From the NCBI GenBank assembly GCA_017307785.1, contig JAFKGI010000002.1, positions 1 to 64,000 of the forward strand: a stretch of DNA of 64,000 nucleotides, written 5' to 3'. The DNA comes from Vulcanimicrobiota bacterium. Lineage in GTDB: Bacteria; Vulcanimicrobiota; Xenobia; Xenobiales; JADMJV01. Positions within the stretch are counted from its first letter, which is position 1. Every line of letters begins with the position of its first letter. The translations under genes and the position numbers were made by a program. This document shows, piece after piece, positions 1-64,000 of the stretch. The notes beneath the pieces were generated by a model. That model was given only the letters and a program-made list of their open reading frames with translations. It searched no databases and had not been told where the DNA came from.

Positions 1-400
1 TCTCGGGATGCTTGATCAGCTCGTTGGCCGCATGGTAGGCGCCAAAGCTGCTACCTACGGTGGCAATCGGCATCTTGCCGTTGCAGTCGTGATAGATCAA
101 GGGCACCAACTCCTCGGTGACGTGGCGATCATAGAGAGCCTGGCGATGAGCCCGCTCCGGAGCGGAGATCTGACGATTCATCCAGCTCTCGCGATTGATG
201 GCCGAAACACAGAACAGCTTGACCATTCCCTGTTGAATGAAAGGCCCGAGCGTGTCGAGCATCCCCTGGCGCTCGTACTCTTCGAAGTCCTGATCGGCGG
301 TCGGGAAAACCATCACGGGAACGCCAAAATGCCCGTAGATGGCTACGGGCATCTGTCGGTTCAGGACCTGGCTTTGATAGGGGACTTTGGTGACCCGCAT
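1..400 (-). CDS. Esterase-family alpha/beta hydrolase, 3' part outside the window
   Basis: Reading the minus strand from ATG at 398-400 gives about 133 residues before the window edge. The start of the protein matches the putative esterase family: a strand ending in VMVFPT near residue 32, a region LFCVSAINRESW, and a nucleophile elbow GSSFGAYHA near residue 117 that fits GxSxG with a central serine. The Asp and His of the triad would lie beyond the edge. It is clearly related to the complete esterase at 57361-58071, which shares YGH.G.PV.VFPT, LFCV and the elbow. Its ATG overlaps the stop of the upstream 70-residue gene as TAATG, so the two should be co-translated. The substrate is unknown; such proteins act on esters or acyl groups. 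The family call is firm, the function is not. Confidence 0.85.
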   Translation of the reverse strand, partial: MRVTKVPYQSQVLNRQMPVAIYGHFGVPVMVFPTADQDFEEYERQGMLDTLGPFIQQGMVKLFCVSAINRESWMNRQISAPERAHRQALYDRHVTEELVPLIYHDCNGKMPIATVGSSFGAYHAANELIKHPE

Positions 401-612
401 TAGCGAGTCAGGGCCTCGTTCAGAACCTCACGTCCTTCAAGTCCCTGCAGCCAGAACTCGGGATAATTCTGACAAGCCTTGAGACCCGGGCAGGTCAGGC
501 AGCGCTTGGTGCGCATGTTGACTTCACGGATGCGGCGATCACGGCACTGCGGATCGAAAAACTCGTGGTCGTCATAGTAATTTTCCAGATAATGTTCGCT
601 GTAATTCGGCAC
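400..612 (-). CDS. Small Cys-rich protein coupled to the esterase
   Basis: This 70-residue protein starts at GTG (610-612) behind GGAG with 7-base spacing. It is acidic and aromatic at the N-terminus (NYSEHYLENYYDDHEFF) and has four cysteines, C23 and a cluster CLTCPGLKAC, which could bind a metal or an iron-sulfur centre. No signal peptide or membrane segment is visible. The stop codon overlaps the esterase start (TAATG), which supports it being a real gene and a functional partner of that enzyme. I do not recognise the family. The four-Cys arrangement with a basic stretch (RDRRIREVNMRTKR) between C23 and the CxxC could also be a small zinc-stabilised nucleic-acid or protein-binding module. 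Confidence 0.7.
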   Translation of the reverse strand: MPNYSEHYLENYYDDHEFFDPQCRDRRIREVNMRTKRCLTCPGLKACQNYPEFWLQGLEGREVLNEALTR

Positions 613-688
613 GATTCACTCCAAGTTCGGTTCCAGCGGGTTGCAGGGCAACCCAAGTCGGGAAGTTTATCTCCTACGCGTAAGGATG

Positions 689-1837
689 TCAAACATGACC
701 TTTGGCCTTCGCAAATGGCGAGAAGAGATGCTTCTTCTTCATGAAATACCCCTCTACCGTGTGAAAACTGAGATAGCTCACCAGGCAAGCCACCACCAGC
801 GTGCTGCCATTGACGATAGCCAGGCTGGTCGGGTCGCGAAAGTCTAAACCCAGGCGCCCGAACCCCTGCACCAGCCACCACTGCACGATGCGGTGATACA
901 TATAGAGGCCGTAAGTGTACTTGGAAAAGTTCACCATCGGTTTGATACGACCCCAACTGAACCGGTGATGCTGATAGACGATCTGAGAAATCATCAGCCA
1001 GCAACAGAAGAAGGCGGTGAACGGACCGTAAATCGGCATCCACAGCTTGTTCTCCAAAGACCAGTATCCGATCCAGAACATCAATCCGAAAAATAGCAAA
1101 GTCAGCAACATCACCAGGCCATAACCCAGCCCCCGCAACGGGCGCTCCAAAGCCTGGGGACGGGCGTAGTAGAGACACCCCAGCAGAGTGCCGCTGGAAA
1201 TATAGAGAAAACAGGGGATCGTGTGATTGCTCCAGGTCACCACATCGTCCCAGTAATAGAACTGGGAAGCCCAGGCCAACAGCCAGAACAGGACTCCCCC
1301 CCAGCGCAGCCCCACCACTCCGAAAAAAACGAAGACCAGCGGCCAGATCAGATAGAACTGCTCTTCGATGCCGACCGACCAGAGCAAGGACAACTGGGAG
1401 TTCGTAACCAGGCCTGGCGTATGGGTCAGGCGCAGCAACTCGAAGTTCGGCAAAAAGAACAAATAGGGCCAGAGTCGCTCGTCCAGATGACCGGGATAAA
1501 ACCCGAACATGTATCCGAGCACAATAAAATAGCAGGGCCAGATGCGTAGAATTCGGCGCACGTAGAAGTTGCGCAGCGAGAAGCCGCCCGTGCTCTCTAA
1601 TTCTCGAAGCATCAGATAGGTGATGAGGAATCCGCTCATGGCCATAAACAGGCGCACGCCGAAGATGCCGTTACCGAAGAGGAAAGCCAGAACCGCCATG
1701 GGCAGACCCTGCAGGTCGGGCTGGGCAGCCAGACGGTCCACCGAGACCTCCCAAAGCAGGTGAGTGGAGATGGGAAAGAAGCAGGCAAAGGTGCGAACGG
1801 CATCGAGACTGGAGAAATGGGCCTTGGAGTTGCTCAC
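689..1837 (-). CDS. OafA/acyltransferase-3 family membrane acyltransferase
   Basis: The 382-residue protein is an integral membrane acyltransferase that would acetylate or acylate a cell-surface sugar, lipid or peptidoglycan component. It opens with LDAVRTFACFFPISTHLLWE, the family's Arg and His region (R..A...V...H), followed by FGVRLFMAMSGFLITYLM and RRILRIWP, all typical of acyltransferase 3. About ten hydrophobic segments follow. The family usually has 340-400 residues, so it is complete without a SGNH domain. The start is GTG at 1835-1837, which overlaps the stop of the upstream HTTM gene as GTGA, so the two membrane proteins are translationally coupled and probably act on one substrate. 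The acceptor cannot be deduced. Confidence 0.9.
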   Translation of the reverse strand: MSNSKAHFSSLDAVRTFACFFPISTHLLWEVSVDRLAAQPDLQGLPMAVLAFLFGNGIFGVRLFMAMSGFLITYLMLRELESTGGFSLRNFYVRRILRIWPCYFIVLGYMFGFYPGHLDERLWPYLFFLPNFELLRLTHTPGLVTNSQLSLLWSVGIEEQFYLIWPLVFVFFGVVGLRWGGVLFWLLAWASQFYYWDDVVTWSNHTIPCFLYISSGTLLGCLYYARPQALERPLRGLGYGLVMLLTLLFFGLMFWIGYWSLENKLWMPIYGPFTAFFCCWLMISQIVYQHHRFSWGRIKPMVNFSKYTYGLYMYHRIVQWWLVQGFGRLGLDFRDPTSLAIVNGSTLVVACLVSYLSFHTVEGYFMKKKHLFSPFAKAKGHV

Positions 1838-3201
1838 GAGCGTCCCGGACCCCACTTCCACTCCTGATTCAGAACCTGGGTCGAGACCGGCTGGCCTAAC
1901 TCCACAATCCATTCTTCCAGCACCAGACCCTCGCGCACCCCCAGATTCTTGGAGACCCTTTGAAAGTACAGGGGCAGAGCCTGGGGAGCGGTGGTGGCCA
2001 GGGCTCGCACCAGCACGACCGTCCAGGTATAGCGGGCGCCTTCTCCGGGGACGTCGCTCCAAAGCAGTCGGCCGTGTTCATCGCGCAAGCGAAAGAAGAC
2101 GGCGAAATTCGGCGGAGTCGGAGAAAAGGTATTGTATCGATGATTGAGGCCCAGATTGTCGACCAGGACCTGAAAGGCCCGGAAAGGCAGCCACCCTAGC
2201 AACACCTGGCGCGTCCCGTAGGCCGTCGACTCGAGCGCCGCCAGTCCCGGCACCGGTGAGCGCAAGGATGGCTCTTCGGGATAGACGCGGTGGACCGGCA
2301 GCGCCGACCAGAGGATCATGGCCGCGTGCAAAGCCACCCAGATTCGCTTGGGGAGAGCAGGGGATGGCGACTCGGGCCTGGAGCGGGCCGGTAGATACAT
2401 CAGATAGAGCGCCATCATGGCGGGCGGATACAGACCCACGTCGTAAAAGAGCCAGAGTCCCGTATGCATGACAAGTCCGATGGCGATGGCCAGTCTTCGG
2501 GTCGGCCACCACAACAACCAGATCGGAAAGGTCAACTCCCAGCAAAGGACCAGCCAGGTCGACAAGGCCATCAAGCCCGCCCACAGACTCCCGGAACCGG
2601 GGGCCCACTCGGCCAGACGGCTGAAGTTCGGGTTCTGAGTGACCCTCAACAGAGCGCTGCCGTCCCACCAGTTGATACCCATCAACTTGTAGAAGCCGCT
2701 TTCCAGGTAAATCACCATCTGCAAAAGCTGCAGCACTCGCACCGGTCCACTCCACAGGCTCTGTCGACGCCACCATCCGAAGCGGGAATCCAAAGACCAT
2801 TCTCGTCCGCAGGGAGTCCAGAGCAAACACAGCAGAGCGCATTGCACCACCTGCAACCCTCCTTCGCTGGTGGCCCAGGCCAGGTGATTGCGAAGATTGA
2901 GGAGCACCAGCCACAAACCCAAAAGCGAGACCGGGGTCAGCAAACCCACCAGGCTGGTCAAGCCGCAGACAAACCCCAGTCCGAGAAAGAGGCGCACGCT
3001 CTCGGGCGAGCGTCCAACCAGCCAATCCGTCCAAAGCGAGGGCCGAACCATCACGGGGCCGCCCAGCCATTGACTTTCCTGCAGAGCCAGCAAAATCGCG
3101 GCCACTCCCAGAGCGGCAAAAGCGATACGCATGCATGCGAGTGTTCGAGGACAGAGAGGGGCGGCAAGCCAGCTCAGCAGCCTATCCTTGGTCGCGCCCA
3201 T
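1834..3201 (-). CDS. HTTM-domain (vitamin K carboxylase-like) membrane protein
   Basis: This 455-residue polytopic protein resembles the HTTM family, the membrane domain of gamma-glutamyl carboxylase. Visible signatures are LLNLRNHLAWATSEGGLQVVQCALLCLLWTPCG split over two helices, YLESGFYKLMG followed by WWDGSALL, and WELTFPIWLLW with MHTGLWLFYDVG. After about residue 290 there is a soluble tail with NHRYNTFSPTPPNFAVFFRL. Bacterial HTTM proteins are mostly uncharacterised and often sit beside surface-modification enzymes; here the next gene, overlapping by 4 bases, is an acyltransferase. Reasonable inference is a pair that modifies or reads an envelope lipid or glycan. The carboxylase reaction itself should not be assumed. 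Confidence 0.8.
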   Translation of the reverse strand: MGATKDRLLSWLAAPLCPRTLACMRIAFAALGVAAILLALQESQWLGGPVMVRPSLWTDWLVGRSPESVRLFLGLGFVCGLTSLVGLLTPVSLLGLWLVLLNLRNHLAWATSEGGLQVVQCALLCLLWTPCGREWSLDSRFGWWRRQSLWSGPVRVLQLLQMVIYLESGFYKLMGINWWDGSALLRVTQNPNFSRLAEWAPGSGSLWAGLMALSTWLVLCWELTFPIWLLWWPTRRLAIAIGLVMHTGLWLFYDVGLYPPAMMALYLMYLPARSRPESPSPALPKRIWVALHAAMILWSALPVHRVYPEEPSLRSPVPGLAALESTAYGTRQVLLGWLPFRAFQVLVDNLGLNHRYNTFSPTPPNFAVFFRLRDEHGRLLWSDVPGEGARYTWTVVLVRALATTAPQALPLYFQRVSKNLGVREGLVLEEWIVELGQPVSTQVLNQEWKWGPGRS

Positions 3202-3363
3202 AGAGGTCGTGCTTCTTGGCTCGACCGACTCACGCCTTTGCCACGCGGCCGGATCACGAATTGGGCGAATTTGACCAGTCCGACAGGAAAAGGAACGCCC
3301 TCGACTAACACCGAGCCTTTAAGACAGTTCTACGGTTCTGGGTTACCAGAGGAGGGCCTTTCG

Positions 3364-4071
3364 GTGTTCGGTAGTTTATTCGGCGGTAAGCCCAAGAAGG
3401 CGCAATTCAAGCTGCAACCCCGTCAAGAGGTTGAAGTAGAGATGCAGGTTGGCAACAACGGCGCCTATGAGGCCTATTTTGTGCAGGTGCAAGAAGTGCA
3501 CAAGAAACGGGTGGTCCTGCAGATCCCCGGCAGCGAACGCAAACCGATGCGCGTGGGCGACGGTCAGGAAGTCACCATCTCGACCCTGATCGACGACAAC
3601 CTGGTTTCCTACAAGGGCTTCGTTATGGGAGCGCGTGACCGCGACTTCGACGTGATATATCCCCCCAAAGAGAAAGACGTGGAGGAACTGAGCTTTCCGC
3701 CGCGCGACGACGATTTCAAGATCGAGGTCAACATCTCGGTCGAGTTCCGCGCCATGTCCACCGCCCATACCCAGGTGGCCAAAACCCACAGCGTGACCAA
3801 CAACGGCCTTTTCCTGATCACCAATCTGCCCATCCCGAAGGCCACCCAACTGTTGATGGAAGTGGAGATCCCCAACGGCTCCGAGATCAACACCAAGGGC
3901 AAGGCGCTCTCCAGCGTGGAGGACAGCTCCAGTGGTCGCCGTCAATACATTACCGAAGTAGAATTTGACTCCGACATCTCCGACAAGGACCGTGCCTCGC
4001 TGATTCGTTGCGCCATGTTCTTCAAGGCCCGTCAGAACCGCGCGGAAAAGCGTCTGGCCGAGGGCGGCTAA
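3364..4071 (+). CDS. PilZ-domain protein with YcgR-like N-terminal domain
   Basis: The 235-residue protein has the layout of flagellar-brake-type c-di-GMP effectors: an N-terminal beta-rich domain (GDGQEVTIST...VSYKGFVMGARDRDFDVIYPP, residues 55-110) and a C-terminal PilZ-like barrel (residues 120-220). In PilZ proteins c-di-GMP is bound by RxxxR and [D/N]xSxxG. Here the first motif is reduced to a single Arg (EFRAMS) and the second reads SVTNNGLFL, so binding may be weak or lost. The start is GTG at 3364 behind GGAGG (3351-3355) with 8-base spacing; the frame is open far upstream but only antisense to the HTTM gene. A strong terminator follows. With pilins in the same region, a role in surface motility or exopolysaccharide control is plausible. 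Confidence 0.82.
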   Translation: MFGSLFGGKPKKAQFKLQPRQEVEVEMQVGNNGAYEAYFVQVQEVHKKRVVLQIPGSERKPMRVGDGQEVTISTLIDDNLVSYKGFVMGARDRDFDVIYPPKEKDVEELSFPPRDDDFKIEVNISVEFRAMSTAHTQVAKTHSVTNNGLFLITNLPIPKATQLLMEVEIPNGSEINTKGKALSSVEDSSSGRRQYITEVEFDSDISDKDRASLIRCAMFFKARQNRAEKRLAEGG

Positions 4072-4101
4072 AGCCCGCAAGACCCGTCGGCCCAAAAAGA
4101 A

Positions 4102-4134
4102 AGAGACCCGAGCCAACTGGCCGGGTCTCTTTTA
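4102..4134. terminator. Bidirectional intrinsic terminator
   Basis: A 9-base-pair stem, AGAGACCCG (4102-4110) with CGGGTCTCT (4122-4130), is followed by TTTT on the plus strand. On the minus strand the mirror-image stem is followed by T-rich sequence (TTTCTTTTTGGGCC). It sits between the convergent PilZ gene and glgB, so it can serve both. Confidence 0.85.
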
Positions 4135-4148
4135 CTTTCAGGCGAGGC

Positions 4149-6107
4149 TTAGCGCTTGTTGGCTTTGCCTCGCACGGCGCGCTTCTTCGCATTCAGCTCG
4201 GCCGTTTCTTCGGCCGGCGTGGGTGGGGCGGCGACTTCCAGGATGAGAGAAGCCAGCGGACCGACGTGCACGGTCAGTACGCCGTCCACCGGAACGACAG
4301 TCTTCTCCACCATTTCCACACCGCTGCCCCCGAAGCGATGCTCGTCACTATTGATGACGACCTTGCAAGCCTCGGCGAAGGGGACCGGAATGGCATATTC
4401 CTTTACTTCAGCCGTCGTGTTCAGAACAAACACCAGGCGCGCGTCCCCTTCTCGGCCCTGGCGCATCCAGCTCAGCAAGCAGCGCTCGGCGTTGTCACAG
4501 TCCAACCAGCGGAAACCTTCGGGACGCGAATCGAAGCGGTAGAGCGCCGGATAGCGACGGTACAACTGCTGCAAAGCGGTGGTGTATTGCAACAGACCGC
4601 GATGCTTCTCATTGCCCATCGCCTCCCAATCCAGCGATCGCTCCTCACTCCACTCACGCCACTGACCAAACTCACTGCCCATGAACAGCAGCTTCTTACC
4701 GGGGTGGCCCAACTGGTGAGCATACAGGGTGCGCAGATTGGCGCGTTTCTGCCACTCGTCCCCCGGCATTTTGTCCAACATCGACTTCTTCAGATGCACC
4801 ACTTCATCGTGCGAGAACGGCAGCAAGTAGTTCTCCGAGTAGTGGTACATCATGCCGAAGGTCAACTGATGATGATGCCAGCGACGGTGGATCGGCTCAC
4901 GCGCGAAATAGTCCAGCACGTCGTGCATCCAGCCCATGTTCCACTTGAAAGTGAAGCCCAGGCCACCTTCCGCTACCGGATGGGTCACGCGTGGAAAGGA
5001 CGTCGACTCCTCCGCAAAGGTCATCACGTCCGGATACTCCTCGCCCAGGACGCGGTGCAGTTCTTGCAAGAAAGAGATAGCCTCGAGATTCTCTCGACCG
5101 CCGTGCATGTTAGGCAGCCACTCCCCTTCCTTGCGGCCGTAGTCCAGATAGAGCATCGAGGCGACCGCGTCGACTCGCAGACCATCGATATGGAAGTGCT
5201 CGATCCAGAACAGCGCGCTGGAAATCAAGAAGTTGCGGACCTCGTTGCGTCCATAGTTGAAAATCAGCGTGCCCCACTCGGGATGAGCGCCCTGGCGCGG
5301 ATCAGAGTGTTCGAACAGATGGGTTCCGTCAAAGTAGCCCAATCCGTGACCATCGGTGGGAAAGTGGGCCGGCACCCAGTCCAGGATCACGCCGATACCG
5401 GCCTGATGGAGCTGGTCGACCAGGTAGCGGAAATCATCGGGAGTCCCATAGCGAGCCGTGGGCGCAAAGTAGCCGGTCGCCTGATAACCCCAGGAGCCGT
5501 CGTAAGGAAACTCGGTGACCGGCAGTAGCTCCACGTGAGTGTAGCCGATGCGGCTCAGGTGATCGATCAACCGCGGCGCCAGCTCGCGATAGGTCATCCA
5601 GCTGTTGTCCAGATTGCGCAGCCAGGATCCAAGATGAGCCTCATAAATCGAGATGGGCGACTCCAGCGGCTTACTCTCTTTGCGCAGTGCCAGCCAGTGC
5701 TCATCGCCCCACTGATAGCGGTCCAGATCGTAGATCACCGAAGCGTTGGAGGGGCGTAGCTCTCCTTGAAAGGCGTAGGGGTCGGATTTCTCGAGAAGTC
5801 CGCCGTTGCGGGCCGTAATACAGTATTTGTAGCTCGTGCCTTCTTCCAACCCGGGCAGAAAGGCCGACCAGATGCCCGTCTCGCGGTCGAAGTGCTGCAT
5901 AGGCGTGGCGTTGCGACTCCAGCCGTTGAAGCTGCCCATCAAGTGGACTCTTTCCGCGTTGGGAGCCCAGACCGCGAAGTGCACGCCGCGCAGGCCGTCG
6001 ATATTACAAAGATGGGCGCCCAGCTTGCGGTAACTGCGGAAAAGCTTGCTGCTGTTCCAAAGATAGCGGTCCACGTCGGACATTGTGGTGTGTTGAAGCG
6101 TAGTCAT
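4149..6107 (-). CDS. glgB: 1,4-alpha-glucan branching enzyme
   Basis: GlgB cuts alpha-1,4 chains and re-attaches them as alpha-1,6 branches in glycogen. The 652-residue protein has the expected order: an N-terminal carbohydrate-binding module (CBM48) with [21 protein letters not shown] near residues 42-63, a GH13 barrel, and a C-terminal beta domain. GH13 motifs are intact: [15 protein letters not shown] (nucleophile Asp), TFAEEST (acid Glu) and FSHDEVV (third Asp). YEAHLGSW and [16 protein letters not shown] are characteristic of branching enzymes. A short basic, alanine-rich tail (after about residue 635) is not part of the fold. The gene is monocistronic here; no glgA, glgC or glgP is visible nearby. 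Confidence 0.97.
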
Positions 6108-6220
6108 GTTGATGGCTTCTCCTTGTAGTGTGCGTCATACACCATGTAGCCTGAGTCGCGAGGCCTAAACCTCTTTTTTTCCTCCGAGGGGTTCTTGTAA
6201 CATCGTTGAAAGCGATTCAA

Positions 6221-7090
6221 ATGCGTCGTTCCGTCCTCGTCGCCTGGATTTTTCTGGCAACTCTCCTCTCGGTAGGAATCCTCAGCGTGGTTTTCTACGA
6301 CCGGCTACCCTGGGTCGGGACTCATTTCGTTCACAAAGACATCGGACGCACCACGCGCTGGTCCGTGCTGCTACAAATCCAGGAAGGCAGCGCCCTGGGG
6401 AACCAGGCCAGCCTGGAAGATGTCCCCACTCCCAGCAAAGAAGCCGAACTCAAGGGCGTTTTTCTGCAGCAGGGCGAAGCCGCAGGCCAGGAATGGGCCC
6501 AACAGCTCCGCATGGAGTCCCTGGAATCCGTTCAGTACAGCTGGGAACAGAAAGACAACAAAGAACTTCTCAAATGCCTGATCGATGCGCGAGTGGGGCC
6601 ACTCGGAGGCCTGCGCAACCTGGAAGTCAAGCCGGCCAGCCGCTCCCTCTGGCTACGCCAGGAACTGCTGTCCAGCTGGATGCAAACGCTCTGGCCCCAG
6701 TTCCCGACCCGCGGACTCGAGCCCAAAGCCACCTGGAATTCCAGCGTCCCCTTCAAGATTCAGGCCCGCGAACTGGCCAATCCCGTCGACGCTCGCTGGG
6801 ACTGCACCTGGACCTTTCGCGGCATCTCCAATGACTCCAATGTGCCCCTGGCCATGATCGACGTGCAGGCCAACGCCAGCAGCCAGGGTCATGCACTGGA
6901 CGGCACCTTCAAGGGTGAAGTAGCCTACGCGGTGCCCACTCAACAAGTGGCCGCCACCCGAGGCGCTTTCCAATTACGCTACGCCATTCCCACTCAAGCC
7001 ACCGAGCAGTCCACCGTCGTCCTCCAGGAGTGCCTGCAAATCCAGTTCCAAACCCTGCGACTTATCCAGACCGCCCCGAAGACGCCTTAA
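6221..7090 (+). CDS. Membrane-anchored protein of unknown function
   Basis: From ATG 6221 the protein has 289 residues; an in-frame TTG at 6206 would add five. An N-terminal hydrophobic stretch (VLVAWIFLATLLSVGILSVVFY) preceded by two arginines looks like a signal anchor, leaving a soluble exported domain of about 260 residues. I recognise no family. The second half is rich in beta-like alternation (TVVLQECLQIQFQTLRL). The last 29 bases overlap the end of the convergent tgpA-like gene, so both genes share their 3' ends with no terminator between. Upstream lies the divergent glgB with only about 110 bases for both promoters. Confidence 0.7.
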   Translation: MRRSVLVAWIFLATLLSVGILSVVFYDRLPWVGTHFVHKDIGRTTRWSVLLQIQEGSALGNQASLEDVPTPSKEAELKGVFLQQGEAAGQEWAQQLRMESLESVQYSWEQKDNKELLKCLIDARVGPLGGLRNLEVKPASRSLWLRQELLSSWMQTLWPQFPTRGLEPKATWNSSVPFKIQARELANPVDARWDCTWTFRGISNDSNVPLAMIDVQANASSQGHALDGTFKGEVAYAVPTQQVAATRGAFQLRYAIPTQATEQSTVVLQECLQIQFQTLRLIQTAPKTP

Positions 7091-9128
7091 GGGCCAGTTT
7101 GAGTTCGGCCAGCAAGACTCGCGCTTGCTGATGCTCGGTCGAAGTGCTGGGTCGACCGGCATAAGCGACCATCTCGTGGAGTTCCACCAATCTCTGCAAG
7201 GACTCCAGGCCGGCAGCAGCTGCTCGCTGTCTGGGCGACTGACCGGGCGGAGCCGGTCCGAGCAACTGCCAGGCTTCCAACACCGCCGCCACCACCGGGT
7301 CCAGACGAGGCCGTGGCGCCAGGGCTCGCAACCCGGCCACACCCAGCAGGCCCAGGCCGATTCCCAATAACCAGAGAGCCAGGCGACTGGCGGAGATGCC
7401 CAGCTTGTCGCTCAGATACTGCAGGACCGCCAGGCCCAGCCAGCGATTGCGAGGCGCTGAGTCACTGTTCAGCTCGGGAGTCAGATCGCCACCCGGAGTT
7501 GGGTCGAACGTCATCCAGCCGTATCCCGGAATGTAGACCTCCACCCAGGCGTGAGCCTGGTCCCCATAGACTTCTCGGAAGCCGCTGAACGGATTGTAGG
7601 TGCCGGGCAAAAAGCCGGTACAGTAGCGGGCGGGAATCTTCTGGCTACGGCACATTACGGCCATAGCCGAGGCGAAATGCTCGCAGTAACCGCGGCGGCT
7701 CTCGAACAAGAAAGCGTCAACCGCGTCCTGATTGTCGGGGAAACGCGGTATCTCCAGGTCGTAGGCGTAGTTCGTGCTCAAGTAAAGCGCAATCGCGGAA
7801 GCGCGATCATAATAGCCATTGCGTCCGGCTGTCACCTGGCGACTCAAGTCGCGGACCCGGGACGGCAGATTGTCCGGCAACTGCAAGTAATTGCCGAGTT
7901 TGCGCAGTTCCGGATCGCGTCGAGGCAACCGACTCAAGCGCCGGGCCGACATGTGGGATTGGCGACTCACCACCGAGTAAACCATCTCCTTGTCCAAAAC
8001 GAAGGGCGCCCGCAAACATCCCGCCCGATCCTGATAGAGAATCTGGGATGGAAAGAACACCTGATAAGCGTCTGGGGAGAACAACACCAGATTGGATAGC
8101 GGTCGGTCGATATAAAAAATCTGCACGACGTCGGTGGCGTTGCTGGCCGTCGGCATGAAAGTAAACGGAGGATTGACCACGTTCAGGGTCTGCAATTCCT
8201 CTTCGGACTGCGCCCAGAACTGGCCGTCGTAGGTGTCGAAAGTCAGGCCTCGGAAATAACATTCCACGTTACTACGCACCTGGAAGACCCGTTCGTGATC
8301 CAGCTTTCCACGGGTCTGCAGATCGACGATCGAACTGAACCCTCCGTAACCGCTGGAATTGAACCGCGTCTCCTTGCGCATCTGCTCTTTGGACAACTGG
8401 GCCGGGTAGTAAGGGCTTTGCACCTCCCCCTTACTAGCCTCGGATTGGTCCATGCGATTCTGCATACTCATGGGCAGGGCACGAATGCGAAAGCCCTCCA
8501 GGCGCGGCATCAACAGGACCACCAGGAGGCCGCAGCTCAGCACGGAGAGACTCAACCCGAGGGCGCCACGCCAGGAGGGGACGCGACTGCCGCGGGCCGG
8601 TCTCCAGCCGGTGCGCTCCCCGACCAGTGAACGCACATTCCAACGCAAAGCCACTACGGCGCTCAAGTAATACACCGCCAGGTAGATGGCGAAAGTCAGG
8701 CTGATGCTGAGAACCGCCGCGACCGCCATCAAAATCAGGGCTGACAGGAGGGAATAGCTCAGATCTTTGCGGGTGGGCAAATCACAGCTATGCAGCGCCT
8801 GCAACCACATCAAAAGCTGAGCCAGAGGCTCGCGGGGGTCATAGAAATTATGGGAGAGACCGGTAAAAAAGTTAACCAGAGCCACGACCATCAACACCGA
8901 GAGAGCGGCCTTGATCTCCCAGTTGTTGCGCCGCCGCAAGCGATGACTGATCCACATTCCGAAGACAGTCATGGCCAGGCAAGGCCAGAAAAAAAAGGGC
9001 CAGTCCAGTTGCTCGGCAGTGGCCACCAGAGCCACCGTCACGTTGACTCCCACCCAGAAACGAAAGGCCGCCGAGTCTTCGGGAACTCGCTTGAGACTTT
9101 TGAGGAACTCGATCCAACCCTTAAGCAA
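7062..9128 (-). CDS. TgpA-like membrane transglutaminase
   Basis: The 688-residue protein matches the TgpA/DUF3488-transglutaminase architecture (about 670 residues): an N-terminal block of five to six membrane helices (residues 20-190), an extracytoplasmic region, and a papain-like transglutaminase core. The triad is visible as RGYCEHFASAM (Cys), GDQAHAWVEVYIPGYGW (His) and MTFDPTPGG (Asp). A further membrane helix (LALWLLGIGLGLLGVAGL) and a short cytoplasmic tail follow. The start is TTG at 9126-9128 with AGGAG seven bases upstream, overlapping the stop of the DUF58 gene by 8 bases. DUF58-TgpA pairs are common, usually with a MoxR ATPase, which is absent here. The biological substrate is unknown; proteins of this type act on envelope proteins or peptides. 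Confidence 0.92.
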   Translation of the reverse strand: MLKGWIEFLKSLKRVPEDSAAFRFWVGVNVTVALVATAEQLDWPFFFWPCLAMTVFGMWISHRLRRRNNWEIKAALSVLMVVALVNFFTGLSHNFYDPREPLAQLLMWLQALHSCDLPTRKDLSYSLLSALILMAVAAVLSISLTFAIYLAVYYLSAVVALRWNVRSLVGERTGWRPARGSRVPSWRGALGLSLSVLSCGLLVVLLMPRLEGFRIRALPMSMQNRMDQSEASKGEVQSPYYPAQLSKEQMRKETRFNSSGYGGFSSIVDLQTRGKLDHERVFQVRSNVECYFRGLTFDTYDGQFWAQSEEELQTLNVVNPPFTFMPTASNATDVVQIFYIDRPLSNLVLFSPDAYQVFFPSQILYQDRAGCLRAPFVLDKEMVYSVVSRQSHMSARRLSRLPRRDPELRKLGNYLQLPDNLPSRVRDLSRQVTAGRNGYYDRASAIALYLSTNYAYDLEIPRFPDNQDAVDAFLFESRRGYCEHFASAMAVMCRSQKIPARYCTGFLPGTYNPFSGFREVYGDQAHAWVEVYIPGYGWMTFDPTPGGDLTPELNSDSAPRNRWLGLAVLQYLSDKLGISASRLALWLLGIGLGLLGVAGLRALAPRPRLDPVVAAVLEAWQLLGPAPPGQSPRQRAAAAGLESLQRLVELHEMVAYAGRPSTSTEHQQARVLLAELKLALKASSGRSG

Positions 9129-10152
9129 GACGTCGCTCCTGGGCGGCCCGATCCCCAAATTCGAAGATGCGCGGCGCCCCGCTCGGGCAGGGGCCCAACC
9201 AGAAGTCGATGCGCGTCCAACCCTCGGCCGCGTTCCAGACAGGTGCGGCCTGACAAGGCAGCAAATCGGCGTAAGCCAAAGCTTCGGGCTGGTCGGTGGT
9301 CCTCCAGGAACCGTCGGCCTGCGGAACCAGCAACTGGACCGGCCAACTCGACTCTCGAGCGTGGGCGTAGTAAGTGTAGACCCAATCCAGCATTTCCTCA
9401 AAAGCCTCGAGCTCTTGCAGGCATTCCGGATGACAACCCCAGCACAGCACCAACTGGAGCGCGCCGCCTTGAGAGAACTCGCGAACGACCAGCTCGCCGG
9501 TACGAGCACTGGTGGCCCAGTGAATGGAACGCACGTCGTCTCCCACCTGATACTCGCGCAATCGGCGCAGGTCGCCATGCCCCGACGGCTGCCCCCGACG
9601 CTCGCCCAGCGTTCCCCGAGAAAAAGCCTGAATCGCTTCCTGACTCATCTGCAGTCTACGCGGCAGAACGTGAAGCGGTTGACTCAACTTGGGAACCAGG
9701 GCTCGCCTGGCGGCAAACCAGGCCAGGGGACCGTAGCAGGTAATCTCTCCGTCCAACCAGTCATAGACGCCGCGGCGCTCGGCCACTAACCAGACGCGTT
9801 GCTCCCGCGCATTGAGCTCAAGCAGAGCGGTCGGGCGCCCCTGCTGATCCAGGACCAGACCTTGCAGCGGTCGCCAGTAAGCGGGGTAGCCCCGGGATGC
9901 GGACTCCCAACTCAGAGTGGCCGCAAACCCCTGGCCGCGCGGCGCGCTGGTGGGCACCCACAGGCGAAAGCCGGCGGGCCGCAGGGCGCGCCGTGAAGTC
10001 CACCAGCCGGTGATCAAGGACCCAAAAATCGTGCCGGAGAGCAAGTAAACCCAGCCCGTCTGAGTATTGCTGGCCACCAGGAAGAGCACCAGCCCGATGG
10101 TGACCAGACTCAGTTCGTCGACGTAGCGGAGCAGCGAACGGAGTTTACTCAG
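9121..10152 (-). CDS. DUF58 (vWA-related) protein
   Basis: Two N-terminal hydrophobic segments (LVTIGLVLFLVAS and WVYLLSGTIFGSLITGWW) are followed by the DUF58 core with GDLRRLREYQVGDDVRSIHWATSARTGELVVREF, the family's signature. Length, about 343 residues, is normal. The start is a problem: in this frame no ATG, GTG or TTG lies near the junction with the upstream gene. The only candidate placed correctly is CTG at 10150-10152, five bases after AGGG and overlapping the upstream stop. An earlier start far inside the upstream gene is possible but would add non-homologous sequence. It is sandwiched between the binding protein and the transglutaminase and probably assists the latter. Confidence 0.88.
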   Translation of the reverse strand: MSKLRSLLRYVDELSLVTIGLVLFLVASNTQTGWVYLLSGTIFGSLITGWWTSRRALRPAGFRLWVPTSAPRGQGFAATLSWESASRGYPAYWRPLQGLVLDQQGRPTALLELNAREQRVWLVAERRGVYDWLDGEITCYGPLAWFAARRALVPKLSQPLHVLPRRLQMSQEAIQAFSRGTLGERRGQPSGHGDLRRLREYQVGDDVRSIHWATSARTGELVVREFSQGGALQLVLCWGCHPECLQELEAFEEMLDWVYTYYAHARESSWPVQLLVPQADGSWRTTDQPEALAYADLLPCQAAPVWNAAEGWTRIDFWLGPCPSGAPRIFEFGDRAAQERRLA

Positions 10153-11368
10153 GCTTACCCTGCAGGCCCTTGACCAGGCGGGCGATGGTAGCTTGAGCGC
10201 GTAGCAACTCCTTGTCGAGCGGCATCTTCTGGTAGAGATTGCGCTCGAGCGCTTCGTTGACCACCATGCGGGTGGCTTCCCAGCCGACCACCTGGGGTTG
10301 GACCTGAGCACGAGCGAGTTCGCCGGTGATCACCGTCCGTCCCGGCCGAGCCTTCAGGTATTCCAGGTAAACCGGGTCGTTATAGGTGCTGTTGCGCACC
10401 GGCAGGTAGCCGGTGGCGATGGCCCAATCGCGCGTCGCCTCGGGGGAGGTCAGGAAGCGCAACAGTCGCACACCGGCGCGGCGCTCTGATTCCCCGGACT
10501 TGTTGAATATCGACAGCTGAGTCCCGGTCAACTGAATGCGGTCGCCCGCCCCCCGCGGCAGCGGATAAATGGCCAGACGGTCTCCCAGCTTGCTCTCCAG
10601 GGTCGCCAGCTTAGCGCTGGTGTCGATCAGGAAGGGCAGCTTGCCGTCCACAAAGAGACGATAGGCCTCGGGCCCGAACAGGCAGTTGCCGTCCTGACCC
10701 GCCAATCCCTGTAGATAGCCACCACTGGACATTCCCAGGGGCCCGGCGAAAGTGGGACGCTTCTGTGCGTCAAAAAACTTACCGCCCTGGGAGACAAAGT
10801 GCATATCAAAGAGGTCGAAGGGAGTCGGCGCGGCTACGACACCCCGTGGGAACTGCTCTTTCAGCTTGACGCAGGCGACTCGAAACTCACTCCAGTTCTG
10901 GGGAGGGTCTTTTTCTTCAAAGAGGTGGCGATTGGCATACAAGGTCCACAAGCTCTTGTTGAAAGGCACCGAGTAGCGCTTGCCGTCGGCGTGAGTCGAG
11001 GCCTTGAGGAAGACGGCCGGCATGTCTTTCCAGGCGCCACCCAGTTGAGAGTCGAGCGGCACCAGTTGCTTGACCTCGGCCATCTGAGTTACCCAGTTCT
11101 CGTACATCTGGGCTACCACCGGCGGCTTACCTTCCCCCAAAGCCTGCAGCAGGTTTTTGTATAGCTCTCCGTAGTCGTTGCCGGCTTTGCGAGGGTCGGT
11201 GAAGGCGCGCAGGTCGACCACAATCTCGGGATTCTGTTGCTGAAACTTCCCCACCAGCTCTTGCAAGCGCGCCTCACGGTCGCCGGAAAAGGCATGCCAG
11301 AACGAAATATGCAACGGATCGGCCGAAGCCATGGAACACAAAAGGATGAGAAAAAGGGCAATTCTCAC
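10145..11368 (-). CDS. Extracellular solute-binding protein (UgpB-like, family 1)
   Basis: A 407-residue secreted protein with a short signal peptide (MRIALFLILLCSMASA, cleavage before DPLHISFW). It then reads like an ABC-type sugar or glycerol-phosphate binding protein: FWHAFSGDREARLQELVGKFQQ, PPVVAQMYENWVTQMA, YSVPFNKSLWTLYANRHLF and, late, GYLPVRNSTYN. No lipobox Cys is present, consistent with a periplasmic protein of a diderm. No permease or ATPase genes are nearby; instead it is embedded in an operon with DUF58 and TgpA. Its start (GTG) overlaps the upstream stop as GTGA. It may deliver or sense a ligand for the transglutaminase, or work with a distant transporter. Confidence 0.9.
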   Translation of the reverse strand: MRIALFLILLCSMASADPLHISFWHAFSGDREARLQELVGKFQQQNPEIVVDLRAFTDPRKAGNDYGELYKNLLQALGEGKPPVVAQMYENWVTQMAEVKQLVPLDSQLGGAWKDMPAVFLKASTHADGKRYSVPFNKSLWTLYANRHLFEEKDPPQNWSEFRVACVKLKEQFPRGVVAAPTPFDLFDMHFVSQGGKFFDAQKRPTFAGPLGMSSGGYLQGLAGQDGNCLFGPEAYRLFVDGKLPFLIDTSAKLATLESKLGDRLAIYPLPRGAGDRIQLTGTQLSIFNKSGESERRAGVRLLRFLTSPEATRDWAIATGYLPVRNSTYNDPVYLEYLKARPGRTVITGELARAQVQPQVVGWEATRMVVNEALERNLYQKMPLDKELLRAQATIARLVKGLQGKPE

Positions 11369-12273
11369 AAATTCACCTGCACGGGAGATTGATTGGTGGT
11401 CACCAGCACCAGCCGAACCGGGACCGACTGGGTCGGCAGTTCGTAAACGAAATAGCCGAAATTGATGCCGTACGGCTTGAGCACGACCCCCATGAAATTG
11501 GAAAATTCCGCCATCGGCTCAAAGTCGTTGCCCTGCTGATCTTGCACGAAAAAGTTGCCGGGATTGAGGACCGGCTGCATGGTCACGTTTTTCTGGGAGA
11601 CATAGACAACAATGAAGCGATGACCATTGCGCGGCTGATGATGACCGCGAATGCTGTCCACCACTTCCAGATTGGTGACGGTGACCTGAAAGGCGGCGTT
11701 GCGGGCGATGCGTGGGGTGTAGATATCGCCCGAACCCTCTTTCTCGCGATTCAACTCGGCGGCGACCCGCTGGCCCGCGACCGGGTCGGCCACTCCTGGA
11801 GCGGGCCGTACCGGCACCGTGGGGGGAGGCTGCAGATTGCTCTTGGTATGGCCACCTCCGGTCGCGTCCTCAGGGATGTGTGAGCCCTGGAAAGACACCA
11901 TCGGGATGTTATTGGGAGCGTTCAATTTTTTGGTGCGATTGAGCACCACTTCGCCCTGGCCGGGATTCCAGGTGGCGGAGGCGCCCAGAGCCTCGGCAAT
12001 CGTTTCCAGGGGCAGATAGATTTCTTCCCCGATGAAGACCGGTTCGATCTCGATATTTTTGCGGTCAACGCGCAGCGATCGCACGGTAGGATTCCAGTAC
12101 ATGTCGGCCCCGAAAGCATTGATGACGGGCTCGACCGGGTAGTAAGCCACACCGTTGCGCAAAACGGCGGTCAGCTTGACGGGTACGCTGTTGCAAAAAA
12201 CGGTCAGGGAACCGTCGGCGGCCGCGACCGCCAGAGTCAAACCGAGAAAGAAAGCACCGATCCACTTCTTCAT
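11365..12273 (-). CDS. Secreted protein with copper-amine-oxidase N-terminal-like (stalk) domain
   Basis: A 302-residue protein with signal peptide MKKWIGAFFLGLTLAVAAADG. Residues 22-112 carry two strand-turn units, NSVPVKLTAVLRNGVAYYPVEPVINAFGA and FIGEEIYLPLETIAEALGASATWNPG, typical of the copper amine oxidase N1 stalk domain, often found in wall- or polymer-associated proteins. A Pro-rich linker (PPPTVPVRPAPG) leads to a beta-rich domain (residues 190-302: FQVTVTNLEVVDSI, HRFIVVYVSQKNV, NFFVQDQQGNDFEP) resembling DUF4352-type immunoglobulin-like modules. It is the first gene of the overlapping operon ending in tgpA. Confidence 0.85.
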   Translation of the reverse strand: MKKWIGAFFLGLTLAVAAADGSLTVFCNSVPVKLTAVLRNGVAYYPVEPVINAFGADMYWNPTVRSLRVDRKNIEIEPVFIGEEIYLPLETIAEALGASATWNPGQGEVVLNRTKKLNAPNNIPMVSFQGSHIPEDATGGGHTKSNLQPPPTVPVRPAPGVADPVAGQRVAAELNREKEGSGDIYTPRIARNAAFQVTVTNLEVVDSIRGHHQPRNGHRFIVVYVSQKNVTMQPVLNPGNFFVQDQQGNDFEPMAEFSNFMGVVLKPYGINFGYFVYELPTQSVPVRLVLVTTNQSPVQVNL

Positions 12274-12425
12274 AGCAAGGGAGTTCGCTGCCCAACTTCC
12301 GTTCCTGCTCAGGGAACAGACATCGAACAGTTAGCAGAGGAGTTGCACCCCGGCGTGTCCAAGCCCCAGGCCAATCATTCTGCTCGGCGGGCCACCGTTT
12401 GAGACAGACGGCAAAGGATGCGCTC
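12274..12425. promoter_or_regulatory. Divergent intergenic region
   Basis: About 150 bases separate the minus-strand envelope operon from the plus-strand TPR gene and must hold promoters for both. I see no convincing -35/-10 pair. AAAGGA at 12413-12418 is the likely ribosome site for the TPR gene and favours GTG 12426 over the in-frame TTG 12399 or ATG 12435. Confidence 0.35.
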
Positions 12426-15400
12426 GTGGACCGTATGCAGTCCCCTCTCGACCCGCTAGGGGCGGCCACCTCCGACGAGGTTCAATATCACTATCGGCTG
12501 GGCAACCAGCATCTCTACGAAAACCGCCTGGAGGCGGCGATTCGAGAGTATCAACGCGTCGTGGTGCTCCAGCCGGAACATCACCAGGCTCACTATGAGA
12601 TGGGCACGGCCTACTTTCGCCAGGGCAACATCGACATGGCCATCCGCGAATGGCAAGAAGTGCTGGCACTCGTTCCCAATTTCGTACGCGCTCACTACAA
12701 TTTAGGCCTCGCCTATGAGCGCCTGGGCCAGCGCGATCGCGCCATCACCAGCCTGCAAGTAGCCCTCAAGATCGTTCAAAACATGAACGACTCCACCGGC
12801 GAACGTCGCATCCAGCAAGAATTAGAGCGCCTCCAGGGAGCCGACGACTACCTGCGCCAGGTCCGTCTCGACCCCACCAATCAAGATGCTCGCTTCAACC
12901 TGGCTCAGGTGTACCAACGCCAGGGCAAGCTGGAAATGGCCATCGAAGAGTATTCCAAGCTGCTCGAGGCGTCGCCCGGTAGCATCGAGGCCCACTTCCA
13001 AATGGGCGTGTGCCTGGGCAAACTGGGCAAGACCGACCAGGCCATCGATATGTTCCGTCGGGTCATCGAACTGGAGCCCGAACACGCGGCCGGCAACTAT
13101 CACCTCGGCCTCTATCTTTCCCAGACCAATGAGCTGGACGAAGCCGTCCAGTTCCTGCATCGAGCGGTCCAGCTCAGCCCGGACGAATCCTATTATCACT
13201 ACAATCTAGGCCGCGCCTACGCCCGCCTGGGTGACAGCGAAGCCTGTATCCACGAGTATCTGGAAGCGATTCGCCTCGACCCTAACGATCCGTACACCCA
13301 CAACAACCTGGGACTGGCCTATTACCAGACCCAGCGCTTCGACCTGGCCGTGCAGGAATTCCGCAAAGCCATCGACCTCGACCCGAATGATGCTCAGGTG
13401 CACTACCACCTCGGCCAGGTCTATGCCCACCTGGGCAAACTGGGCATGGCCAAACTGGAACTGCAAACGTCGCTCTCCCTGGAAGGCGACAACCCGAAGA
13501 GCCACTTCGAACTGGGCAACATCTTCGCTCGCCAGGGCAATATCGAGGACGCCAACCGCGAATATCAACGGGCCATCGAGCTCGATCCGGATATGTCCCA
13601 AGCCCATTTCCGCCTGGGCCAGTCTTACGTACGCCTGGGCCGGTTGGACCTGGCCATCAAACGCTACCAACGGGCGCTGGCCGGAGATCCCAATAACTCG
13701 GAATTCTTTGTCGCCCTGGGCCAGGCTTATACCCAACTGGACAAGCTGGACCTGGCCGTCAGCAACTACAAGCAGTCGATCAAGCTGGAACCGGAGCAAA
13801 GCCACACCTACTTCCTGATGGGCACCGCCCAATCCGGAATGGGTCGCTATGAGGACGCGGTCGAGAGCTATGCTCGCGCACTCGAACTCAACCCGCACAA
13901 CAGCTTCGTGCACTACGCCTTGGGTCAGGCCTACTGGAAGTTGCAGCGTCTTGACCTGGCCGTCGTTGCCTTGCGCCAGGCGGTCGATCTGAACCCCTCT
14001 CACCACGAGGCCTATGCCGTTCTGGGCGAAGTTTATGAAGCCCTGAAGCTCCAGGAACTCTCGACCCAGTCCTACGAAAAGGCCGTCCAGCATCACCCCT
14101 ACTGGGCCGACGCCCACTACAAGCTCGGCCTCTCTCTGCGCCGCATCGGCCAGGACGAAAAGGCCCGCCAGCACTTCAACCAGGCCGCTCAACTCGAGCC
14201 GGGCCACGCTCACTACCACTATGAAAGTGCACTGGTGGAGCGCGATCTCGGTCGGCTGGACCTGGCACGTGAGTGCCTGCAGCGCGCCACCGAACTGGAC
14301 CCGGGCAACCTGCACTATATTCTCGACCTGGCCGAGACTTGCCGAGAGCTCAACGACCCGGAGACGGCTATCAGCGCCTACGAAGCGGCCATCAAACTCG
14401 CTCCCCAGCGAGCCGAGAGCTACTTTGAGCTGGGCAATGCCCAATTCCAGTCCGAATACTACGACCAGGCACGCGAGTCGCTGGGCAACTGCTTGCGCTA
14501 CGACCCCGAGCACGCCGACGCCCTCTTTCTGTTAGGCTCCTGCGTACGCAAACTGGGAGACAATCGCGGCGCGGAAAACTACTTCCGACAGGCTTTGCGC
14601 ATCGAGGAGGGCCGCTGGGACTTCCACGGTGAGCTGGGCCTGCTGCTCCAGGAAGGCTCCTATTTCGCCGAAGCAGCCTTCAATCTTCAGACGGCGCTCG
14701 ACCTGAACCCGAGCAACGAGAAGCGAGCCGAACTCTACTACGCTTACGCAAACTGCTGCACGGCCCTGGGACGACTCCCCGACGCCCTCGACCTGTTTGC
14801 AAGGGCCGAGGAGAGCGGTTCCTCCCACAACGATATCCACTACCGACGAGCACAGATCCTCATCCAAATGGGGCGCTGGGAACAGGCGGAGAACGAACTG
14901 GCCCAGGCTGCCGTGCGCTATCCGGACGAATCCTCATTGCGCTACCTTTCGGGTCGGCTCTACCTGCTGCAAAGCAAACTGGAACTGGCGCTGCAGGAAA
15001 CCCAGGAAGCCTATCGCCTCGATCCCAAGCGCCTGGACATCCGCGTTCAGCGCGCCATCTGCCTGGCTCGCCTCGGCGACACCGATGACGCGATCCGGAA
15101 CTTCCAACAATTGCTTAGCGACTATCCGGATCTCGGCTCGATTCGCAGCGAACTGGGCAGCCTCTATGAAGTCAAGGGCGAACTGGACCTGGCCATCGAG
15201 GAATACCTGCGAGCCATCGACCTGGATCCGGGGGACGTGGACCTGCTGCTCAAACTCTCGGAGGCCTACCTCAAGCGTGGCGACGCCCAACTGGCCATCC
15301 AGACCGTGGAAACGGCCCTCAAGTTGAAGGCCGGCCCCGGCGTCTACGCTCGCCTGGGCGACGCTCAGTCGGCCCAACGACGGTGGGAGCCAGCCGAGCA

Positions 15401-16133
15401 GAACTTCCGCAAGGCCCTGGAGATGGACCCTCATTGCTCTCGGGCCCTGGCCGGACTGGGCACGGTGCTGCTGCGCCGAGGTAAGTTCGAGGCCGCGCTC
15501 GACAACCTGATTCGCGCCGTCGAGGCCGACCCCACCTGGGCACGACCCTATGCCGACACCGGCCTGGTTTACATGCAACTTTCCCGCTGGGAACAGGCGG
15601 CCTCGGCCTACCAAGAAGCCCTGCGACTCTCGCCCCGAGATCCCGATATTCTTTCGAAGCTCGGACTGATTTACTTCCGCCAGGGCGACTACGACCAGGC
15701 CATCGACGTGCTGCAAAAAGCCGTGGAGCTTGACCCCTATTCCGCGGAAGCTCACAGCCATCTGGGCATCGCCAACGCCGGCGCCAACCGACTGGACGAG
15801 GCCATCAGCGCCTACCAGAAGGCGATCGCGCTCAATCCCACCGACTCCAAGAGTCACTACAACCTGGGTGTGGCCTACTCCAAGAAAGGCCGCTGGGAAC
15901 AGGTCATCGAGGCCTACCGTCGCTGCCTCGAGATCGAGCCCCAGGATCTCAACGCCCGTTACAATCTTGCCCTCGTATACGACCGCCTCAAAATGACCCA
16001 AGATTGCATCGAGCAGTTGCAAGAAGGCTATCGGGTCGCCCTGCGGAAACGTTCCGAGGCATTTTTGGAGAAGATCCAGCGCGAACTCGACCGGTTGGGC
16101 GTCCCACCGCAGGGCTTAAGCGAACGTAGTTAA
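12426..16133 (+). CDS. Giant TPR-repeat protein
   Basis: From GTG 12426 (AAAGGA seven bases upstream) the protein has about 1235 residues made almost wholly of tetratricopeptide repeats of 34 residues, roughly 33-35 units. Each shows the TPR pattern W/Y-LG-Y-A-P, for example AHYNLGLAYERLGQRDRAI and SHYNLGVAYSKKGRWEQVI. There is no signal peptide or membrane segment, so it should be cytoplasmic, forming a superhelical scaffold for protein partners. A weaker TPR stretch occurs near residues 115-130 (RRIQQELERLQGADDYLRQ). Just 24 bases downstream is the Roadblock-domain protein, which suggests a common assembly. A catalytic domain is absent. Confidence 0.95.
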   Translation: MDRMQSPLDPLGAATSDEVQYHYRLGNQHLYENRLEAAIREYQRVVVLQPEHHQAHYEMGTAYFRQGNIDMAIREWQEVLALVPNFVRAHYNLGLAYERLGQRDRAITSLQVALKIVQNMNDSTGERRIQQELERLQGADDYLRQVRLDPTNQDARFNLAQVYQRQGKLEMAIEEYSKLLEASPGSIEAHFQMGVCLGKLGKTDQAIDMFRRVIELEPEHAAGNYHLGLYLSQTNELDEAVQFLHRAVQLSPDESYYHYNLGRAYARLGDSEACIHEYLEAIRLDPNDPYTHNNLGLAYYQTQRFDLAVQEFRKAIDLDPNDAQVHYHLGQVYAHLGKLGMAKLELQTSLSLEGDNPKSHFELGNIFARQGNIEDANREYQRAIELDPDMSQAHFRLGQSYVRLGRLDLAIKRYQRALAGDPNNSEFFVALGQAYTQLDKLDLAVSNYKQSIKLEPEQSHTYFLMGTAQSGMGRYEDAVESYARALELNPHNSFVHYALGQAYWKLQRLDLAVVALRQAVDLNPSHHEAYAVLGEVYEALKLQELSTQSYEKAVQHHPYWADAHYKLGLSLRRIGQDEKARQHFNQAAQLEPGHAHYHYESALVERDLGRLDLARECLQRATELDPGNLHYILDLAETCRELNDPETAISAYEAAIKLAPQRAESYFELGNAQFQSEYYDQARESLGNCLRYDPEHADALFLLGSCVRKLGDNRGAENYFRQALRIEEGRWDFHGELGLLLQEGSYFAEAAFNLQTALDLNPSNEKRAELYYAYANCCTALGRLPDALDLFARAEESGSSHNDIHYRRAQILIQMGRWEQAENELAQAAVRYPDESSLRYLSGRLYLLQSKLELALQETQEAYRLDPKRLDIRVQRAICLARLGDTDDAIRNFQQLLSDYPDLGSIRSELGSLYEVKGELDLAIEEYLRAIDLDPGDVDLLLKLSEAYLKRGDAQLAIQTVETALKLKAGPGVYARLGDAQSAQRRWEPAEQNFRKALEMDPHCSRALAGLGTVLLRRGKFEAALDNLIRAVEADPTWARPYADTGLVYMQLSRWEQAASAYQEALRLSPRDPDILSKLGLIYFRQGDYDQAIDVLQKAVELDPYSAEAHSHLGIANAGANRLDEAISAYQKAIALNPTDSKSHYNLGVAYSKKGRWEQVIEAYRRCLEIEPQDLNARYNLALVYDRLKMTQDCIEQLQEGYRVALRKRSEAFLEKIQRELDRLGVPPQGLSERS

Positions 16134-16156
16134 CAACCTCAGGAGGTTCCAAGGTA

Positions 16157-18919
16157 ATGAATCTGATGCGCGAGCGTCTCAAGGTCCGGGTCAGCAAGGA
16201 ACGGGAAAATGACCTGTGGGCCCGCCTGTGCGAGCAATTCCAACCCCTGGTTGTGGACGTCGCCCTGCAAATTCGTCGAGTTCTGGACCTGCCTCCGGCA
16301 CTGGTTTCGCCCGGAGGCGAGCTCTTCCTGACCGGCCAGTCCGATCTGCTCTACTACTGGATTTCCGAAGACCGTCGCTCGATTGAAGTGGGCGCTGTTT
16401 ACAACGAGAGCTCTCCAGACCAGGCTTTCGATGAGTTCCGGCAGACGGTTGGCGAAGCTCTCGGCAGCGACCGCTGGCAACAGCTGACCAACCAGGCGGA
16501 GCGCTTTCAGCCCTTGCTGGAGGAAAGTGAAGCCTTCCCCAATTTCGACGGCGACATCGAACCCGCCCGAGCGATGGCTCCCTCGGCCAATCGTCACCTG
16601 CTGGCCGAAGTCAGCCGGCGTTCCGGTGTGCCGCTCGAACAAGTCACCTCGACCAAATTTGAAGCCAACTGGGACCAGGTGGCCGAGCAGCTAGAGAGCT
16701 GCCAGCTGATTCAGCGTGAGTTCCAGGTGTACTGTCGAGACACCGGGATCCAGCTGTGCAAATTCCCCAGCAAGTCAGCGCTGGACGAAGCCGCTCGCAT
16801 GGGCTTTCGCAGTTTTTCCAGCGGTCGCCCCATCATGGAAGAGCGCATTATCCAGTTCCTCTTCTCCACGGACCTGGGCCGCCGACTCTCGAAGCGCAAC
16901 TTGTGGCTGGCCCTGTGCCTGGCCGACGGCCTCAAGCAGGTTGGCGTGGAACGGAAACACCTGCGCTGGACGGTCGAGAAAGATTACCGCACCATCAACC
17001 TGTTTTCCGCCTACCGCGATTCCGCACTTCTCTTCGAAGTCCAGGAAGAGGCCGTCACAGCCGACATGGCCTTCCGCTTTCTCTCGCGCGCTCGCTACTA
17101 CCGTCCCGACGCGGCTTTCCTGGTCACTCCCCTGCCCCTTCGCCAGGACGCCCGTCAACTGATCGACGCCTATCGCCCGGAGGGCGGTATGCGGGTCCGG
17201 ATTCTCCACGAACTTTCCCAGCTCACCACCGAGCTGGAGCGCGTGCAAAGTCAGACCATGGACCGCTCCGTGGAAGATCTACTCCAGCGCTTCGGTGACC
17301 TGACCTGGGTCAACGTGGGCAACTGCGTGGGCGAGCACCTGCTGGGCCCCGAGCCGGAACCCACCACAATTCAGGAATCCAGCGAAAGCCTGCCGGAAGA
17401 GCCTGAGATTTTGGAAGCGGTCAGCGAAGCGGCCGAGACCGTAACTCCGGCGGGTCAGGACATCCTGGATCTGGACCTGGACCTGGATCTGGAAGAACTC
17501 GGACTGGGCACCTCGCCGGTGGCTCCTCAGTCTTCCTCCTCCTCACTCGACGACTTCGACCTGGAACTGGACCTGGACAACCTGGACCTGGGCAGCGTCA
17601 GACCGACCACCAAGGCGGCTGCCGCGAAAGGCGCCAGCCTGGACCCGCTCGACGACCTGTTCCAGGACATGCCCGAACTGGGCAGCTTCTCTCCCGCCAA
17701 GGAAGACACCGCGGTCGCCCCGGCCGAGGTGGAGCCGGAACCAGCTCCCGTAGAACCTGAGCCCGTGGCCTCCGAGCCCGAACCGACTCCCGTAGAACCG
17801 GAGCCCGTCGTCGTAGAGCCCGAACCGGAGCCGGTGGTCGAGGATCTGCTGGCGGAGGAGCCGGCGCTGGAAGAACCCGCTACCGTCGAGCCCACCAGTG
17901 TAGAACCGGAGCCCGTGGCCGTCGAACCAGAGCCCACCGTCGCCGTGCAGGCTCCGGTGCCCAGCACCCCCGACAGCATGGCCGGATTGGACCTCAATCT
18001 GGACCTGGATCTCGACCTCGACCTCGATTTGGATCTCGATCTGGATTTGAACCTGCCGCCCGCCCCCAGCGAGCCCACTCCCGCACCGGTGGCGGCGACC
18101 CCCGCGGAAGACCTTCCCGAAGAAATCATGCCGGAAGTCAGCGTTCCTATGAGCGAGCGCAGCCCCGAAGAAAAAGTCGACGCAGCTGCGCTCCGTGCTC
18201 AGGACGAACTTCGTCAGCACGGCACGGCTGCCCAGCTCGACGAGATCTTCCAGGAGATTCTGGACCAACCGGGCCATTCGGCCCTGGTCGCAACCTCGGA
18301 AGGCCTGCCTATGATGGGCGAACTCCGTCCGGCCGCGCTGACCGGGCCGGTCAGCGCCTACCAATTGGACATTTGGGAAAACTTCCGTCGCGCTCTGGAC
18401 GAAAGCGGCCTGGGCAACCTGCAGTCGCTTTACATCGACGGTGGGCGACTCCACCTGAACATCACCCCCACCGGTCACCAACTGTGGCTGACCACGGCTC
18501 AGGAAGTCGTCGTCTCCATGGAAGAAAGCTCCGGCTCGCTGTCGGCCGACCTGACCTTGTTCGAGGCCATCCTCAAGAAGGTCCTGGAAGACCTCGGGCA
18601 GGTCCAGGGCATCGAAGGCAACCTGGTCACCGGTCCGGATGGACCCATCGAAATCCAATACAACGGCTCCGAAGTCTCTCCCGACACCGTGAGTGTCGTA
18701 CTCAGCCAGACCCTGGCCGACTGCGAATCCTCCTTCCAGGCCATGGGATGCCTGCCGACCCGCCAGATCGTGCTGCGCGGCGACCGCCTGTCCTTTAGTC
18801 TGATTCCTCTCGACAAACAGACCGTGCTGATCACCATCCTTTCGGTCAATGCGCCCAAGGATGTGTGGCAGACTCGACTACAAGGGGCCGCCACGATGCT
18901 GGCCTCGGTATTCCAATAA
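16157..18919 (+). CDS. Multidomain protein with C-terminal Roadblock/LC7-like domains
   Basis: 920 residues, start ATG 16157 behind AGGAGG (16141-16146). Residues 1-400 form an unrecognised alpha/beta region (RERLKVRVSKEREND...; VGVERKHLRWTVEKDYR). Residues 400-690 are a low-complexity linker made of Asp-Leu runs and Pro-Glu-Val repeats. Residues 690-920 contain two successive regions with the Roadblock/LC7 pattern: LDEIFQEILDQPGHSALVATSEGLPMMGEL and, later, VLEDLGQVQGIEGNLVTGPDGPIEIQYNG. Roadblock proteins scaffold or regulate small GTPases such as MglA in polarity and motility. No GTPase gene is in the window. A single-domain Roadblock protein follows 20 bases later and could dimerise with it. 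Confidence 0.82.
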   Translation: MNLMRERLKVRVSKERENDLWARLCEQFQPLVVDVALQIRRVLDLPPALVSPGGELFLTGQSDLLYYWISEDRRSIEVGAVYNESSPDQAFDEFRQTVGEALGSDRWQQLTNQAERFQPLLEESEAFPNFDGDIEPARAMAPSANRHLLAEVSRRSGVPLEQVTSTKFEANWDQVAEQLESCQLIQREFQVYCRDTGIQLCKFPSKSALDEAARMGFRSFSSGRPIMEERIIQFLFSTDLGRRLSKRNLWLALCLADGLKQVGVERKHLRWTVEKDYRTINLFSAYRDSALLFEVQEEAVTADMAFRFLSRARYYRPDAAFLVTPLPLRQDARQLIDAYRPEGGMRVRILHELSQLTTELERVQSQTMDRSVEDLLQRFGDLTWVNVGNCVGEHLLGPEPEPTTIQESSESLPEEPEILEAVSEAAETVTPAGQDILDLDLDLDLEELGLGTSPVAPQSSSSSLDDFDLELDLDNLDLGSVRPTTKAAAAKGASLDPLDDLFQDMPELGSFSPAKEDTAVAPAEVEPEPAPVEPEPVASEPEPTPVEPEPVVVEPEPEPVVEDLLAEEPALEEPATVEPTSVEPEPVAVEPEPTVAVQAPVPSTPDSMAGLDLNLDLDLDLDLDLDLDLDLNLPPAPSEPTPAPVAATPAEDLPEEIMPEVSVPMSERSPEEKVDAAALRAQDELRQHGTAAQLDEIFQEILDQPGHSALVATSEGLPMMGELRPAALTGPVSAYQLDIWENFRRALDESGLGNLQSLYIDGGRLHLNITPTGHQLWLTTAQEVVVSMEESSGSLSADLTLFEAILKKVLEDLGQVQGIEGNLVTGPDGPIEIQYNGSEVSPDTVSVVLSQTLADCESSFQAMGCLPTRQIVLRGDRLSFSLIPLDKQTVLITILSVNAPKDVWQTRLQGAATMLASVFQ
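17463..17492 (+). repeat. First Asp-Leu tract
   Basis: In-frame short tandem repeat within the 920-residue protein encoding alternating Asp and Leu (ILDLDLDLDLEELGLG). Codons for Asp and Leu alternate between GAC/GAT and CTG/CTC, so it is maintained at protein level, not as a pure DNA repeat. Confidence 0.8.
17700..17945 (+). repeat. Pro-Glu-Val repeat linker
   Basis: About 80 codons made of variants of V-E-P-E-P (for example PVEPEPVASEPEPTPVEPEP). It is acidic and extended, probably a rigid spacer between the N-terminal domain and the Roadblock region of the 920-residue protein. Confidence 0.8.
17987..18055 (+). repeat. Second, longer Asp-Leu tract
   Basis: Twenty-three codons reading L-D-L-N followed by eight or nine L-D pairs and ending N-L. 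Alternating charged and leucine residues would form an amphipathic beta strand or a short linear docking motif. Two shorter tracts at 17463-17492 and 17560-17590 share the pattern. Confidence 0.85.
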
Positions 18920-18938
18920 TCAAGCTGGAGGTTGATCC

Positions 18939-19277
18939 GTGGAAGAGATTCTGGAAAAGTTGCTCAAAATCAATGGAGTCGAGGGGGCTTTAGTCGTCGG
19001 CAAGGACGGCCTGGTCATTAGCAGCGTCGGCACCTTCAATCCCGACCCGGACAGCTTCGGAGCTGGCGTGGCGGAAGTCCTCAATCACCTCGACACCCAT
19101 TTCCAAGCTCGCGGTGCCAGCCAGCGCGTCACCCTCGACCAGCAGATGGGAGTGACCCACCTGACCTCGATCAACGAAGTCACCTTCCTGGTAGCCCATG
19201 GCTCTCCCGGAATCAATCTCGGCCGCCTGCGCCTCGACAGCGACCAGGTTGCCGCCGCTTTAGGGGAGCAACTCTAG
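18939..19277 (+). CDS. Roadblock/LC7 domain protein
   Basis: A 112-residue single-domain protein, start GTG 18939 with GGAGG nearby at about 18926-18931. It has the Roadblock pattern: an N-terminal helix (MEEILEKLLKINGVEGALVV), GKDGLVISSVG, a long helix (FGAGVAEVLNHLDTHFQARG) and a final strand plus helix (FLVAHGSPGINLGRLRL). Bacterial Roadblock proteins (MglB type) form homo- or heterodimers that bind Ras-like GTPases. It follows the 920-residue protein with Roadblock domains by 20 bases and is probably co-transcribed. Its last 18 bases overlap the end of the convergent phosphodiesterase gene. Confidence 0.92.
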   Translation: MEEILEKLLKINGVEGALVVGKDGLVISSVGTFNPDPDSFGAGVAEVLNHLDTHFQARGASQRVTLDQQMGVTHLTSINEVTFLVAHGSPGINLGRLRLDSDQVAAALGEQL

Positions 19278-20543
19278 GGGAGACCCCTCCATCGAGGAGC
19301 AGTCCAGCCGAAGCACCTTGCCGACGCTGGGCGCTACCTCCAGCAAACTTCTGGAGCCCAGGTCCAGGCCCGCTTCGACGCCCGGCCCGACCACGATCCA
19401 GCCGGTGGGCAACAGTTCCGGCAAATGCCCGTGTTGACCGAGCGGCCTTTCCGTTGGCGTCTCAAAAGGACCGTCAACGGACTGGCCCAGGGCCAATCCG
19501 GGTGCGACCGAGATCGCCAAACTGGCGCGCGGAAAAGTGCGCCTGCGGTCCAGCTCCTCGCGCTCCAAGATCGTCCAACGACCCACTCCTCGCTGCTGCA
19601 ACAGTTTGCGCACCTGAGGCAAGAGCTCCGGGTCTTTACAATAGATAGCAGCACTTCCGCCGTTGCTTCGAGCGTAGACCTTCCAGGACTTGATCTTGCC
19701 GTTCTGCGAGACGATCCAGCCACGGTCATGGAACAGTCGGTTGGGCGCCAAGATGCTCTGGACGCCCAAAAATCCGTGATCTCCGACCACCATCAGGGTG
19801 GTGTCGCGAAGATCGATCTGTTCTACGATTTTTGCCAGGGCTGCATCCAGCTGGGCCACCGCTTCACGAGTCTCCGGACTATCCGGCCCGAAGCGATGTT
19901 GAGTCCAGTCCAAATTCAGCATGTGGATCAACGTCAGCCTGGGCTTGTAAGTGCGCCAGGTATAGCCGACGGCGGCCGGTAGCCAGTTGTCCCAATCGGC
20001 GAAGGTCAAAGGAAAAGGCAGGCCCGACTGCTGCTGAATGTCTTCGAGAAGTCCGGGAGTCGATGTTTGCCGCAGCAATTCTTCCGTGGTTCCCACATTG
20101 GCACCCGGAACCGAGAAGATTTCCGGAACCAGATAGTCCACTCTGGCTCCCACCGAAACAGGCCAGGAGAAGGCGGCCGTAGTCAGCTTGCCGCGTCGCG
20201 CTAAGTCCCAAAGAGTAGGAGCCTGGATGCGCGACGCCTCCCAGTTCCAACCCGGGGTGGGGCCGGTTTCCCAGTCAAAGTCCACGTTGCAATCGATGCC
20301 GTGCCGGCTCGGGGAGACTCCCGTGATCAGGCTGGTGTGATTGGCATAGGTAATGCTGGGAAAAACCGAGGTCACTGCCCGGGCACTGGCACCCTGACGA
20401 CAAAGGCTCTGGAGACAGGGGGCCGGCCATCGCGAGTCCAGGTAAAATTCAGGGCGCAGACCATCCAGGGAAATTAGCACAACCTTGGGTTCCGCCAGCG
20501 CCAACGTGGCCAGCGACAGCCAAAAGAGCAAAACTCGAGACAT
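19260..20543 (-). CDS. Secreted alkaline phosphatase-like phosphodiesterase (NPP type)
   Basis: A 427-residue protein with signal peptide MSRVLLFWLSLATLALA, then KVVLISLDGLRPEF, the metal-binding start of the nucleotide pyrophosphatase/phosphodiesterase family. The nucleophile region is FPSITYANHTSLITG (Thr within PSITYANH), followed by HGIDCN. Further metal ligands fit DWTQHRFGPDS and VVGDHGFLG, and the closing His fits GQHGHLPELLP. The two-metal site hence looks complete. Such enzymes hydrolyse nucleotides, phospholipid head groups or other phosphodiesters outside the cytoplasm. It is transcribed alone, divergent from the TPR lipoprotein. Confidence 0.92.
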   Translation of the reverse strand: MSRVLLFWLSLATLALAEPKVVLISLDGLRPEFYLDSRWPAPCLQSLCRQGASARAVTSVFPSITYANHTSLITGVSPSRHGIDCNVDFDWETGPTPGWNWEASRIQAPTLWDLARRGKLTTAAFSWPVSVGARVDYLVPEIFSVPGANVGTTEELLRQTSTPGLLEDIQQQSGLPFPLTFADWDNWLPAAVGYTWRTYKPRLTLIHMLNLDWTQHRFGPDSPETREAVAQLDAALAKIVEQIDLRDTTLMVVGDHGFLGVQSILAPNRLFHDRGWIVSQNGKIKSWKVYARSNGGSAAIYCKDPELLPQVRKLLQQRGVGRWTILEREELDRRRTFPRASLAISVAPGLALGQSVDGPFETPTERPLGQHGHLPELLPTGWIVVGPGVEAGLDLGSRSLLEVAPSVGKVLRLDCSSMEGSPLELLP

Positions 20544-20629
20544 AGGCTATCGCATGCGCGACCCTCAGGCCATGACCCTCCTTTCCGTCTCAGGGCAGGA
20601 CTTCCAATTTACAGACCAAACCAGGCACC

Positions 20630-22078
20630 ATGAAACGCGCATGGATGGGCCTTATTCTTGCCGGCTTGCTCTCGGTCGGATGCGTGCAGGGACACGTCTA
20701 CTACGAAAAAGGAAACCAGTTGGTGGAGAAGCGCCAATGGGAACCGGCCCTGGAGGAATACAACAAAGCCCTGGCCGCCGATTCTCGACTGACCGGGGCC
20801 TACATGAAGCGAGGCCTGTGCTTTCAGCGTCTGGGTCGCCACGACGAAGCCCTGGCCGACTACAACAAGGCCGTAGAGCTGCAGCCGGGCAACGACCAGT
20901 CCTATATCAACCGGGCCGTCTTCTATGACGACAAAGGCGACCACCGCCAGCTGGCCCTGGCCGACCTGAACAAAGCCCTGGAGCTCAATTCGCGCAACGC
21001 CTACACCTACAACTTGCGCGGCAATGTTTACCTGAAACTGCTCCAGCTGGAAAATGCCCTGAACGATTACAACGATTCGATCCGACTCAATCCGCGAGAC
21101 TACGTCCCCTACTGCGGCCTGGGCGACACTTACCTGACCATGGCCGACTACTTGAAGGCCATCGAAGCCTTCGAGAAAGCGATCGCGATCGATCCCAAAC
21201 AGGCGCTGCCTTACTCGGGTCGCGGTTTTGCGCATCTGGAATTGGGCCATTGCAAAGAGGCCATGGCCGACTGCCAGGAAGCCGTCCGACTCGACCCGTA
21301 CCTGCCCGCTTCTTATGCGCGGCGAGGGCTGGTCTACATTCGTTGTGACCACGACTACAAGAAGGGCATCGCCGACTTCACCAAAGCCATCGAGATCGAG
21401 CCGAAATACTTCTGGGCTTTCGTCTTCCGCGGGGACGCCTATCGCGACATCGGGGAAAGCCAGAAAGCCCTCAAAGATTACGATGAAGCGCTGGAACTCA
21501 ATCCCGCCCTGATTTCCGCCCTGAACTCACGAGGCAATCTGCACCTGGCGCTGGGCAACAAGGCTCGCGGACTGGCCGACCTGGACAAAGCTGCCGAACT
21601 GGAGGCCAAATCGCCGCTCGCCCAGGCCGCCCGTGGTTACGGCTATCGCGAAGCCAAGCGCTACAAAGAAGCCCTGCAAGCTTACGACAAGGCGATTGAA
21701 CTTGACCCCAAGCTGGCGGATGCCTACTACGGTCGAGGCTACACCCACGTACTGATGGGACGCGATGATCTGGCGATGCAAGATTATGACCGGGCCCTGA
21801 AATACGATCCCAAACAACGCTATGTCTACACCGCCCGCGCCTCTCTGAAGCAGAAGCAGCACAAGTACACGTCCGCGATTGAGGACTATGCCAAGGCGAT
21901 TGAAATCGAACCCGCCTTCGCCGAGGCGTTCATCCAGCGCGGCAACCTTTACAAGCTGATCGGTCAGAAAGAGAAGGCCAGTAGCGATTACCGCTCGGCC
22001 CTGAAGACGGGGAGCAAAGTCGAAGCAGTGAACAAGCAGGCTCGGGAAGGCCTCTCCAGCCTGGGAGAAAACCCATAG
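20630..22078 (+). CDS. TPR-repeat lipoprotein
   Basis: 482 residues with an N-terminal signal MKRAWMGLILAGLLSVGC; Cys18 is the likely lipidated residue, although the -3 position is Ser instead of the usual Leu. The rest is about thirteen TPR units, for example AYMKRGLCFQRLGRHDEALADYNKAVEL, as in pilus-associated outer-membrane TPR lipoproteins (PilF type are shorter). It probably sits on the periplasmic face as an assembly scaffold. The next gene follows with overlapping frames at the TAG stop, and two pilin genes lie 2 kb downstream, which fits but does not prove a pilus link. Confidence 0.9.
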   Translation: MKRAWMGLILAGLLSVGCVQGHVYYEKGNQLVEKRQWEPALEEYNKALAADSRLTGAYMKRGLCFQRLGRHDEALADYNKAVELQPGNDQSYINRAVFYDDKGDHRQLALADLNKALELNSRNAYTYNLRGNVYLKLLQLENALNDYNDSIRLNPRDYVPYCGLGDTYLTMADYLKAIEAFEKAIAIDPKQALPYSGRGFAHLELGHCKEAMADCQEAVRLDPYLPASYARRGLVYIRCDHDYKKGIADFTKAIEIEPKYFWAFVFRGDAYRDIGESQKALKDYDEALELNPALISALNSRGNLHLALGNKARGLADLDKAAELEAKSPLAQAARGYGYREAKRYKEALQAYDKAIELDPKLADAYYGRGYTHVLMGRDDLAMQDYDRALKYDPKQRYVYTARASLKQKQHKYTSAIEDYAKAIEIEPAFAEAFIQRGNLYKLIGQKEKASSDYRSALKTGSKVEAVNKQAREGLSSLGENP

Positions 22079-22983
22079 ATTCGCTGCTGATCTATTACGG
22101 GTACCCGGCTCTGATCAACGGAGCCCGGAACCTGGAAGAGGCGATCGGGCATTTTTCTCACTACAACATGGTCGTCTTGGGAGACGGCATTCAGGACCCC
22201 CGTCACCCCAATCACGACGCAACCCGGGAACTGATATCGGCCCTACCAGATGTCCGCTTCTTCGGCTACATCGACCTGGGAGTCCACAGTCCCCATCATC
22301 AGGTCCAGAATCTGCGAATGGAGCAGATTCGACACCGCGCCGCCGCCTGGAAACAGCTCGGAATGTCCGGAGTCCTGCTCGACGATTACGGATACGATTT
22401 CGCCACTACCCGCCAGCGCCAAATTGAGGCCGTCGAGTCGCTGCGCAGCCACGAACTTTCCGTGATCGCCAACAGCTGGGACCCCCGCCACGCCCTGGAC
22501 CAGGAACCCGGACCCGCCAATCCCAAGGGGATTCCCAGTCCGCTGGGCAAGGGAGACTTCTATCTCTACGAGAGCTACCTGGTCAGCAACGGCGAGTGGA
22601 CCGGGTTCAAGAACTGGCGATCCAAGGCCAACACGCTGGCCCGCTTTCTCGGCAAAGGAGTGGAGGTGGTCAGCTGTACAACGGCCACTCCGCTTTGTTC
22701 GCCCGATGAGATGTGGCCCTTTACCGCCCTCTGCGCCTGGATGGAAGGACACCGCGCTTGCGGCTGGGGAGAACCCAACTTTAGCGCCGGCGACAACCTG
22801 GCTCCCTGGCGCAACCGCCCAGACTTTCCACAGGCGCCCAAAGGTCAGCCGCGCGGGCGGGGTGCTCACAGCCTGGAGCGCCCCTGCCAGGAAGGCCTGG
22901 CGATCGCCAACTACCTCTCAAAAGAGTTTACCGTCCAGCCGACAAAACCATGGTGGGAGCGCCTGCTCCCGTTAAGGAGATAA
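22075..22983 (+). CDS. TIM-barrel protein related to GH114/spherulin-4-like enzymes
   Basis: About 302 residues. Strand-like blocks LLIYYGYP, YNMVVLGDGIQDPRHPNH, FFGYIDLGVHS, LGMSGVLLDDYGYDF and LSVIANSWDP match barrels of the spherulin-4/GH114-like group, where acidic residues at strand ends (D in LLDDYGYD) are candidates for catalysis. No signal peptide is seen. The homologous N-terminus (DSLLIYYGYP) lies upstream of the first ATG (22168), so translation should begin near 22075, where only ATA (22075-22077) is placed well, seven bases after GGGAG; CTG at 22084 is an alternative. The gene overlaps the lipoprotein stop and precedes the epimerase by 4 bases. Substrate unknown. Confidence 0.72.
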   Translation: MDSLLIYYGYPALINGARNLEEAIGHFSHYNMVVLGDGIQDPRHPNHDATRELISALPDVRFFGYIDLGVHSPHHQVQNLRMEQIRHRAAAWKQLGMSGVLLDDYGYDFATTRQRQIEAVESLRSHELSVIANSWDPRHALDQEPGPANPKGIPSPLGKGDFYLYESYLVSNGEWTGFKNWRSKANTLARFLGKGVEVVSCTTATPLCSPDEMWPFTALCAWMEGHRACGWGEPNFSAGDNLAPWRNRPDFPQAPKGQPRGRGAHSLERPCQEGLAIANYLSKEFTVQPTKPWWERLLPLRR

Positions 22984-22987
22984 CGTT

Positions 22988-23938
22988 ATGAGCCAAAAGA
23001 TTGTCATTACGGGAGGAGCCGGCTTCATCGGCTCCCATCTGGCCGACGCGTGCTGCCGTCTACCGAACGCCCCCGAAGTGGTCGTACTGGACAACCTGCG
23101 TAGCGGTCGCCGCGCCAACCTCGAACGCAACCAGGTACATTCTAATTTTCGCTGGGTCGAAGGCAGCATCACCGATCCGGAAGCAGTGGATGAGGTCTGT
23201 GCCGGAGCCGACTGGGTTTTCCACCTGGCCGCCATGATCAGCGTACCCGAATCCCTGATCCGACCACGCGAATGCGTCGAACTGAATGTCAACGGCACCC
23301 TGAACGTGCTCGAAGCCGCTCGCAAACACAAGATCAAAAAGGTCGTCCTCTCCTCTTCCGCCGCCATCTACGGGGACGACCCCGAACTGCCGAAGCACGA
23401 AAAGCTTCGACCGGCCCCCCAGACGCCCTACGGCATCACCAAGCTCGACGGTGAGTACTATCTGGAGATGTACCGACGCGAGTACGGAATTTCGACCGTA
23501 TCCCTGCGCTACTTCAACGTCTTCGGACCTCATCAGGACCCCACTTCGCAGTACGCGGCGGCGGTGCCAATCTTCATCAAGAAAGCTTTGGAGAGAGAAA
23601 CCATCGGCATCTTCGGCGACGGCCTGCAAACCCGTGATTTCGTCTATGTCGGCGACGTCGCGGCGGCCAACATCTGGGTTGCTCAACACGCAGATCTGCA
23701 CGGCGTATTCAACGTAGCCACGGGTTCGACCATCACCATCCTGCAATTGGCCGAGACGATTCGGGACCTACTGGGCTCCGACTCCCAAATTGAGCACCTA
23801 CCCCCTCGCCCCGGAGACATCCGAGCCTCCTGGTCGGATCCCGGGAAGCTCTTCGCGACCGGCTTCCGTCCGCAGTTCAATCTGGCTTCCGGCTTGCGAC
23901 CCACCCTTGCAGCCGCACAGCAAACGACGAGCACCTGA
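22988..23938 (+). CDS. NAD-dependent sugar-nucleotide epimerase/dehydratase
   Basis: A 316-residue extended short-chain dehydrogenase. The NAD motif GGAGFIGSH is at residues 9-17, VLDNLRSG marks the cofactor specificity loop, and the catalytic set is S(S)SAAIYG plus YGITK (Tyr and Lys). It resembles UDP-glucose 4-epimerase-like enzymes; lengths of 310-330 are usual. Exact substrate is not determinable. RBS AAGGAG at 22975-22980 lies in the end of the upstream gene. A good terminator follows, so the lipoprotein, TIM-barrel and epimerase genes may form one operon supplying surface polysaccharide or glycan. Confidence 0.93.
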   Translation: MSQKIVITGGAGFIGSHLADACCRLPNAPEVVVLDNLRSGRRANLERNQVHSNFRWVEGSITDPEAVDEVCAGADWVFHLAAMISVPESLIRPRECVELNVNGTLNVLEAARKHKIKKVVLSSSAAIYGDDPELPKHEKLRPAPQTPYGITKLDGEYYLEMYRREYGISTVSLRYFNVFGPHQDPTSQYAAAVPIFIKKALERETIGIFGDGLQTRDFVYVGDVAAANIWVAQHADLHGVFNVATGSTITILQLAETIRDLLGSDSQIEHLPPRPGDIRASWSDPGKLFATGFRPQFNLASGLRPTLAAAQQTTST

Positions 23939-23967
23939 AAAGATAGACACCCCCCAAAAGATACCAG

Positions 23968-24008
23968 GGGCTTGTGCGTGGATTCTACCAGCACAAGCCC
24001 TCTGTTTT
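23968..24008 (+). terminator. Intrinsic terminator after the epimerase
   Basis: Ten-base-pair perfect stem GGGCTTGTGC (23968-23977) and GCACAAGCCC (23991-24000) with a 13-base loop and a T-rich tail (TCTGTTTTG). Confidence 0.85.
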
Positions 24009-24088
24009 GACCACGGAAATGACGTTTTCTTGAGGTATCATCGCGTCACTCATAACTGAGCATCCCTTCAGACACGTGGAGAAACAAG

Positions 24089-24529
24089 ATGTTTGCATCC
24101 AAAAAACGCTTCGGCTTTACCCTTATCGAACTTATGATTGTCATCGCAATCATCGCCATTCTGGCCGCCATCCTGGTCCCCAACTTCCTCAAAGCCCGAG
24201 CCCAGGGACAGCTCACCGCCTGCAAGTCCAACTGCAAGAATATCGCAACCGCGCTGGAGATGTACTCTTCCGACAACGGCGGCCGCTATCCGATCACGGC
24301 CAATTTCCAAAGCAGGTTGACCGGCGGCAACTACCTGAAACTGATCCCCACCTGCCCCGCAGCCGGTGGACCGACCTACATCGCCGGCTTCACGTCAACC
24401 CAGACTCCGGACTCCTTTAGCTTCTACTGCAACGGCAATAACCACGCCAAAGCCTACACTGGCTTCAGCACCGCTTCAGCCGGCTATCCTCAGTACAGCG
24501 CCGAAAGCGGGTTACTCGATCACCCCTAA
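24089..24529 (+). CDS. Type IV pilin-like protein, copy 1
   Basis: 146 residues with a class III leader MFASKKRFG cut before FTLIELMIVIAIIAILAAI, the N-methylated hydrophobic helix of type IV pilins, with Glu5 of the mature protein present. The short globular part has Cys residues C43, C47, C103 and one near 122, able to form disulfides, and ends in GLLDHP. RBS GGAG at 24078-24081. It is 8 residues different from copy 2 at 24785 but uses quite different codons. A 9-base-pair terminator follows, so it is expressed apart from copy 2. It may be a major pilin or a minor pilin variant. Confidence 0.93.
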   Translation: MFASKKRFGFTLIELMIVIAIIAILAAILVPNFLKARAQGQLTACKSNCKNIATALEMYSSDNGGRYPITANFQSRLTGGNYLKLIPTCPAAGGPTYIAGFTSTQTPDSFSFYCNGNNHAKAYTGFSTASAGYPQYSAESGLLDHP

Positions 24530-24555
24530 GCGCCAGACCAGGTACGTCCCAACCG

Positions 24556-24585
24556 AAGGGCCTCGAAAGAGGCCCTTCTTGTTTG
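24556..24585 (+). terminator. Intrinsic terminator after pilin 1
   Basis: AAGGGCCTC (24556-24564), GAAA tetraloop, GAGGCCCTT (24569-24577), tail CTTGTTTG. Confidence 0.9.
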
Positions 24586-24599
24586 TATCTCTCTGCTCG

Positions 24600-24718
24600 G
24601 CAAGAAGGATTCGATGGACGGTCACAGTATACTATGGTCACCTCAGAACAATTTGGAAAAAATTTGGCAAAGATTTTTTCACAAAGTGTCCGAGATAGTC
24701 TGGGGGGGGTATAACCTG
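24600..24718 (+). promoter_or_regulatory. AT-rich promoter-like region upstream of pilin 2
   Basis: This is the most AT-rich stretch in the window (AATTTGGAAAAAATTTGGCA, then a T6 run) and ends in an eight-G run followed by TATAAC (24710-24715). TATACT (24628-24633) and TATAAC are possible -10 boxes, but neither has a good -35 at 17 bases. A strong, curved or activator-dependent promoter for the abundant pilin is likely; I cannot fix the exact site. TGGCA at 24665 recalls a sigma-54 -24 box but no GC-containing -12 box follows. Confidence 0.4.
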
Positions 24719-24753
24719 ATCAACTGCAACGGACAAGTCCCGAACCAGTTGAT
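24719..24753 (+). other. 5' leader hairpin of pilin 2 mRNA
   Basis: Inverted repeat ATCAACTG (24719-24726) and CAGTTGAT (24746-24753), with an inner GGAC-AA-GTCC stem. It begins a few bases after the TATAAC box and 32 bases before the pilin start, so it could be the 5'-end structure that stabilises the transcript, or an operator. Confidence 0.5.
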
Positions 24754-24784
24754 AAAAATCCATCACCGTGGAGGTGAATTTCAG

Positions 24785-25225
24785 ATGTTCATGAAGAAAA
24801 AGAAGTCTGGCTTTACGCTAATCGAGCTTATGATCGTTATCGCGATTATCGCGATTCTCGCTGCTATTCTTGTTCCTAACTTCCTTAAAGCTCGTGCGCA
24901 AGGTCAGCTGACCGCATGTAAATCGAACTGCAAAAACATCGCAACCGCGCTGGAAATGTACTCTTCGGACAACGGTGGCCGCTACCCGATCACCGCCAAC
25001 TTCCAGGCACAATTGACCGGCGGCAACTACCTGAAGTTGATCCCCACCTGCCCTGCTGCAGGCGGACCGACCTACATCGCCGGCTTCACCTCGACCCAGA
25101 CCCCGGACTCGTTCAGCTTCTACTGTAACGGTAACAACCACGCCAAGGCCTACACCGGTTTCACCACCGCCTCGGCTGGCTTCCCCCAGTACAGCGCCGA
25201 ATCCGGCCTGCTCGATCACCCGTAA
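24785..25225 (+). CDS. Type IV pilin-like protein, copy 2 (probable major pilin)
   Basis: 146 residues from ATG 24785, behind a strong RBS (GGAGGTGA, 24771-24778, 6-base spacing). Leader MFMKKKKSG precedes FTLIELMIVIAIIAILAAI; Glu5 is present. The globular part equals copy 1 but for SR to AQ near residue 76, S to T and Y to F near the C-terminus. Codons 10-52 are rich in T-ending forms (GCT, CTT, GTT, CGT, GGT, CCT), unlike neighbouring genes, as expected for a very highly expressed gene. It has its own promoter region and two downstream terminators. I infer this is the major pilin and copy 1 a paralogue or variant. Confidence 0.94.
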   Translation: MFMKKKKSGFTLIELMIVIAIIAILAAILVPNFLKARAQGQLTACKSNCKNIATALEMYSSDNGGRYPITANFQAQLTGGNYLKLIPTCPAAGGPTYIAGFTSTQTPDSFSFYCNGNNHAKAYTGFTTASAGFPQYSAESGLLDHP

Positions 25226-25240
25226 ATCCGGATGGTCTAA

Positions 25241-25274
25241 AAAGAGAGGACCTTCGGGTCCTCTCTTTTTTTTT
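25241..25274 (+). terminator. Very strong terminator after pilin 2
   Basis: Twelve-base-pair stem AAAGAGAGGACC (25241-25252), TTCG tetraloop, GGTCCTCTCTTT (25257-25268), continuing into a T run to 25274. Confidence 0.95.
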
Positions 25275-25318
25275 GGGGGGGCCTTTCAATCAGGCCAAAA
25301 TTAGGCGACATCCGCATC

Positions 25319-25345
25319 GAGGACCCGAGGGTCCTCTCTCTTTTT
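25319..25345 (+). terminator. Second, tandem terminator
   Basis: GAGGACC (25319-25325), loop CGAG, GGTCCTC (25330-25336), then TCTCTTTTT. The arms repeat the core of the first terminator 70 bases upstream, suggesting local duplication. Confidence 0.8.
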
Positions 25346-25420
25346 GTCGAAGCGAGAGCAGTCAGTGAATCAGCAAGCTTGCCTTAGCCAAAAATCCATC
25401 ATCAACTCCTGTGAACCAGC

Positions 25421-27556
25421 GTGAATCCTAAGAAAGGGCTCGTTGGCAAAGAGGTGAAGCCTGGCGCGCCGGGCGGCGCGAAGCATGGCATGGGCAAAGC
25501 CGACCTGGGCGCCAAGCAACCCTTGGGCAACAAGGGGGCGCTCTCCAAGGAGCCTCCTACCAAGGGGGCTGCCAGTCGTAACCTGCTCAGTCTGGAGGAT
25601 GTGGCTGACCGTCTGCGCGTCGACGCTCGACATGTGGAAATTTGGATCAAAGATGGCATCCTCAAGGGATCCATTCAGGGGATTCAACTCTACGAACTGG
25701 AAAAGTTTCGGGCCAAGCATCATCGAGACATACAACAGGCGCAACACGCGCCCCCCCCAGCCTCAAACAAGAGTTCCAAGGCTCAGAAAAGCCCGGTCAA
25801 AAAGCCTGCTTCGACCAAAGAACCCGCCGTTGCGAAGGCCAAGACTCCGGGACCGAATCCGTTTTCCCTGGTGGCGGCCGCGATCAAGAGCGTGGTTTCG
25901 GCGACTCTCGGCCTGAATCGCCCTCCCAAGCCAGCCAAGGTCACCCCCTACGTAAGGCCGGCGGAAATCGAGGACGACGATCCGTTCCCGAACCCGTCCA
26001 GCAGCCAGCCCACCATGATTCATCGACCTCCCCAGGCGGAGGCAGAGCCCGTGTTCTCGGCTTCGACCATGGCCACTGCCAACATTCCCGCCGGAGCATT
26101 CCAGGCGGCGGTAGCAACCGGGGAGTTGACCCCGCCGCCACCCCCCAGCTCCGAAGTCTGGCCGAGCCTCGAAGCCGGTCTCCCCGACGCCAGCAAGACC
26201 CCATCCTGGCTTACCACGAGCGTGGAACAACCGGCTTCTCAGCACGAGACCCTCATTATGCGGGCCGATCAGATTATGGCCCAAATGAAGGCGGCCCCAC
26301 CTCCACAACCACCCGCGCCCTCCGCAGTTGCGGGCAACTCGAACCTGGCTCGGGAACTTCAAGAAGAAAAACAGCGTAACCAGCAGTTGCTGGTCCAACT
26401 TCAGGACCAGAGACGAGCGGAGCTGGAAATTCAGGACGAATTTGAAACTCTGAAGCAGCGGCTCGACCTGAGCCTGACCAGCGAGCGAGAAGTACGTTCT
26501 CAGCTCAAGCGCTCCCGTCAGGAACTGCAAACCGCCCTGGAGGAGCTCGAGCAAAGACCACCGGCCGGGGGCGCCGACCCCGAGGTGCAGCGGCACCTCC
26601 AAGAGCGAGAAACCCAGTGGGCCGGCGAAAAGGCTCTGCTCGAACAACAAAAAGCTCAGTTGGATCAGCGTCGCACGCTGCTGGAACAGCAAATCGAGCG
26701 ACTCCGAACTCAGGCCGAGGAGATCCGTCAGCACGGCCTGCAATGGCATCAGTTGGCCACCCAACAGGACCAGCAGTTGCGCAGCTTGCGCCAGCAACAT
26801 CAAGAACTGGAGCAAGAAGCCGGCAAGGCGCTGGGAGAAATGGAAAAGCGACTTCGGGAAGCCGAGGCCAACAAAGCTCGCGCCGAGTCGGCTGCAGATC
26901 AAAGCCAGACACGCCTGTCTCAGCTGGAAGAAATGACCAGCAACACGGACTCGGGCGGGCTTCAGCAGGAACTAAAAAACCGCGAACGGACCATTGTCCA
27001 ATTGCAGCAAGCCCACGAGCAACTGCAGGGCCGACTGGTGACCGTCGAGGGCCAACAAAAAACACAAGTTCAGCGTTGGGAGCAAGAACTTCAGGCTTCC
27101 GCCAGTTGGGTCCAGAAACTTACCGAGGCAGTAGCGGTCCGAGACCGCCGTATTCAAGAACTCGAGGCCCAGGTCGCGCAGAGCGCCACGCGCCAGAACA
27201 GCGTCGGAGAAGAAGAGCTGAAGTCTCAGGTCATGTCGCTCAGAGTAGAGTTGACCTCCTTGCGCCGCAACTATGAGATCGTCAGTCTCCAGGCGAAAAA
27301 CCTGGAAAATCAGCTCCTGGAAAGCCGCCGCGCCCAGCCAACCGCTCCCACGCCTCTAGCCGCGCCCGTCCTTAGCCTGGAGATACCCGGTACTGGCCTG
27401 GCCGCGCCACCCGGCGGCAGCGGCGAGGAAGAGGGCGGGTTTCGCCGTCGCCTGAAACAGAGACTGGGAACACTGGGGCCTTCTTTTGAAGAGGATTCTA
27501 AGAAACGAGGCCTGGAACCGCCGCCTTTCCTGGAACTGGATATTCCCGACAGTTAG
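25421..27556 (+). CDS. HTH/excisionase-like domain fused to a long coiled coil
   Basis: 711 residues from GTG 25421. Residues 1-50 are Gly/Lys-rich and flexible. Residues 55-100 (LLSLEDVADRLRVDARHVEIWIKDGILKGSIQGIQLYELEKFRAKH, seen as consecutive short motifs) match the helix-turn-helix of the MerR/excisionase (HTH_17) type. A Pro/Ala-rich linker (105-300) leads to about 340 residues of Gln/Glu/Arg-rich coiled coil (ELQEEKQRNQQLLVQLQDQ to LKSQVMSLRVELTSLRRN), ending with a short conserved-looking tail PPFLELDIPDS. The design, DNA-binding head plus filament-forming rod, could suit chromosome or pole organisation. It precedes the 1455-residue repeat protein by 113 bases. Function unknown. Confidence 0.8.
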   Translation: MNPKKGLVGKEVKPGAPGGAKHGMGKADLGAKQPLGNKGALSKEPPTKGAASRNLLSLEDVADRLRVDARHVEIWIKDGILKGSIQGIQLYELEKFRAKHHRDIQQAQHAPPPASNKSSKAQKSPVKKPASTKEPAVAKAKTPGPNPFSLVAAAIKSVVSATLGLNRPPKPAKVTPYVRPAEIEDDDPFPNPSSSQPTMIHRPPQAEAEPVFSASTMATANIPAGAFQAAVATGELTPPPPPSSEVWPSLEAGLPDASKTPSWLTTSVEQPASQHETLIMRADQIMAQMKAAPPPQPPAPSAVAGNSNLARELQEEKQRNQQLLVQLQDQRRAELEIQDEFETLKQRLDLSLTSEREVRSQLKRSRQELQTALEELEQRPPAGGADPEVQRHLQERETQWAGEKALLEQQKAQLDQRRTLLEQQIERLRTQAEEIRQHGLQWHQLATQQDQQLRSLRQQHQELEQEAGKALGEMEKRLREAEANKARAESAADQSQTRLSQLEEMTSNTDSGGLQQELKNRERTIVQLQQAHEQLQGRLVTVEGQQKTQVQRWEQELQASASWVQKLTEAVAVRDRRIQELEAQVAQSATRQNSVGEEELKSQVMSLRVELTSLRRNYEIVSLQAKNLENQLLESRRAQPTAPTPLAAPVLSLEIPGTGLAAPPGGSGEEEGGFRRRLKQRLGTLGPSFEEDSKKRGLEPPPFLELDIPDS

Positions 27557-27669
27557 CCCCAGGAATGGGATATCGCAATCCGAACCGAACAGCCAGTTCG
27601 ACCCAGCCGGGTCGCGCGATTCTCTAAGGAACTTTCCTGGAAGCAAGGAGTGAGCCAAAAAACGATCTG

Positions 27670-30600
27670 ATGTCCGATTCGATCTCCGGTGTAATCATCC
27701 CACTGATCATTCCTGTGGACGCTCCTCCGTCGTTAGCATCCGGCGTTCAGGCGCTGGCCGCGTCTTTAGAGTCGACGGAATTCAGTAGCGCTTGCCTCCA
27801 GTTACAACAATCATTCTGCTATCTCACCTGGCATTTTGCGGACTTCAGTGCACGCCACCTTCAGCATCTGGGCCTGGAGTTCACCGCCTGCAGCGCCTTC
27901 GGACACTCACGGCTCGACCAGCATCTCGAGGCACTCCAGGACAACCTCGAGCGTCTGGCCGAAGCCGCCGAGAAACATCCCGAAGTAGGCGATGTCTTTC
28001 GCGTGTTCTATGTCGGGGGCTTGCGTGCCCGTAGTAGTTCTCCACGACGCCATACTCGTCTGCTGGGCCTGGGAGGACAGTCGATTCGCGGCTACCGCAG
28101 TGTGGCCGAATGGTGCCGTCTGGAACTGGGGGATGAGGAGTTTTCGGGAGAACTTCGCTGTCAGCGCGAGTTACGACGCTACCTGCCCATCCTGAGAGAA
28201 TGGCTGGATTCTTCTTCCGGCCATTTCCGCCAGATCAAGGGCTATGACTGGTTTGACCAGAGCAGCACCGATCCCGCTCCAGAAGCGGAAGCTCCGGTCC
28301 ATCCCACTCCAACCGCGTCCGCGTCCAGCGATGCCCTGGCCTCCCTGAAAACCCCGGTCACCGAAGCCCCAGCGGTCGTTACCCTGACCAGTTTCCCAAC
28401 GCCGACCTTATTTGCACGCCATCAGGCCCTGTTCGAAGAGCAGTCTGCAGCCCAAGACCCGGTCGCGTTCATAACCCTGGGAAGACTTGCCGGCCTGGCG
28501 GTCCAATATATCTTTGCCATTGCCGGTGCGGCCCTGCGCTCGATTGGCCAGTTGGACCCGGCCCTGGAAAAACGTTTGGAGACGGGCCTGACTCTGCGCC
28601 AGAAGCAGACGAGTCTGACCTTCCTCTTCAAGGGCCTGGCTCAGCATCAGAATGAAAATCCGATGCTGGAGCAGGTCACTCGAGCTGTGCAGGCTCCCAC
28701 CGGCGGCAAGCTTGCGGACTTCTTAACCAGCACCTGGGGCGGCGGCCACACATTTGCCGAGTTCTGCCTGGAGACAGCCAAGCCGGAGCCCCCGCCGCTG
28801 TGGCAAGAGCGATTCCTTCCTGGCATTCGGGCCTGGCTGCAGCAAACCGCCTCCTGGTTCGCCCACGCCGAGCACTACTTTCAGCCCCCCAATGAGCAAG
28901 GTTTCATCAGTTTCACGCTTCAACTGGGCGATGAGCATCTTGAAATCGACCGCAAAGCTCTACAGTTGGACACGGCCGCTCTGCGCATCAGCGCCTCAGA
29001 ACTCAAGCAACTTCTGATTGCTCGCAGCGAAACGAGCGGTGAAGACCTGCCCGCCGTAGCCGAGCCGCCCAAAGTCGTTCCCGAGAAGGTGGAAGCCGCC
29101 AAAGCCGAGGCAACCAAGGCCGAGCCGGCAAAGGCGGAGCGCGCCAAAGCCGAGGCTATCAAGGCCGAGCCGGCAAAGACGGAGCCCGCCAAAGCCGAGG
29201 CCATCAAGGCCGAGCCAGCCAAGAAGGAACCTGCCAAAGCCGAAGCCACCAAAGCTGAGCCAGCCAAGGCGGAGCCCGCCAAAGCCGAGGCCATCAAGGC
29301 CGAGCCAGCCAAGAAGGAACCTGCCAAAGCCGAAGCCACCAAAGCTGAGCCAGCCAAGGCGGAGCCCGCCAAAGCCGAAGCCACCAAAGCTGAGCCATCC
29401 AAGACGGAACCCGCCAAAGCTGAGGTCACCAAAGCCGAGCCAGCCAAGGCAGAACCCGCCAAAGTCGAAGCCCCTGAAGCCGAGCCGGCCAAGACGGAAC
29501 CCACCAAAGCCGAGCCGGCAAAGATAGAGCCCGTAAAAGCCGAAGCTCCTGAAGCCGAGCCGGCAAAGGCGAAGCCAGCCAAAGCCAAAACCCCTGAAGC
29601 CGAGCCGGTGAAGACGGAGCCTGTCAAAGCGGAAGCCGCCAAAACCGAGCCTTTAGAGGCAAAGTCCGCCCAAGCCGAGACCACCGAAGCAGAGCCCGTG
29701 AAAGCGGAGCCGGCCAAGGCCGAGCCTGTCGAATCGGAGCCTACCGATGCAAAAACCGCCAAAGCGGATCCCGCGAAGGTAGAAGCTGTTCAGGCCGAGG
29801 TCGCGGAAGCGGAAGCAGCCGAAGCCAGGCCGGAAACAGTCAAGACGGAGGAACCGGCCCAGCCGGAAGCTCCCAAGGCCGAGTTAGAAGCCGTCGATGC
29901 CGAGATCCCCTCTGTAGCGGCCCCACTCGCTGAACCTGTCGAAACCACGGAAGCCCTCGCGGCTGCCGCGGAGTCCCCACAGAGCGCCGGCGCCCAAGAG
30001 TGGAGCGGCCCCGCTCTGGCTCTGGAACTTTGGGACCAGGCTGTCGAGACAAGCGACTCCGAACCACTGCTTCGCCTGGTGGCGTTCCTGATTCAGTACA
30101 CCAGCGGTGTTACCGCGGAATGGCGGGAACTCGAGGAGAAAAGCGCCCCGGCCAACATCTCCTCCGCCCTCGACCAGGTCCTGGAGCGACTGCAGACCTC
30201 CGACGACTCCCCGGTTTTGACGCCTTTGGGAGCTTCCGACCAACCAGACAGCCTGCATCACTGGCTCCAGCAGCCCGAATTGCGAAACTGGCTGACCTCC
30301 GAGCGTGATTTTCATGCCCAGACCCTGAAACGCACCGGCGACTGGCTGGCCTCCTTGCAGCCTTTCTTCCAGGACTCCGAGCAACTCTTCGAAGACCCGG
30401 CCGAATGCGGAACCCTGGAGGGCGTGGTCGTTTTCCAGGACCGCTTTTTGGAATTCGTCGACCACCCAATCTACGTAGGCCCGACCAACGGCAAATTCTG
30501 GGAAGCCGCCGCCGCTGAAACACCCGAGAGCAAACCGACGCCTGTCGAAGCTCCTTTGCCCGAAGCGGAACCGGCTGTGGTGGAAGAACCGATGCCCGTC

Positions 30601-32037
30601 GTCGAAGCCACCGCCGTCGCGCCAACAGAAACCACTGGACTCCTCGACACATCCGCACTTCCCGACTGCGTCACCGAATACTACGAGAGTCTCTGGTCCA
30701 CCCAACCCATTGGCCTGGAAGGCCTGGCCGCCGTGCTGGAGTTTTCGATTCAGTATTACGCCGGTCTCTGGGCCAGCGTAGCCATCAACGCGGGCGCGAC
30801 CGAAGCCTCTCATCTTAGCGCCTGGCGCGGAGACTCCAATCTCTTGCAACGGGTCGAAATGATTCAGCAGGTCCTGAAAGAAACGCAGGAGAGCGACCAC
30901 ACCACCCTGGTCAGTCTGCGATCAATCTTCGAAGGTCCCGGCTTCGGAGAACTGTGGAGCCGAGAGTCCTCTGAACTGGTCAGCCTGGCCTATGCCCTGC
31001 GCACCGACCACGAAGAAGAGCGTGGCCGAGCCGAAACCATCGCCGCAGCCTGGATCGAAGCAGCCCGGCCTCTGCTGGCCACGCTCGAGAATCTGGCCGA
31101 GCCGATCGACGCTAAGGGTCACCTGGAAGTGGTCGTCCAGCAAGACGATAACTTTTTCGAACTGGTAGAGCCCGAATACGCCGTTCACCTCGTGCCCCCG
31201 GGCTACAAAAACTGGCAGGACCTGATTTGCTATCGCAATCTGGCTGCCCGCTATGGTAGCCAGGAACTGTTTGGCACTTCCGACGGCAGCCAGGAACTGT
31301 CCGGCAGCGCGGTGACCGACGACGGAGAAGACTTTTTCAGCGCGCCCAGCCTGTCCCTCCAAGACAAAATGATGGAAGCGCTTTTCAAAGAGCCCGATCC
31401 GACCCCACCGCCGGTCAAGCTCGATCCTCCCAAAGCCAAACCTCAACTGGTTCAGCAAGAAGAAGAAACGGTTGCCCCCACGCCCCGTAGCGAACTGCAG
31501 TTGAACGCGGTACTTGAGCAGCTTTTACAAAAACCCGCCGAAGAGGAAGCCCCACCCGCGCCTCCCCCCGCCGCCGAAGAAACTCCAACTGCCGCTCCCG
31601 TTGCAGCCAAGCCGGAAGCCTCCAAAGGACCGGCTCGACTGGACGCTCCTCAGAGCACGGAAAAAGTTCCGGAATTTATCGTAGTCGACCCCCCCAAGCT
31701 CCAATACACCATCCACTACGATGGGAAAGAAGGGCAGATTCACGCGGGCCGCATCGAACTCAAAAACGTCGGAGGCAGCCTGCTGAAGGGGACGGTCAAG
31801 TCCAACCATCCCTGTTTGCGAGTGAACCCGAGCGTTTTCCGCACCAACGAGGCCGAGATTAACTACTGGATCGACGACAGCGACCGCCCCTCCAACATGC
31901 AGAAGATCGGTCTTTCTTTCCACTTCTCTGGCCAAAAAGTGGAAGTTCCAATGGAGAAGATGCTGCCCGACAAGAAGTTCAAGCAGTTGGCCAGCAAAAT
32001 GCTCGGCTTCGTGAAGAATCTGCGTCAAAAGGGCTAA
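27670..32037 (+). CDS. 1455-residue protein with four helical repeats and Lys-Ala-Glu-Pro linker
   Basis: No signal peptide or membrane helix. I see four copies of a roughly 160-200-residue helical unit: residues about 15-200, 247-450, 778-936 and 996-1181. Copies 2-4 end alike in a two-strand motif (FTLQLGDEHLEIDRKAL; VVVFQDRFLEFVDHP; VVVQQDDNFFELVEPE), and each holds a Tyr/Gln helix such as LAGLAVQYIFAIAG, LVAFLIQYTSGVTAEW or AAVLEFSIQYYAGLWAS. Between copies 2 and 3 lies about 300 residues of AKAEP repeats. The C-terminus (about 1340-1450: YTIHYDGKEGQIHAGRIELKNVGGSLLKG) looks like an Ig-like beta sandwich. I recognise none of the helical units. Probably a cytoplasmic scaffold. Confidence 0.85.
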   Translation: MSDSISGVIIPLIIPVDAPPSLASGVQALAASLESTEFSSACLQLQQSFCYLTWHFADFSARHLQHLGLEFTACSAFGHSRLDQHLEALQDNLERLAEAAEKHPEVGDVFRVFYVGGLRARSSSPRRHTRLLGLGGQSIRGYRSVAEWCRLELGDEEFSGELRCQRELRRYLPILREWLDSSSGHFRQIKGYDWFDQSSTDPAPEAEAPVHPTPTASASSDALASLKTPVTEAPAVVTLTSFPTPTLFARHQALFEEQSAAQDPVAFITLGRLAGLAVQYIFAIAGAALRSIGQLDPALEKRLETGLTLRQKQTSLTFLFKGLAQHQNENPMLEQVTRAVQAPTGGKLADFLTSTWGGGHTFAEFCLETAKPEPPPLWQERFLPGIRAWLQQTASWFAHAEHYFQPPNEQGFISFTLQLGDEHLEIDRKALQLDTAALRISASELKQLLIARSETSGEDLPAVAEPPKVVPEKVEAAKAEATKAEPAKAERAKAEAIKAEPAKTEPAKAEAIKAEPAKKEPAKAEATKAEPAKAEPAKAEAIKAEPAKKEPAKAEATKAEPAKAEPAKAEATKAEPSKTEPAKAEVTKAEPAKAEPAKVEAPEAEPAKTEPTKAEPAKIEPVKAEAPEAEPAKAKPAKAKTPEAEPVKTEPVKAEAAKTEPLEAKSAQAETTEAEPVKAEPAKAEPVESEPTDAKTAKADPAKVEAVQAEVAEAEAAEARPETVKTEEPAQPEAPKAELEAVDAEIPSVAAPLAEPVETTEALAAAAESPQSAGAQEWSGPALALELWDQAVETSDSEPLLRLVAFLIQYTSGVTAEWRELEEKSAPANISSALDQVLERLQTSDDSPVLTPLGASDQPDSLHHWLQQPELRNWLTSERDFHAQTLKRTGDWLASLQPFFQDSEQLFEDPAECGTLEGVVVFQDRFLEFVDHPIYVGPTNGKFWEAAAAETPESKPTPVEAPLPEAEPAVVEEPMPVVEATAVAPTETTGLLDTSALPDCVTEYYESLWSTQPIGLEGLAAVLEFSIQYYAGLWASVAINAGATEASHLSAWRGDSNLLQRVEMIQQVLKETQESDHTTLVSLRSIFEGPGFGELWSRESSELVSLAYALRTDHEEERGRAETIAAAWIEAARPLLATLENLAEPIDAKGHLEVVVQQDDNFFELVEPEYAVHLVPPGYKNWQDLICYRNLAARYGSQELFGTSDGSQELSGSAVTDDGEDFFSAPSLSLQDKMMEALFKEPDPTPPPVKLDPPKAKPQLVQQEEETVAPTPRSELQLNAVLEQLLQKPAEEEAPPAPPPAAEETPTAAPVAAKPEASKGPARLDAPQSTEKVPEFIVVDPPKLQYTIHYDGKEGQIHAGRIELKNVGGSLLKGTVKSNHPCLRVNPSVFRTNEAEINYWIDDSDRPSNMQKIGLSFHFSGQKVEVPMEKMLPDKKFKQLASKMLGFVKNLRQKG
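29083..29865 (+). repeat. AKAEP/TKAEP tandem repeat tract
   Basis: About 260 codons of degenerate five-residue repeats (AKAEP, TKAEP, AKTEP, EAEP). Near-identical 15- and 60-base units recur, for example the block around 29215-29275 is repeated at 29305-29365. Charged and alanine-rich, it would form a helix-like or extended spacer; it is prone to unequal recombination, so copy number may vary. Confidence 0.9.
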
Positions 32038-32059
32038 AACGGGTAGACAGTCTCCCATG

Positions 32060-32088
32060 TTGCCTCCCCTTGACCTCGATGCTATAAT
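32060..32088 (+). promoter_or_regulatory. Sigma-70-type promoter of the rpsF operon
   Basis: TTGCCT (32060-32065), 17-base spacer, perfect TATAAT (32083-32088). Predicted start near 32095 gives a leader of about 127 bases before rpsF. Confidence 0.8.
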
Positions 32089-32101
32089 GCCGAAGATTTT
32101 T

Positions 32102-32145
32102 TGGTTCGCGCCTCCCACTCGCAGATAGAATCGGCGAACAAACCA
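32102..32145 (+). other. Hairpin in the rpsF leader
   Basis: TGGTTCGC (32102-32109) can pair with GCGAA plus CCA (32134-32145) around a small CAAA bulge. Leaders of rpsF often contain an S6:S18-binding autoregulatory structure; whether this is one cannot be told by eye. Confidence 0.35.
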
Positions 32146-32221
32146 GGCGAGTCTTGCGCGGCTCACCTGCCGACCAATCCTGACGAGTCATAGTCCACGG
32201 GAAGAAAGGTATCCATCTCCA

Positions 32222-32506
32222 GTGATCAAGTACGAAGCAACCTACATTGTCGACCCCAACCTGGCCGAAGACACCCACAACGGTCTCCTCGAGCGCATGT
32301 CCGGCACCATCACCGAACAGGGTGGCAATGTCATCGACGTGAAAAACATGGGCCGCCGCCGCCTGACTCATGAAGTCAAAGGCAAAATCGAAGGCATCTA
32401 CATCTGCATGCGCTTCGACAGCAGCCCCGAGGCCGAAGCCGAACTGAACCGCCAGCTGCGCCTGGCCGACGAAGTCCTGCGCGGCCTCATCATCCGCCTC
32501 AACTAA
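32222..32506 (+). CDS. rpsF: 30S ribosomal protein S6
   Basis: 94 residues, start GTG 32222. The sequence KYEATYIVDPNLAEDTHNGLLERM, the GRRRLTHEVKGKIEGIYICMRF core and the C-terminal LRLADEVLRGLIIRLN fit S6, a small-subunit protein that binds 16S rRNA together with S18. Typical bacterial length is 95-135; this form lacks the acidic tail. It is first in the conserved S6-SSB-(S18)-L9 locus, behind a clear promoter, and has a long structured leader. Confidence 0.97.
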   Translation: MIKYEATYIVDPNLAEDTHNGLLERMSGTITEQGGNVIDVKNMGRRRLTHEVKGKIEGIYICMRFDSSPEAEAELNRQLRLADEVLRGLIIRLN

Positions 32507-32524
32507 TCGAATAAACTCGTCCAC

Positions 32525-32570
32525 AACCACGTGTTCGCGGCCGTTTCGCATGGCTCGCGGACACGTTGTT
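32525..32570 (+). other. Strong hairpin between rpsF and ssb
   Basis: AACCACGTGT (32525-32534) pairs with ACACGTTGTT (32561-32570) with one mismatch, extended inward by CGCG/CGCG and GCC/GGC; TTTTC overlaps the end. It resembles an attenuator or partial terminator that could lower expression of ssb relative to rpsF. Confidence 0.55.
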
Positions 32571-32648
32571 TTCATAAGACACATAGGCCGGGCAAAGTCG
32601 TCCAGCCTGCCCTTCAGGGCTGAAAAAGGAAAGCGAGAACTTACACTC

Positions 32649-33140
32649 ATGGCTTCCATGAATATCGTAGTCCTGGTTGGTCGCGTCGTTGGCCCGCCGG
32701 AACTTCGCTACACTCCGGGCGGCAAAGGCGTCGCGCAATTCACTATCGCTGTGGACCGCACTCGCGGTGGCAAAAACGGTCAGGAAAAAGAAACCGACTT
32801 TATCCCCATCGTAGCCTGGGAGCGCCTGGCCGAGATCTGCAACGAGTACCTCACCAAGGGCAAGCTCGTATCGATTCAGGGCGCCCTGCGCACGCGCACC
32901 TATGAAACCCAGGACGGACAGAAGCGCAAGGCCTTTGAAGTCGTTGCCTCAGAAATGCAAATGCTGTCCACCGGCGAACCGCGTGGAGGCAGTTCGGAAG
33001 GCGGCGGCTACCGCTCTTCCGGCCAACCGCAACGAAACAGCGGTGGCGGCGGCGGAGGCAACTCCAATCCACCCTCGGGCTGGGGTTCAGACTCCGGCTT
33101 CGGCGCCGATGATCTGTCGGTAGACGAAATCCCGTTCTAA
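32649..33140 (+). CDS. ssb: Single-stranded DNA-binding protein
   Basis: 163 residues from ATG 32649 (ATG 32658 is equally possible). The OB fold occupies residues 1-110: MNIVVLVGRVVGPPELRYTPGGKGVAQFTIAVDR, DFIPIVAWERLAEICNEYLTKGKLVSIQGALRTRTYE. A Gly/Ser/Asn-rich linker follows, and the C-terminus DDLSVDEIPF is the acidic tip that recruits replication and repair proteins. It binds and protects single-stranded DNA and lies, as in many bacteria, between rpsF and the rpsR position. The RBS is weak and the gene is preceded by a hairpin. Confidence 0.97.
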   Translation: MASMNIVVLVGRVVGPPELRYTPGGKGVAQFTIAVDRTRGGKNGQEKETDFIPIVAWERLAEICNEYLTKGKLVSIQGALRTRTYETQDGQKRKAFEVVASEMQMLSTGEPRGGSSEGGGYRSSGQPQRNSGGGGGGNSNPPSGWGSDSGFGADDLSVDEIPF

Positions 33141-33148
33141 CCCGTTCA

Positions 33149-33191
33149 ACCCTGACCGACTTGCCGCGTCTTGCGGAGGTCGGTTGAGGGT
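33149..33191 (+). other. Hairpin between ssb and the S18-like gene
   Basis: ACCCTGACCGAC (33149-33160) pairs with GTCGGTTGAGGGT (33179-33191) with an inner CCGC/GCGG stem. No T tract follows, so a regulatory leader or processing site is likelier than a terminator. Confidence 0.5.
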
Positions 33192-33249
33192 GAGGGTCAA
33201 AGAAAGCACCCGGGTCGCGATAGGAATCTTCCATTCGACGGGGAAAACA

Positions 33250-33498
33250 GTGAGTCACACCAAGCACGCCCGCGTGCTCGAGGTGAAGCCCAAGGAGGAG
33301 GTCGAGTTGCCGGACCATGCTCGGGGCGGTCGACGAAACCGCAAAAAGTTCACTCGTCCTATTATGGTTGGCCTGGACTCGCAGACAAAAGCTGCGGGTA
33401 TACCGAAGAATTCGGTCTTAGGCCTTCCTTTCGATCCGATGCCAATTCTGGCCAAGGTCTCTCGCAAGGCCCACCTAGCCCTGCTGCCGTTACCGTAA
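33250..33498 (+). CDS. Small basic protein in the rpsR slot; possible very divergent S18
   Basis: 82 residues from GTG 33250 (the frame is open to 33184, so a longer form is possible), behind GGGGAAAA. It is strongly basic (GGRRNRKKFTR in the middle) and ends in SRKAHLALLPLP, much like the S18 C-terminus (KRARxLALLPF), with GIPKNSVLGL resembling the S18 stretch before it. However, the S18 hallmarks IDYKD and the TGxxAKxQR block are absent in this frame and in the other two forward frames. Synteny (ssb, here, rplI) favours rpsR. Either this is an unusually diverged S18, a decayed copy with the real gene elsewhere, or a different basic protein. Confidence 0.5.
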   Translation: MSHTKHARVLEVKPKEEVELPDHARGGRRNRKKFTRPIMVGLDSQTKAAGIPKNSVLGLPFDPMPILAKVSRKAHLALLPLP

Positions 33499-33618
33499 AT
33501 CGGATTCGCGGCATGCCCACGGCCTGAGGATTCGGGCCGGGCCTCTGCCCCATTCGTTCCCATCTGGAACCAGGGTCTTGAGGCGCCAATTTGCGGTCTA
33601 CCCGCGAAGGAGTGTCTA

Positions 33619-34068
33619 ATGAAGCTTGTACTTTTACAGGACGTCAAGAATATCGGTAAAAAGGGTGCCCTGGTTGACGTAGCCGACGGTTACGCCCGCA
33701 ACTTCCTGCTCCCCAAGAAACTGGCGACGCCCGCCACCGACGGCGTCATGCGAAGCCTGGATAAAGAAGCTGCCGATCTCAAGGCCAAAAAGCTTCGCGA
33801 AAAAGAGCAGGCTCAGGAACTGGCCGAAAAGCTGGAGGCCTCCCCCGTGCAGATGCCAGTACGCGTCGGCGAGAACGGCAAATTCTTCGGTGCCATCACG
33901 AGCTCCGACATCGTCGATGCCGTCAAGAAGCAGTTCAACCATGCGCTCGACAAAAAAACGCTCCAGCTCAAGGACCCGCTGAAAACTCTCGGAGAACACC
34001 TGGTCCCCGCCAAACTCCATCCTGACGTGACCGCGAAACTGCGACTGAATCTGGCTGCCGCCGAGTAA
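33619..34068 (+). CDS. rplI: 50S ribosomal protein L9
   Basis: 149 residues from ATG 33619 with RBS GAAGGAG. The N-terminal domain MKLVLLQDVKNIGKKGALVDVADGYARNFLLPKKLA is diagnostic, followed by the long connecting helix (LDKEAADLKAKKLREKEQAQELAEKLE) and the C-terminal rRNA-binding domain (GENGKFFGAITSSDIVDAV). L9 stabilises the large subunit near the L1 stalk. Its stop codon TAA overlaps the next start as TAATG, coupling L9 to the Lon-family protease. Confidence 0.98.
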   Translation: MKLVLLQDVKNIGKKGALVDVADGYARNFLLPKKLATPATDGVMRSLDKEAADLKAKKLREKEQAQELAEKLEASPVQMPVRVGENGKFFGAITSSDIVDAVKKQFNHALDKKTLQLKDPLKTLGEHLVPAKLHPDVTAKLRLNLAAAE

Positions 34069-35987
34069 TGCCCACTAAGCGGCGTTCGGCCGCCGATTCC
34101 CTGGTCCAACTGGAAAAGAGAGTCAACACTCTCTTTGGCTTTCTTTCCAATCTGCACGGCCCTGACAAGTTGGTTCTCAAAGCCGGCAAACTCCACGCGC
34201 TCTATCTGATGAGCTCGGAAAGTCTGGAAGATCGGTTGCTCGCTCTGCAGCGGCTGGTCTTTGAAGACCCCACCATGACGAACCGTCCTCAGAAGCACGA
34301 GTTTGCCGCCATCCTGGACCGAGTCGAGGAAGAAATCGCTGACCTGGTCGCGATGAAGACGGTGGAAGAAAGCCTGGACCAAAAGATCGCCCATAAGATG
34401 CAGGAGCGACATCGCGATTACCTGCGCGAATTGCGCCGCGAAGCCCTGAAAGAGGAAGATGGTCCAGAAAACTCCACCACTCTCAAGCGCTTGAGTGAGC
34501 TGGAGTTGCTGGAAAAGAAGTCCCTGAACAACTCGGTACTGAGCTTGTTGCGCCCCCGCAGCCTCGAGGAAGTCGTCGGTCAGGACCGCGCCGTTCACTC
34601 GCTCAAAGCCAAGATGGGCACGCCTTTCCCCCAGCACGTCCTCCTTTACGGACCTCCCGGCGTCGGCAAGACCACCGTGGCCCGACTGGTCCTGGAAGAA
34701 GTGCGTAAGTATAGCCACACGCCTTACAACGAAGAGGCAGCCTTTGTGGAGGTCGACGCCACCACCATTCGCTGGGACCCGCGAGAGATTACCAATCCAC
34801 TGCTGGGAAGCGTCCACGACCCCATCTATCAGGGCTCGCGACGCGACCTGGCCGAGGAAGGCATCCCCGAGCCCAAGCTGGGCCTGGTCACCAAGGCGCA
34901 CGGCGGAGTCCTGTTCATCGACGAGATCGGCGAACTCGACCCGATTCTGCAGAACAAGCTCCTCAAGGTACTCGAGGACAAGCGCATTGTCTTCGAGTCT
35001 TCCTACTTTGATGAAGACGACCCGCGCGTGCCTCAGTACATCCGCAAACTCTTCACCGAGGGCGCTCCCGCCGACTTTATTCTGATTGGCGCCACCACCC
35101 GCGACCCCGAAGACCTGACTCCGGCCTTGCGATCCCGTTGCGCCGAGGTGTTTTTCAACCCGTTGGGTCAGGAGCACATCCAAGAAATTGCCAACCTGGC
35201 CGCCCGCCGCCTGAACGTAAAGTTCGCCAGCGGGGTGGCCGAACTCGTCAGCCGATACACCATCGAGGGCCGCAAAGCAGTGCAACTGGTTGCCGATGCC
35301 TACGGCCATTCCTACCTGCGCAGAACCAACGGCAATGGCAACGGCAAAGCCAGACTGACTCTTAGCAAAGACGACATCGAGACGGTCGTGCGCACCAACC
35401 GCCTCTCCCGGAACTCGACCGTGCAGGCCGGCCAGGGCCTGGAGATTGGCTGCGTCTTGGGACTCGGAGTGGCCGGCTTTCTCGGCTCCTGCCTGGAATT
35501 TGAAGCAGCCGTCTTCCCGGCCCGCGACAAAGGCAAGGGCGTTCTGCGCTTCAATGAAGCCGCCGGCCACATGGCCCGTGACTCGGTATTTAACTCGGCC
35601 AGCGTCATCCGCCGCATCACCGACAAAGACGTCTATGACTACGACGTTCACGTAAACGTCATTGGCGGCGGCAAAGTCGACGGACCTTCGGCCGGCCTGG
35701 CCATTGTGGTGGCTCTGGCCAGTGCCCTGGAAAGGCTGCCGATTCCTCAAGACATTGCCCTCACGGGCGAGGTCACCATTCAAGCCAAAGTCAAACCGGT
35801 GGGCGGAGTTTCCGAGAAAATTCGTGGTGCGGCCCTGGCCGGCGTTAAGCGTGTCGTAATTCCTCGTGAGAACCTCACCGAAGTAGATCGCGACCTCTTC
35901 TCGGTCGTGGAGATCCTGCCGGTCAGCAGCGTGGCCGAAGTATTTGCCCTGATCTGGCCGCGACACGCCTGGATTCAGGAGAACTAA
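34068..35987 (+). CDS. Lon-family ATP-dependent protease (LonB/LonC-like)
   Basis: 639 residues. Residues 1-160 are helical, without the full Lon N-terminal domain. The AAA+ module follows: LLYGPPGVGKTT (Walker A, about 188-199), GGVLFIDEIGELD (Walker B), and sensor/Arg region TPALRSRCAEVFF. The C-terminal protease domain has the Ser-Lys dyad: S541 in VDGPSAGLAIV and K584 in PVGGVSEKIRG, spaced 43 residues as in classic Lon. It is shorter than LonA (about 800), fitting the LonB/LonC groups that degrade damaged or regulatory proteins. Coupling to rplI and position before dnaB indicate housekeeping expression. Confidence 0.93.
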   Translation: MPTKRRSAADSLVQLEKRVNTLFGFLSNLHGPDKLVLKAGKLHALYLMSSESLEDRLLALQRLVFEDPTMTNRPQKHEFAAILDRVEEEIADLVAMKTVEESLDQKIAHKMQERHRDYLRELRREALKEEDGPENSTTLKRLSELELLEKKSLNNSVLSLLRPRSLEEVVGQDRAVHSLKAKMGTPFPQHVLLYGPPGVGKTTVARLVLEEVRKYSHTPYNEEAAFVEVDATTIRWDPREITNPLLGSVHDPIYQGSRRDLAEEGIPEPKLGLVTKAHGGVLFIDEIGELDPILQNKLLKVLEDKRIVFESSYFDEDDPRVPQYIRKLFTEGAPADFILIGATTRDPEDLTPALRSRCAEVFFNPLGQEHIQEIANLAARRLNVKFASGVAELVSRYTIEGRKAVQLVADAYGHSYLRRTNGNGNGKARLTLSKDDIETVVRTNRLSRNSTVQAGQGLEIGCVLGLGVAGFLGSCLEFEAAVFPARDKGKGVLRFNEAAGHMARDSVFNSASVIRRITDKDVYDYDVHVNVIGGGKVDGPSAGLAIVVALASALERLPIPQDIALTGEVTIQAKVKPVGGVSEKIRGAALAGVKRVVIPRENLTEVDRDLFSVVEILPVSSVAEVFALIWPRHAWIQEN

Positions 35988-35990
35988 CTC

Positions 35991-37430
35991 GTGTCGGTCA
36001 AAGAATTACGGACCCACTCTGAGGTCTCGGCACTGCACATCCCCCCGCACGACATCGAGGCCGAACAGGCCTGCCTGGGCGCCTGCCTGCTCGACCCGGA
36101 AGCTCTCGACCGGGTGGCCGAAGTCCTCAGTGGGAGCGAAGACTTCTACCGCGAGGCCCATCAGGAGATCTACAGCGCCCTGACTTCGCTGGCGGAAAAA
36201 AACCAGAACCTCGATCTGATCACCTGTTCCAATCAGCTCAAATCGCAAAACCAGCTGGACTCGTGCGGGGGCGTCGCATACCTGGATTCCTTGACCGCGA
36301 TGGTCCAAAGTTCGGCCCACGTAACCTCCTACGCGCAAATCGTGGCCGACAAAGCCACCGAACGGCGCCTGCAAAAAGCCGGCAACGAAATCTCGAGAAT
36401 CGCCATGCAAGGCGACTTGACCCCCGCCAACAAGGTCGACCGGGCCGAGGAAATGGTGTTTGCCGTAGCCGATCGTCGCCGACACCAGCAGCTAGAGCAA
36501 ATCAAGGAAGCCCTGCAGGCCACCTTCGACGACATGTACGAGCGCTCGCTGCGCAAGGAGACCGTCACCGGCGTCGCTTCCGGCTTCCGCGACCTGGACG
36601 AGCTCACCTCGGGCTTCCAAAAGGGCAACCTGATCATCGTGGGCGCTCGTCCCGCCATGGGCAAAACCGCCTTCTGTTTGACCGTCGCCAAAAATATCGT
36701 TCTCAACCGAGAGAAGCCGGGCATCGTAGCGGTCTTCTCGCTGGAAATGTCCCGCGAAGAACTGGTACAGCGCGTGCTCTGCTCGGTCGCCCAAGTCAAC
36801 GCCATGGACGTCCGCAAGGGCCGCCTGCGCGAAGAAGAGTGGGTGCGAGTCACCCGGGCCATGAACCAGTTGTCCGACGCCAAGCTCTTCATCGACGACA
36901 CCTCCGGCATCACCGTGCTCGACATGAAGTCGAAGGCCCGCCGCCTGCAAAAGCGTCACGGCCTGGACATGATCATCATCGACTACCTCCAGCTGATGCG
37001 AGGCTCCGGCAAGATCGAAAACCGCGCCCAGGAAATCTCCGAGATCTCGCGCCAACTGAAAGGCCTGGCCAAAGAACTGGCCATTCCCGTCATGGCTCTC
37101 TGTCAGGTCGGACGTCAGGTGGAGTCTCGCCAGGATAAGCGGCCCTCGATGGCCGACTTGCGCGAGTCCGGCGCCATCGAGCAAGACGCAGACATGGTCT
37201 GCTTCCTCTATCGCGACGAGTATTACAACCCTCAGACCGAAGACACCAACATCGCCGAAGTCATCATCAGTAAGCAGCGCAACGGCCCGGTGGATACTTG
37301 CAAACTCTCCTTCATCGGCCGATTCGCCAGCTTCCACAACCTGGAACGGGAACACCGCGACGAAGAATTGCCCCCCCGTTTCCCCAGCCACGGCGGTCCC
37401 GCCATGGTCGACATACCCGACATGTTCTAG
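35991..37430 (+). CDS. dnaB: Replicative DNA helicase DnaB
   Basis: 479 residues, GTG start 35991, three bases after the protease stop. N-terminal domain: PPHDIEAEQACLGACLLDPEALDRV. RecA-like domain: SGFRDLDELTSGFQKGNLIIVGARPAMGKTAF (Walker A), DMIIIDYLQLM (Walker B), and DLRESGAIEQDADMVCFLYRDEYYNP. All landmarks of DnaB, the hexameric fork helicase, are present. The usual LSQLSRxVE near residue 370 reads LCQVGRQVE, a mild deviation. The C-terminus has PAMVDIPDMF. It ends the conserved ribosomal/replication locus. Confidence 0.98.
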   Translation: MSVKELRTHSEVSALHIPPHDIEAEQACLGACLLDPEALDRVAEVLSGSEDFYREAHQEIYSALTSLAEKNQNLDLITCSNQLKSQNQLDSCGGVAYLDSLTAMVQSSAHVTSYAQIVADKATERRLQKAGNEISRIAMQGDLTPANKVDRAEEMVFAVADRRRHQQLEQIKEALQATFDDMYERSLRKETVTGVASGFRDLDELTSGFQKGNLIIVGARPAMGKTAFCLTVAKNIVLNREKPGIVAVFSLEMSREELVQRVLCSVAQVNAMDVRKGRLREEEWVRVTRAMNQLSDAKLFIDDTSGITVLDMKSKARRLQKRHGLDMIIIDYLQLMRGSGKIENRAQEISEISRQLKGLAKELAIPVMALCQVGRQVESRQDKRPSMADLRESGAIEQDADMVCFLYRDEYYNPQTEDTNIAEVIISKQRNGPVDTCKLSFIGRFASFHNLEREHRDEELPPRFPSHGGPAMVDIPDMF

Positions 37431-37449
37431 CCCTTCGGGGAGAGGGGAG

Positions 37450-37527
37450 TTTGGGGGAGAGGTGGAGAGAGCGATGCCTTAGGACCCGGGCTCTCCTTCT
37501 CTCCAAATTCTCTCCTTCTCCCCCAAA
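37450..37527 (+). terminator. Large imperfect hairpin after dnaB
   Basis: Perfect 11-base arms TTTGGGGGAGA (37450-37460) and TCTCCCCCAAA (37517-37527), with nested GAGAGC/GCTCTC pairing. Purine-rich on one side and pyrimidine-rich on the other, without a T tract. It may terminate or protect the operon transcript. Confidence 0.55.
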
Positions 37528-37630
37528 GATGTAACAAACTTTACAAACATGAAACATTTCGCCCGTTGCTTCCCTCGCGAAATCCTTTAACCTGATAAAC
37601 AGACTTACTGGAGAGAGGACACATAGAATA

Positions 37631-38395
37631 ATGGCAGCTCCCATTTTAGGCGGACTCATCGGCGGCGTGATCGGTGGCGTACTGCCCGGACTACTCGGCA
37701 AACTTTTCGGAAAAAAGAAGAAGCGCTGTTGCCAGCAGGGACAGCAATTCAACAACTTCCCCATGCAGCAGCCCGGCTGCGGCCAGGGCTTCCCCGGTCA
37801 ATTTGGTCAACAGAACCCGTTCCAGGCTGGCTTTCAGACCGGAATGATGCAGCAACAACTGGGCCAGATGCAACAGCAACTGGCTCAGATGCAGCAAATG
37901 ATGGGCATGGGCGGTTTCCCCGGTCAGAATCCATTCCAGGCCGGTTTTCAACAGGGCTTCCAAAACGGCGGCGGCATCCCGGGGCAACAGAACCCCTACC
38001 AGGCAGGCTTCCAGGCCGGTCTGCAGCAAGCCGGCGGTGGCTTTGGCGCGCAGAATCCTTATCAAGCCGGCTTCCAGCAGGGGTTCCAGAACGGTAGCGG
38101 CTTCGGCGGCCCTGGCGGTGGCTTCGGTGGAGTACCCGGTTTCGGAGGCTTCCCCGGCCAGTTCGGCGGTTGTCCGGGCGGCTTCGGCGGCTTTGGTGGA
38201 CAGCAGGGTGTTCTAGGCGGAGGCGGTTTCGGCTCCGGCCTGGGCATCGGGATGGTTCTGGGAAGCGTCCTCGGCGCTCTCGGCTCCAATGGCGGCGGCG
38301 GTGGCTTCAATCCCGCTTTCCAGCCCTTCACCCCCATGCTCAACGGCGGCTTTGGCGCCGGCATCCAGGTCTCGATGTTCGCCAACGGTTTCTAA
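37631..38395 (+). CDS. Gly/Gln-rich repeat protein with NP[FY]QAGFQ motifs
   Basis: 254 residues from ATG 37631 after GGAGAGAGGA. A Gly-rich hydrophobic N-terminus (ILGGLIGGVIGGVLPGLLGKLFGKKKKRCC) could insert in or coat a membrane. Then come four copies of QNP[FY]QAGFQxG (first at 37810), a Gln/Met helix (MMQQQLGQMQQQLAQMQQMM), a Gly/Phe/Pro-rich stretch and a C-terminal hydrophobic part (SGLGIGMVLGSVLGALG). Composition recalls self-assembling or phase-separating proteins. No known family; not a signal peptide of the usual type. A terminator follows, so it is a single-gene unit. Confidence 0.8.
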   Translation: MAAPILGGLIGGVIGGVLPGLLGKLFGKKKKRCCQQGQQFNNFPMQQPGCGQGFPGQFGQQNPFQAGFQTGMMQQQLGQMQQQLAQMQQMMGMGGFPGQNPFQAGFQQGFQNGGGIPGQQNPYQAGFQAGLQQAGGGFGAQNPYQAGFQQGFQNGSGFGGPGGGFGGVPGFGGFPGQFGGCPGGFGGFGGQQGVLGGGGFGSGLGIGMVLGSVLGALGSNGGGGGFNPAFQPFTPMLNGGFGAGIQVSMFANGF

Positions 38396-38419
38396 AGAAA
38401 CCTGACTGATCGATCGAGC

Positions 38420-38448
38420 GAAGACCCCCGCAAAACGGGGGTCTTCTT
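38420..38448 (+). terminator. Terminator-like hairpin after the repeat gene
   Basis: GAAGACCCCCG (38420-38430), CAAAA loop, CGGGGGTCTTC (38436-38446), short T-rich tail. Confidence 0.8.
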
Positions 38449-38526
38449 CGTGTCGGGCAGGAGCAAACGGCATCTCCCAGTAAGATGCTCGACCGGAATG
38501 GTTCTCAATGGAAGGATTTGACCAAC

Positions 38527-39564
38527 GTGGCCTTTGGACGTTCTGACCCTGACGCTCTGGTGGCAGCTTTCGCATCCTCGGACTTCTCTCACGACGATGC
38601 GGCCTGGAATGATGCCGTCGAGCAGGACAAAGCGCCCGGCGAGTTCGACATCCCCGAGATTGACGCGGATGGCAACTACAACAGCCCGGTCCTGACCCGG
38701 GTGTTGGACGGCTACGCGGGCTACCAGGAAGACCGAAGCCAGCGACGAGCCTTCACCACCCTGCTGGATGAAACACGAGGCCATGTGGAGCGCCTGCTCA
38801 ACACTATGGACGTCTGCCTCCAAGAAGGCCTGGACGACCCCAACAACCCCATTCATCAGGCGGCCAGGGCGGGATTTGACGACTTTCTGACCGGCCTGGA
38901 TGAACTCCAGGACTCCATCGAGCAACGCGAACCCAAACTGGCCGCGGGCGCTATCGAGATGTTGCGCCTGGGAACCAATCGCATCATGGATGCCTACGCC
39001 TTCTTCCAAAAGCTGCGCAACGTCGTAATTACGTTGAACTGCCCTCAGTGCGAGGCGGAAAACCGAAAGGGCGACGCCAAGTGCCACGCCTGCGGCCAGG
39101 CTCTTCCCCAGTTCGAAACCCCGACTGAGAGCCGGGTATTGGCGGAGAACGCGGAGGGAGTGCTGCAGCAAGAGACTGTGGTGCCCGCCCTGACCACGCC
39201 CAACTACCAGAAGCTGGAATTGGCGCTGCATCGCTGGCGCGAAAACGAAATCGACGACGGCGAGTTGTGGAACGAAATCGGTCAGGTCGAGACCAACATG
39301 AACGGGCACCGTCAGGTCAACAAGAACGAGATGGACGATACCGAGGGCCTGACCGAGCAGGAACAAGAAGTCACCCTCAGACTCTTGGGGTCCATCGACG
39401 TTGCCCTGGAGGGGTCGCTGGCCGCCCTGGACGAGATGAAGCTTTTTTGGGATGACAAAGACATGGACCACCTCGAACGAGGAATGGCCATGATGGGGCC
39501 GCCCACCCAACAAATGATCGAGGCCTTCCTGGCGCTCCAATCGATTACCGTAGAAGAGGACTGA
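38527..39564 (+). CDS. Helical protein with a central zinc ribbon
   Basis: 345 residues from GTG 38527, chosen because AAGGAT lies nine bases upstream; ATG 38485 in the same frame has no RBS. Residues 40-165 and 230-345 are acidic and helical (VERLLNTMDVCLQEGLDD; LRLLGSIDVALEGSLAALDEM). Between them, NCPQCEAENRKGDAKCHACG gives a four-Cys zinc ribbon (CPxC-x11-CxxC). The two helical halves look alike in pattern (a Leu-Asn/Ser-x-x-Asp-hydrophobic helix), hinting at an internal duplication. No signal peptide. It precedes adk by four bases and is probably co-transcribed. Function unknown. Confidence 0.78.
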   Translation: MAFGRSDPDALVAAFASSDFSHDDAAWNDAVEQDKAPGEFDIPEIDADGNYNSPVLTRVLDGYAGYQEDRSQRRAFTTLLDETRGHVERLLNTMDVCLQEGLDDPNNPIHQAARAGFDDFLTGLDELQDSIEQREPKLAAGAIEMLRLGTNRIMDAYAFFQKLRNVVITLNCPQCEAENRKGDAKCHACGQALPQFETPTESRVLAENAEGVLQQETVVPALTTPNYQKLELALHRWRENEIDDGELWNEIGQVETNMNGHRQVNKNEMDDTEGLTEQEQEVTLRLLGSIDVALEGSLAALDEMKLFWDDKDMDHLERGMAMMGPPTQQMIEAFLALQSITVEED

Positions 39565-39568
39565 AAAT

Positions 39569-40279
39569 TTGAGACGCCTGATTTTACTCTGTCTGTGCCT
39601 GATTACCTGGGTGGTCTGGGCCGATGATGCACCACGAGTGATTCTGATCGGTCCCCCCGGCGCTGGAAAAGGCACCCAGGCTCGCTATCTTTCGGAGAAA
39701 TATCACCTCGCCCACATCTCCACCGGGGACATCTTGCGCGAAAACCGCAAGCAGGGAACCGAACTGGGTAAGCAGGCAGCATCTTATATGGACACGGGCA
39801 AGCTCGTTCCCGACGAATTGATCGTGACCATGGTGGCGGAAAAATTGACCGGCGACGGTGGATTCGTGCTCGACGGCTTTCCCCGCTCGGAGGCCCAGGC
39901 CCAGTTGCTGGACGGCATGCTCAGCAAGAGTGGACATCCCATCAACAGCGTGATCTTGCTGGATGTGTCGGACAACGATCTGGTGGAGCGACTATCGCTT
40001 CGCCGCTCTTGCCCCACCTGCCAGCGCACCTACCACCTCAAGTCCAACCCCCCCAAAAAGGAAGGCCTTTGCGACGTGGACGGAACGGCGTTGATTCAAC
40101 GCCCCGACGACAAGGAAGAAGTCATCCGCAATCGCCTCAAGGTGTATCACGATCAGACCGAGCCGGTGCTCCGTCACTATCAGGATAAGCCCGGCGTCGT
40201 CAAAATTGACGGGCGCCTGGATATTCAGGACGTCCAGAAACAGGTCGACGACAACCTCAGGCCTCTAGTGACCCACTAG
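39569..40279 (+). CDS. adk: Adenylate kinase with an apparent signal peptide
   Basis: 236 residues from TTG 39569. Residues 1-18 (MRRLILLCLCLITWVVWA) form a Sec-type signal with an AxA-like VWA site, followed directly by a normal adenylate kinase: P-loop GPPGAGKGT (28-36), STGDILR, DGFPRS, and a zinc-type LID with C148, C151, C168 and D171. The enzyme interconverts AMP, ADP and ATP. A start at GTG 39638 (V24) would give the standard cytosolic form but has no Shine-Dalgarno site, while TTG 39569 follows GAGG. If exported, it would be a periplasmic kinase, which is unusual; if not, the genome's cytosolic Adk may be made from the internal start. Confidence 0.93.
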   Translation: MRRLILLCLCLITWVVWADDAPRVILIGPPGAGKGTQARYLSEKYHLAHISTGDILRENRKQGTELGKQAASYMDTGKLVPDELIVTMVAEKLTGDGGFVLDGFPRSEAQAQLLDGMLSKSGHPINSVILLDVSDNDLVERLSLRRSCPTCQRTYHLKSNPPKKEGLCDVDGTALIQRPDDKEEVIRNRLKVYHDQTEPVLRHYQDKPGVVKIDGRLDIQDVQKQVDDNLRPLVTH

Positions 40280-40295
40280 CCTCCGCCGTGGGTCC

Positions 40296-40661
40296 TTAAC
40301 AGGCCGGGCAAACGCCGTAGAAGAAAATCTCGTGGCTCTGAACCTTGAATCCGGCCGGGCACATCTGACCGATGCCGGCCAGACAGCCTTCCACGTCGTA
40401 CACTTTGCCACAGGTCTGGCAATGAAAGTGATGGTGATGGTCGAGATCGGAAGCCTCGTAACAGGTTGATTGTCCGGGCACGTCGATCGGTTTGATGTGA
40501 CCTTCTTCGACCAGGCTCTTGAGGGTGCGGTAGACAGTGGCGATACCCAGGCCGGGCACGTCGGATTGGGCTTCCGCCAAAACTTCGAGGGGGGCCAACG
40601 GGCGCTCGCTTCGCTTGAAAACGCCACGGATGGCGTCCCGCTGACGGGTCTTTCTATTCAT
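40296..40661 (-). CDS. Fur-family metal-dependent repressor
   Basis: 121 residues, start ATG at 40659-40661. The winged-helix half contains LGIATVYRTLKSLVEEGHI, the DNA-recognition helix of Fur proteins. The dimerisation half has HHHHFHCQTCGKVYD with the metal-site histidines, and CPAC at the very C-terminus supplies the second CxxC of the structural zinc site. Fur, PerR and Zur cannot be separated by these features; the short N-terminus and the missing acidic tail look more like PerR or Zur. It is divergent from the beta-oxidation operon and faces adk; 73 bases separate it from fadN. Confidence 0.92.
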   Translation of the reverse strand: MNRKTRQRDAIRGVFKRSERPLAPLEVLAEAQSDVPGLGIATVYRTLKSLVEEGHIKPIDVPGQSTCYEASDLDHHHHFHCQTCGKVYDVEGCLAGIGQMCPAGFKVQSHEIFFYGVCPAC

Positions 40662-40734
40662 CGCTCGATCTTCGACGCGAGCCAGGTAAACCTCTTGAGG
40701 GCTGCGAAAGGCGGCAAAACTTGCGGAGGAACCT

Positions 40735-43002
40735 ATGAGCAACATTCGACGAGCAGCGGTGATCGGGTCCGGAACCATGGGCGCCAGTATCGCCGCCCAC
40801 CTGGCCAGCGCCGGCATCCCCACCATCCTTTTGGACATCCCCAGCCCCGACGGTCCGCGTAGCGGCATCGCCCAAAAGGGGCTGGAGCGCGTGCTGAAAT
40901 CGCGCCCCCCTGCCTTTCTCAGGCCTGAAGCGGCCGCCTTGATCTCGGTGGGTAACACCGAGGACGACCTGGAAAAACTGAAGGACGTCGACTGGGTCAT
41001 CGAGGCCATTGTCGAGAACCTGAAAGTCAAACAAGAACTGCTTCAGAAGCTGGAAAAAGTGGTGGGACCGGAGACCATCGTCTCCTCCAACTCGAGCGGC
41101 ATTCCTATGAAGCTGCAGGCTTCGGTGCTGGGCGATGACCTCAAGAAGCGCTTCCTGGGCACTCATTTTTTCAACCCGCCCCGCTACCTGCACTTGCTGG
41201 AGCTGATTCCCACCAAGCACACCGACCCTGCCGTGCTGCAACGTCTGGCTCAGTTGGGCGAGGTGCGCCTGGGCAAGGGCATTGTGGTGGCCAAGGATGT
41301 GCCCGGCTTCGCGGCCAACCGCATCGGCGTCTTCTGTATGGGCAAGGCCATGCAAACCACCTTTGAAATGGGCCTGACCCAGGACCTGGTGGACGTGCTC
41401 ACCGGCCCCATCCTGGGCCGCCCCAAGAGCGCCACCTTCCGAACCGGCGACGTGGTCGGCCTGGACATCACCGGCATGGTTTCCGAGGGCCTGCTGCAGG
41501 CCACCGGCGAAGATTTCGCCCTGCCCCAGGTGGTCAAAGACATGATCGCCAAGAAGTGGCTGGGCGACAAAACCGGCCAGGGCTTCTACAAGAAAGACAA
41601 GAGCAGCGGCGCCACCAAAATCCTCAGCCTCAACTTCGAGACCATGGAATACGAGGAGCGCCCCAAGGCCAAACTGGCCGAACTGGGACCGATTCTGGGC
41701 CTGGCCACGCCGCAGGAGCGCACCAAAGCGTTGCTGGAGTTGGACGGCGTAGCCGGCGACTTCACGCGCAAGAGCCTGCTGCCCCAGATGGCCTACGCCG
41801 CCTCCAAAATCGGGGAAGTCGCCGACACCGCCGAGGAAGTCGACAACTCTCTGCGCTGGGGCTTCGGCTGGACCGTCGGTCCCATTGAACTGGCCCGCTA
41901 CCTGGGTCAGGACTTCCTGAAAAAAGCGTTCGAGCGCGCCGGCCTGGCATGGTCGGAAGCACTGGAAAAGATTCCCGCCGAACCCAAAGAACCGGCCGCC
42001 TACTCGATCAGCTATCAGCGTCAGGTCGGCAACCGTCCGGTGATGACCTCGCCGGTGGCCAGCCTCTGGGATATGGGCGACGGCGTCAGCCTGCTCGAGT
42101 TCCACTCCAAAGCCAACGCCATCGGCGTCGAGGTGCTGGAGTTCATGGACCAGGCTCACGAACGGGTCTGCAAAGACTTCAACGCCATGGTGGTGGGCAA
42201 CGAAGGCGAGAACTTCTGCGCCGGCGCCGACCTCAACATGCTGTTGGGAGCGGCCATGCAGGTCGCCGAAGGCAAAATCGACGCCCTGCGTCAGCAGGTC
42301 AAGATCTTCCAGGCCATGACCACGCGTCTACGCTACTCGCCCTACCCGGTGGTGGCTGCTCTGCACGGCCTCAACCTGGGCGGCGGCTGCGAAGTGGGAC
42401 TCTGGTCCGACGCCTGCGTGGCCTCGGCCGAACTCTACACCGGTCTGGTGGAAGTCGGGGTCGGCATCCTGCCGGCCGGCGGCGGCACCACCGAAATGCT
42501 CTTCCGCATGATGGACCGCGTTTTGCCCGGCGCCGACCCCTTCCCGGCAGTGCGCGCAGCCTTCGAAATGATTGCGATGGCCAAGGTTTCCGGCTCGGCT
42601 TTCGAAGCGCAAAAGATGGGCATTCTGCGTCCTACCGACCACATCGTGATGAACGCCGACCTGCGCCTGAGCGAAGCCAAGCGCATTGCCGCCAGTCTCG
42701 CTCCCGGCTACCAGGCTCCGGCCCGGCGCCGGGTGCAGGTGATGGGCGAACTCGGTCTGGCCAATCTCAAAGCCGGCGCCATCGCCATGCACGAGAGCGG
42801 CCTGATCACCGAATACGAAATCCATCTGGCCACCACCGTTGCCTCCGTGCTCTGCGGCGGCACCATGAACTACAGCGACACGGTCGACGAGCAAGTCATC
42901 CTCGACCTGGAGCTGGAAGCCTTCTTGCAGCTGTGCAGCCAGGAAAAGAGTCGCGAACGTCTCGCCCATATGCTGAAAACCGGCAAGGGCTTGAGGAATT
43001 AA
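40735..43002 (+). CDS. 3-hydroxyacyl-CoA dehydrogenase/enoyl-CoA hydratase, FadN type
   Basis: 755 residues with RBS GGAGGAA. The N-terminal half is the NAD-dependent dehydrogenase: [21 protein letters not shown] (cofactor motif), [28 protein letters not shown] (catalytic His) and GFAANRIG. The C-terminal half is a crotonase-fold hydratase: [14 protein letters not shown] (oxyanion hole) and [19 protein letters not shown] (Glu). The order dehydrogenase then hydratase is that of Bacillus FadN, opposite to E. coli FadB. The pair catalyses steps two and three of fatty-acid beta-oxidation. The thiolase follows 13 bases later. Acyl-CoA dehydrogenase genes are not in the window. Confidence 0.95.
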
Positions 43003-43015
43003 GGAGATCACCATC

Positions 43016-44191
43016 ATGGAAGAAGTCGTCATCGTCAGCGCCGTGCGCACCCCCGTGGGCCGCGGCAAAAAAGGATCCCTGGTCAACACCCGGCCCGACG
43101 ACCTGGCCGCGCTGGTGCTCCAGGAAGTGCTCAAACGAGTTAACCTCAGCGCCTCGGAAGTCGAGGACGTGATTCTCGGCTGCGCTATGCCGGAAGGCGA
43201 GCAGGGCCTGAACCTGGCCCGCATGTCGGCCCTGCTGGCCGGTTACCCCAACGAAGTGGCCGGCGTCACCGTCAACCGCTTCTGCGCCAGCGGCCTGCAA
43301 GCCATCGCTCAGGCCGCTCAGGCCATCGCCTGCGGCATGGTCGACTGCGCCGTGGCCGGCGGAGCCGAGTCCATGAGCCAGATTCCCATGGGCGGCTTTC
43401 GCAACGCCGTCAACATGGCACTGCTGGACAAAGTCCCGGCCGCCTATATGGGAATGGGCCACACCGCCGAGCGCCTGGCCGCCAAGTATGGCGTGACCCG
43501 TCAGGAAGCCGACGAGTTCGCCATCCAGAGCCACGCCAAAGCCTCGGCTGCCCAGGCCCGGAAGGCCTTCGACGAGGAAATCGTGTCGGTGCCGGTGCGC
43601 GTCGACAAGCGCAAAGGCACCCAGATCACCAGCTCCACCGTCGACTTCAGCGTCGACGAACTGGTGCGCGGCGACGCCAACATGGAAACCATGGCCAAAC
43701 TGAAGCCCAGCTTCAAGCCCGACGGCGTGACCACGCCCGGCAACGCCTCGCCCCTGTCGGACGGAGCCGCCGCCCTGGTGCTGATGAGCAAGAGCAAAGC
43801 CGAAAAGCTCGGACTCAAGCCGCTGGCTCGCTTCCTGTCTTTCGCCGTGGCCGGTGTGCCGCCCGAGATCATGGGCATCGGCCCCGCCTACGCCATTCCC
43901 AAGGCGTTGGCCAAGGCCGACCGCAAGCTCTCGGACGTCGCCGTCATCGAGCTCAACGAAGCTTTTGCCGCCCAGGCCCTGGCCGTGGGGCGGGAGCTGA
44001 AAGAGCTCGACTTCTCCAAGGTCAATCCCAACGGCGGCGCGATCGCCCTGGGACATCCGCTGGGTTGCAGCGGCGCCAAGTTGACCGTCAGCGCCATCCA
44101 CGAACTGCGTCGTCGCGGCGGCGGGCTGGGACTGATCACCATGTGCATCGGTGGCGGTCAGGGTGCCGCCGGCCTGATCGAGGTGATCTGA
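43016..44191 (+). CDS. fadA: Acetyl-CoA acyltransferase (3-ketoacyl-CoA thiolase)
   Basis: 391 residues, start ATG 43016 after AAGGAGAT. Nucleophile Cys in [15 protein letters not shown] (about residue 90), His in [16 protein letters not shown], and the second Cys in MCIGGGQG near the end. It cleaves 3-ketoacyl-CoA with CoA to give acetyl-CoA and a shortened acyl-CoA. Next to FadN-type enzyme, a degradative role is expected over a biosynthetic one. Its TGA stop overlaps the next start (TGATG). Confidence 0.96.
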
Positions 44192-44586
44192 TGGGCCTCG
44201 CGGAGCGCCGGGCCAGCAAGGCTTTCCAGGACGACAGCTACCCCGGCCTCAAGCAAGAACTCGATGCGGCCGCGCACAAGAACGTACTGGTGGAAGTCGA
44301 TTGGGACAGCCTGGCGGTAGAAGACTACTCCGCCAACTATCAGGAATGGTGGCCCAAAGTCTATTTCATGCCGTTGATTGAAGCTTTTAAAAGCATCGCT
44401 TTTGACGACATGGGCAGGGAAGCGTTGGCCAGCGGACTTAAGAAGGTCGTTATCCGCAACAGCGGGTCCAGCGAAGCCAGCTTCCAGGACGGCGTGTTGA
44501 CTCTAGACTATTCTTCCGTCAGCAATGTCGATTACTGGGAAGACCGTAAGAACACTTGGCTGAAGCTGCTCGAGAAGGGCCTGTAG
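44191..44586 (+). CDS. Conserved small protein coupled to thiolase
   Basis: 131 residues from ATG 44191, which overlaps the thiolase stop as TGATG. Sequence features: VLVEVDWDSLAVEDYSANYQEWWPK, IEAFKSIAFDDMGREALASGLKKVVIRN, and a C-terminal aromatic stretch. No signal, membrane helix or catalytic motif. The central block (DDMGREAL.SGLKKVVI) is repeated in the C-terminal half of the next gene (ADEMGKKALTGIREMVLEL), so the two are paralogous at domain level. Tight coupling suggests it works with fatty-acid oxidation, but no biochemical role is known to me. Confidence 0.8.
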   Translation: MGLAERRASKAFQDDSYPGLKQELDAAAHKNVLVEVDWDSLAVEDYSANYQEWWPKVYFMPLIEAFKSIAFDDMGREALASGLKKVVIRNSGSSEASFQDGVLTLDYSSVSNVDYWEDRKNTWLKLLEKGL

Positions 44587-45230
44587 ACGAACTGCTGCGC
44601 TTACGCCGGGTCTGGCCCGGCAGCGCGGCCGATCTTTTCCAGATGCTCGAAGAGCAGCTGGCCATTCGCCCGCGCTCCAGCGCCGTGCGCCTGGAGTGCA
44701 GTGGCGGCCAGACCCTGCACGGCCAGGTGGTGCGCTATCAGGCCCAGTCGCGCACGGTTTTGCTGGCTCACCAGGGCACGCTCAGCTGGGTGGACCTGAA
44801 CCAGGTGGTAGCCGTCACCCTGGTGCACGCCGAGTCCTGGCTGCAGGAGTTGACCCGCGGCCAGGTGCGCGGTCCGCAGGAGCCGGCCCCCACTCGACTT
44901 CATTTGCGCCGACAGGCCGAGCAGTTGGCAAAACACCTCCACCTCACCAGCTTCGAGATCCCCTGGACAAAGCTGCCTGACGACGACCAGAGCTCACGCC
45001 ACCTCCAGCTTCTCTTGAAGGAGTTGGACGAGTGCTGGCTCGAGATCGGCGCGGACGAGATGGGCAAAAAAGCGCTGACCGGCATCCGCGAGATGGTGCT
45101 GGAACTCTCCGACTACCCTGAGATAGCCCTGGAGGAAGGTCGCTGCTATCTGCGCATAGCTGCCGGCCCGGAGGGGCTACTGGCCTTTCCCCCGGGCTCC
45201 CTCAGGAAGCAGCTCGAAAAGATACTTTAG
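44556..45230 (+). CDS. Two-domain protein: SH3-like N-terminus plus the domain of the preceding gene
   Basis: 224 residues from TTG 44556; this overlaps the previous gene by 31 bases and has GGAAG upstream. A later start is likely in practice, but near the junction there is only GTA (44583) or CTG (44592/44595). Residues 30-100 alternate in beta pattern (AVRLECSGGQTLHGQVVRYQAQSRTVLLA...VVAVTLV, seen in pieces), suggesting a small barrel. Residues 125-224 align with the previous gene's product. Together the pair may form a complex. The final bases overlap the convergent DHH gene by four. Function unknown. Confidence 0.7.
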   Translation: MAEAAREGPVDELLRLRRVWPGSAADLFQMLEEQLAIRPRSSAVRLECSGGQTLHGQVVRYQAQSRTVLLAHQGTLSWVDLNQVVAVTLVHAESWLQELTRGQVRGPQEPAPTRLHLRRQAEQLAKHLHLTSFEIPWTKLPDDDQSSRHLQLLLKELDECWLEIGADEMGKKALTGIREMVLELSDYPEIALEEGRCYLRIAAGPEGLLAFPPGSLRKQLEKIL

Positions 45231-46045
45231 GTAGGCGGCCTGGGAACCGGGTCGGGTTCGGTGAAGCCGGACGCGTTTTTGTGCCCTCCGCCTCCGTAGC
45301 GCTTGGCCAGAGCGGCCACGTCGAAATCCCCCACCGAACGCAGGGACCAGGAGCGGTGACCGTCCTGAGCGTCGTAATAGGCGGCCGCAAAGGGCGCATC
45401 TGGATGCAAGGTGCAGAGGCGGTTGGCGATTTCCGAGCGCAGGTCGCTGGCATTGACGATGGGCACGCGATAACCGCCCAGATCATCCCAGCGGGCTCTG
45501 CGACAGTGAGCGTTCACCTGCATCTCCTGCAGGCGCAGCAAAGCCACGCCCTCCACTCGCAGACGCTCCACTTCGAAAGCGTCCCAGACCTCGAAGTCCA
45601 TTGGGTAGCTGCGGATAGCGGCCGTGACTTCCTTACTCTGAGCCAGATGAAAGAGCCACAGGTCTTTGTCTTCCACGTAGGCCAGCAGGTCCGGCAAGGG
45701 CTCGTTCGGGTGAAAGAAGTTCCAGGCCAGATGAGCTCCCGAGCGGTCCATGTCAAAGACGGCGAAGTCCAGATCCTGGAGGTCCGCCTGAGCGGTGATG
45801 TGATGATCCAGAATGACCACCCCCGCCACGCGCTGGACCAGTTCATCCACCACCGGACGCTTGTAGCTAAAATCGACCAGCGCCACCACCGCCTCGGCGG
45901 GGAGATCCGGGACGGGTTCTCCGTGCTGCGCGGCGAGATAGGTTGCCCGATCTCCCAGGAGTTTCCAGGCGCTCCAGGCGGCTCCAAAACCGTCGTCGCA
46001 GGAGCCGTGATAGATAACGTGAGTCACCTCTTGCGGTTTTACCAT
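45227..46045 (-). CDS. DHH-family phosphoesterase
   Basis: 272 residues. Motifs: THVIYHGSCDDGFGAAWSAW (DHH motif I with two metal Asp), VALVDFSYKR (motif II Asp), GVVILDHHITA (the DHH), and later YVEDKDLWLF. The C-terminal DHHA1 domain ends with GGGGHKNASGF. Such enzymes hydrolyse oligoribonucleotides, cyclic dinucleotide products or related phosphodiesters; the sequence does not decide between NrnA-like and other members, and 272 residues is on the short side. It is divergent from the L,D-transpeptidase with just 21 bases between start codons. Confidence 0.92.
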   Translation of the reverse strand: MVKPQEVTHVIYHGSCDDGFGAAWSAWKLLGDRATYLAAQHGEPVPDLPAEAVVALVDFSYKRPVVDELVQRVAGVVILDHHITAQADLQDLDFAVFDMDRSGAHLAWNFFHPNEPLPDLLAYVEDKDLWLFHLAQSKEVTAAIRSYPMDFEVWDAFEVERLRVEGVALLRLQEMQVNAHCRRARWDDLGGYRVPIVNASDLRSEIANRLCTLHPDAPFAAAYYDAQDGHRSWSLRSVGDFDVAALAKRYGGGGHKNASGFTEPDPVPRPPT

Positions 46046-46066
46046 CGTCTGCTATTCTCTGAAGCC

Positions 46067-46798
46067 ATGTCCGCCATCCTGCGCCTCTTCGTTTTCCTTC
46101 TAGGCACTCTCGTGGCCTGGGCTCAGCCGTTGCCCGGCGACTGCCGGCAGCTGGTGCTGGTTGTCTCCAAAGACTGGAATACCTCGACTGCCGGCCTGCA
46201 GCGCTACGAACGAAAGGCCGAGCGATGGACTCCGGTCGGAACCGCTATCCCGGTGGTGCTGGGGCGCACCGGTTTGGCCTGGGGCCTGGGAGAAGCTCCC
46301 GCTCCTCTGACCGGCCCGCAAAAAAAAGAAGGCGACAATCGCGCGCCGGCCGGCGTCTACAAAATCACCCAACTCTGGCTGCGCAAGGGTATCGCTCCCC
46401 CACCCCCGGGCGGTTTCCCGGCTCAGCGCATTCAAAGCGACACCATCGGAGTCGACGACCCTCAGTCTCGCTACTACAACCGCATCCTCCGCACCAGCCA
46501 GGTGCAAGACCAGGACTGGGACAGTTGGGAAAAGATGGACATCTCCGACTACGACCGAGTACTGGTGGTCTCACACAATCTTGAGCAGCCGACACCCGGT
46601 CGAGGCTCGTGCATCTTCATCCATCGCTGGGAGACGTCCACCAGACCAACTTCCGGCTGCACGGCCATGGATCAAAAAAACCTGATCCGCCTGATCGATT
46701 GGTTGAAACCGGGCGCCAACCCACGGCTGGTGCAGCTTCCGAAGGCGGAAGCGAGCGCCTGGCGGGAATCCCAGGGCATTCCCGCGTCCACAAAGTAG
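46067..46798 (+). CDS. Secreted L,D-transpeptidase (YkuD-like)
   Basis: 243 residues from ATG 46067 with signal peptide MSAILRLFVFLLGTLVAWA cut before QPLPGDC. The N-terminal strand LVLVVSKDWN is followed by the LDT-like core: APAGVYKIT, and the catalytic region SCIFIHRWETSTRPTSGCTAM with H186 and C198 (the HX14SxGC-like spacing here is 11). The Ser-Gly-Cys is intact. Enzymes of this family cross-link peptidoglycan 3-3 or attach lipoproteins; some act as amidases. The first 20 bases before the start are all that separates it from the DHH gene. Confidence 0.9.
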   Translation: MSAILRLFVFLLGTLVAWAQPLPGDCRQLVLVVSKDWNTSTAGLQRYERKAERWTPVGTAIPVVLGRTGLAWGLGEAPAPLTGPQKKEGDNRAPAGVYKITQLWLRKGIAPPPPGGFPAQRIQSDTIGVDDPQSRYYNRILRTSQVQDQDWDSWEKMDISDYDRVLVVSHNLEQPTPGRGSCIFIHRWETSTRPTSGCTAMDQKNLIRLIDWLKPGANPRLVQLPKAEASAWRESQGIPASTK

Positions 46799-46810
46799 TG
46801 GCTACTTTTT
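46792..46810 (+). terminator. Compact terminator overlapping the stop codon
   Basis: AAAGTAG (46792-46798), TGG loop, CTACTTT (46802-46808), then TT. The stem includes the TAG of the upstream gene and abuts the end of the small zinc-ribbon gene on the other strand. Confidence 0.6.
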
Positions 46811-46964
46811 AGCGAGTGCCGGCGCCGACAGGAACCGCGGCCGCCCAGTTCAACGGCACCGATAGAACCGGTGAGGGAGTGCAGGCGCAGGCCTGCCAGA
46901 CAGGCACTTTAACCCAGTCCAAACGAGTAATCCCCAGACCTTTGCATTGCGGGCAATCTTTCAT
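46809..46964 (-). CDS. Small zinc-ribbon protein
   Basis: 51 residues, start ATG at 46962-46964 behind AGGAG with 7-base spacing, which supports it strongly. It opens MKDCPQCKGLGITRLDWVKVPVW and has a second CxC (QACACTPSP), giving four or five cysteines in a DnaJ-zinc-finger-like or rubredoxin-like knuckle arrangement. The C-terminus is Pro/Val/Ala-rich (SPVLSVPLNWAAAVPVGAG). No signal peptide. It sits between two unrelated genes with independent RBS. A small metal-binding adaptor is possible. Length and composition leave some doubt that it is translated. Confidence 0.55.
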   Translation of the reverse strand: MKDCPQCKGLGITRLDWVKVPVWQACACTPSPVLSVPLNWAAAVPVGAGTR

Positions 46965-47033
46965 AGCCAGACTCCTCATCTCCAAGAATGAGGAGAGAGT
47001 TCGCAAGCGCCCCGCCGACTCCTTGAATAAAAT

Positions 47034-47675
47034 TCAGCGAGTCGAACGCTGCGCGAGATATTCCTCAAAGCGTTTCTTCTGGCCGGCTTTCATGGTCAGG
47101 ATCTTGAAGCGGGAAACCCCTTCTTCGACGCTGAGCAACTGGCCATTCACCGTCAGGGCCGCCTCGCCAAAGGGAAGCACCAGGCGGACTTTTTCTTTCT
47201 CGGGGAGAGAATCGCAGCGCACGTAGGCCTGCAGGCCGGTGATCTCAAGCAGTCGGCCTTCCTGCGATCGTTCTTTGGAGTCAAACAGCTGAATCAGTTC
47301 GCCCTCGGCTGCGGACTCGGGCGCGGACACCTCGATCTGCGGCGCACTGGGAGGCGCGAGTTCGGCGGCTTCGGCAATCTTCTCCGCTGGAGCCGCGGGG
47401 GGAACCACTGCTTCCAGAGCCGGTTCCTCCACGGGAGCGGGCTCTTCCGAGGCGGGAACCTCGACCACCGGCGCCGGCTTGGGGAAAGAACCGTTGCTCG
47501 AAGTAGGCAAATCCTTGGTCGCTTCGGGCGTCGTTTCCGGAGCCGGCTTGGGCTTTTCGGCCGGAGGCTTGTCGGAGTCCGGCTTGGAAGGCGACTCCTG
47601 AGTAGAACCGCCCTGACTCAGCAACCAAAGCATCACCGGCACGGCCGCGATCAGTAACCAGTAGATTCTCTTCAT
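47034..47675 (-). CDS. Membrane-anchored Pro/Glu-rich protein with a PilZ-like C-terminus
   Basis: 213 residues from ATG 47675, seven bases after GAGGTG; GTG 47684 in frame is an alternative. An N-terminal anchor (RIYWLLIAAVPVMLWLLS) is followed by about 110 residues of Pro/Glu/Ala-rich spacer, then a C-terminal beta domain (EGRLLEITGLQAYVRCDSLPEKEKVRLVLPFGEAALTVNGQLLSVEEG, seen in short pieces), which has the strand pattern of PilZ barrels but no RxxxR c-di-GMP motif. A long extended linker would let the domain span the periplasm. It may tether or regulate the pilus apparatus, but this is inference. Monocistronic. Confidence 0.72.
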   Translation of the reverse strand: MKRIYWLLIAAVPVMLWLLSQGGSTQESPSKPDSDKPPAEKPKPAPETTPEATKDLPTSSNGSFPKPAPVVEVPASEEPAPVEEPALEAVVPPAAPAEKIAEAAELAPPSAPQIEVSAPESAAEGELIQLFDSKERSQEGRLLEITGLQAYVRCDSLPEKEKVRLVLPFGEAALTVNGQLLSVEEGVSRFKILTMKAGQKKRFEEYLAQRSTR

Positions 47676-47805
47676 TTTTAGCACCTCTACCCCGGATTTA
47701 GTCTAACGGTCGCCCTTTTTCCAATAGCGCTCGGAAGTCCTATGAGCATGCAGGGGGGGTTGTTGGCCGCGACAAAAGCATAGGCCTGAAGTTCAGGAGG
47801 TTGCT

Positions 47806-50106
47806 ATGGCTCAAGTGCAAGGACAAGTTTCACCCCAGATGACGGCTGCTGAGATGCGCGAGTATTACCTGGAACAGACTCGCCGCAGCCTGGAGGCTTT
47901 CGAGGCCAGCCACGGCAGCATCACCGACCACCCCCCGTTTGCCCTCGACCGCGGAGGCGCCAGCGAGTTTCTGCTGACCCCCCAGGTGGCCCAGCAAATC
48001 CAGCTGCGCAAACAGATCGATGAATTTGCCGCCGAAGCCAAAGTCTCCACGGCCGGCGTCCGCGAGAACCAGAACGTGCTGTGCAGCTGGGATTCGCGCT
48101 ACCGCATCAACCAGTACATCTTCGCCCTGTTGGCCGAAGCGCTGGCCCGGCTCGCCCAGGAACTGCAGGCCGAACGCGTGGCCGCTCTGCCGAAACTGGA
48201 CGTGGCCCGCGTGCGCGCCGAACTAGGCGAAGAGAACGCCGTTTTGATCGAAGAAATCTTCCAGATGGAGCTGGCTCAGGCCATCGACTTTGCCCGCGCC
48301 AACCCGCTGCGCATGGTGGGCGGCGAAGTCCGCTCCAACACCCCGCTCTACGTGGGCTTGATGGGTCGCATCTACGCCGCGCGGGGCCTGCACGTATTCG
48401 TCACCGCCGACCACGGCTTCCGCGATACCTCCACCATTTTCATTTGGAGCTTCCTCACCTACCTGCTCGGCATGTCGGGAGGCGACTACTTCACCTCCAG
48501 CCACGGAGCCCCCCAAAAACAGTCCGACAAAATCCTCGCCCCGGACGGGGCCCAATACCTGCCTCCGCTCTATGCACGAATCGTGGAACACCTCTACTCC
48601 ATTCTGGAGGAAATCGAGAAAGACGGCTACCTCATCAAGCTGGCCGCTCTCGACGACCCGCATCTGCACTTCAATTTGACCTATGGACGCATGGCCAAAC
48701 TCTACGCCAACTACCTGCGTCAAGGACCGGCTTCAAGCGGAGCACTGGCCACCATTCAGAAGGCCATCGACAGCAAATTGCGCCTCCAACTGGACTTCTT
48801 CGGCGGCGCCGGCTACCGAACGATCTATCCGGTCCTTCAAGAACTCGGCATCGATGGCGCTTTTGAGGGCGGCCTGCTGCGGAGCGAAGAGGACCCTTTC
48901 TTTCACAACATCGGTTTCCGCGTGGCTAAGAAGAAGGGCTCCGAAGAATACGAGGTGGTCCACGACTCGGTCGACGCCAGCCTTCCCGTAGTGGTCAAAA
49001 GCGCCGGTTACGACAAGCTCCTGGCCGACGCTCCCGACGGGCAGATGATTTTCAACGTGGACCCGGACTCCGACCGATTCGTGGTCGGGCAAATCGTGCC
49101 GGCCAGTCAGAAAGCCACTCTAGACAAACTCGGTATCATCTGGCTGGAAATCGGCACTCGCCTGTTCGCCCTCTACAGCCCCAACCAGTTCTTCTTACTG
49201 CTGGCCGAGAACGACCGCGTGGTCGCGGTCCACGATGGCAGTTGGCAAAAATACAGCAATTTTGACGTCCACACCTACGTCTCAGCACTGGCCTGGGACG
49301 AGTGGGCTGCCCACCACAAAATCCCGGTCGTGCGCGTACCGGTCGGATTCAAAGAAATCGCGGCCGTCATTCGCCAGGTCGAGGCGGGAGCCGCCGGAGA
49401 GGGCCCCATCCAGGTCAAGAACGAGCTGGGCGAAGTCATTTCCATCGGAAAAAATCCGAAGTTGCACCACGCCGGAGAAGAAAGTGGGGGTAAAATCGGC
49501 GGCCCCAGTCGCCCCATCTTCAACATGATGGGCGAGAGCGTTCTGGGCATGCGCGAAAAGAGCAGCGGCGAAGCTTGCGTCTCGGCCGTCTCGCTGGCCG
49601 CTCGTCTCTGGCTAGAAGCCGAGAAATCGGGAAATCCCGAGCATTACTATCTGCATAACTATCTGCAGCAAGTGTTCCAGGACAACGCCATCAGCAACCC
49701 GATGGAATCCCGCGGCGACATCGTGCACTACAACGAAGCCATCTTCGACCCGGACGAGCTGGCCAAAGCCAAGAAGCTGGGCATCGAAGAGCGGGTTCAG
49801 TTCAACGCCTTCTTCACCGACCCGGTCGAGAAGTACGCCGCCGGCCAGATGTCGTTGGGCGAGCTTTCCCAGATGCTGGCCCAGGCCATGCCGGGCATGG
49901 CCGACGAGTGGAAGCGACTGGAGAAAGTGGACCGCTGGTCGGACGGCCTGCAGTTCTGGTTTGCTCAAGGCGGAAAGATGCGCGACCTGTGCCTCCGGCC
50001 GTCCGGCACCGACGCCAAGACCAAAGTCTACCTGGATGGAACGGACAAGCACTACCTCCAGGAAATCTTCGAAAAGAACTTCAAGAACTTCAACCCAAAA
50101 GCTTGA
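47806..50106 (+). CDS. Large alpha-D-phosphohexomutase
   Basis: 766 residues with strong RBS CAGGAGG. All four superfamily signatures are visible: TSSHGAPQKQSDKI (phosphoserine region, Ser near 230), NVDPDSDRF (metal Asp cluster near 419), GEESGGKIGG (sugar contact; elsewhere usually GE.SGH), and LCLRPSGTDAK (phosphate-binding, about 731). The family is normally 450-570 residues; the extra about 180 residues are in the N-terminal part (helical, residues 1-190) and after the metal loop. It should interconvert hexose-1- and hexose-6-phosphates for glycan precursor supply. Substrate is not determinable. It precedes the SFPD-repeat gene. Confidence 0.93.
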   Translation: MAQVQGQVSPQMTAAEMREYYLEQTRRSLEAFEASHGSITDHPPFALDRGGASEFLLTPQVAQQIQLRKQIDEFAAEAKVSTAGVRENQNVLCSWDSRYRINQYIFALLAEALARLAQELQAERVAALPKLDVARVRAELGEENAVLIEEIFQMELAQAIDFARANPLRMVGGEVRSNTPLYVGLMGRIYAARGLHVFVTADHGFRDTSTIFIWSFLTYLLGMSGGDYFTSSHGAPQKQSDKILAPDGAQYLPPLYARIVEHLYSILEEIEKDGYLIKLAALDDPHLHFNLTYGRMAKLYANYLRQGPASSGALATIQKAIDSKLRLQLDFFGGAGYRTIYPVLQELGIDGAFEGGLLRSEEDPFFHNIGFRVAKKKGSEEYEVVHDSVDASLPVVVKSAGYDKLLADAPDGQMIFNVDPDSDRFVVGQIVPASQKATLDKLGIIWLEIGTRLFALYSPNQFFLLLAENDRVVAVHDGSWQKYSNFDVHTYVSALAWDEWAAHHKIPVVRVPVGFKEIAAVIRQVEAGAAGEGPIQVKNELGEVISIGKNPKLHHAGEESGGKIGGPSRPIFNMMGESVLGMREKSSGEACVSAVSLAARLWLEAEKSGNPEHYYLHNYLQQVFQDNAISNPMESRGDIVHYNEAIFDPDELAKAKKLGIEERVQFNAFFTDPVEKYAAGQMSLGELSQMLAQAMPGMADEWKRLEKVDRWSDGLQFWFAQGGKMRDLCLRPSGTDAKTKVYLDGTDKHYLQEIFEKNFKNFNPKA

Positions 50107-50126
50107 ACGAAGAGGGGGGACTGACC

Positions 50127-50429
50127 GTGGAACGACGCAGCCTTTTGAAGTGGATGGCTCTGGTCGCGCTGTGCCCGCGGCCGGGCCGAAGTCTGCCCGA
50201 CCTGAGCAAACTCTTCGGCAAGATCCAGTGGGTGGAAAGCTTTCCCGACTTTAAGGTTCAGGTCGTCCACTCGTTTCCTGATCTGAAGGTGGAACTGGTG
50301 ACCTCCTTCCCCGACAAAGTTGGAAAATGGCAAATTGTCGACTCATTTCCCGATTTCAAAATCCAAAAAGTCGACTCATTTCCAGATTTCAAGATTCAGT
50401 TCGTGGAATCGTTTCCGGGAATCCCCTGA
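50127..50429 (+). CDS. Tat-exported protein of SFPD tandem repeats
   Basis: 100 residues from GTG 50127, behind a GGGGG purine stretch. The N-terminus MERRSLLKWMALVAL is a twin-arginine signal (RRxLLK followed by a short hydrophobic core). From about residue 36 there are six copies of an 11-residue unit with consensus V-x-S-F-P-D-F-K-[VI]-Q/E, ending in WQIV..KVDSFPDFKIQ..FVESFPG. Units 4-5 are nearly identical at DNA level (33-base repeats around 50336-50400). The pattern of alternating hydrophobic and polar residues suggests a beta-solenoid or barrel folded before export. Family not recognised. Downstream gene is convergent with 4 bases between ends. Confidence 0.82.
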   Translation: MERRSLLKWMALVALCPRPGRSLPDLSKLFGKIQWVESFPDFKVQVVHSFPDLKVELVTSFPDKVGKWQIVDSFPDFKIQKVDSFPDFKIQFVESFPGIP

Positions 50430-50433
50430 GACC

Positions 50434-51495
50434 CTAGCCCCCGGAGAGCACCCGACAGCCGGCCACCTGGACGGCGGCGTCAGGACAGAGGACTCCCAGC
50501 AACATCCGGGTGGTGGCGGCCTGGTGAATCTGGTCCCCGTGCAGGCGGGGGCGCTCGACCAGCACGGCCCGGCGAATTTCGCTGTGCTTGCGACCGTGCG
50601 CATACAGCGAAATCAGGGCGCCCTGAAGAGGACTCATACTGGGATTGAACGCCGCGTTCTCGCAGTAGGAACCGACGAAGCTCTGGTCGTCGGTGGCCAG
50701 CGCAATGCCCGAGGGACAGTGAGAATAGGGAGCATAGGAACGACAAGCCGCTTCCAGAGCGTGCTCGACCACCGGGTCACGAGTGGGTTCCATCAACTCC
50801 AGATTGTTGCGCGAGCTATTCATCAGGGCGCCTGTCTGACCCATTTCCCGAGGGCCAAAGCTGTAGGGCAGGAGGGCCTTCAGCTTAGCGGTCCGATCTG
50901 GAAGCATGACCTTGAGCTCTCCCCCGCTGGGCAACTCATACAAAAACTGGCGGACCGAACCGGATGGGGCATTGGAGCCCGCGATACAGCGCAAACCGCG
51001 CTCGCCGTGACTGAGGGCGTTCATCACGGCGCAAATCTCGGCATTGACCGTCTGAACCAGAGGAACCTCGGGAAATTCAATGTTGAAGCCCAGATAGAAA
51101 TCTCCGCTGACTCCCTGAGCCACGATACCGACTCGGTAATGAGAGATGCTGGCGCGCGCATGCTCGCGCGCGATCGGCAGCAACTCCTGCATCAACTGAG
51201 GAGTGGTCAATTCGAGGCGGCGGGCGATCTCGCGGGCCTGCTGGGCCGGCAGATGCGTGGCCCCCTTGAGGAAATGGCTGAGATGTTCGGTCACCAGTCG
51301 ACGGCCCGACTGCAGGATGCCCGTCAACGGCTGTCCTGCCGTTGCCAGAGCCGCGATGGAGGCGGTCTTCAAGCCCAGCATACCGGTCGTTTCAAACTGG
51401 TGTAAAGCGTCCAACAGGTCCCGCTCGCCAGGCGGCAAGACTCCCTGAGCGTTAAGCTTCTGCGGTTGTAGATCGAACTTCTTGCGCTTTGCCAC
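50434..51495 (-). CDS. Cytidine deaminase homologue lacking zinc ligands
   Basis: 353 residues from GTG 51495 behind GGGAG. Residues 30-95 are an extra helical region; residues 96-190 align with the catalytic domain of E. coli Cdd (LLPIAREHARASISHYRVGIVAQGVSG; YLGFNIEF), and residues 270-353 match its second domain (SGIALATDDQSFVGSYCENAAFNPS). In Cdd zinc is held by His of HAE and two Cys of PCGHC. Here these read NAE (N151, E153 retained) and PSGSV (S178, V181), so all three zinc ligands are missing. I expect no deaminase activity; a nucleoside-binding or regulatory pseudoenzyme is likely. Confidence 0.85.
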   Translation of the reverse strand: MAKRKKFDLQPQKLNAQGVLPPGERDLLDALHQFETTGMLGLKTASIAALATAGQPLTGILQSGRRLVTEHLSHFLKGATHLPAQQAREIARRLELTTPQLMQELLPIAREHARASISHYRVGIVAQGVSGDFYLGFNIEFPEVPLVQTVNAEICAVMNALSHGERGLRCIAGSNAPSGSVRQFLYELPSGGELKVMLPDRTAKLKALLPYSFGPREMGQTGALMNSSRNNLELMEPTRDPVVEHALEAACRSYAPYSHCPSGIALATDDQSFVGSYCENAAFNPSMSPLQGALISLYAHGRKHSEIRRAVLVERPRLHGDQIHQAATTRMLLGVLCPDAAVQVAGCRVLSGG

Positions 51496-51686
51496 CAAAC
51501 TTTCTCCCTCTGCCTCGAATAGCCCAAGGTTCCAGAGGGACCGCCGCGCCTCCTGGGAACCAGGAGGGTCCCAAGTTATTTGCAAAAAACAATAAGCAGA
51601 ATTAGCTAGACCGAGGGGCAGGAATCACCCTGTCTCACAGGGATTCTTTTAGAAGCGAATTTACCCTCAGGAAAGGACGGCCCCCT
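51496..51686. other. Divergent intergenic region with two hairpins
   Basis: About 190 bases between the cytidine-deaminase-like gene and the HPt gene. CCTCCTGG (51549-51556), GAA loop, CCAGGAGG (51560-51567) with outer GGGAC/GTCCC is on the leader of the minus gene. AATCACCCTG/CAGGGATT near 51623-51645 followed by CTTTTA resembles a terminator or attenuator before the HPt gene. A moderately AT-rich stretch (51576-51600) may hold promoters. Confidence 0.4.
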
Positions 51687-52022
51687 ATGCTGCTCGATGT
51701 AACCGTATTGCTGCAAAGTTGTGGCGGTGACGAGGACTTCGCGCGGGAATTGTTCGGGGAATACCATCAGCGCGTAACAGAACTACTCGTCAGTATGCAC
51801 GAAGCCTTCGCCGCCCAAAACGTCGAAGAGATCCGCAAAGCGGCTCACGAGTTGAAAGGTAGCAGCCTGACGCTGGGGGCCAGCGAGATGGCCCAGATCA
51901 GCCGGACCATCGAGGACGGCTGCAAAGCCGGCCAGACCGCGGCCCTGGGAGAGTGGCTTCAAACTCTGGACCAGCAGTCCGCACTGCTCTTTGAGCACCT
52001 GAAAAGCATAGGCTACCTTTGA
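51687..52022 (+). CDS. Histidine phosphotransfer (HPt) domain protein
   Basis: 111 residues from ATG 51687. The HPt signature AAHELKGSSLTLGA with the phosphorylatable His at about residue 54, in a four-helix bundle: DVTVLLQSCGGDEDFARELFGEYHQRV, an acidic N-terminal helix, and TIEDGCKAGQTAALGEWLQTL. It would pass phosphate between response regulators and histidine kinases in a multistep phosphorelay. No kinase or regulator gene is nearby. Its TGA stop overlaps the TTG start of the thiolase as TTGA, unexpected for a signalling protein. Confidence 0.88.
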   Translation: MLLDVTVLLQSCGGDEDFARELFGEYHQRVTELLVSMHEAFAAQNVEEIRKAAHELKGSSLTLGASEMAQISRTIEDGCKAGQTAALGEWLQTLDQQSALLFEHLKSIGYL

Positions 52023-53152
52023 GCGACCTCTGGATTCTTTCGGCCACCCGCACTCCCATCGGGCGCTTCGGCGGCTCTCTGGCCAATCGCAGCGCGGTAC
52101 AACTGGGCGTGGTGGCAGTTCAGGCCGCCCTGCAAAAAGCTTCCATCCAGCCCGAGCAGGTGGATCTGTGTATCGTCGGACTGGCACGCCAGGCGGGCTG
52201 CGGCCCGAACCCCGGCCGCCAGATCAGCGTGAAAGCCGGCATCCCCGTGACCTCACCCGCCTACACCCTGAATCAAGCCTGCGCTTCGGGCCTGTCGGCC
52301 GTGCTGGCCGCTGCTCGCCACATCGCCGCCGGCGAGGCGGAAGTCGTGGTCGCGGCCGGCACCGAAAGTATGTCCAACGTCCCCTATCTGGCCCAGGGAG
52401 TTCGCTGGGGAACCAAGATGGGCCATCGTCCCCTGGTCGACGCGATGTATCAGGACGGCCTGCTCTGTCCACTGTGCGATAAAATCATGGGGGAGACCGT
52501 CGAAGCCCTGGCTCAGGAGCTCTCGATTTCCAGACAGCAACAAGATGAGTATGCGCTTCAGTCGCAGCTGCGAGCCGCCGCCGCCGACTTCTCGGCGGAA
52601 TTGTGCGCCATAGACGGCTTGACCGTGGATGAACATGCGCGCGCCAGCACCACCATGGAGTCCCTCGGCAAATTGGGTCCGGTTTTCAGCAAAACCGGCA
52701 CGGTCACCGCCGGCAATGCCTCGGGGATTACCGACGGCGCTTCCGCCCTGGTGATCGCCTCCGACGCCTTCGTCAAGAAACACAACCTGCAGCCGCTGGC
52801 CCGCTATCTGGGCGGGGTCGTGGTCGGCCTGGAGCCGGCCCGAATGGGACTGGGCCCGGTGCCCGCCATTCAGGCCTATCGCCAGAAGTATGGCAACGAT
52901 TTCCAGCGCTACGAAATCAACGAAGCCTTTGCCGCCCAGGTGCTCGCCTGCCAACAAGACCTGAAGCTTGACCCCGAGTCCCTCAACGTCAAGGGCGGCT
53001 CCATCGCCATCGGGCATCCCATCGGCTGTAGCGGCGCACGCATTACCACCACCCTGCTACACGGCCTGCGCGAGCGGGGTGGCGGCCGAGGCCTGGCCAG
53101 CCTTTGCGTGTCTGGCGGCCTCGGCATCTGCGCCGGTTTCGAAGTTCAGTAG
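52019..53152 (+). CDS. Thiolase (acetyl-CoA acetyltransferase-like)
   Basis: 377 residues from TTG 52019, overlapping the HPt stop. Nucleophile Cys in [13 protein letters not shown] (about residue 86), His in [18 protein letters not shown], second Cys in [13 protein letters not shown]. It has the full thiolase fold, with a somewhat short loop domain. Sequence differs clearly from the thiolase at 43016, so it may serve acetoacetyl-CoA synthesis or polyhydroxyalkanoate-type metabolism instead of fatty-acid breakdown. Specificity is not readable by eye. The last 7 bases overlap the convergent queuosine-salvage gene. Confidence 0.94.
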
Positions 53153-54120
53153 AAGACCGTTCGCACCCGGTGATAGGGCTTCTCGCCCGGCAACTTGGAC
53201 TGTCCCAGATTCCAGAAGAACCAGTCGAGTTCATAGGCCATGAGAGGCCGACCCTGCTGTGCCATGGCGCGGCGAATCAATTCCACCGCCCAGACCATGG
53301 CGGCCCGGATCTCCACTTCCTCGGGGCTGCCCGGGGGCAACAACTGTTGCTGGTCGACCCGTTGGGCCAACTCTTCCGAATACTCCATAATGCCCAGCGC
53401 CCGTAAGACCTGAGGGATCTTGTAGTCGGCGAAAGCGGTCAACTGGTCCAGGTCGTGAAACTCGCCATACCCCTGAAAACCAAGGCTTCCAGCGATGTCC
53501 ACCACCGTAATTTGAGCCCGCTTGTAGATCGGGATCTCACGACCCTGAAAGTGAGAGACGTCGTAAAAACAGGGAAAATCGCGCGCGATCAAGGCGGTCA
53601 GAGCCAGCGCCGAGCCCTGACAGGAAGCCACCGCCCGAGAAAAATCGCCCTGCCACCTGGCGAGCAACTGCCGGCCCACCTGATTGGCATGCTGCAACCG
53701 TTCCTGGAGTAAGGGGATCTCACCCTTGCCCCGCAGGATGTGAGCCAATTGGTCGGCCGTAAGTTCCGCCAGAGTCTGGGCGGAGGTTAAAGTGACCCCT
53801 TCTTCCAAAGCTCTGCGCAGGGCCACCGAAAGCGCTTTGTAGCCATTGAAGGCCTGACCCTGATATTCCACTTCCCAACGAGTCTGGCCGGGGTCCACCC
53901 AAAAACAAAAATTCAGGGCGTCCAACAGCAAGACGTAATGGAGTGTCTCTTCCGGGGTTCCGCGCCAGTGAATGGGTTCGTCCCAGCCGGGAACCTGAAA
54001 GGGCTGATCGACCCATTGGCGGGCCAGGGCATCCAGCTTGGCCAGGTCCAGACGGACGTGGCGGGCGTGGTCGACAACAAATTCACAAGCGGGCAAGATA
54101 CCCGGTTCTACGCTACTCAT
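53146..54120 (-). CDS. Queuosine salvage N-glycosylase/hydrolase (DUF2419, QNG1-like)
   Basis: 324 residues with the conserved blocks of the Q-salvage family: HYVLLLDALNFCFW, YNGYKALSVALRRAL (read here as FNGYKALSVALRRAL), FYDVSHFQGREIPIYKRAQI, LTAFADYKIPQVLRALG, and a closing YELDWFFWNLGQ. Homologues release queuine from queuosine-5'-phosphate so it can be re-used for tRNA modification. Length matches the family (300-340). This family is widespread in eukaryotes and scattered in bacteria. It stands alone, convergent with the thiolase. Confidence 0.92.
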   Translation of the reverse strand: MSSVEPGILPACEFVVDHARHVRLDLAKLDALARQWVDQPFQVPGWDEPIHWRGTPEETLHYVLLLDALNFCFWVDPGQTRWEVEYQGQAFNGYKALSVALRRALEEGVTLTSAQTLAELTADQLAHILRGKGEIPLLQERLQHANQVGRQLLARWQGDFSRAVASCQGSALALTALIARDFPCFYDVSHFQGREIPIYKRAQITVVDIAGSLGFQGYGEFHDLDQLTAFADYKIPQVLRALGIMEYSEELAQRVDQQQLLPPGSPEEVEIRAAMVWAVELIRRAMAQQGRPLMAYELDWFFWNLGQSKLPGEKPYHRVRTVFY

Positions 54121-54202
54121 GGCGGGCCGTTCCCAGGGCTGGCTAGGAGTTCCTGCCCGGGCGCGCGAAGCCGGCCGGCAACTTTGCTAGGAAAGGTCAC
54201 TC

Positions 54203-57200
54203 ATGGATTCTTGGCGCCAGCTGGTCGCACCAACTAAATTCACGGGTCGCGAATGGTTCTTTCGTCGCCTCGAAGCCTGGCTGGCCGACCCGGAGAGCCG
54301 GGTCTGGATTCTGCAGGCCGAGCCGGGCTATGGAAAGAGTCGCCTGGCACAAGAGATCTTTCAGCGCTACCCCGATGCACGCACGCTGGAGGAGGGTCCC
54401 GCCGCGCTGGTGGTGGCGGACGCACCCGAACTGCACGGCTTCAACCCGACCGGCGGAAAAACGATCCTCTTCAGTCGTCCCCAACTACGCCTGGCCAGCT
54501 TGATCGGCCCCGGCGTCCTCTTCGAAACCCTGGACTCCATGCAACTGGAGAACATCACCGATCTGGCCCTGCATTTGAGCGGACACGCCCGGGCCGACAG
54601 CATCCTGCGCAGCTGCGGCGGCAATTTTGGCGTGGCCGAGCTGCTGGCTGCCAGTCCCACCGAAATGGACGTGCTGCGCAGCCTCTGGCAGTTAGCCGAA
54701 GACGCGCTCCAGGGCTCCCCGAACCGCGACCTGTCTTCGCAAATCCTCACTCTCCTGGGCGAAACCGGCGGCCCCTTGGAAGCCTGGCGTATCTGCGACT
54801 TTCTGGGCACCAGCGCGATGCGCGTGCGCGAAGCCCTGACCCCACTGGAGCCGATTCTCAAGCGCCAGGATGACCGCTATCAGGTCTTTTCTCCCTGGCT
54901 CGGTCAGGCGGTCACCTGGTCGCACTTTCGCGACCTCGAAGTACTGCATGCTTCCGTCATCACTTACTTTCGCGAAACCTATCCGTCCTGGGAAGAAATG
55001 TCCGACCCTTACGGCTGGGACTACCTGGTCCACCACTGCGACCGCTTTGCCCGCACCGCTCGAAAGAAAGACTTCTCGGTGCTGCACTGGCTGGGCGAAG
55101 GGCCTTTCCTGCGTCAGAAACTGCGCCAGGGCGGCAAACTGCCGGGCGTGCTGCGCGACCTGGAGCGCTGCCTGGCAGCCGCCATGGAAGAGAGTGACCT
55201 CTCGCGTATTGCCTTCTATGCTTTCCAGCTACCGCGCGTGCGCCAGGAACGACTGGCCGGCGAGATGCACAAACTGGCCGACCTGGGCCAGATCGAGAGC
55301 GCTCAGGAATATGCGCTGCTGATTCCGCGGGAGAACCATAAACTACTGGCCTTGCTTTTGTTGACCTGGCAGGCCGTCGATGAGCGTCGCCTGGAACTGG
55401 CCGACCGTCTGCTCACGCAGGCCGTTCAGGTGGACACGGGCAACATGTTCGCCGAACTCAACCTGCTCATCGTCAGCATCTGCGCCTGCCTGCTCAAAGG
55501 CATGCCATCCCGCGAAAAGGACATTCTGGAGCTGCTGAGCCGGGATGACCAGAGTGGTCGAGCCGCCAGCAATTACCTGACTCTCGGCCTCATCGAAGGC
55601 CTGGAAGACCGGTTGCGCAGCTGGGTGCTCCGCCGCGGCTGGAACCAGGCGCCGCACGGCAACGGCACCGACCAACAGCGGCTGAGCACGTTCATCGGAC
55701 AATCGCTGCGCGCCCTCAAGCAAAACGAGCTGGCGCAAATGTGGTCCGGCGCGCTGACCCGGCCCGCCATCAGTCAAGAAGACTTCGACTCGAAGCTGAA
55801 AGAACTCATCGGACTGGAAAGCGAAGTCGAACGCCTCGATCAGTTGGTGGATCTGGCCGACCAGGTCACTCGCCAGCACCCCTCCGACTGGCTCGGTCAC
55901 GCGGTCGGCGTGCTGACCATGGCCTTGCAGAATTTCGCCCAGCCGGATTGCTGGCTGCGCGGTTTTGCTCAGCTTTCCCGGCTATGGATGACCTTCGGCC
56001 CCATCCCGGAGGCCTTTGAGGGACTGGAACGCCTGACCCAACTGGCCAACGATCTGGAACTGGAGAACGGGTTGCGAGTGCGCATCATCGCCGACCTGGC
56101 CCTGGGCTTCTATCGCCTGGGAGACTCCACTCGCAGTCAACAGCTCATCAGCAAAGCCGCCGCCGGCGCCGTCTCGGAGCTGGAAGCCGAAAAGAAAACG
56201 GCCGCGCTGGCTTTTGTGGGTGCGGCCACGGCTCAGCTCAACAATCCGGCCCGCGCTCGCGACCTGGCTTTCACTCTGCTGGAAGCCCTGGAGCCGCCTC
56301 CGGGTGCCATGCAGGACCATTTTTGCCGCCTGACCTTCCGACTGGCCAGCAACGCCAACGGCACACCCGACCAGTTTCGCCAGGCCCTGGGCCAGGATCA
56401 ACGAGAACTGGTCGGCCTGGGCAACAGCCCGCGCGAACGCGCTTATTTGCTGCTTGGATTGGCTCGAGCGGCCCACCATAGCGGCGACGCAGACTGGTCC
56501 GATCAGTTGATGCAGCAAGCGGCCGTGCAGGCCCATTTGCTGGTCGTCCCCAAACTCAAGGCCTGGACGTTGGCCGACCTCGCCTGCCTCGCCTGGGACA
56601 CGGGCCAACACGATCGCTATCGCGCCTTTCTGCTGGAAGCGGAAGAAATTCTGGCGACCGAAAAGACGGCCATTCATCGCCTGGAGGGCATGGTCGACCT
56701 GTGCCGCGCGATGGGTCATAGCAAAGACCGCCGGGCCCGCGCGGTCCATCGCGAGATTCTCCAGGGGCTGGACGAAGTCGGCCAGATGGAAGTCTGCCTG
56801 AGCTCCGCCCTCCCCCGCCTGCTCCCGCTTTTGCAGGAGACGGAGACGCGCGAACTGGCCAAGAAGCTGCTGGAAAAGCTGCGCTCGACCCCACCCGAGC
56901 TGAATCAGCGCGACCGCGATCTCTATCAATCCGGACTCCTGCATTTGGAGCTGGCCTTCGGCGAGTATGACAACGCGCTGGCAGCCCTGGTGCCGGTGGT
57001 CAGTCCGCAAGTTCGCTCGCAAGCGCTGGTCGATTTGGCCGTGGGCCTGACCGCCCGCGATCCCCGCGAAGGCCTGGCCTGGCTGCCCGTTATTTCTCGA
57101 CAGCCCGACCGCCTGCGCGCCATACGCCTGATCCTTTCCGAACTGGGCGCCGAAAAGCGGCCCTGGCGCCGCCAGGCCTGTCACGAAGCTCTGCAACAAC

Positions 57201-57361
57201 TGACGGTGCTTGCCCAGGAAGATGAAGCCACCATGGATCTGGTGGTCAGTTACTGGCTGACACGCGAGAGCGACCGTCGCAAGTTCGAAGCCACCGGTAA
57301 GCGGCTCGGCTGGATTCCCGAGCCCGCTCCCATGCAGCCTCTCATCGTCAAACCTGCCTGA
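54203..57361 (+). CDS. P-loop protein with long helical-repeat region (STAND-like)
   Basis: 1052 residues from ATG 54203 behind AGGAAAGG. Residues 8-50 begin with TKFTGREWFFRRLEAWLAD and VWILQAEPGYGKSRLAQEI, a P-loop (G42-K45-S46) after a TGR-type anchor as in STAND NTPases. A winged-helix-like stretch occurs near residues 185-240 (LLGETGGPLEAWRICDFLGTS). From about 290 to 1040 helical repeats resemble degenerate TPR units (AFEGLERLTQLANDLELENGLRVRIIADLALGFYRLGD read in parts). Such proteins act as signal- or scaffold-coupled switches. It is coupled to the esterase by TGATG, thus part of the ATP-grasp cluster. Walker B is not obvious (ALVVADAPE is a candidate). Confidence 0.82.
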   Translation: MDSWRQLVAPTKFTGREWFFRRLEAWLADPESRVWILQAEPGYGKSRLAQEIFQRYPDARTLEEGPAALVVADAPELHGFNPTGGKTILFSRPQLRLASLIGPGVLFETLDSMQLENITDLALHLSGHARADSILRSCGGNFGVAELLAASPTEMDVLRSLWQLAEDALQGSPNRDLSSQILTLLGETGGPLEAWRICDFLGTSAMRVREALTPLEPILKRQDDRYQVFSPWLGQAVTWSHFRDLEVLHASVITYFRETYPSWEEMSDPYGWDYLVHHCDRFARTARKKDFSVLHWLGEGPFLRQKLRQGGKLPGVLRDLERCLAAAMEESDLSRIAFYAFQLPRVRQERLAGEMHKLADLGQIESAQEYALLIPRENHKLLALLLLTWQAVDERRLELADRLLTQAVQVDTGNMFAELNLLIVSICACLLKGMPSREKDILELLSRDDQSGRAASNYLTLGLIEGLEDRLRSWVLRRGWNQAPHGNGTDQQRLSTFIGQSLRALKQNELAQMWSGALTRPAISQEDFDSKLKELIGLESEVERLDQLVDLADQVTRQHPSDWLGHAVGVLTMALQNFAQPDCWLRGFAQLSRLWMTFGPIPEAFEGLERLTQLANDLELENGLRVRIIADLALGFYRLGDSTRSQQLISKAAAGAVSELEAEKKTAALAFVGAATAQLNNPARARDLAFTLLEALEPPPGAMQDHFCRLTFRLASNANGTPDQFRQALGQDQRELVGLGNSPRERAYLLLGLARAAHHSGDADWSDQLMQQAAVQAHLLVVPKLKAWTLADLACLAWDTGQHDRYRAFLLEAEEILATEKTAIHRLEGMVDLCRAMGHSKDRRARAVHREILQGLDEVGQMEVCLSSALPRLLPLLQETETRELAKKLLEKLRSTPPELNQRDRDLYQSGLLHLELAFGEYDNALAALVPVVSPQVRSQALVDLAVGLTARDPREGLAWLPVISRQPDRLRAIRLILSELGAEKRPWRRQACHEALQQLTVLAQEDEATMDLVVSYWLTRESDRRKFEATGKRLGWIPEPAPMQPLIVKPA

Positions 57362-58071
57362 TGCAGAGGCTCTACTGGAACGACTGGAGTCACGCCCTCC
57401 AGCGCCCCATGGAAGTCCTGACCTATGGACATGCCGGCGCTCCGGTGCTGGTTTTCCCCACCAGTCGGGGGCGCTTTCATCAGTGGGAAGACTTCCAAAT
57501 GATCGAGGCCTTGCGTCACCCCATCGAAAATGGCTGGCTGCAGCTTTTCTGTGTGGACGGCATCGACAACGAGACCTGGTATGACTTCGACAAACCCGTC
57601 TCCGAAGTTTTGGAGCTGCATCAGCGCTATGAGCAGTATCTACTGGAAGACTTTTTGCCTCGACTGCGTGCCACCAACGCCAGCGACTTCCTGATCGCCA
57701 CCGGCACCAGTTTCGGCGCTTTCCACGCCGCCAGTTTCGCCCTTCGCCATCCCTCTCAGGTTCGGAGGGTGGTGGCTATGTCCGGAGATTTCGACGTCAG
57801 CAAGAACCTGGACGACAGCTACGAACCGCCCGCCTACTTCTTCAACCCCATCGCCTACCTGGGCAACGTGGGGCCCGGAACCTATCTGGACCAATTGCGC
57901 GGCCTGGATTTTCGACTGGCGGTTGGCGCTCACGACTTTTGCCTGCCTCCCAGTCGCGAACTGGCCTACTTGCTGGGACGTCTCGGGGTTCCCAACCGCC
58001 TGGACGTCTGGGACGCCCGCTTCATCCACGATTGGCCGACCTGGCGCGTCATGGCCCCTCAACTCCTATAG
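57361..58071 (+). CDS. Esterase-family alpha/beta hydrolase
   Basis: 236 residues; ATG overlaps the upstream stop (TGATG). Family features: MEVLTYGHAGAPVLVFPTSRG, LFCVDGIDNETWY, the elbow GTSFGAFHAASFAL with Ser as nucleophile, an Asp in LAVGAHDF and a His in FIHDWPTWR near the end, forming a full Ser-Asp-His triad. No signal peptide. The protein is paralogous to the partial gene at 1-400. Esterases beside ATP-grasp ligases could release, trim or transfer the amide- or ester-linked product. Its position between a STAND-like protein and ligases suggests a role in the same pathway. Confidence 0.9.
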   Translation: MQRLYWNDWSHALQRPMEVLTYGHAGAPVLVFPTSRGRFHQWEDFQMIEALRHPIENGWLQLFCVDGIDNETWYDFDKPVSEVLELHQRYEQYLLEDFLPRLRATNASDFLIATGTSFGAFHAASFALRHPSQVRRVVAMSGDFDVSKNLDDSYEPPAYFFNPIAYLGNVGPGTYLDQLRGLDFRLAVGAHDFCLPPSRELAYLLGRLGVPNRLDVWDARFIHDWPTWRVMAPQLL

Positions 58072-58109
58072 AGGACCCCTTTCCAAAGAACACGAACCCC
58101 GATTTCTCG

Positions 58110-58997
58110 ATGTCTCAACTGCTGGGCATACTCCACGGCCGCGAAGAAACGTTTCCGCCCGCCCTCCTGCACGAGCTCAATGCCCGTCAGGCCGGCGTCC
58201 ACGGCGAGTCGATCACCGTGTCCAGCGTAGAAGCCCTGGAACGCAGCCCCTATCGCCTGCTGGTCGACCGCATTTCCCAGAGGGTTCCGTATTTTCACAG
58301 CCTGCTGCACCAGCAAAAATGGCTGGGGGTCGAGTCCCTTCCCTCGCTGTCGTTGCATTCGCTGGACCGGGTGGGGCTGGCTCAACTGGCCCTGCAGGCG
58401 CGCGTTCACGCTCCTCCGACCGTGCTGCTTCCCCATCACTCTCATCCCGCCGGAGTAGAGGGCGACGACCTGGGCAACCTGGCTTATCCCATGCCATGGG
58501 AGAATTACCTGCGCCAAATGGGACTGCCGGCAACCCTGCGCAGTGCTCGACTGGGACACGGTCCCGTCTATCGAGTGGCCAGCCTGGGCGAACTCTGGAC
58601 CGCCTACGGCAAAAGTGGAGACGGCCTGATGGTCGTGCAACCGGATCTCAGCGATGCCGAGCATGTGCTGGCCATCGTGGCCGGAACTCACCTGGAAGTG
58701 GTCGGCTACGACCCGGTTAGCCTGCGCTACCGACCGGCTCCCGAGGAACTGCTGCAGCCAACCCTGCAAGCCTGCCAGCGCCTGCTTCAGCTCGCCGATT
58801 TCAACTTGACCGGACTGGAATTCGCCTGGCATCGTTCGAAGCTCTGGCTCAGTGATCTTCACCTGACTCCCGACCTGGAATGGTGGACGCTGGGCGAAGA
58901 GGCCTTCGGGCGCATCGTCACAAACTTTGCCGATGAACTGATTCGTCGCACCCTCCCCAAAAAGACATCCAAAGCCAAAAAGACGAGGAACCAATAG
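58110..58997 (+). CDS. ATP-grasp-like protein, divergent
   Basis: 295 residues from ATG 58110; no strong RBS is seen, and the upstream frame is open through 57939. The C-terminal half reads like an ATP-grasp or RimK-like fold: MPWENYLRQMGLPATLRSARLGHGPVYRVASLGEL (entry strand and Lys/Arg), GDGLMVVQPDLSD, and LTGLEFAWHRSKLWLSDLHLTPDLEWW. Usual E-x-N metal ligands are replaced by D-x-H-x-T-P-D. The N-terminus resembles a pre-ATP-grasp region. Basic tail KKTSKAKKTRN. It probably activates or ligates an amino or carboxyl group together with the next enzyme, but catalytic competence is open. Confidence 0.65.
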   Translation: MSQLLGILHGREETFPPALLHELNARQAGVHGESITVSSVEALERSPYRLLVDRISQRVPYFHSLLHQQKWLGVESLPSLSLHSLDRVGLAQLALQARVHAPPTVLLPHHSHPAGVEGDDLGNLAYPMPWENYLRQMGLPATLRSARLGHGPVYRVASLGELWTAYGKSGDGLMVVQPDLSDAEHVLAIVAGTHLEVVGYDPVSLRYRPAPEELLQPTLQACQRLLQLADFNLTGLEFAWHRSKLWLSDLHLTPDLEWWTLGEEAFGRIVTNFADELIRRTLPKKTSKAKKTRNQ

Positions 58998-58999
58998 CA

Positions 59000-60403
59000 A
59001 TGCCCACTTCCATGAAGCCCATTCGCTCCGATGGAGTCGATGCTGCCCTGGCAGCTGCCGCCCGCGAGGCTCACCGCCTCGAAGCCGTTTCCTACTACAA
59101 CTCCCTTTTGGAGCGCGAAGACCTGGCGGAATTCGCCCAGGAGCTGCAGACCCATATGCACAGTCGCGGCGCCGTCTTCGGAGAGCGCCTCATGTGCCCG
59201 TTCCTTCGTCCCCACTTTTGCGGACGCGAACAGCTGGATCTTCTGAATTCGGCCGTGCGCGGAGTGGTCGGCGCATGCAACGTGTTGGGTCCTCGCATTC
59301 AGGAATCCCCCGAGCTGCAAGACGCACTGGGCCTGAGCGAAGAGGAGCGACGGCTGTGCTCTATCGACCCCGGTTATCCGGAGTTTTCGGTCACCTCTCG
59401 CCTGGACAGCTTCATGCTGGGCGGCAAAGTGCGCTTCGTAGAGTACAACGCCGAGTCGCCCGCGGGCATCGGCTACAACGATGTCATGCAGGACGTCTTC
59501 CTCTCCACTTCCGTGATGAAAGAGTTCGTCCGCGAATTCCCCTGTCAGCCGCTCTACACCAGCGAAACTCTCCTGAACAACCTGCTGGAGTGCTATAAAA
59601 CCTGGGGCGGAATCGACAAACCGGTCATCGGCATCGTCGACTACGAAGGCCTGCCCACTCGCCACGAGTTCGAGATCTTCCGTCGCTTTTTCAACAGTCG
59701 CGGCTATCAGTGCGTGGTGGCCGACCCCCGCAAGCTCGACTACAACGGCGAGCGTCTCAGCTACGAAGGCCAGACCATCAATCTGGTCTACCGTCGCCTG
59801 CTCACCACCGAGTTCCTGGAGCGCTTCGAAGCCTGTAAGCCAGTCTGGGAAGCCTACCGCGACCGCAAGATTTGCATGGTCAACAACTTCCGCGCCAAAT
59901 ACCTGCACAAGAAGGCCATCTTTGCGCTGATTACCGACCCTGTCTACCAGGACGGCATGACGCCGGAACAACTCTTTGCCGTCTACACCCACGTGCCGTG
60001 GACGCGCCGTGTCTCCGACACCCGCACCACCGACGTCGAGGGCCGAAACATCGAGCTGCTGGACTGGATCCGCAAGAATCGCCGCCAACTGGTCATGAAG
60101 CCCAACGACGAGTACGGTGGGAAAGGCATCTTCGTAGGCTGGGAAATGAACGACGAAGACTGGGATAAAGCCATCCAGACCTCGTTGGAAAGCTTCTACC
60201 TGGTGCAGAACAAAGTGGAAGTCTCGCGCGAAGTCTATCCGACCTGGGACGGTAAGACCGTGCACTGGGCGGAGTACAGCGTGGACCTGGATCCCTTCAT
60301 CTTCAAAGGCGAAGTGGAAGGCCTGCTGACCCGCCTTTCGGCCACCGCTCTGTGTAACGTGACCGCCGGCGGCGGCGTGGTTCCAACCTTCGTTCTTGAC
60401 TAA
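59000..60403 (+). CDS. Circularly permuted ATP-grasp ligase
   Basis: 467 residues, ATG 59000. The sequence shows the circularly permuted ATP-grasp/glutathionylspermidine-synthase-like layout: an acidic helical N-terminus, SRLDSFMLGGKVRFVEYNAESPAGIGYNDVMQ, RRLLTTEFLERF, NNFRAKYLHKKAIFALITD, then RQLVMKPNDEYGGKGIFVGWE (nucleotide-binding strand and Lys, Gly-rich loop) and CNVTAGGGVVPTFVLD. Such enzymes form amide or peptide bonds at the expense of ATP. It is two bases after the previous ligase and is followed by HyuA, indicating joint action on one product. Confidence 0.9.
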   Translation: MPTSMKPIRSDGVDAALAAAAREAHRLEAVSYYNSLLEREDLAEFAQELQTHMHSRGAVFGERLMCPFLRPHFCGREQLDLLNSAVRGVVGACNVLGPRIQESPELQDALGLSEEERRLCSIDPGYPEFSVTSRLDSFMLGGKVRFVEYNAESPAGIGYNDVMQDVFLSTSVMKEFVREFPCQPLYTSETLLNNLLECYKTWGGIDKPVIGIVDYEGLPTRHEFEIFRRFFNSRGYQCVVADPRKLDYNGERLSYEGQTINLVYRRLLTTEFLERFEACKPVWEAYRDRKICMVNNFRAKYLHKKAIFALITDPVYQDGMTPEQLFAVYTHVPWTRRVSDTRTTDVEGRNIELLDWIRKNRRQLVMKPNDEYGGKGIFVGWEMNDEDWDKAIQTSLESFYLVQNKVEVSREVYPTWDGKTVHWAEYSVDLDPFIFKGEVEGLLTRLSATALCNVTAGGGVVPTFVLD

Positions 60404-60404
60404 G

Positions 60405-62360
60405 GTGGATGTCCAGGTCGGGGTGGACGTCGGGGGGACGTTCACCGACTTCGTGGTCGTCGACCCCGAGCGAGGTCGGCTGCAACTCAAGCGGCCGACC
60501 TCGCGCCCCGATCCTTCGGTGGGCATTCTGGCCGGTCTCCAGGAACTGGGCGTAACGTCCTGTGTCCTCAGCCACGGCACCACCGCAGCCACCAATGTGG
60601 CCCTGGAACGCCGAGGCCCACGCACCGCGCTGGTCACCACCCGCGGCTTCGCCGACGTGCTGACTTTGGGTCGAGGCCAACGGCTAGACCTCTACGCCCT
60701 GCTACCCCCTCCCCGCCCGACGCTGGTACCCCCGGAACTTTGCCTGGAGGTCGACGAACGCCTCGACTCCCGCGGGCAGGTCCTACGCCCCCTCGATCGC
60801 GCCGAATGCGAAGTGCTGGCCCAGCATCTGGTGGCCCAGAAGGTCGAAGCCGTGGCAGTCTGCCTGCTCTTTTCCTACCTGAGTCCAGACCATGAGCTTC
60901 TCCTGGGGGAAGTTCTCTCCGCCGCCGGCCTGACAGTCAGTCTGAGCCATCTGGTCGATCCGCAGCCCAAAGAATACGAACGGGCCAGCACCACCGTTCT
61001 GCGCGCCTATGTAGCTTCCAGCCTGGACCGCTATCTCGACCATCTGAGCCGCAGCCTCAAGCAAGCCGACCTCTGGGTGGTTCGCTCTTCCGGCAGCGTG
61101 TGCAGGCCGGAAGAAGCGGTAGAGCAGGCCGTCGGCTGCCTGCTCTCAGGTCCGGCCGCGGGCCTGCAGGGCGCCTGGCAACTGGCCCAGGAACAAGGAC
61201 TATCCCGCATCATGACGGTCGACGTCGGTGGCACGTCCACCGACGTGGCGCTTTGTGACGGCTCTCTGCCCTATCTCGTGGAGAGCTCGGTGGGCGGACT
61301 GCCCTTTCGTTGCGCTCAGACGGACATTCAAACGGTGGGAGCGGGCGGGGGTTCGATTGCCAGCCTGGACGCGGCCGGGCTGCTTCAAGTCGGACCGCGT
61401 TCCGCCGGCAGCCAACCCGGCCCGGCCTGCTATGGCCAGGGTGGGCCTGCTACGGTGACCGACGCTCTGCTGGCGCTGGGTCGCCTGCCCGAGCAACTGG
61501 CGGGCGGGCGCCTCAAACTGGATCGTCAGGCCAGTCTGCGAGTGCTGGAAGAACTGTCTGTCCAGATGCATCTCCCGGTTCTCGAAACCGCGGCCGCCAT
61601 CGTCGCCCTGGCCGAGCACAACATGGCTCAAGCCCTCCGCTTGATCAGCCTGGAACGTGGCTATGATCCACGCCTTTTCGTGCTGATGGCCTTCGGCGGA
61701 GGCGGAGCCAGCCACGCTACCGCCCTGGCCGAACAGCTGGGGATGAAACGGATTCTGGTGCCAGCCCACCCCGGACTGCTGTGTGCGCAGGGCGCCATGC
61801 TCGCCCCCTGGCAAGCGGAGGAACAGCGCGCCTGGTTGACCGGCCTGGCCGAGGCCGAAAGCGAGGTACGCAGCTGGGCCGCCGAAGCTCGCCGGCGCCT
61901 GAAGCGCAAAGCCCCGTCCGGCAAGCTCAGCTGGACGCAACAGTGGGAGATTCGCTACCAGGGACAGGGGAGCAGTCTGTGGCTCCCCGGCGGGGCTCGC
62001 CTGTCCGAACGTTTTCACGCTCTGCACCTGCGTCGCTTCGGCTACCAACGGATCCACCAGGCACTGGAGCTCGTTTCGACCTTGCTGCGCGCCAAGGTAG
62101 ACCGACCTCGAGCGGAAGTGCCGACGTTGTCGCCGGCTTCGAATTCGCCCACGGAATCGCAGGCCTATTGGGGTCTTCCTCCCCAACCGGGCAAGATCCG
62201 AGTGTTTCAAGGCTACCCGGAGGAATGGGTAACCGGTCCGGCCCGCCTCGAGACCATGGACGGCACCGTGTGGATTGGTGCGGGTTGGCGCGCTCAACGG
62301 GTGGGAAACGGTGGTCTAACCATGGAATCTCTCCCCTTAGAAGAGGAACATGCGGAATAG
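60405..62360 (+). CDS. hyuA: Hydantoinase/oxoprolinase A-type ATP-dependent amidohydrolase
   Basis: 651 residues, start GTG 60405 (TTG 60396 overlaps the previous stop). N-terminal actin-like ATPase motif VGVDVGGTFTDFVVVD, SHGTTAATNVALERRGPRTALVTTRGFADVL, and VDVGGTSTDVALC with GGGSIASLD in the middle; typical of N-methylhydantoinase/5-oxoprolinase A subunits. The B subunit is not downstream; the next gene is a PilP-like protein. Family members open cyclic imides or lactams with ATP. In this cluster it might activate or recycle a cyclic intermediate made by the ligases, such as a pyroglutamyl or hydantoin-type cap. Confidence 0.92.
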   Translation: MDVQVGVDVGGTFTDFVVVDPERGRLQLKRPTSRPDPSVGILAGLQELGVTSCVLSHGTTAATNVALERRGPRTALVTTRGFADVLTLGRGQRLDLYALLPPPRPTLVPPELCLEVDERLDSRGQVLRPLDRAECEVLAQHLVAQKVEAVAVCLLFSYLSPDHELLLGEVLSAAGLTVSLSHLVDPQPKEYERASTTVLRAYVASSLDRYLDHLSRSLKQADLWVVRSSGSVCRPEEAVEQAVGCLLSGPAAGLQGAWQLAQEQGLSRIMTVDVGGTSTDVALCDGSLPYLVESSVGGLPFRCAQTDIQTVGAGGGSIASLDAAGLLQVGPRSAGSQPGPACYGQGGPATVTDALLALGRLPEQLAGGRLKLDRQASLRVLEELSVQMHLPVLETAAAIVALAEHNMAQALRLISLERGYDPRLFVLMAFGGGGASHATALAEQLGMKRILVPAHPGLLCAQGAMLAPWQAEEQRAWLTGLAEAESEVRSWAAEARRRLKRKAPSGKLSWTQQWEIRYQGQGSSLWLPGGARLSERFHALHLRRFGYQRIHQALELVSTLLRAKVDRPRAEVPTLSPASNSPTESQAYWGLPPQPGKIRVFQGYPEEWVTGPARLETMDGTVWIGAGWRAQRVGNGGLTMESLPLEEEHAE

Positions 62361-62453
62361 CCGGAAAATAAGAACGACCAACAGTTCGTCCGGGCAGGTT
62401 CAATTATCGACCTGTGGCACCCGGAATACCGTTAACGTGATAGGAGTGCCTCA

Positions 62454-62981
62454 ATGAAGAAATCTCTGCTGACCGTGGCTGCCGCCGCTGTCGCCCTGAC
62501 CTGCCTGGTCCAAGCTCAGCCCCCCCAGGGAGCTAAGGAGACCGTGGTGATTAAGGAGGAGAGCGCGGCCGCCAAGAAGCCGAAGGAAACGCTGCCCGCA
62601 CCAGGCACCGCTCCCAAGCCCAAAGTCGTTCGCGATCCTTTCGTCAAAGGTGGCGGTGGCGGTGAAGCCGCTGCCCCGCCCATGCAGACCAAGGACACCA
62701 AGACCGCCGAGGTCAAACCCGCCGGTCCTGAGTTGACCAACCAGAAGCCCCCGGAACCCGAAGTTGCCGCCCCTGACGTCAAAGTCAACGGCATCCTGCT
62801 CGGCCCCCGCGGCAACCGCGCCATCGTGGCCGGCCCCAGCATGACCTTCATCGTCAAGCAGGGTGACAAGTTGGGCGACTATCGGGTTGCTCACGTCGAC
62901 CGCAAAATGGTGGTCTTCACCTTCAAGAACAAGAAGTTCCCGATCAAGATCGAGGACGAGTTCGCATCCGCTAAGAAGTAA
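62454..62981 (+). CDS. PilP-like periplasmic pilus-biogenesis protein
   Basis: 175 residues, ATG 62454 behind TAGGAGTG. Signal peptide MKKSLLTVAAAAVALTCLVQA, then a disordered Lys/Pro-rich stretch with RDPFVKGGGGG, the DPF motif typical of PilP/GspC-type proteins. The C-terminal domain (about 105-175: VKVNGILLGPRGNRAIVAGPSMTFIVKQGDKLGDYRVAHV) matches the PilP/GspC homology-region beta barrel that binds secretin and inner-membrane pilus parts. It is isolated from other pil genes; terminator follows at 63001. Confidence 0.82.
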   Translation: MKKSLLTVAAAAVALTCLVQAQPPQGAKETVVIKEESAAAKKPKETLPAPGTAPKPKVVRDPFVKGGGGGEAAAPPMQTKDTKTAEVKPAGPELTNQKPPEPEVAAPDVKVNGILLGPRGNRAIVAGPSMTFIVKQGDKLGDYRVAHVDRKMVVFTFKNKKFPIKIEDEFASAKK

Positions 62982-62997
62982 GCTGGTGCTTCCGAAA

Positions 62998-63024
62998 AAG
63001 GCCCGCTCCGGCGGGCTTTTTTTT
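62998..63024 (+). terminator. Intrinsic terminator after the PilP-like gene
   Basis: GCCCGC (63001-63006), TCCG loop, GCGGGC (63011-63016) with flanking AA/TT pairs, and eight T (63017-63024). Confidence 0.9.
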
Positions 63025-63544
63025 ATGCAGTCAGTGCCTCTCTCAATTGCCGCACGTGATCGTCCTGGATTTCCAGCTCATCGAGAGTTTGAGCCAGGCG
63101 TAACAAGTAGTCGATGGAAGCCCCACTCGGACCGGCGGCTCGGCGAATTCGCTCGACCAGGCGGTCGAATCCCTGGTCTCCCAGGTACGACGGGTTGTGC
63201 TCATCGGCGACGTAAGTCCAACAAGGCAGGTCCTGGTCTTGCCAGCGCGCCGAAACTCGTTTCAGCTGATACCCGTCTTTTTCGCGGTAGTCCAGCTCGG
63301 CCTGGATAGCCGGCCAATCCTGGTCGGGTATCTCGTAAGCCAACCCCCAGCAACCGTCACCGGAGTTGGGAACCAGGGTGCACACCACCCCGGGATATTC
63401 GGGAGTGCCGCGATGGTCGGTCGAACCCTGCCAGAGGCGCCGCGACCAGTCCGGAAGCCAGACTTTGCGAACTTCTGTGTAAGCGAATCCAGGATTCCAC
63501 AGCAGAGAGCCGTAACCGAAAACATTGTGAGTGAGCGAGTTCAT
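63023..63544 (-). CDS. ChaC-like gamma-glutamylcyclotransferase
   Basis: 173 residues, start ATG at 63542-63544. FGYGSLLWNPGF at the N-terminus is the family's nucleotide-like binding loop, followed by RRLWQGSTDHRGTPEYPGVVCTL, GLAYEIPD, and the catalytic Glu region (LDYREKDGYQL). ChaC enzymes degrade glutathione to 5-oxoproline and Cys-Gly. This links to the HyuA/oxoprolinase-type gene at 60405 by substrate chemistry, though they are on opposite strands. The start region overlaps the DUF420 start by 18 bases, head to head. Confidence 0.9.
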   Translation of the reverse strand: MNSLTHNVFGYGSLLWNPGFAYTEVRKVWLPDWSRRLWQGSTDHRGTPEYPGVVCTLVPNSGDGCWGLAYEIPDQDWPAIQAELDYREKDGYQLKRVSARWQDQDLPCWTYVADEHNPSYLGDQGFDRLVERIRRAAGPSGASIDYLLRLAQTLDELEIQDDHVRQLREALTA

Positions 63545-64000
63545 CCCGTAACCTATGTCGGCAGCCTGATTGCCAGTGCCGCGGCTGCCCTGTTTCTGAT
63601 CTGGCTGGTCTACTTTAAGCCGGCGGCGGCCGAACAGCAAGCCTGGGTGGCCTATCTACCCTGGTGCAACGCCTTTTTCAACAGCTTGAGCGCCTACCAT
63701 CTGATCCAGGGCTGGCGCAATATCAAAAGCCGAAGAATTCCCCAGCATCGTTACCATATGCTGGGCGCCCTGATCTGCTCCAGTCTCTTCCTGATCAGCT
63801 ACATTCTCTACCACTCGCTGCACGGCGACACCAAATTCCCCCAGAGCCTCGGCTGGATCCGAACCATCTACCTCGTGATTCTGGCCAGCCATGTGGGACT
63901 TTCCATTGTCATCCTGCCGGTGATCCTGACAACTTTTGCCCTGGCCTTCATGGGGAAATTCACCGTCCATCCCAAGTTCGGCCGCATCGCCCTACCTGTC
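63527..64000 (+). CDS. DUF420 membrane protein, 3' part outside the window
   Basis: From GTG 63527 the open frame runs to the edge (about 158 residues). Four hydrophobic segments (YVGSLIASAAAALFLIWLVYF, LPWCNAFFNSLSAYHLIQGW, MLGALICSSLFLISYILYHS, IYLVILASHVGLSIVILPVIL) match DUF420, associated with heme-copper oxidase assembly (CtaM/YozB-like). HYMLGA-type and YHSLHG histidines are visible, as expected. No RBS is apparent and the start codon lies inside the ChaC start region, so the true start is uncertain. Presence suggests an aerobic respiratory chain. Confidence 0.85.
   Translation, partial: MSERVHPVTYVGSLIASAAAALFLIWLVYFKPAAAEQQAWVAYLPWCNAFFNSLSAYHLIQGWRNIKSRRIPQHRYHMLGALICSSLFLISYILYHSLHGDTKFPQSLGWIRTIYLVILASHVGLSIVILPVILTTFALAFMGKFTVHPKFGRIALPV

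Follow-up and report, generated by a model that had tools for sequence, protein, structure and literature searches.

Five genes packed on the plus strand between positions 54203 and 62360 of a 64,000-nucleotide stretch of DNA (the window) probably make and trim a small amide or peptide. The core enzyme of the unit is, as judged from its sequence and modeled structure, a circularly permuted ATP-grasp amide ligase (CPAG) with predicted intact acyl-phosphate chemistry; its gene is linked to that of a STAND-type NTPase. We put at about even the chance that the locus encodes a lineage-specific small-molecule pathway built round this one active ligase, associated with the STAND protein and served by variable tailoring enzymes. 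No described system with the same five-gene set was found, in keeping with the earlier note on this DNA.

Composition of the unit

Open reading frames were read from the window DNA. All five lie on the plus strand and encode, in order, the STAND-type NTPase (54203 to 57361, 1052 aa), an alpha/beta-hydrolase of the esterase family (57361 to 58071, 236 aa), a pseudo-ATP-grasp protein of RimK/Ddl fold (AGL; 58110 to 58997, 295 aa), CPAG (59000 to 60403, 467 aa), and HyuA, the ATPase subunit of a hydantoinase/5-oxoprolinase-type ATP-dependent lactamase (60396 to 62360, 654 aa). The junctions confirm the tight packing that the earlier note had described: the STAND and esterase genes share 1 base (TGATG), 38 bases precede the AGL start (ATG at 58110), and 2 bases separate the AGL stop (58995 to 58997) from the CPAG ATG at 59000. 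HyuA overlaps CPAG by 8 bases if it starts at TTG 60396 and directly abuts it if it starts at GTG 60405. A promoter scan returned 0 sites versus 1 expected by chance.

The leading protein comprises a P-loop (EPGYGKS, residues 40 to 46, positions 54320 to 54340), a reduced (shortened) NTPase region, a winged-helix region, and C-terminal helical repeats, with weak Pfam matches to NPHP3_N/AAA_16. Orthologs were present in G005 to G007 and G009 to G014. Those with a full NTPase core align and have the P-loop, Walker B, and winged-helix regions and the helical repeats, and one (L054) scored above the PF13401 cut-off; the same regions bear out the proposed STAND-type leader and liken it to MalT/NACHT-like STAND NTPases. 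Unlike in those systems, the STAND protein of this unit has no recognized effector or DNA-binding domain fused to it, and its partner is a metabolic ligase. The hydrolase exceeded the PF00756 cut-off (1.1e-5), as expected of the esterase it had been called, and keeps the nucleophile (GTSFGA) and acid/His (GAHD and IHDW) motifs. Its orthologs adjoin the STAND gene in G005 and G006.

The ATP-grasp proteins and HyuA

CPAG scored below the Pfam PF14403 cut-off (23.4 bits versus 32), which a member of its family passes at 35.1, and the CPAG sequence by itself drew no informative match from the PDB, so that a profile was needed. The profile matched 3n6x (1e-11) and 9cjn (4e-7). Foldseek with the AlphaFold2 model (pLDDT 93.2) matched 8fbz (2e-18), 3n6x, 9cjn, YgiC/YjfC, and GspS, the best fold match being glutathione synthetase (E 2e-18). 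Across a 28-homolog alignment, R134, D136, E148, N150, the ATP lysines K305 and K367, and R445 were invariant, and the R-x-D and E-x-N acyl-phosphate/metal residues match R139/D141/E163/N165 of Cp1B, which that enzyme needs for acyl-phosphate chemistry. This combination of predicted fold and intact residues upholds the earlier designation as a circularly permuted ATP-grasp ligase. CPAG shares the permuted fold, both motifs, and the C-terminal Arg region with eukaryotic-type glutathione synthetase, glutathionylspermidine synthetase, YgiC-YjfC, and fungal Cp1B, but is 11 to 17% identical to this group in structural alignments, lacks an amidase domain, and is linked to a STAND gene. More distant relatives adjoin glutamate-cysteine-ligase-family, transporter, alpha/beta-hydrolase, or other ATP-grasp genes.

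AGL has no Pfam match. Its AlphaFold2 model (pLDDT 91.2) matches the RimK/Ddl fold over its full length (Foldseek against the PDB, E 6e-12); this agrees with the ATP-grasp fold claimed for it and rules out a non-ATP-grasp protein. Although AGL shares the fold of RimK, LysX, and D-Ala-D-Ala ligase, homolog alignment showed that it has lost both ATP lysines (Lys87 to Arg and Lys144 to Arg), the glycine loop (Gly147 to Arg), Glu178 (to Pro), Arg187 (to Leu), and the metal Asn251 (to His), all retained by most homologs. The metal residues Glu237 and Asp249 are still present, and homologs with intact active sites exist in the same phylum. Because of these losses, AGL is most likely a pseudo-ligase and not half of a ligase pair; two active ligases in the unit were rejected on this ground, and the suggestion of two cooperating ligases is not supported. 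Two in-frame stops interrupt AGL in G004, where the contig is of low coverage; AGL may be dispensable, or the contig may be wrong. A tblastn search of AGL against plasmids returned no matches.

Iyer, Aravind, and co-workers reportedly described operons in which RimK-like ATP-grasp proteins are paired with carboxylate-amine ligases of the GCS2 type as well as alpha/beta hydrolases. Similar arrangements occur where intact AGL homologs adjoin GCS2 (G017 and G048) and where an ATP-grasp gene adjoins an esterase relative in Peptoclostridium. The window unit, in contrast, lacks GCS2, has a permuted ATP-grasp as its active ligase, and adds STAND and HyuA genes, while its RimK-like member looks dead. 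A graspetide (RiPP) pathway was rejected: among the open reading frames of at least 90 aa, inspected by eye, the unit contains no short gene resembling a precursor, and AGL lacks the ligase residues.

HyuA matched PF01968 (2e-79), PF05378 (4e-46), and the PDB entries 7hk5 (1e-93) and 6yra (8e-84). Its phosphate motifs (D11VGGTFTDF and D276VGGT, the latter reading DVGGTSTDV at 276) and PGP motif, as given in PMC8453981, are all intact. The only PF02538 (HyuB) protein in G000 (C78:83765-85258) carries the metal-site motifs DFS, THLPD, and HHSDVGG, and its presence elsewhere in the genome rules out an orphan HyuA. By sequence, HyuA is predicted to contribute the ATPase component to a HyuA/HyuB enzyme, with this HyuB as candidate partner. 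Of the lactam-opening enzyme that the earlier note had envisaged, the HyuA-type ATPase stands; a stand-alone enzyme does not, and the HyuB half is encoded apart. The HyuA motifs and the genome-encoded HyuB recall caprolactamase, 5-oxoprolinase, and N-methylhydantoinase, from which the window genus differs in that HyuA and HyuB are unlinked; in a sister genus (G005) the two adjoin. Caprolactamase itself was rejected (CapA model score of 349 versus a cut-off of 1000). With PxpA absent, HyuAB stands as the sole candidate 5-oxoprolinase observed, which makes 5-oxoproline a plausible substrate.

Conservation and alternative explanations

The five genes are kept in 5/5 genomes of the genus (Candidatus Eremiobacterota), part of a lineage of soil bacteria, across contig breaks in two, with products 70 to 98% identical and dN/dS of 0.02 to 0.16, which argues that the unit is no chance array. 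CPAG evolves slowest (dN/dS = 0.02 to 0.04) and HyuA and AGL fastest. A scan of the genome contigs gave matches from the genus only. Conservation of the gene set as a whole, which had been proposed as a check, thus holds within the genus; beyond it only subsets recur, namely, AGL-CPAG-HyuA at the family level and STAND-CPAG in two families of the order. Nor is the grouping of all five obligatory: in G005, STAND-esterase lies ~15 kb away from AGL-CPAG-HyuA-HyuB. In the sister family, STAND-CPAG is linked with a GNAT or GHMP kinase gene in place of esterase/HyuA. The STAND-ligase linkage is the oldest part of the unit, and related families retain this core while exchanging the tailoring enzymes.

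This separability in G005, together with a HyuB outside the operon in the genus and the disrupted AGL of G004, would also fit a transcription unit assembled by chance, in which STAND and CPAG share a function while the genes for esterase, AGL, and HyuA have nothing to do with it and are mere passengers in the genus. We consider this possible but doubtful: gene order and tight junctions are constant in all five genomes despite high synonymous divergence, and starts overlap or nearly do so.

A gamma-glutamyl cycle is unlikely. Here, CPAG would be a glutathione synthetase of the eukaryotic type or a gamma-glutamyl ligase akin to it, ChaC (63023 to 63640, minus strand, a neighbor of the unit) would yield 5-oxoproline, and HyuAB would convert it to glutamate. 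Besides the best fold match of CPAG and the lack of PxpA, such a cycle is consistent with the absence of GshB (PF02955) from the genus, with the restriction of ChaC to 7/58 genomes (exactly the window family and family f2) and its placement beside the unit within the genus, and with CPAG relatives that adjoin GCS2 and a DinB/FGE EgtB-like gene in three genomes of family f15. However, the pathway is incomplete and was rejected as such, as a supply of gamma-glutamylcysteine is lacking in genomes with the gene: PF04262 occurs in 0/23 genomes, and G004 and G005 have the unit without GCS2. G005 also encodes a PF02955 protein; ChaC is convergent with the unit and lies apart from it in G005 and G006; CPAG-bearing genomes of the sister family have neither ChaC nor HyuB; and whole-protein TM-scores of CPAG against glutathione synthetase are just 0.65 to 0.69.

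An anti-phage or inter-bacterial conflict system, in which STAND would be the sensor and the enzymes would act as effectors, is very improbable: the STAND architecture is typical of such systems and the operon has several genes, but there is no effector domain, the location is conserved and CPAG very slow evolving rather than patchily spread, the main survey of STAND conflict systems (PMC7159879) makes no mention of ATP-grasp, and the one PADLOC-DB match is short and weak (HEC-01B, E = 0.003, 15.6 bits, 45 residues of the STAND repeats, 761 to 805), with none for the other four proteins, on which ground a catalogued anti-phage defense system was rejected.

Proposed pathway

In the lineage-specific amide pathway that we favor, CPAG would activate a carboxylate with ATP to an acyl phosphate and join it to an amine, as do glutathione synthetase, YgiC/YjfC, and Cp1B. 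AGL, predicted to have lost normal ATP binding, would more likely serve in a binding or regulatory role, probably as a subunit of CPAG. HyuA and the HyuB encoded elsewhere would open a lactam such as 5-oxoproline in an ATP-driven reaction, which could supply or recycle an amino acid building block, and the esterase might remove an ester-type group or free the product. The STAND protein, given its domain type and linkage, could be an NTP-driven sensor or scaffold controlling CPAG. A peptide or amide cap as the product is a guess. A bolder version, which we regard as a long shot, has the STAND switch acting in trans on a glutathione-synthetase-like ligase and its dead ATP-grasp partner, in an NTP-gated complex yielding an order-specific gamma-glutamyl-like or peptide metabolite, and hence a new form of regulated biosynthesis.

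If right, the favored reading would provide a defined, testable example in which a metabolic amide ligase is linked to a STAND protein, a class mostly investigated for its roles in immunity and transcription, and an example of a bacterial pseudo-ATP-grasp. It would mean that operons with two ATP-grasp genes need not encode two active ligases and would single out, in the little-studied Eremiobacterota, a candidate metabolite pathway specific to the lineage.

Conservation of the five-gene unit

The five plus-strand genes at positions 54203 to 62360 encode a STAND-type NTPase (STAND), an esterase (EST), a divergent RimK/Ddl-fold ATP-grasp-like protein (AGL), a permuted ATP-grasp protein (CPAG), and the ATPase half of a hydantoinase/5-oxoprolinase-type lactamase (HyuA), and their layout is exactly that described in the earlier note. 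They lie on contig C37 of a 7.65-Mb draft genome (G000) whose nearest named relatives are Candidatus Eremiobacterota MAGs. All five genes were present in each of the five genomes of the genus (G000 to G004), in identical order on the intact contigs (L033 and L035); contig breaks fall within the unit in G001 and G002, where the order is consistent with the rest of the genus. Between G000 and G003 (dS = 0.65 to 1.0), dN/dS was approximately 0.03 for CPAG, 0.05 for STAND, 0.09 for EST, 0.12 for AGL, and 0.16 for HyuA by a simple Nei-Gojobori count.

The claim that the five genes are kept together holds within the genus but not beyond it. In the sister genus within the same family (G005), AGL, CPAG, and HyuA run consecutively, with HyuB, the partner half of HyuA, next in line; EST (48% identity) and STAND (29%) are paired at a distance of ~15 kb on that contig. 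STAND adjoins EST on a single contig in another family (G006). In the sister family f3, a GNAT gene stands between STAND and CPAG (G010 to G013), or CPAG comes immediately after STAND, with a GHMP kinase gene next (G007 and G009). Because these arrangements differ as they do, the STAND-CPAG linkage predates the remaining linkages of the unit, and the tailoring genes are variable.

Assignment of the leader as STAND type was upheld by the ortholog alignment, which contains EPGxGK(S/T), a Walker B-like LxxIDS, and an RP sensor-like strand, and by one ortholog that exceeds the PF13401 cutoff. A putative winged-helix-like stretch and long helical repeats, named by reading the alignment, follow. The window protein keeps the P-loop, but its NTPase region is shorter; neither an effector nor a DNA-binding domain was recognized. 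Its single PADLOC match (HEC-01B, E = 0.003, 15.6 bits, 45 residues within the repeats) was treated as noise. EST has several paralogs in G000, including a partial one at the contig start (window 5 to 373, minus strand; 35% identity). Elsewhere in the window, a small plus-strand protein (49908 to 50429) carries repeated SFPDFKIQ-like units and has no Pfam match.

A predicted amide ligase and a candidate pseudo-ATP-grasp

The CPAG sequence by itself gave only a weak Pfam match, and a homolog in G017 exceeds the PF14403 cutoff. Its AlphaFold2 model (pLDDT 93, pTM 0.91) matched glutathione synthetases best (8fbz, E = 2e-18, TM 0.65 to 0.69), followed by the putative glutathionylspermidine synthase 3n6x, YgiC/YjfC, GspS, and Cp1B; a 28-homolog profile recovered 3n6x (1e-11) and Cp1B (4e-7) by sequence. 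R134, D136, E148, and N150 are invariant among homologs and, matched by motif, appear to be the counterparts of Cp1B R139, D141, E163, and N165, substitution of which abolishes or strongly reduces activity (PMC12568646). Given these fold matches and invariant residues, CPAG is very probably an active amide ligase, in agreement with the earlier call of a permuted ATP-grasp ligase.

A G005 paralog of CPAG adjoins an S66 LD-carboxypeptidase-like gene (L065 9544 to 10500), a possible link to peptidoglycan peptides, and the same genome holds a tandem pair of CPAG-like genes (L068 6432 to 8888; 407 and 409 aa).

AGL matched nothing in Pfam or NCBIfam, but its confident model (pLDDT 91) has the RimK/LysX/Ddl fold (E = 6e-12), in line with the ATP-grasp assignment proposed earlier. 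The phylum has many homologs of ~310 aa. Of 13 full-length homologs aligned, a set that leaves out the operon orthologs, 12 retain both lysines, the loop glycine, Glu, Arg, and the metal E/D/N set; the exception, L117, has lost some of these residues. The window AGL instead carries R87, R144, R147, P178, L187, and H251 at the canonical positions, and a second active ligase in the unit was thus not borne out. The G005 ortholog has also lost both lysines and retains D and N. Because AGL is under purifying selection within the genus, it is a candidate pseudo-enzyme, as judged from these residues, rather than simply a decaying gene, G004 excepted. There, AGL (L035 8097 to 8954) is interrupted by two in-frame stops, possibly an assembly error since the stated contig coverage is 6.3x. 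Intact homologs adjoin GCS2 in G017 and G048, which fits descent from a peptide ligase.

HyuA and the glutathione alternative

Like the caprolactamase CapA (PMC8453981), HyuA carries the PGP motif as well as the two phosphate motifs. G000 encodes two PF01968 proteins and one PF02538 protein, HyuB (C78:83765-85258), which has no adjoining HyuA and is 42% identical to the HyuA-adjacent HyuB of G005. The simplest reading is that the halves became separated within the genus. As to substrate, HyuAB is the only 5-oxoprolinase candidate seen, because PxpA was absent from all 23 genomes searched. A second G000 HyuA-type protein (751 aa; C10:97681-98592, L157) has no HyuB alongside, and f3 genomes without any HyuB also carry HyuA-type proteins.

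A glutathione (gamma-glutamyl) cycle locus is an attractive reading because the CPAG model matches glutathione synthetase, GshB is missing from the genus, HyuAB is present, and a ChaC-type gamma-glutamylcyclotransferase gene lies nearby (63023 to 63640, minus strand). That gene, however, is convergent to the unit and lies apart from it in genomes beyond the genus; PF04262-type glutamate-cysteine ligase is absent from the 23 genomes and GCS2 from two unit-carrying genomes, and we consider this reading unlikely. Of 58 relatives, only 7 have ChaC, and these are precisely the members of the window family and of family f2. In f15 genomes (L047 to L049), the genes beside a CPAG relative encode a DinB/FGE (EgtB-like) protein and a GCS2 protein, suggesting a function close to ergothioneine or gamma-glutamyl thiol metabolism.

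Relation to known pathways

On plasmids, distant relatives of CPAG have as neighbors a MATE transporter, an alpha/beta hydrolase, and a member of the glutamate-cysteine ligase family (Selenomonas) or another ATP-grasp and an MFS transporter (Sinorhizobium); in Pantoea, the relative is clustered with ectB, ThiF, TauD, and ATP-grasp genes. These neighborhoods look like small-molecule pathways and, at 22 to 26% identity, support the general reading of the unit. The open-access literature searched yielded surveys of graspetides and of STAND conflict systems, together with the Cp1B paper, and no description of the five-gene set was found there, which is weak evidence given that most subscription papers fall outside this scope. 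The proposed pathway building a small peptide or amide stands in part, with CPAG as probable ligase and the AGL fold retained and AGL as a second active ligase set aside. The unit fits best as a variant on known amide-ligase pathways, unusual in that its oldest linked partner is a STAND protein and in the probable pseudo-ATP-grasp where a second ligase would be expected.
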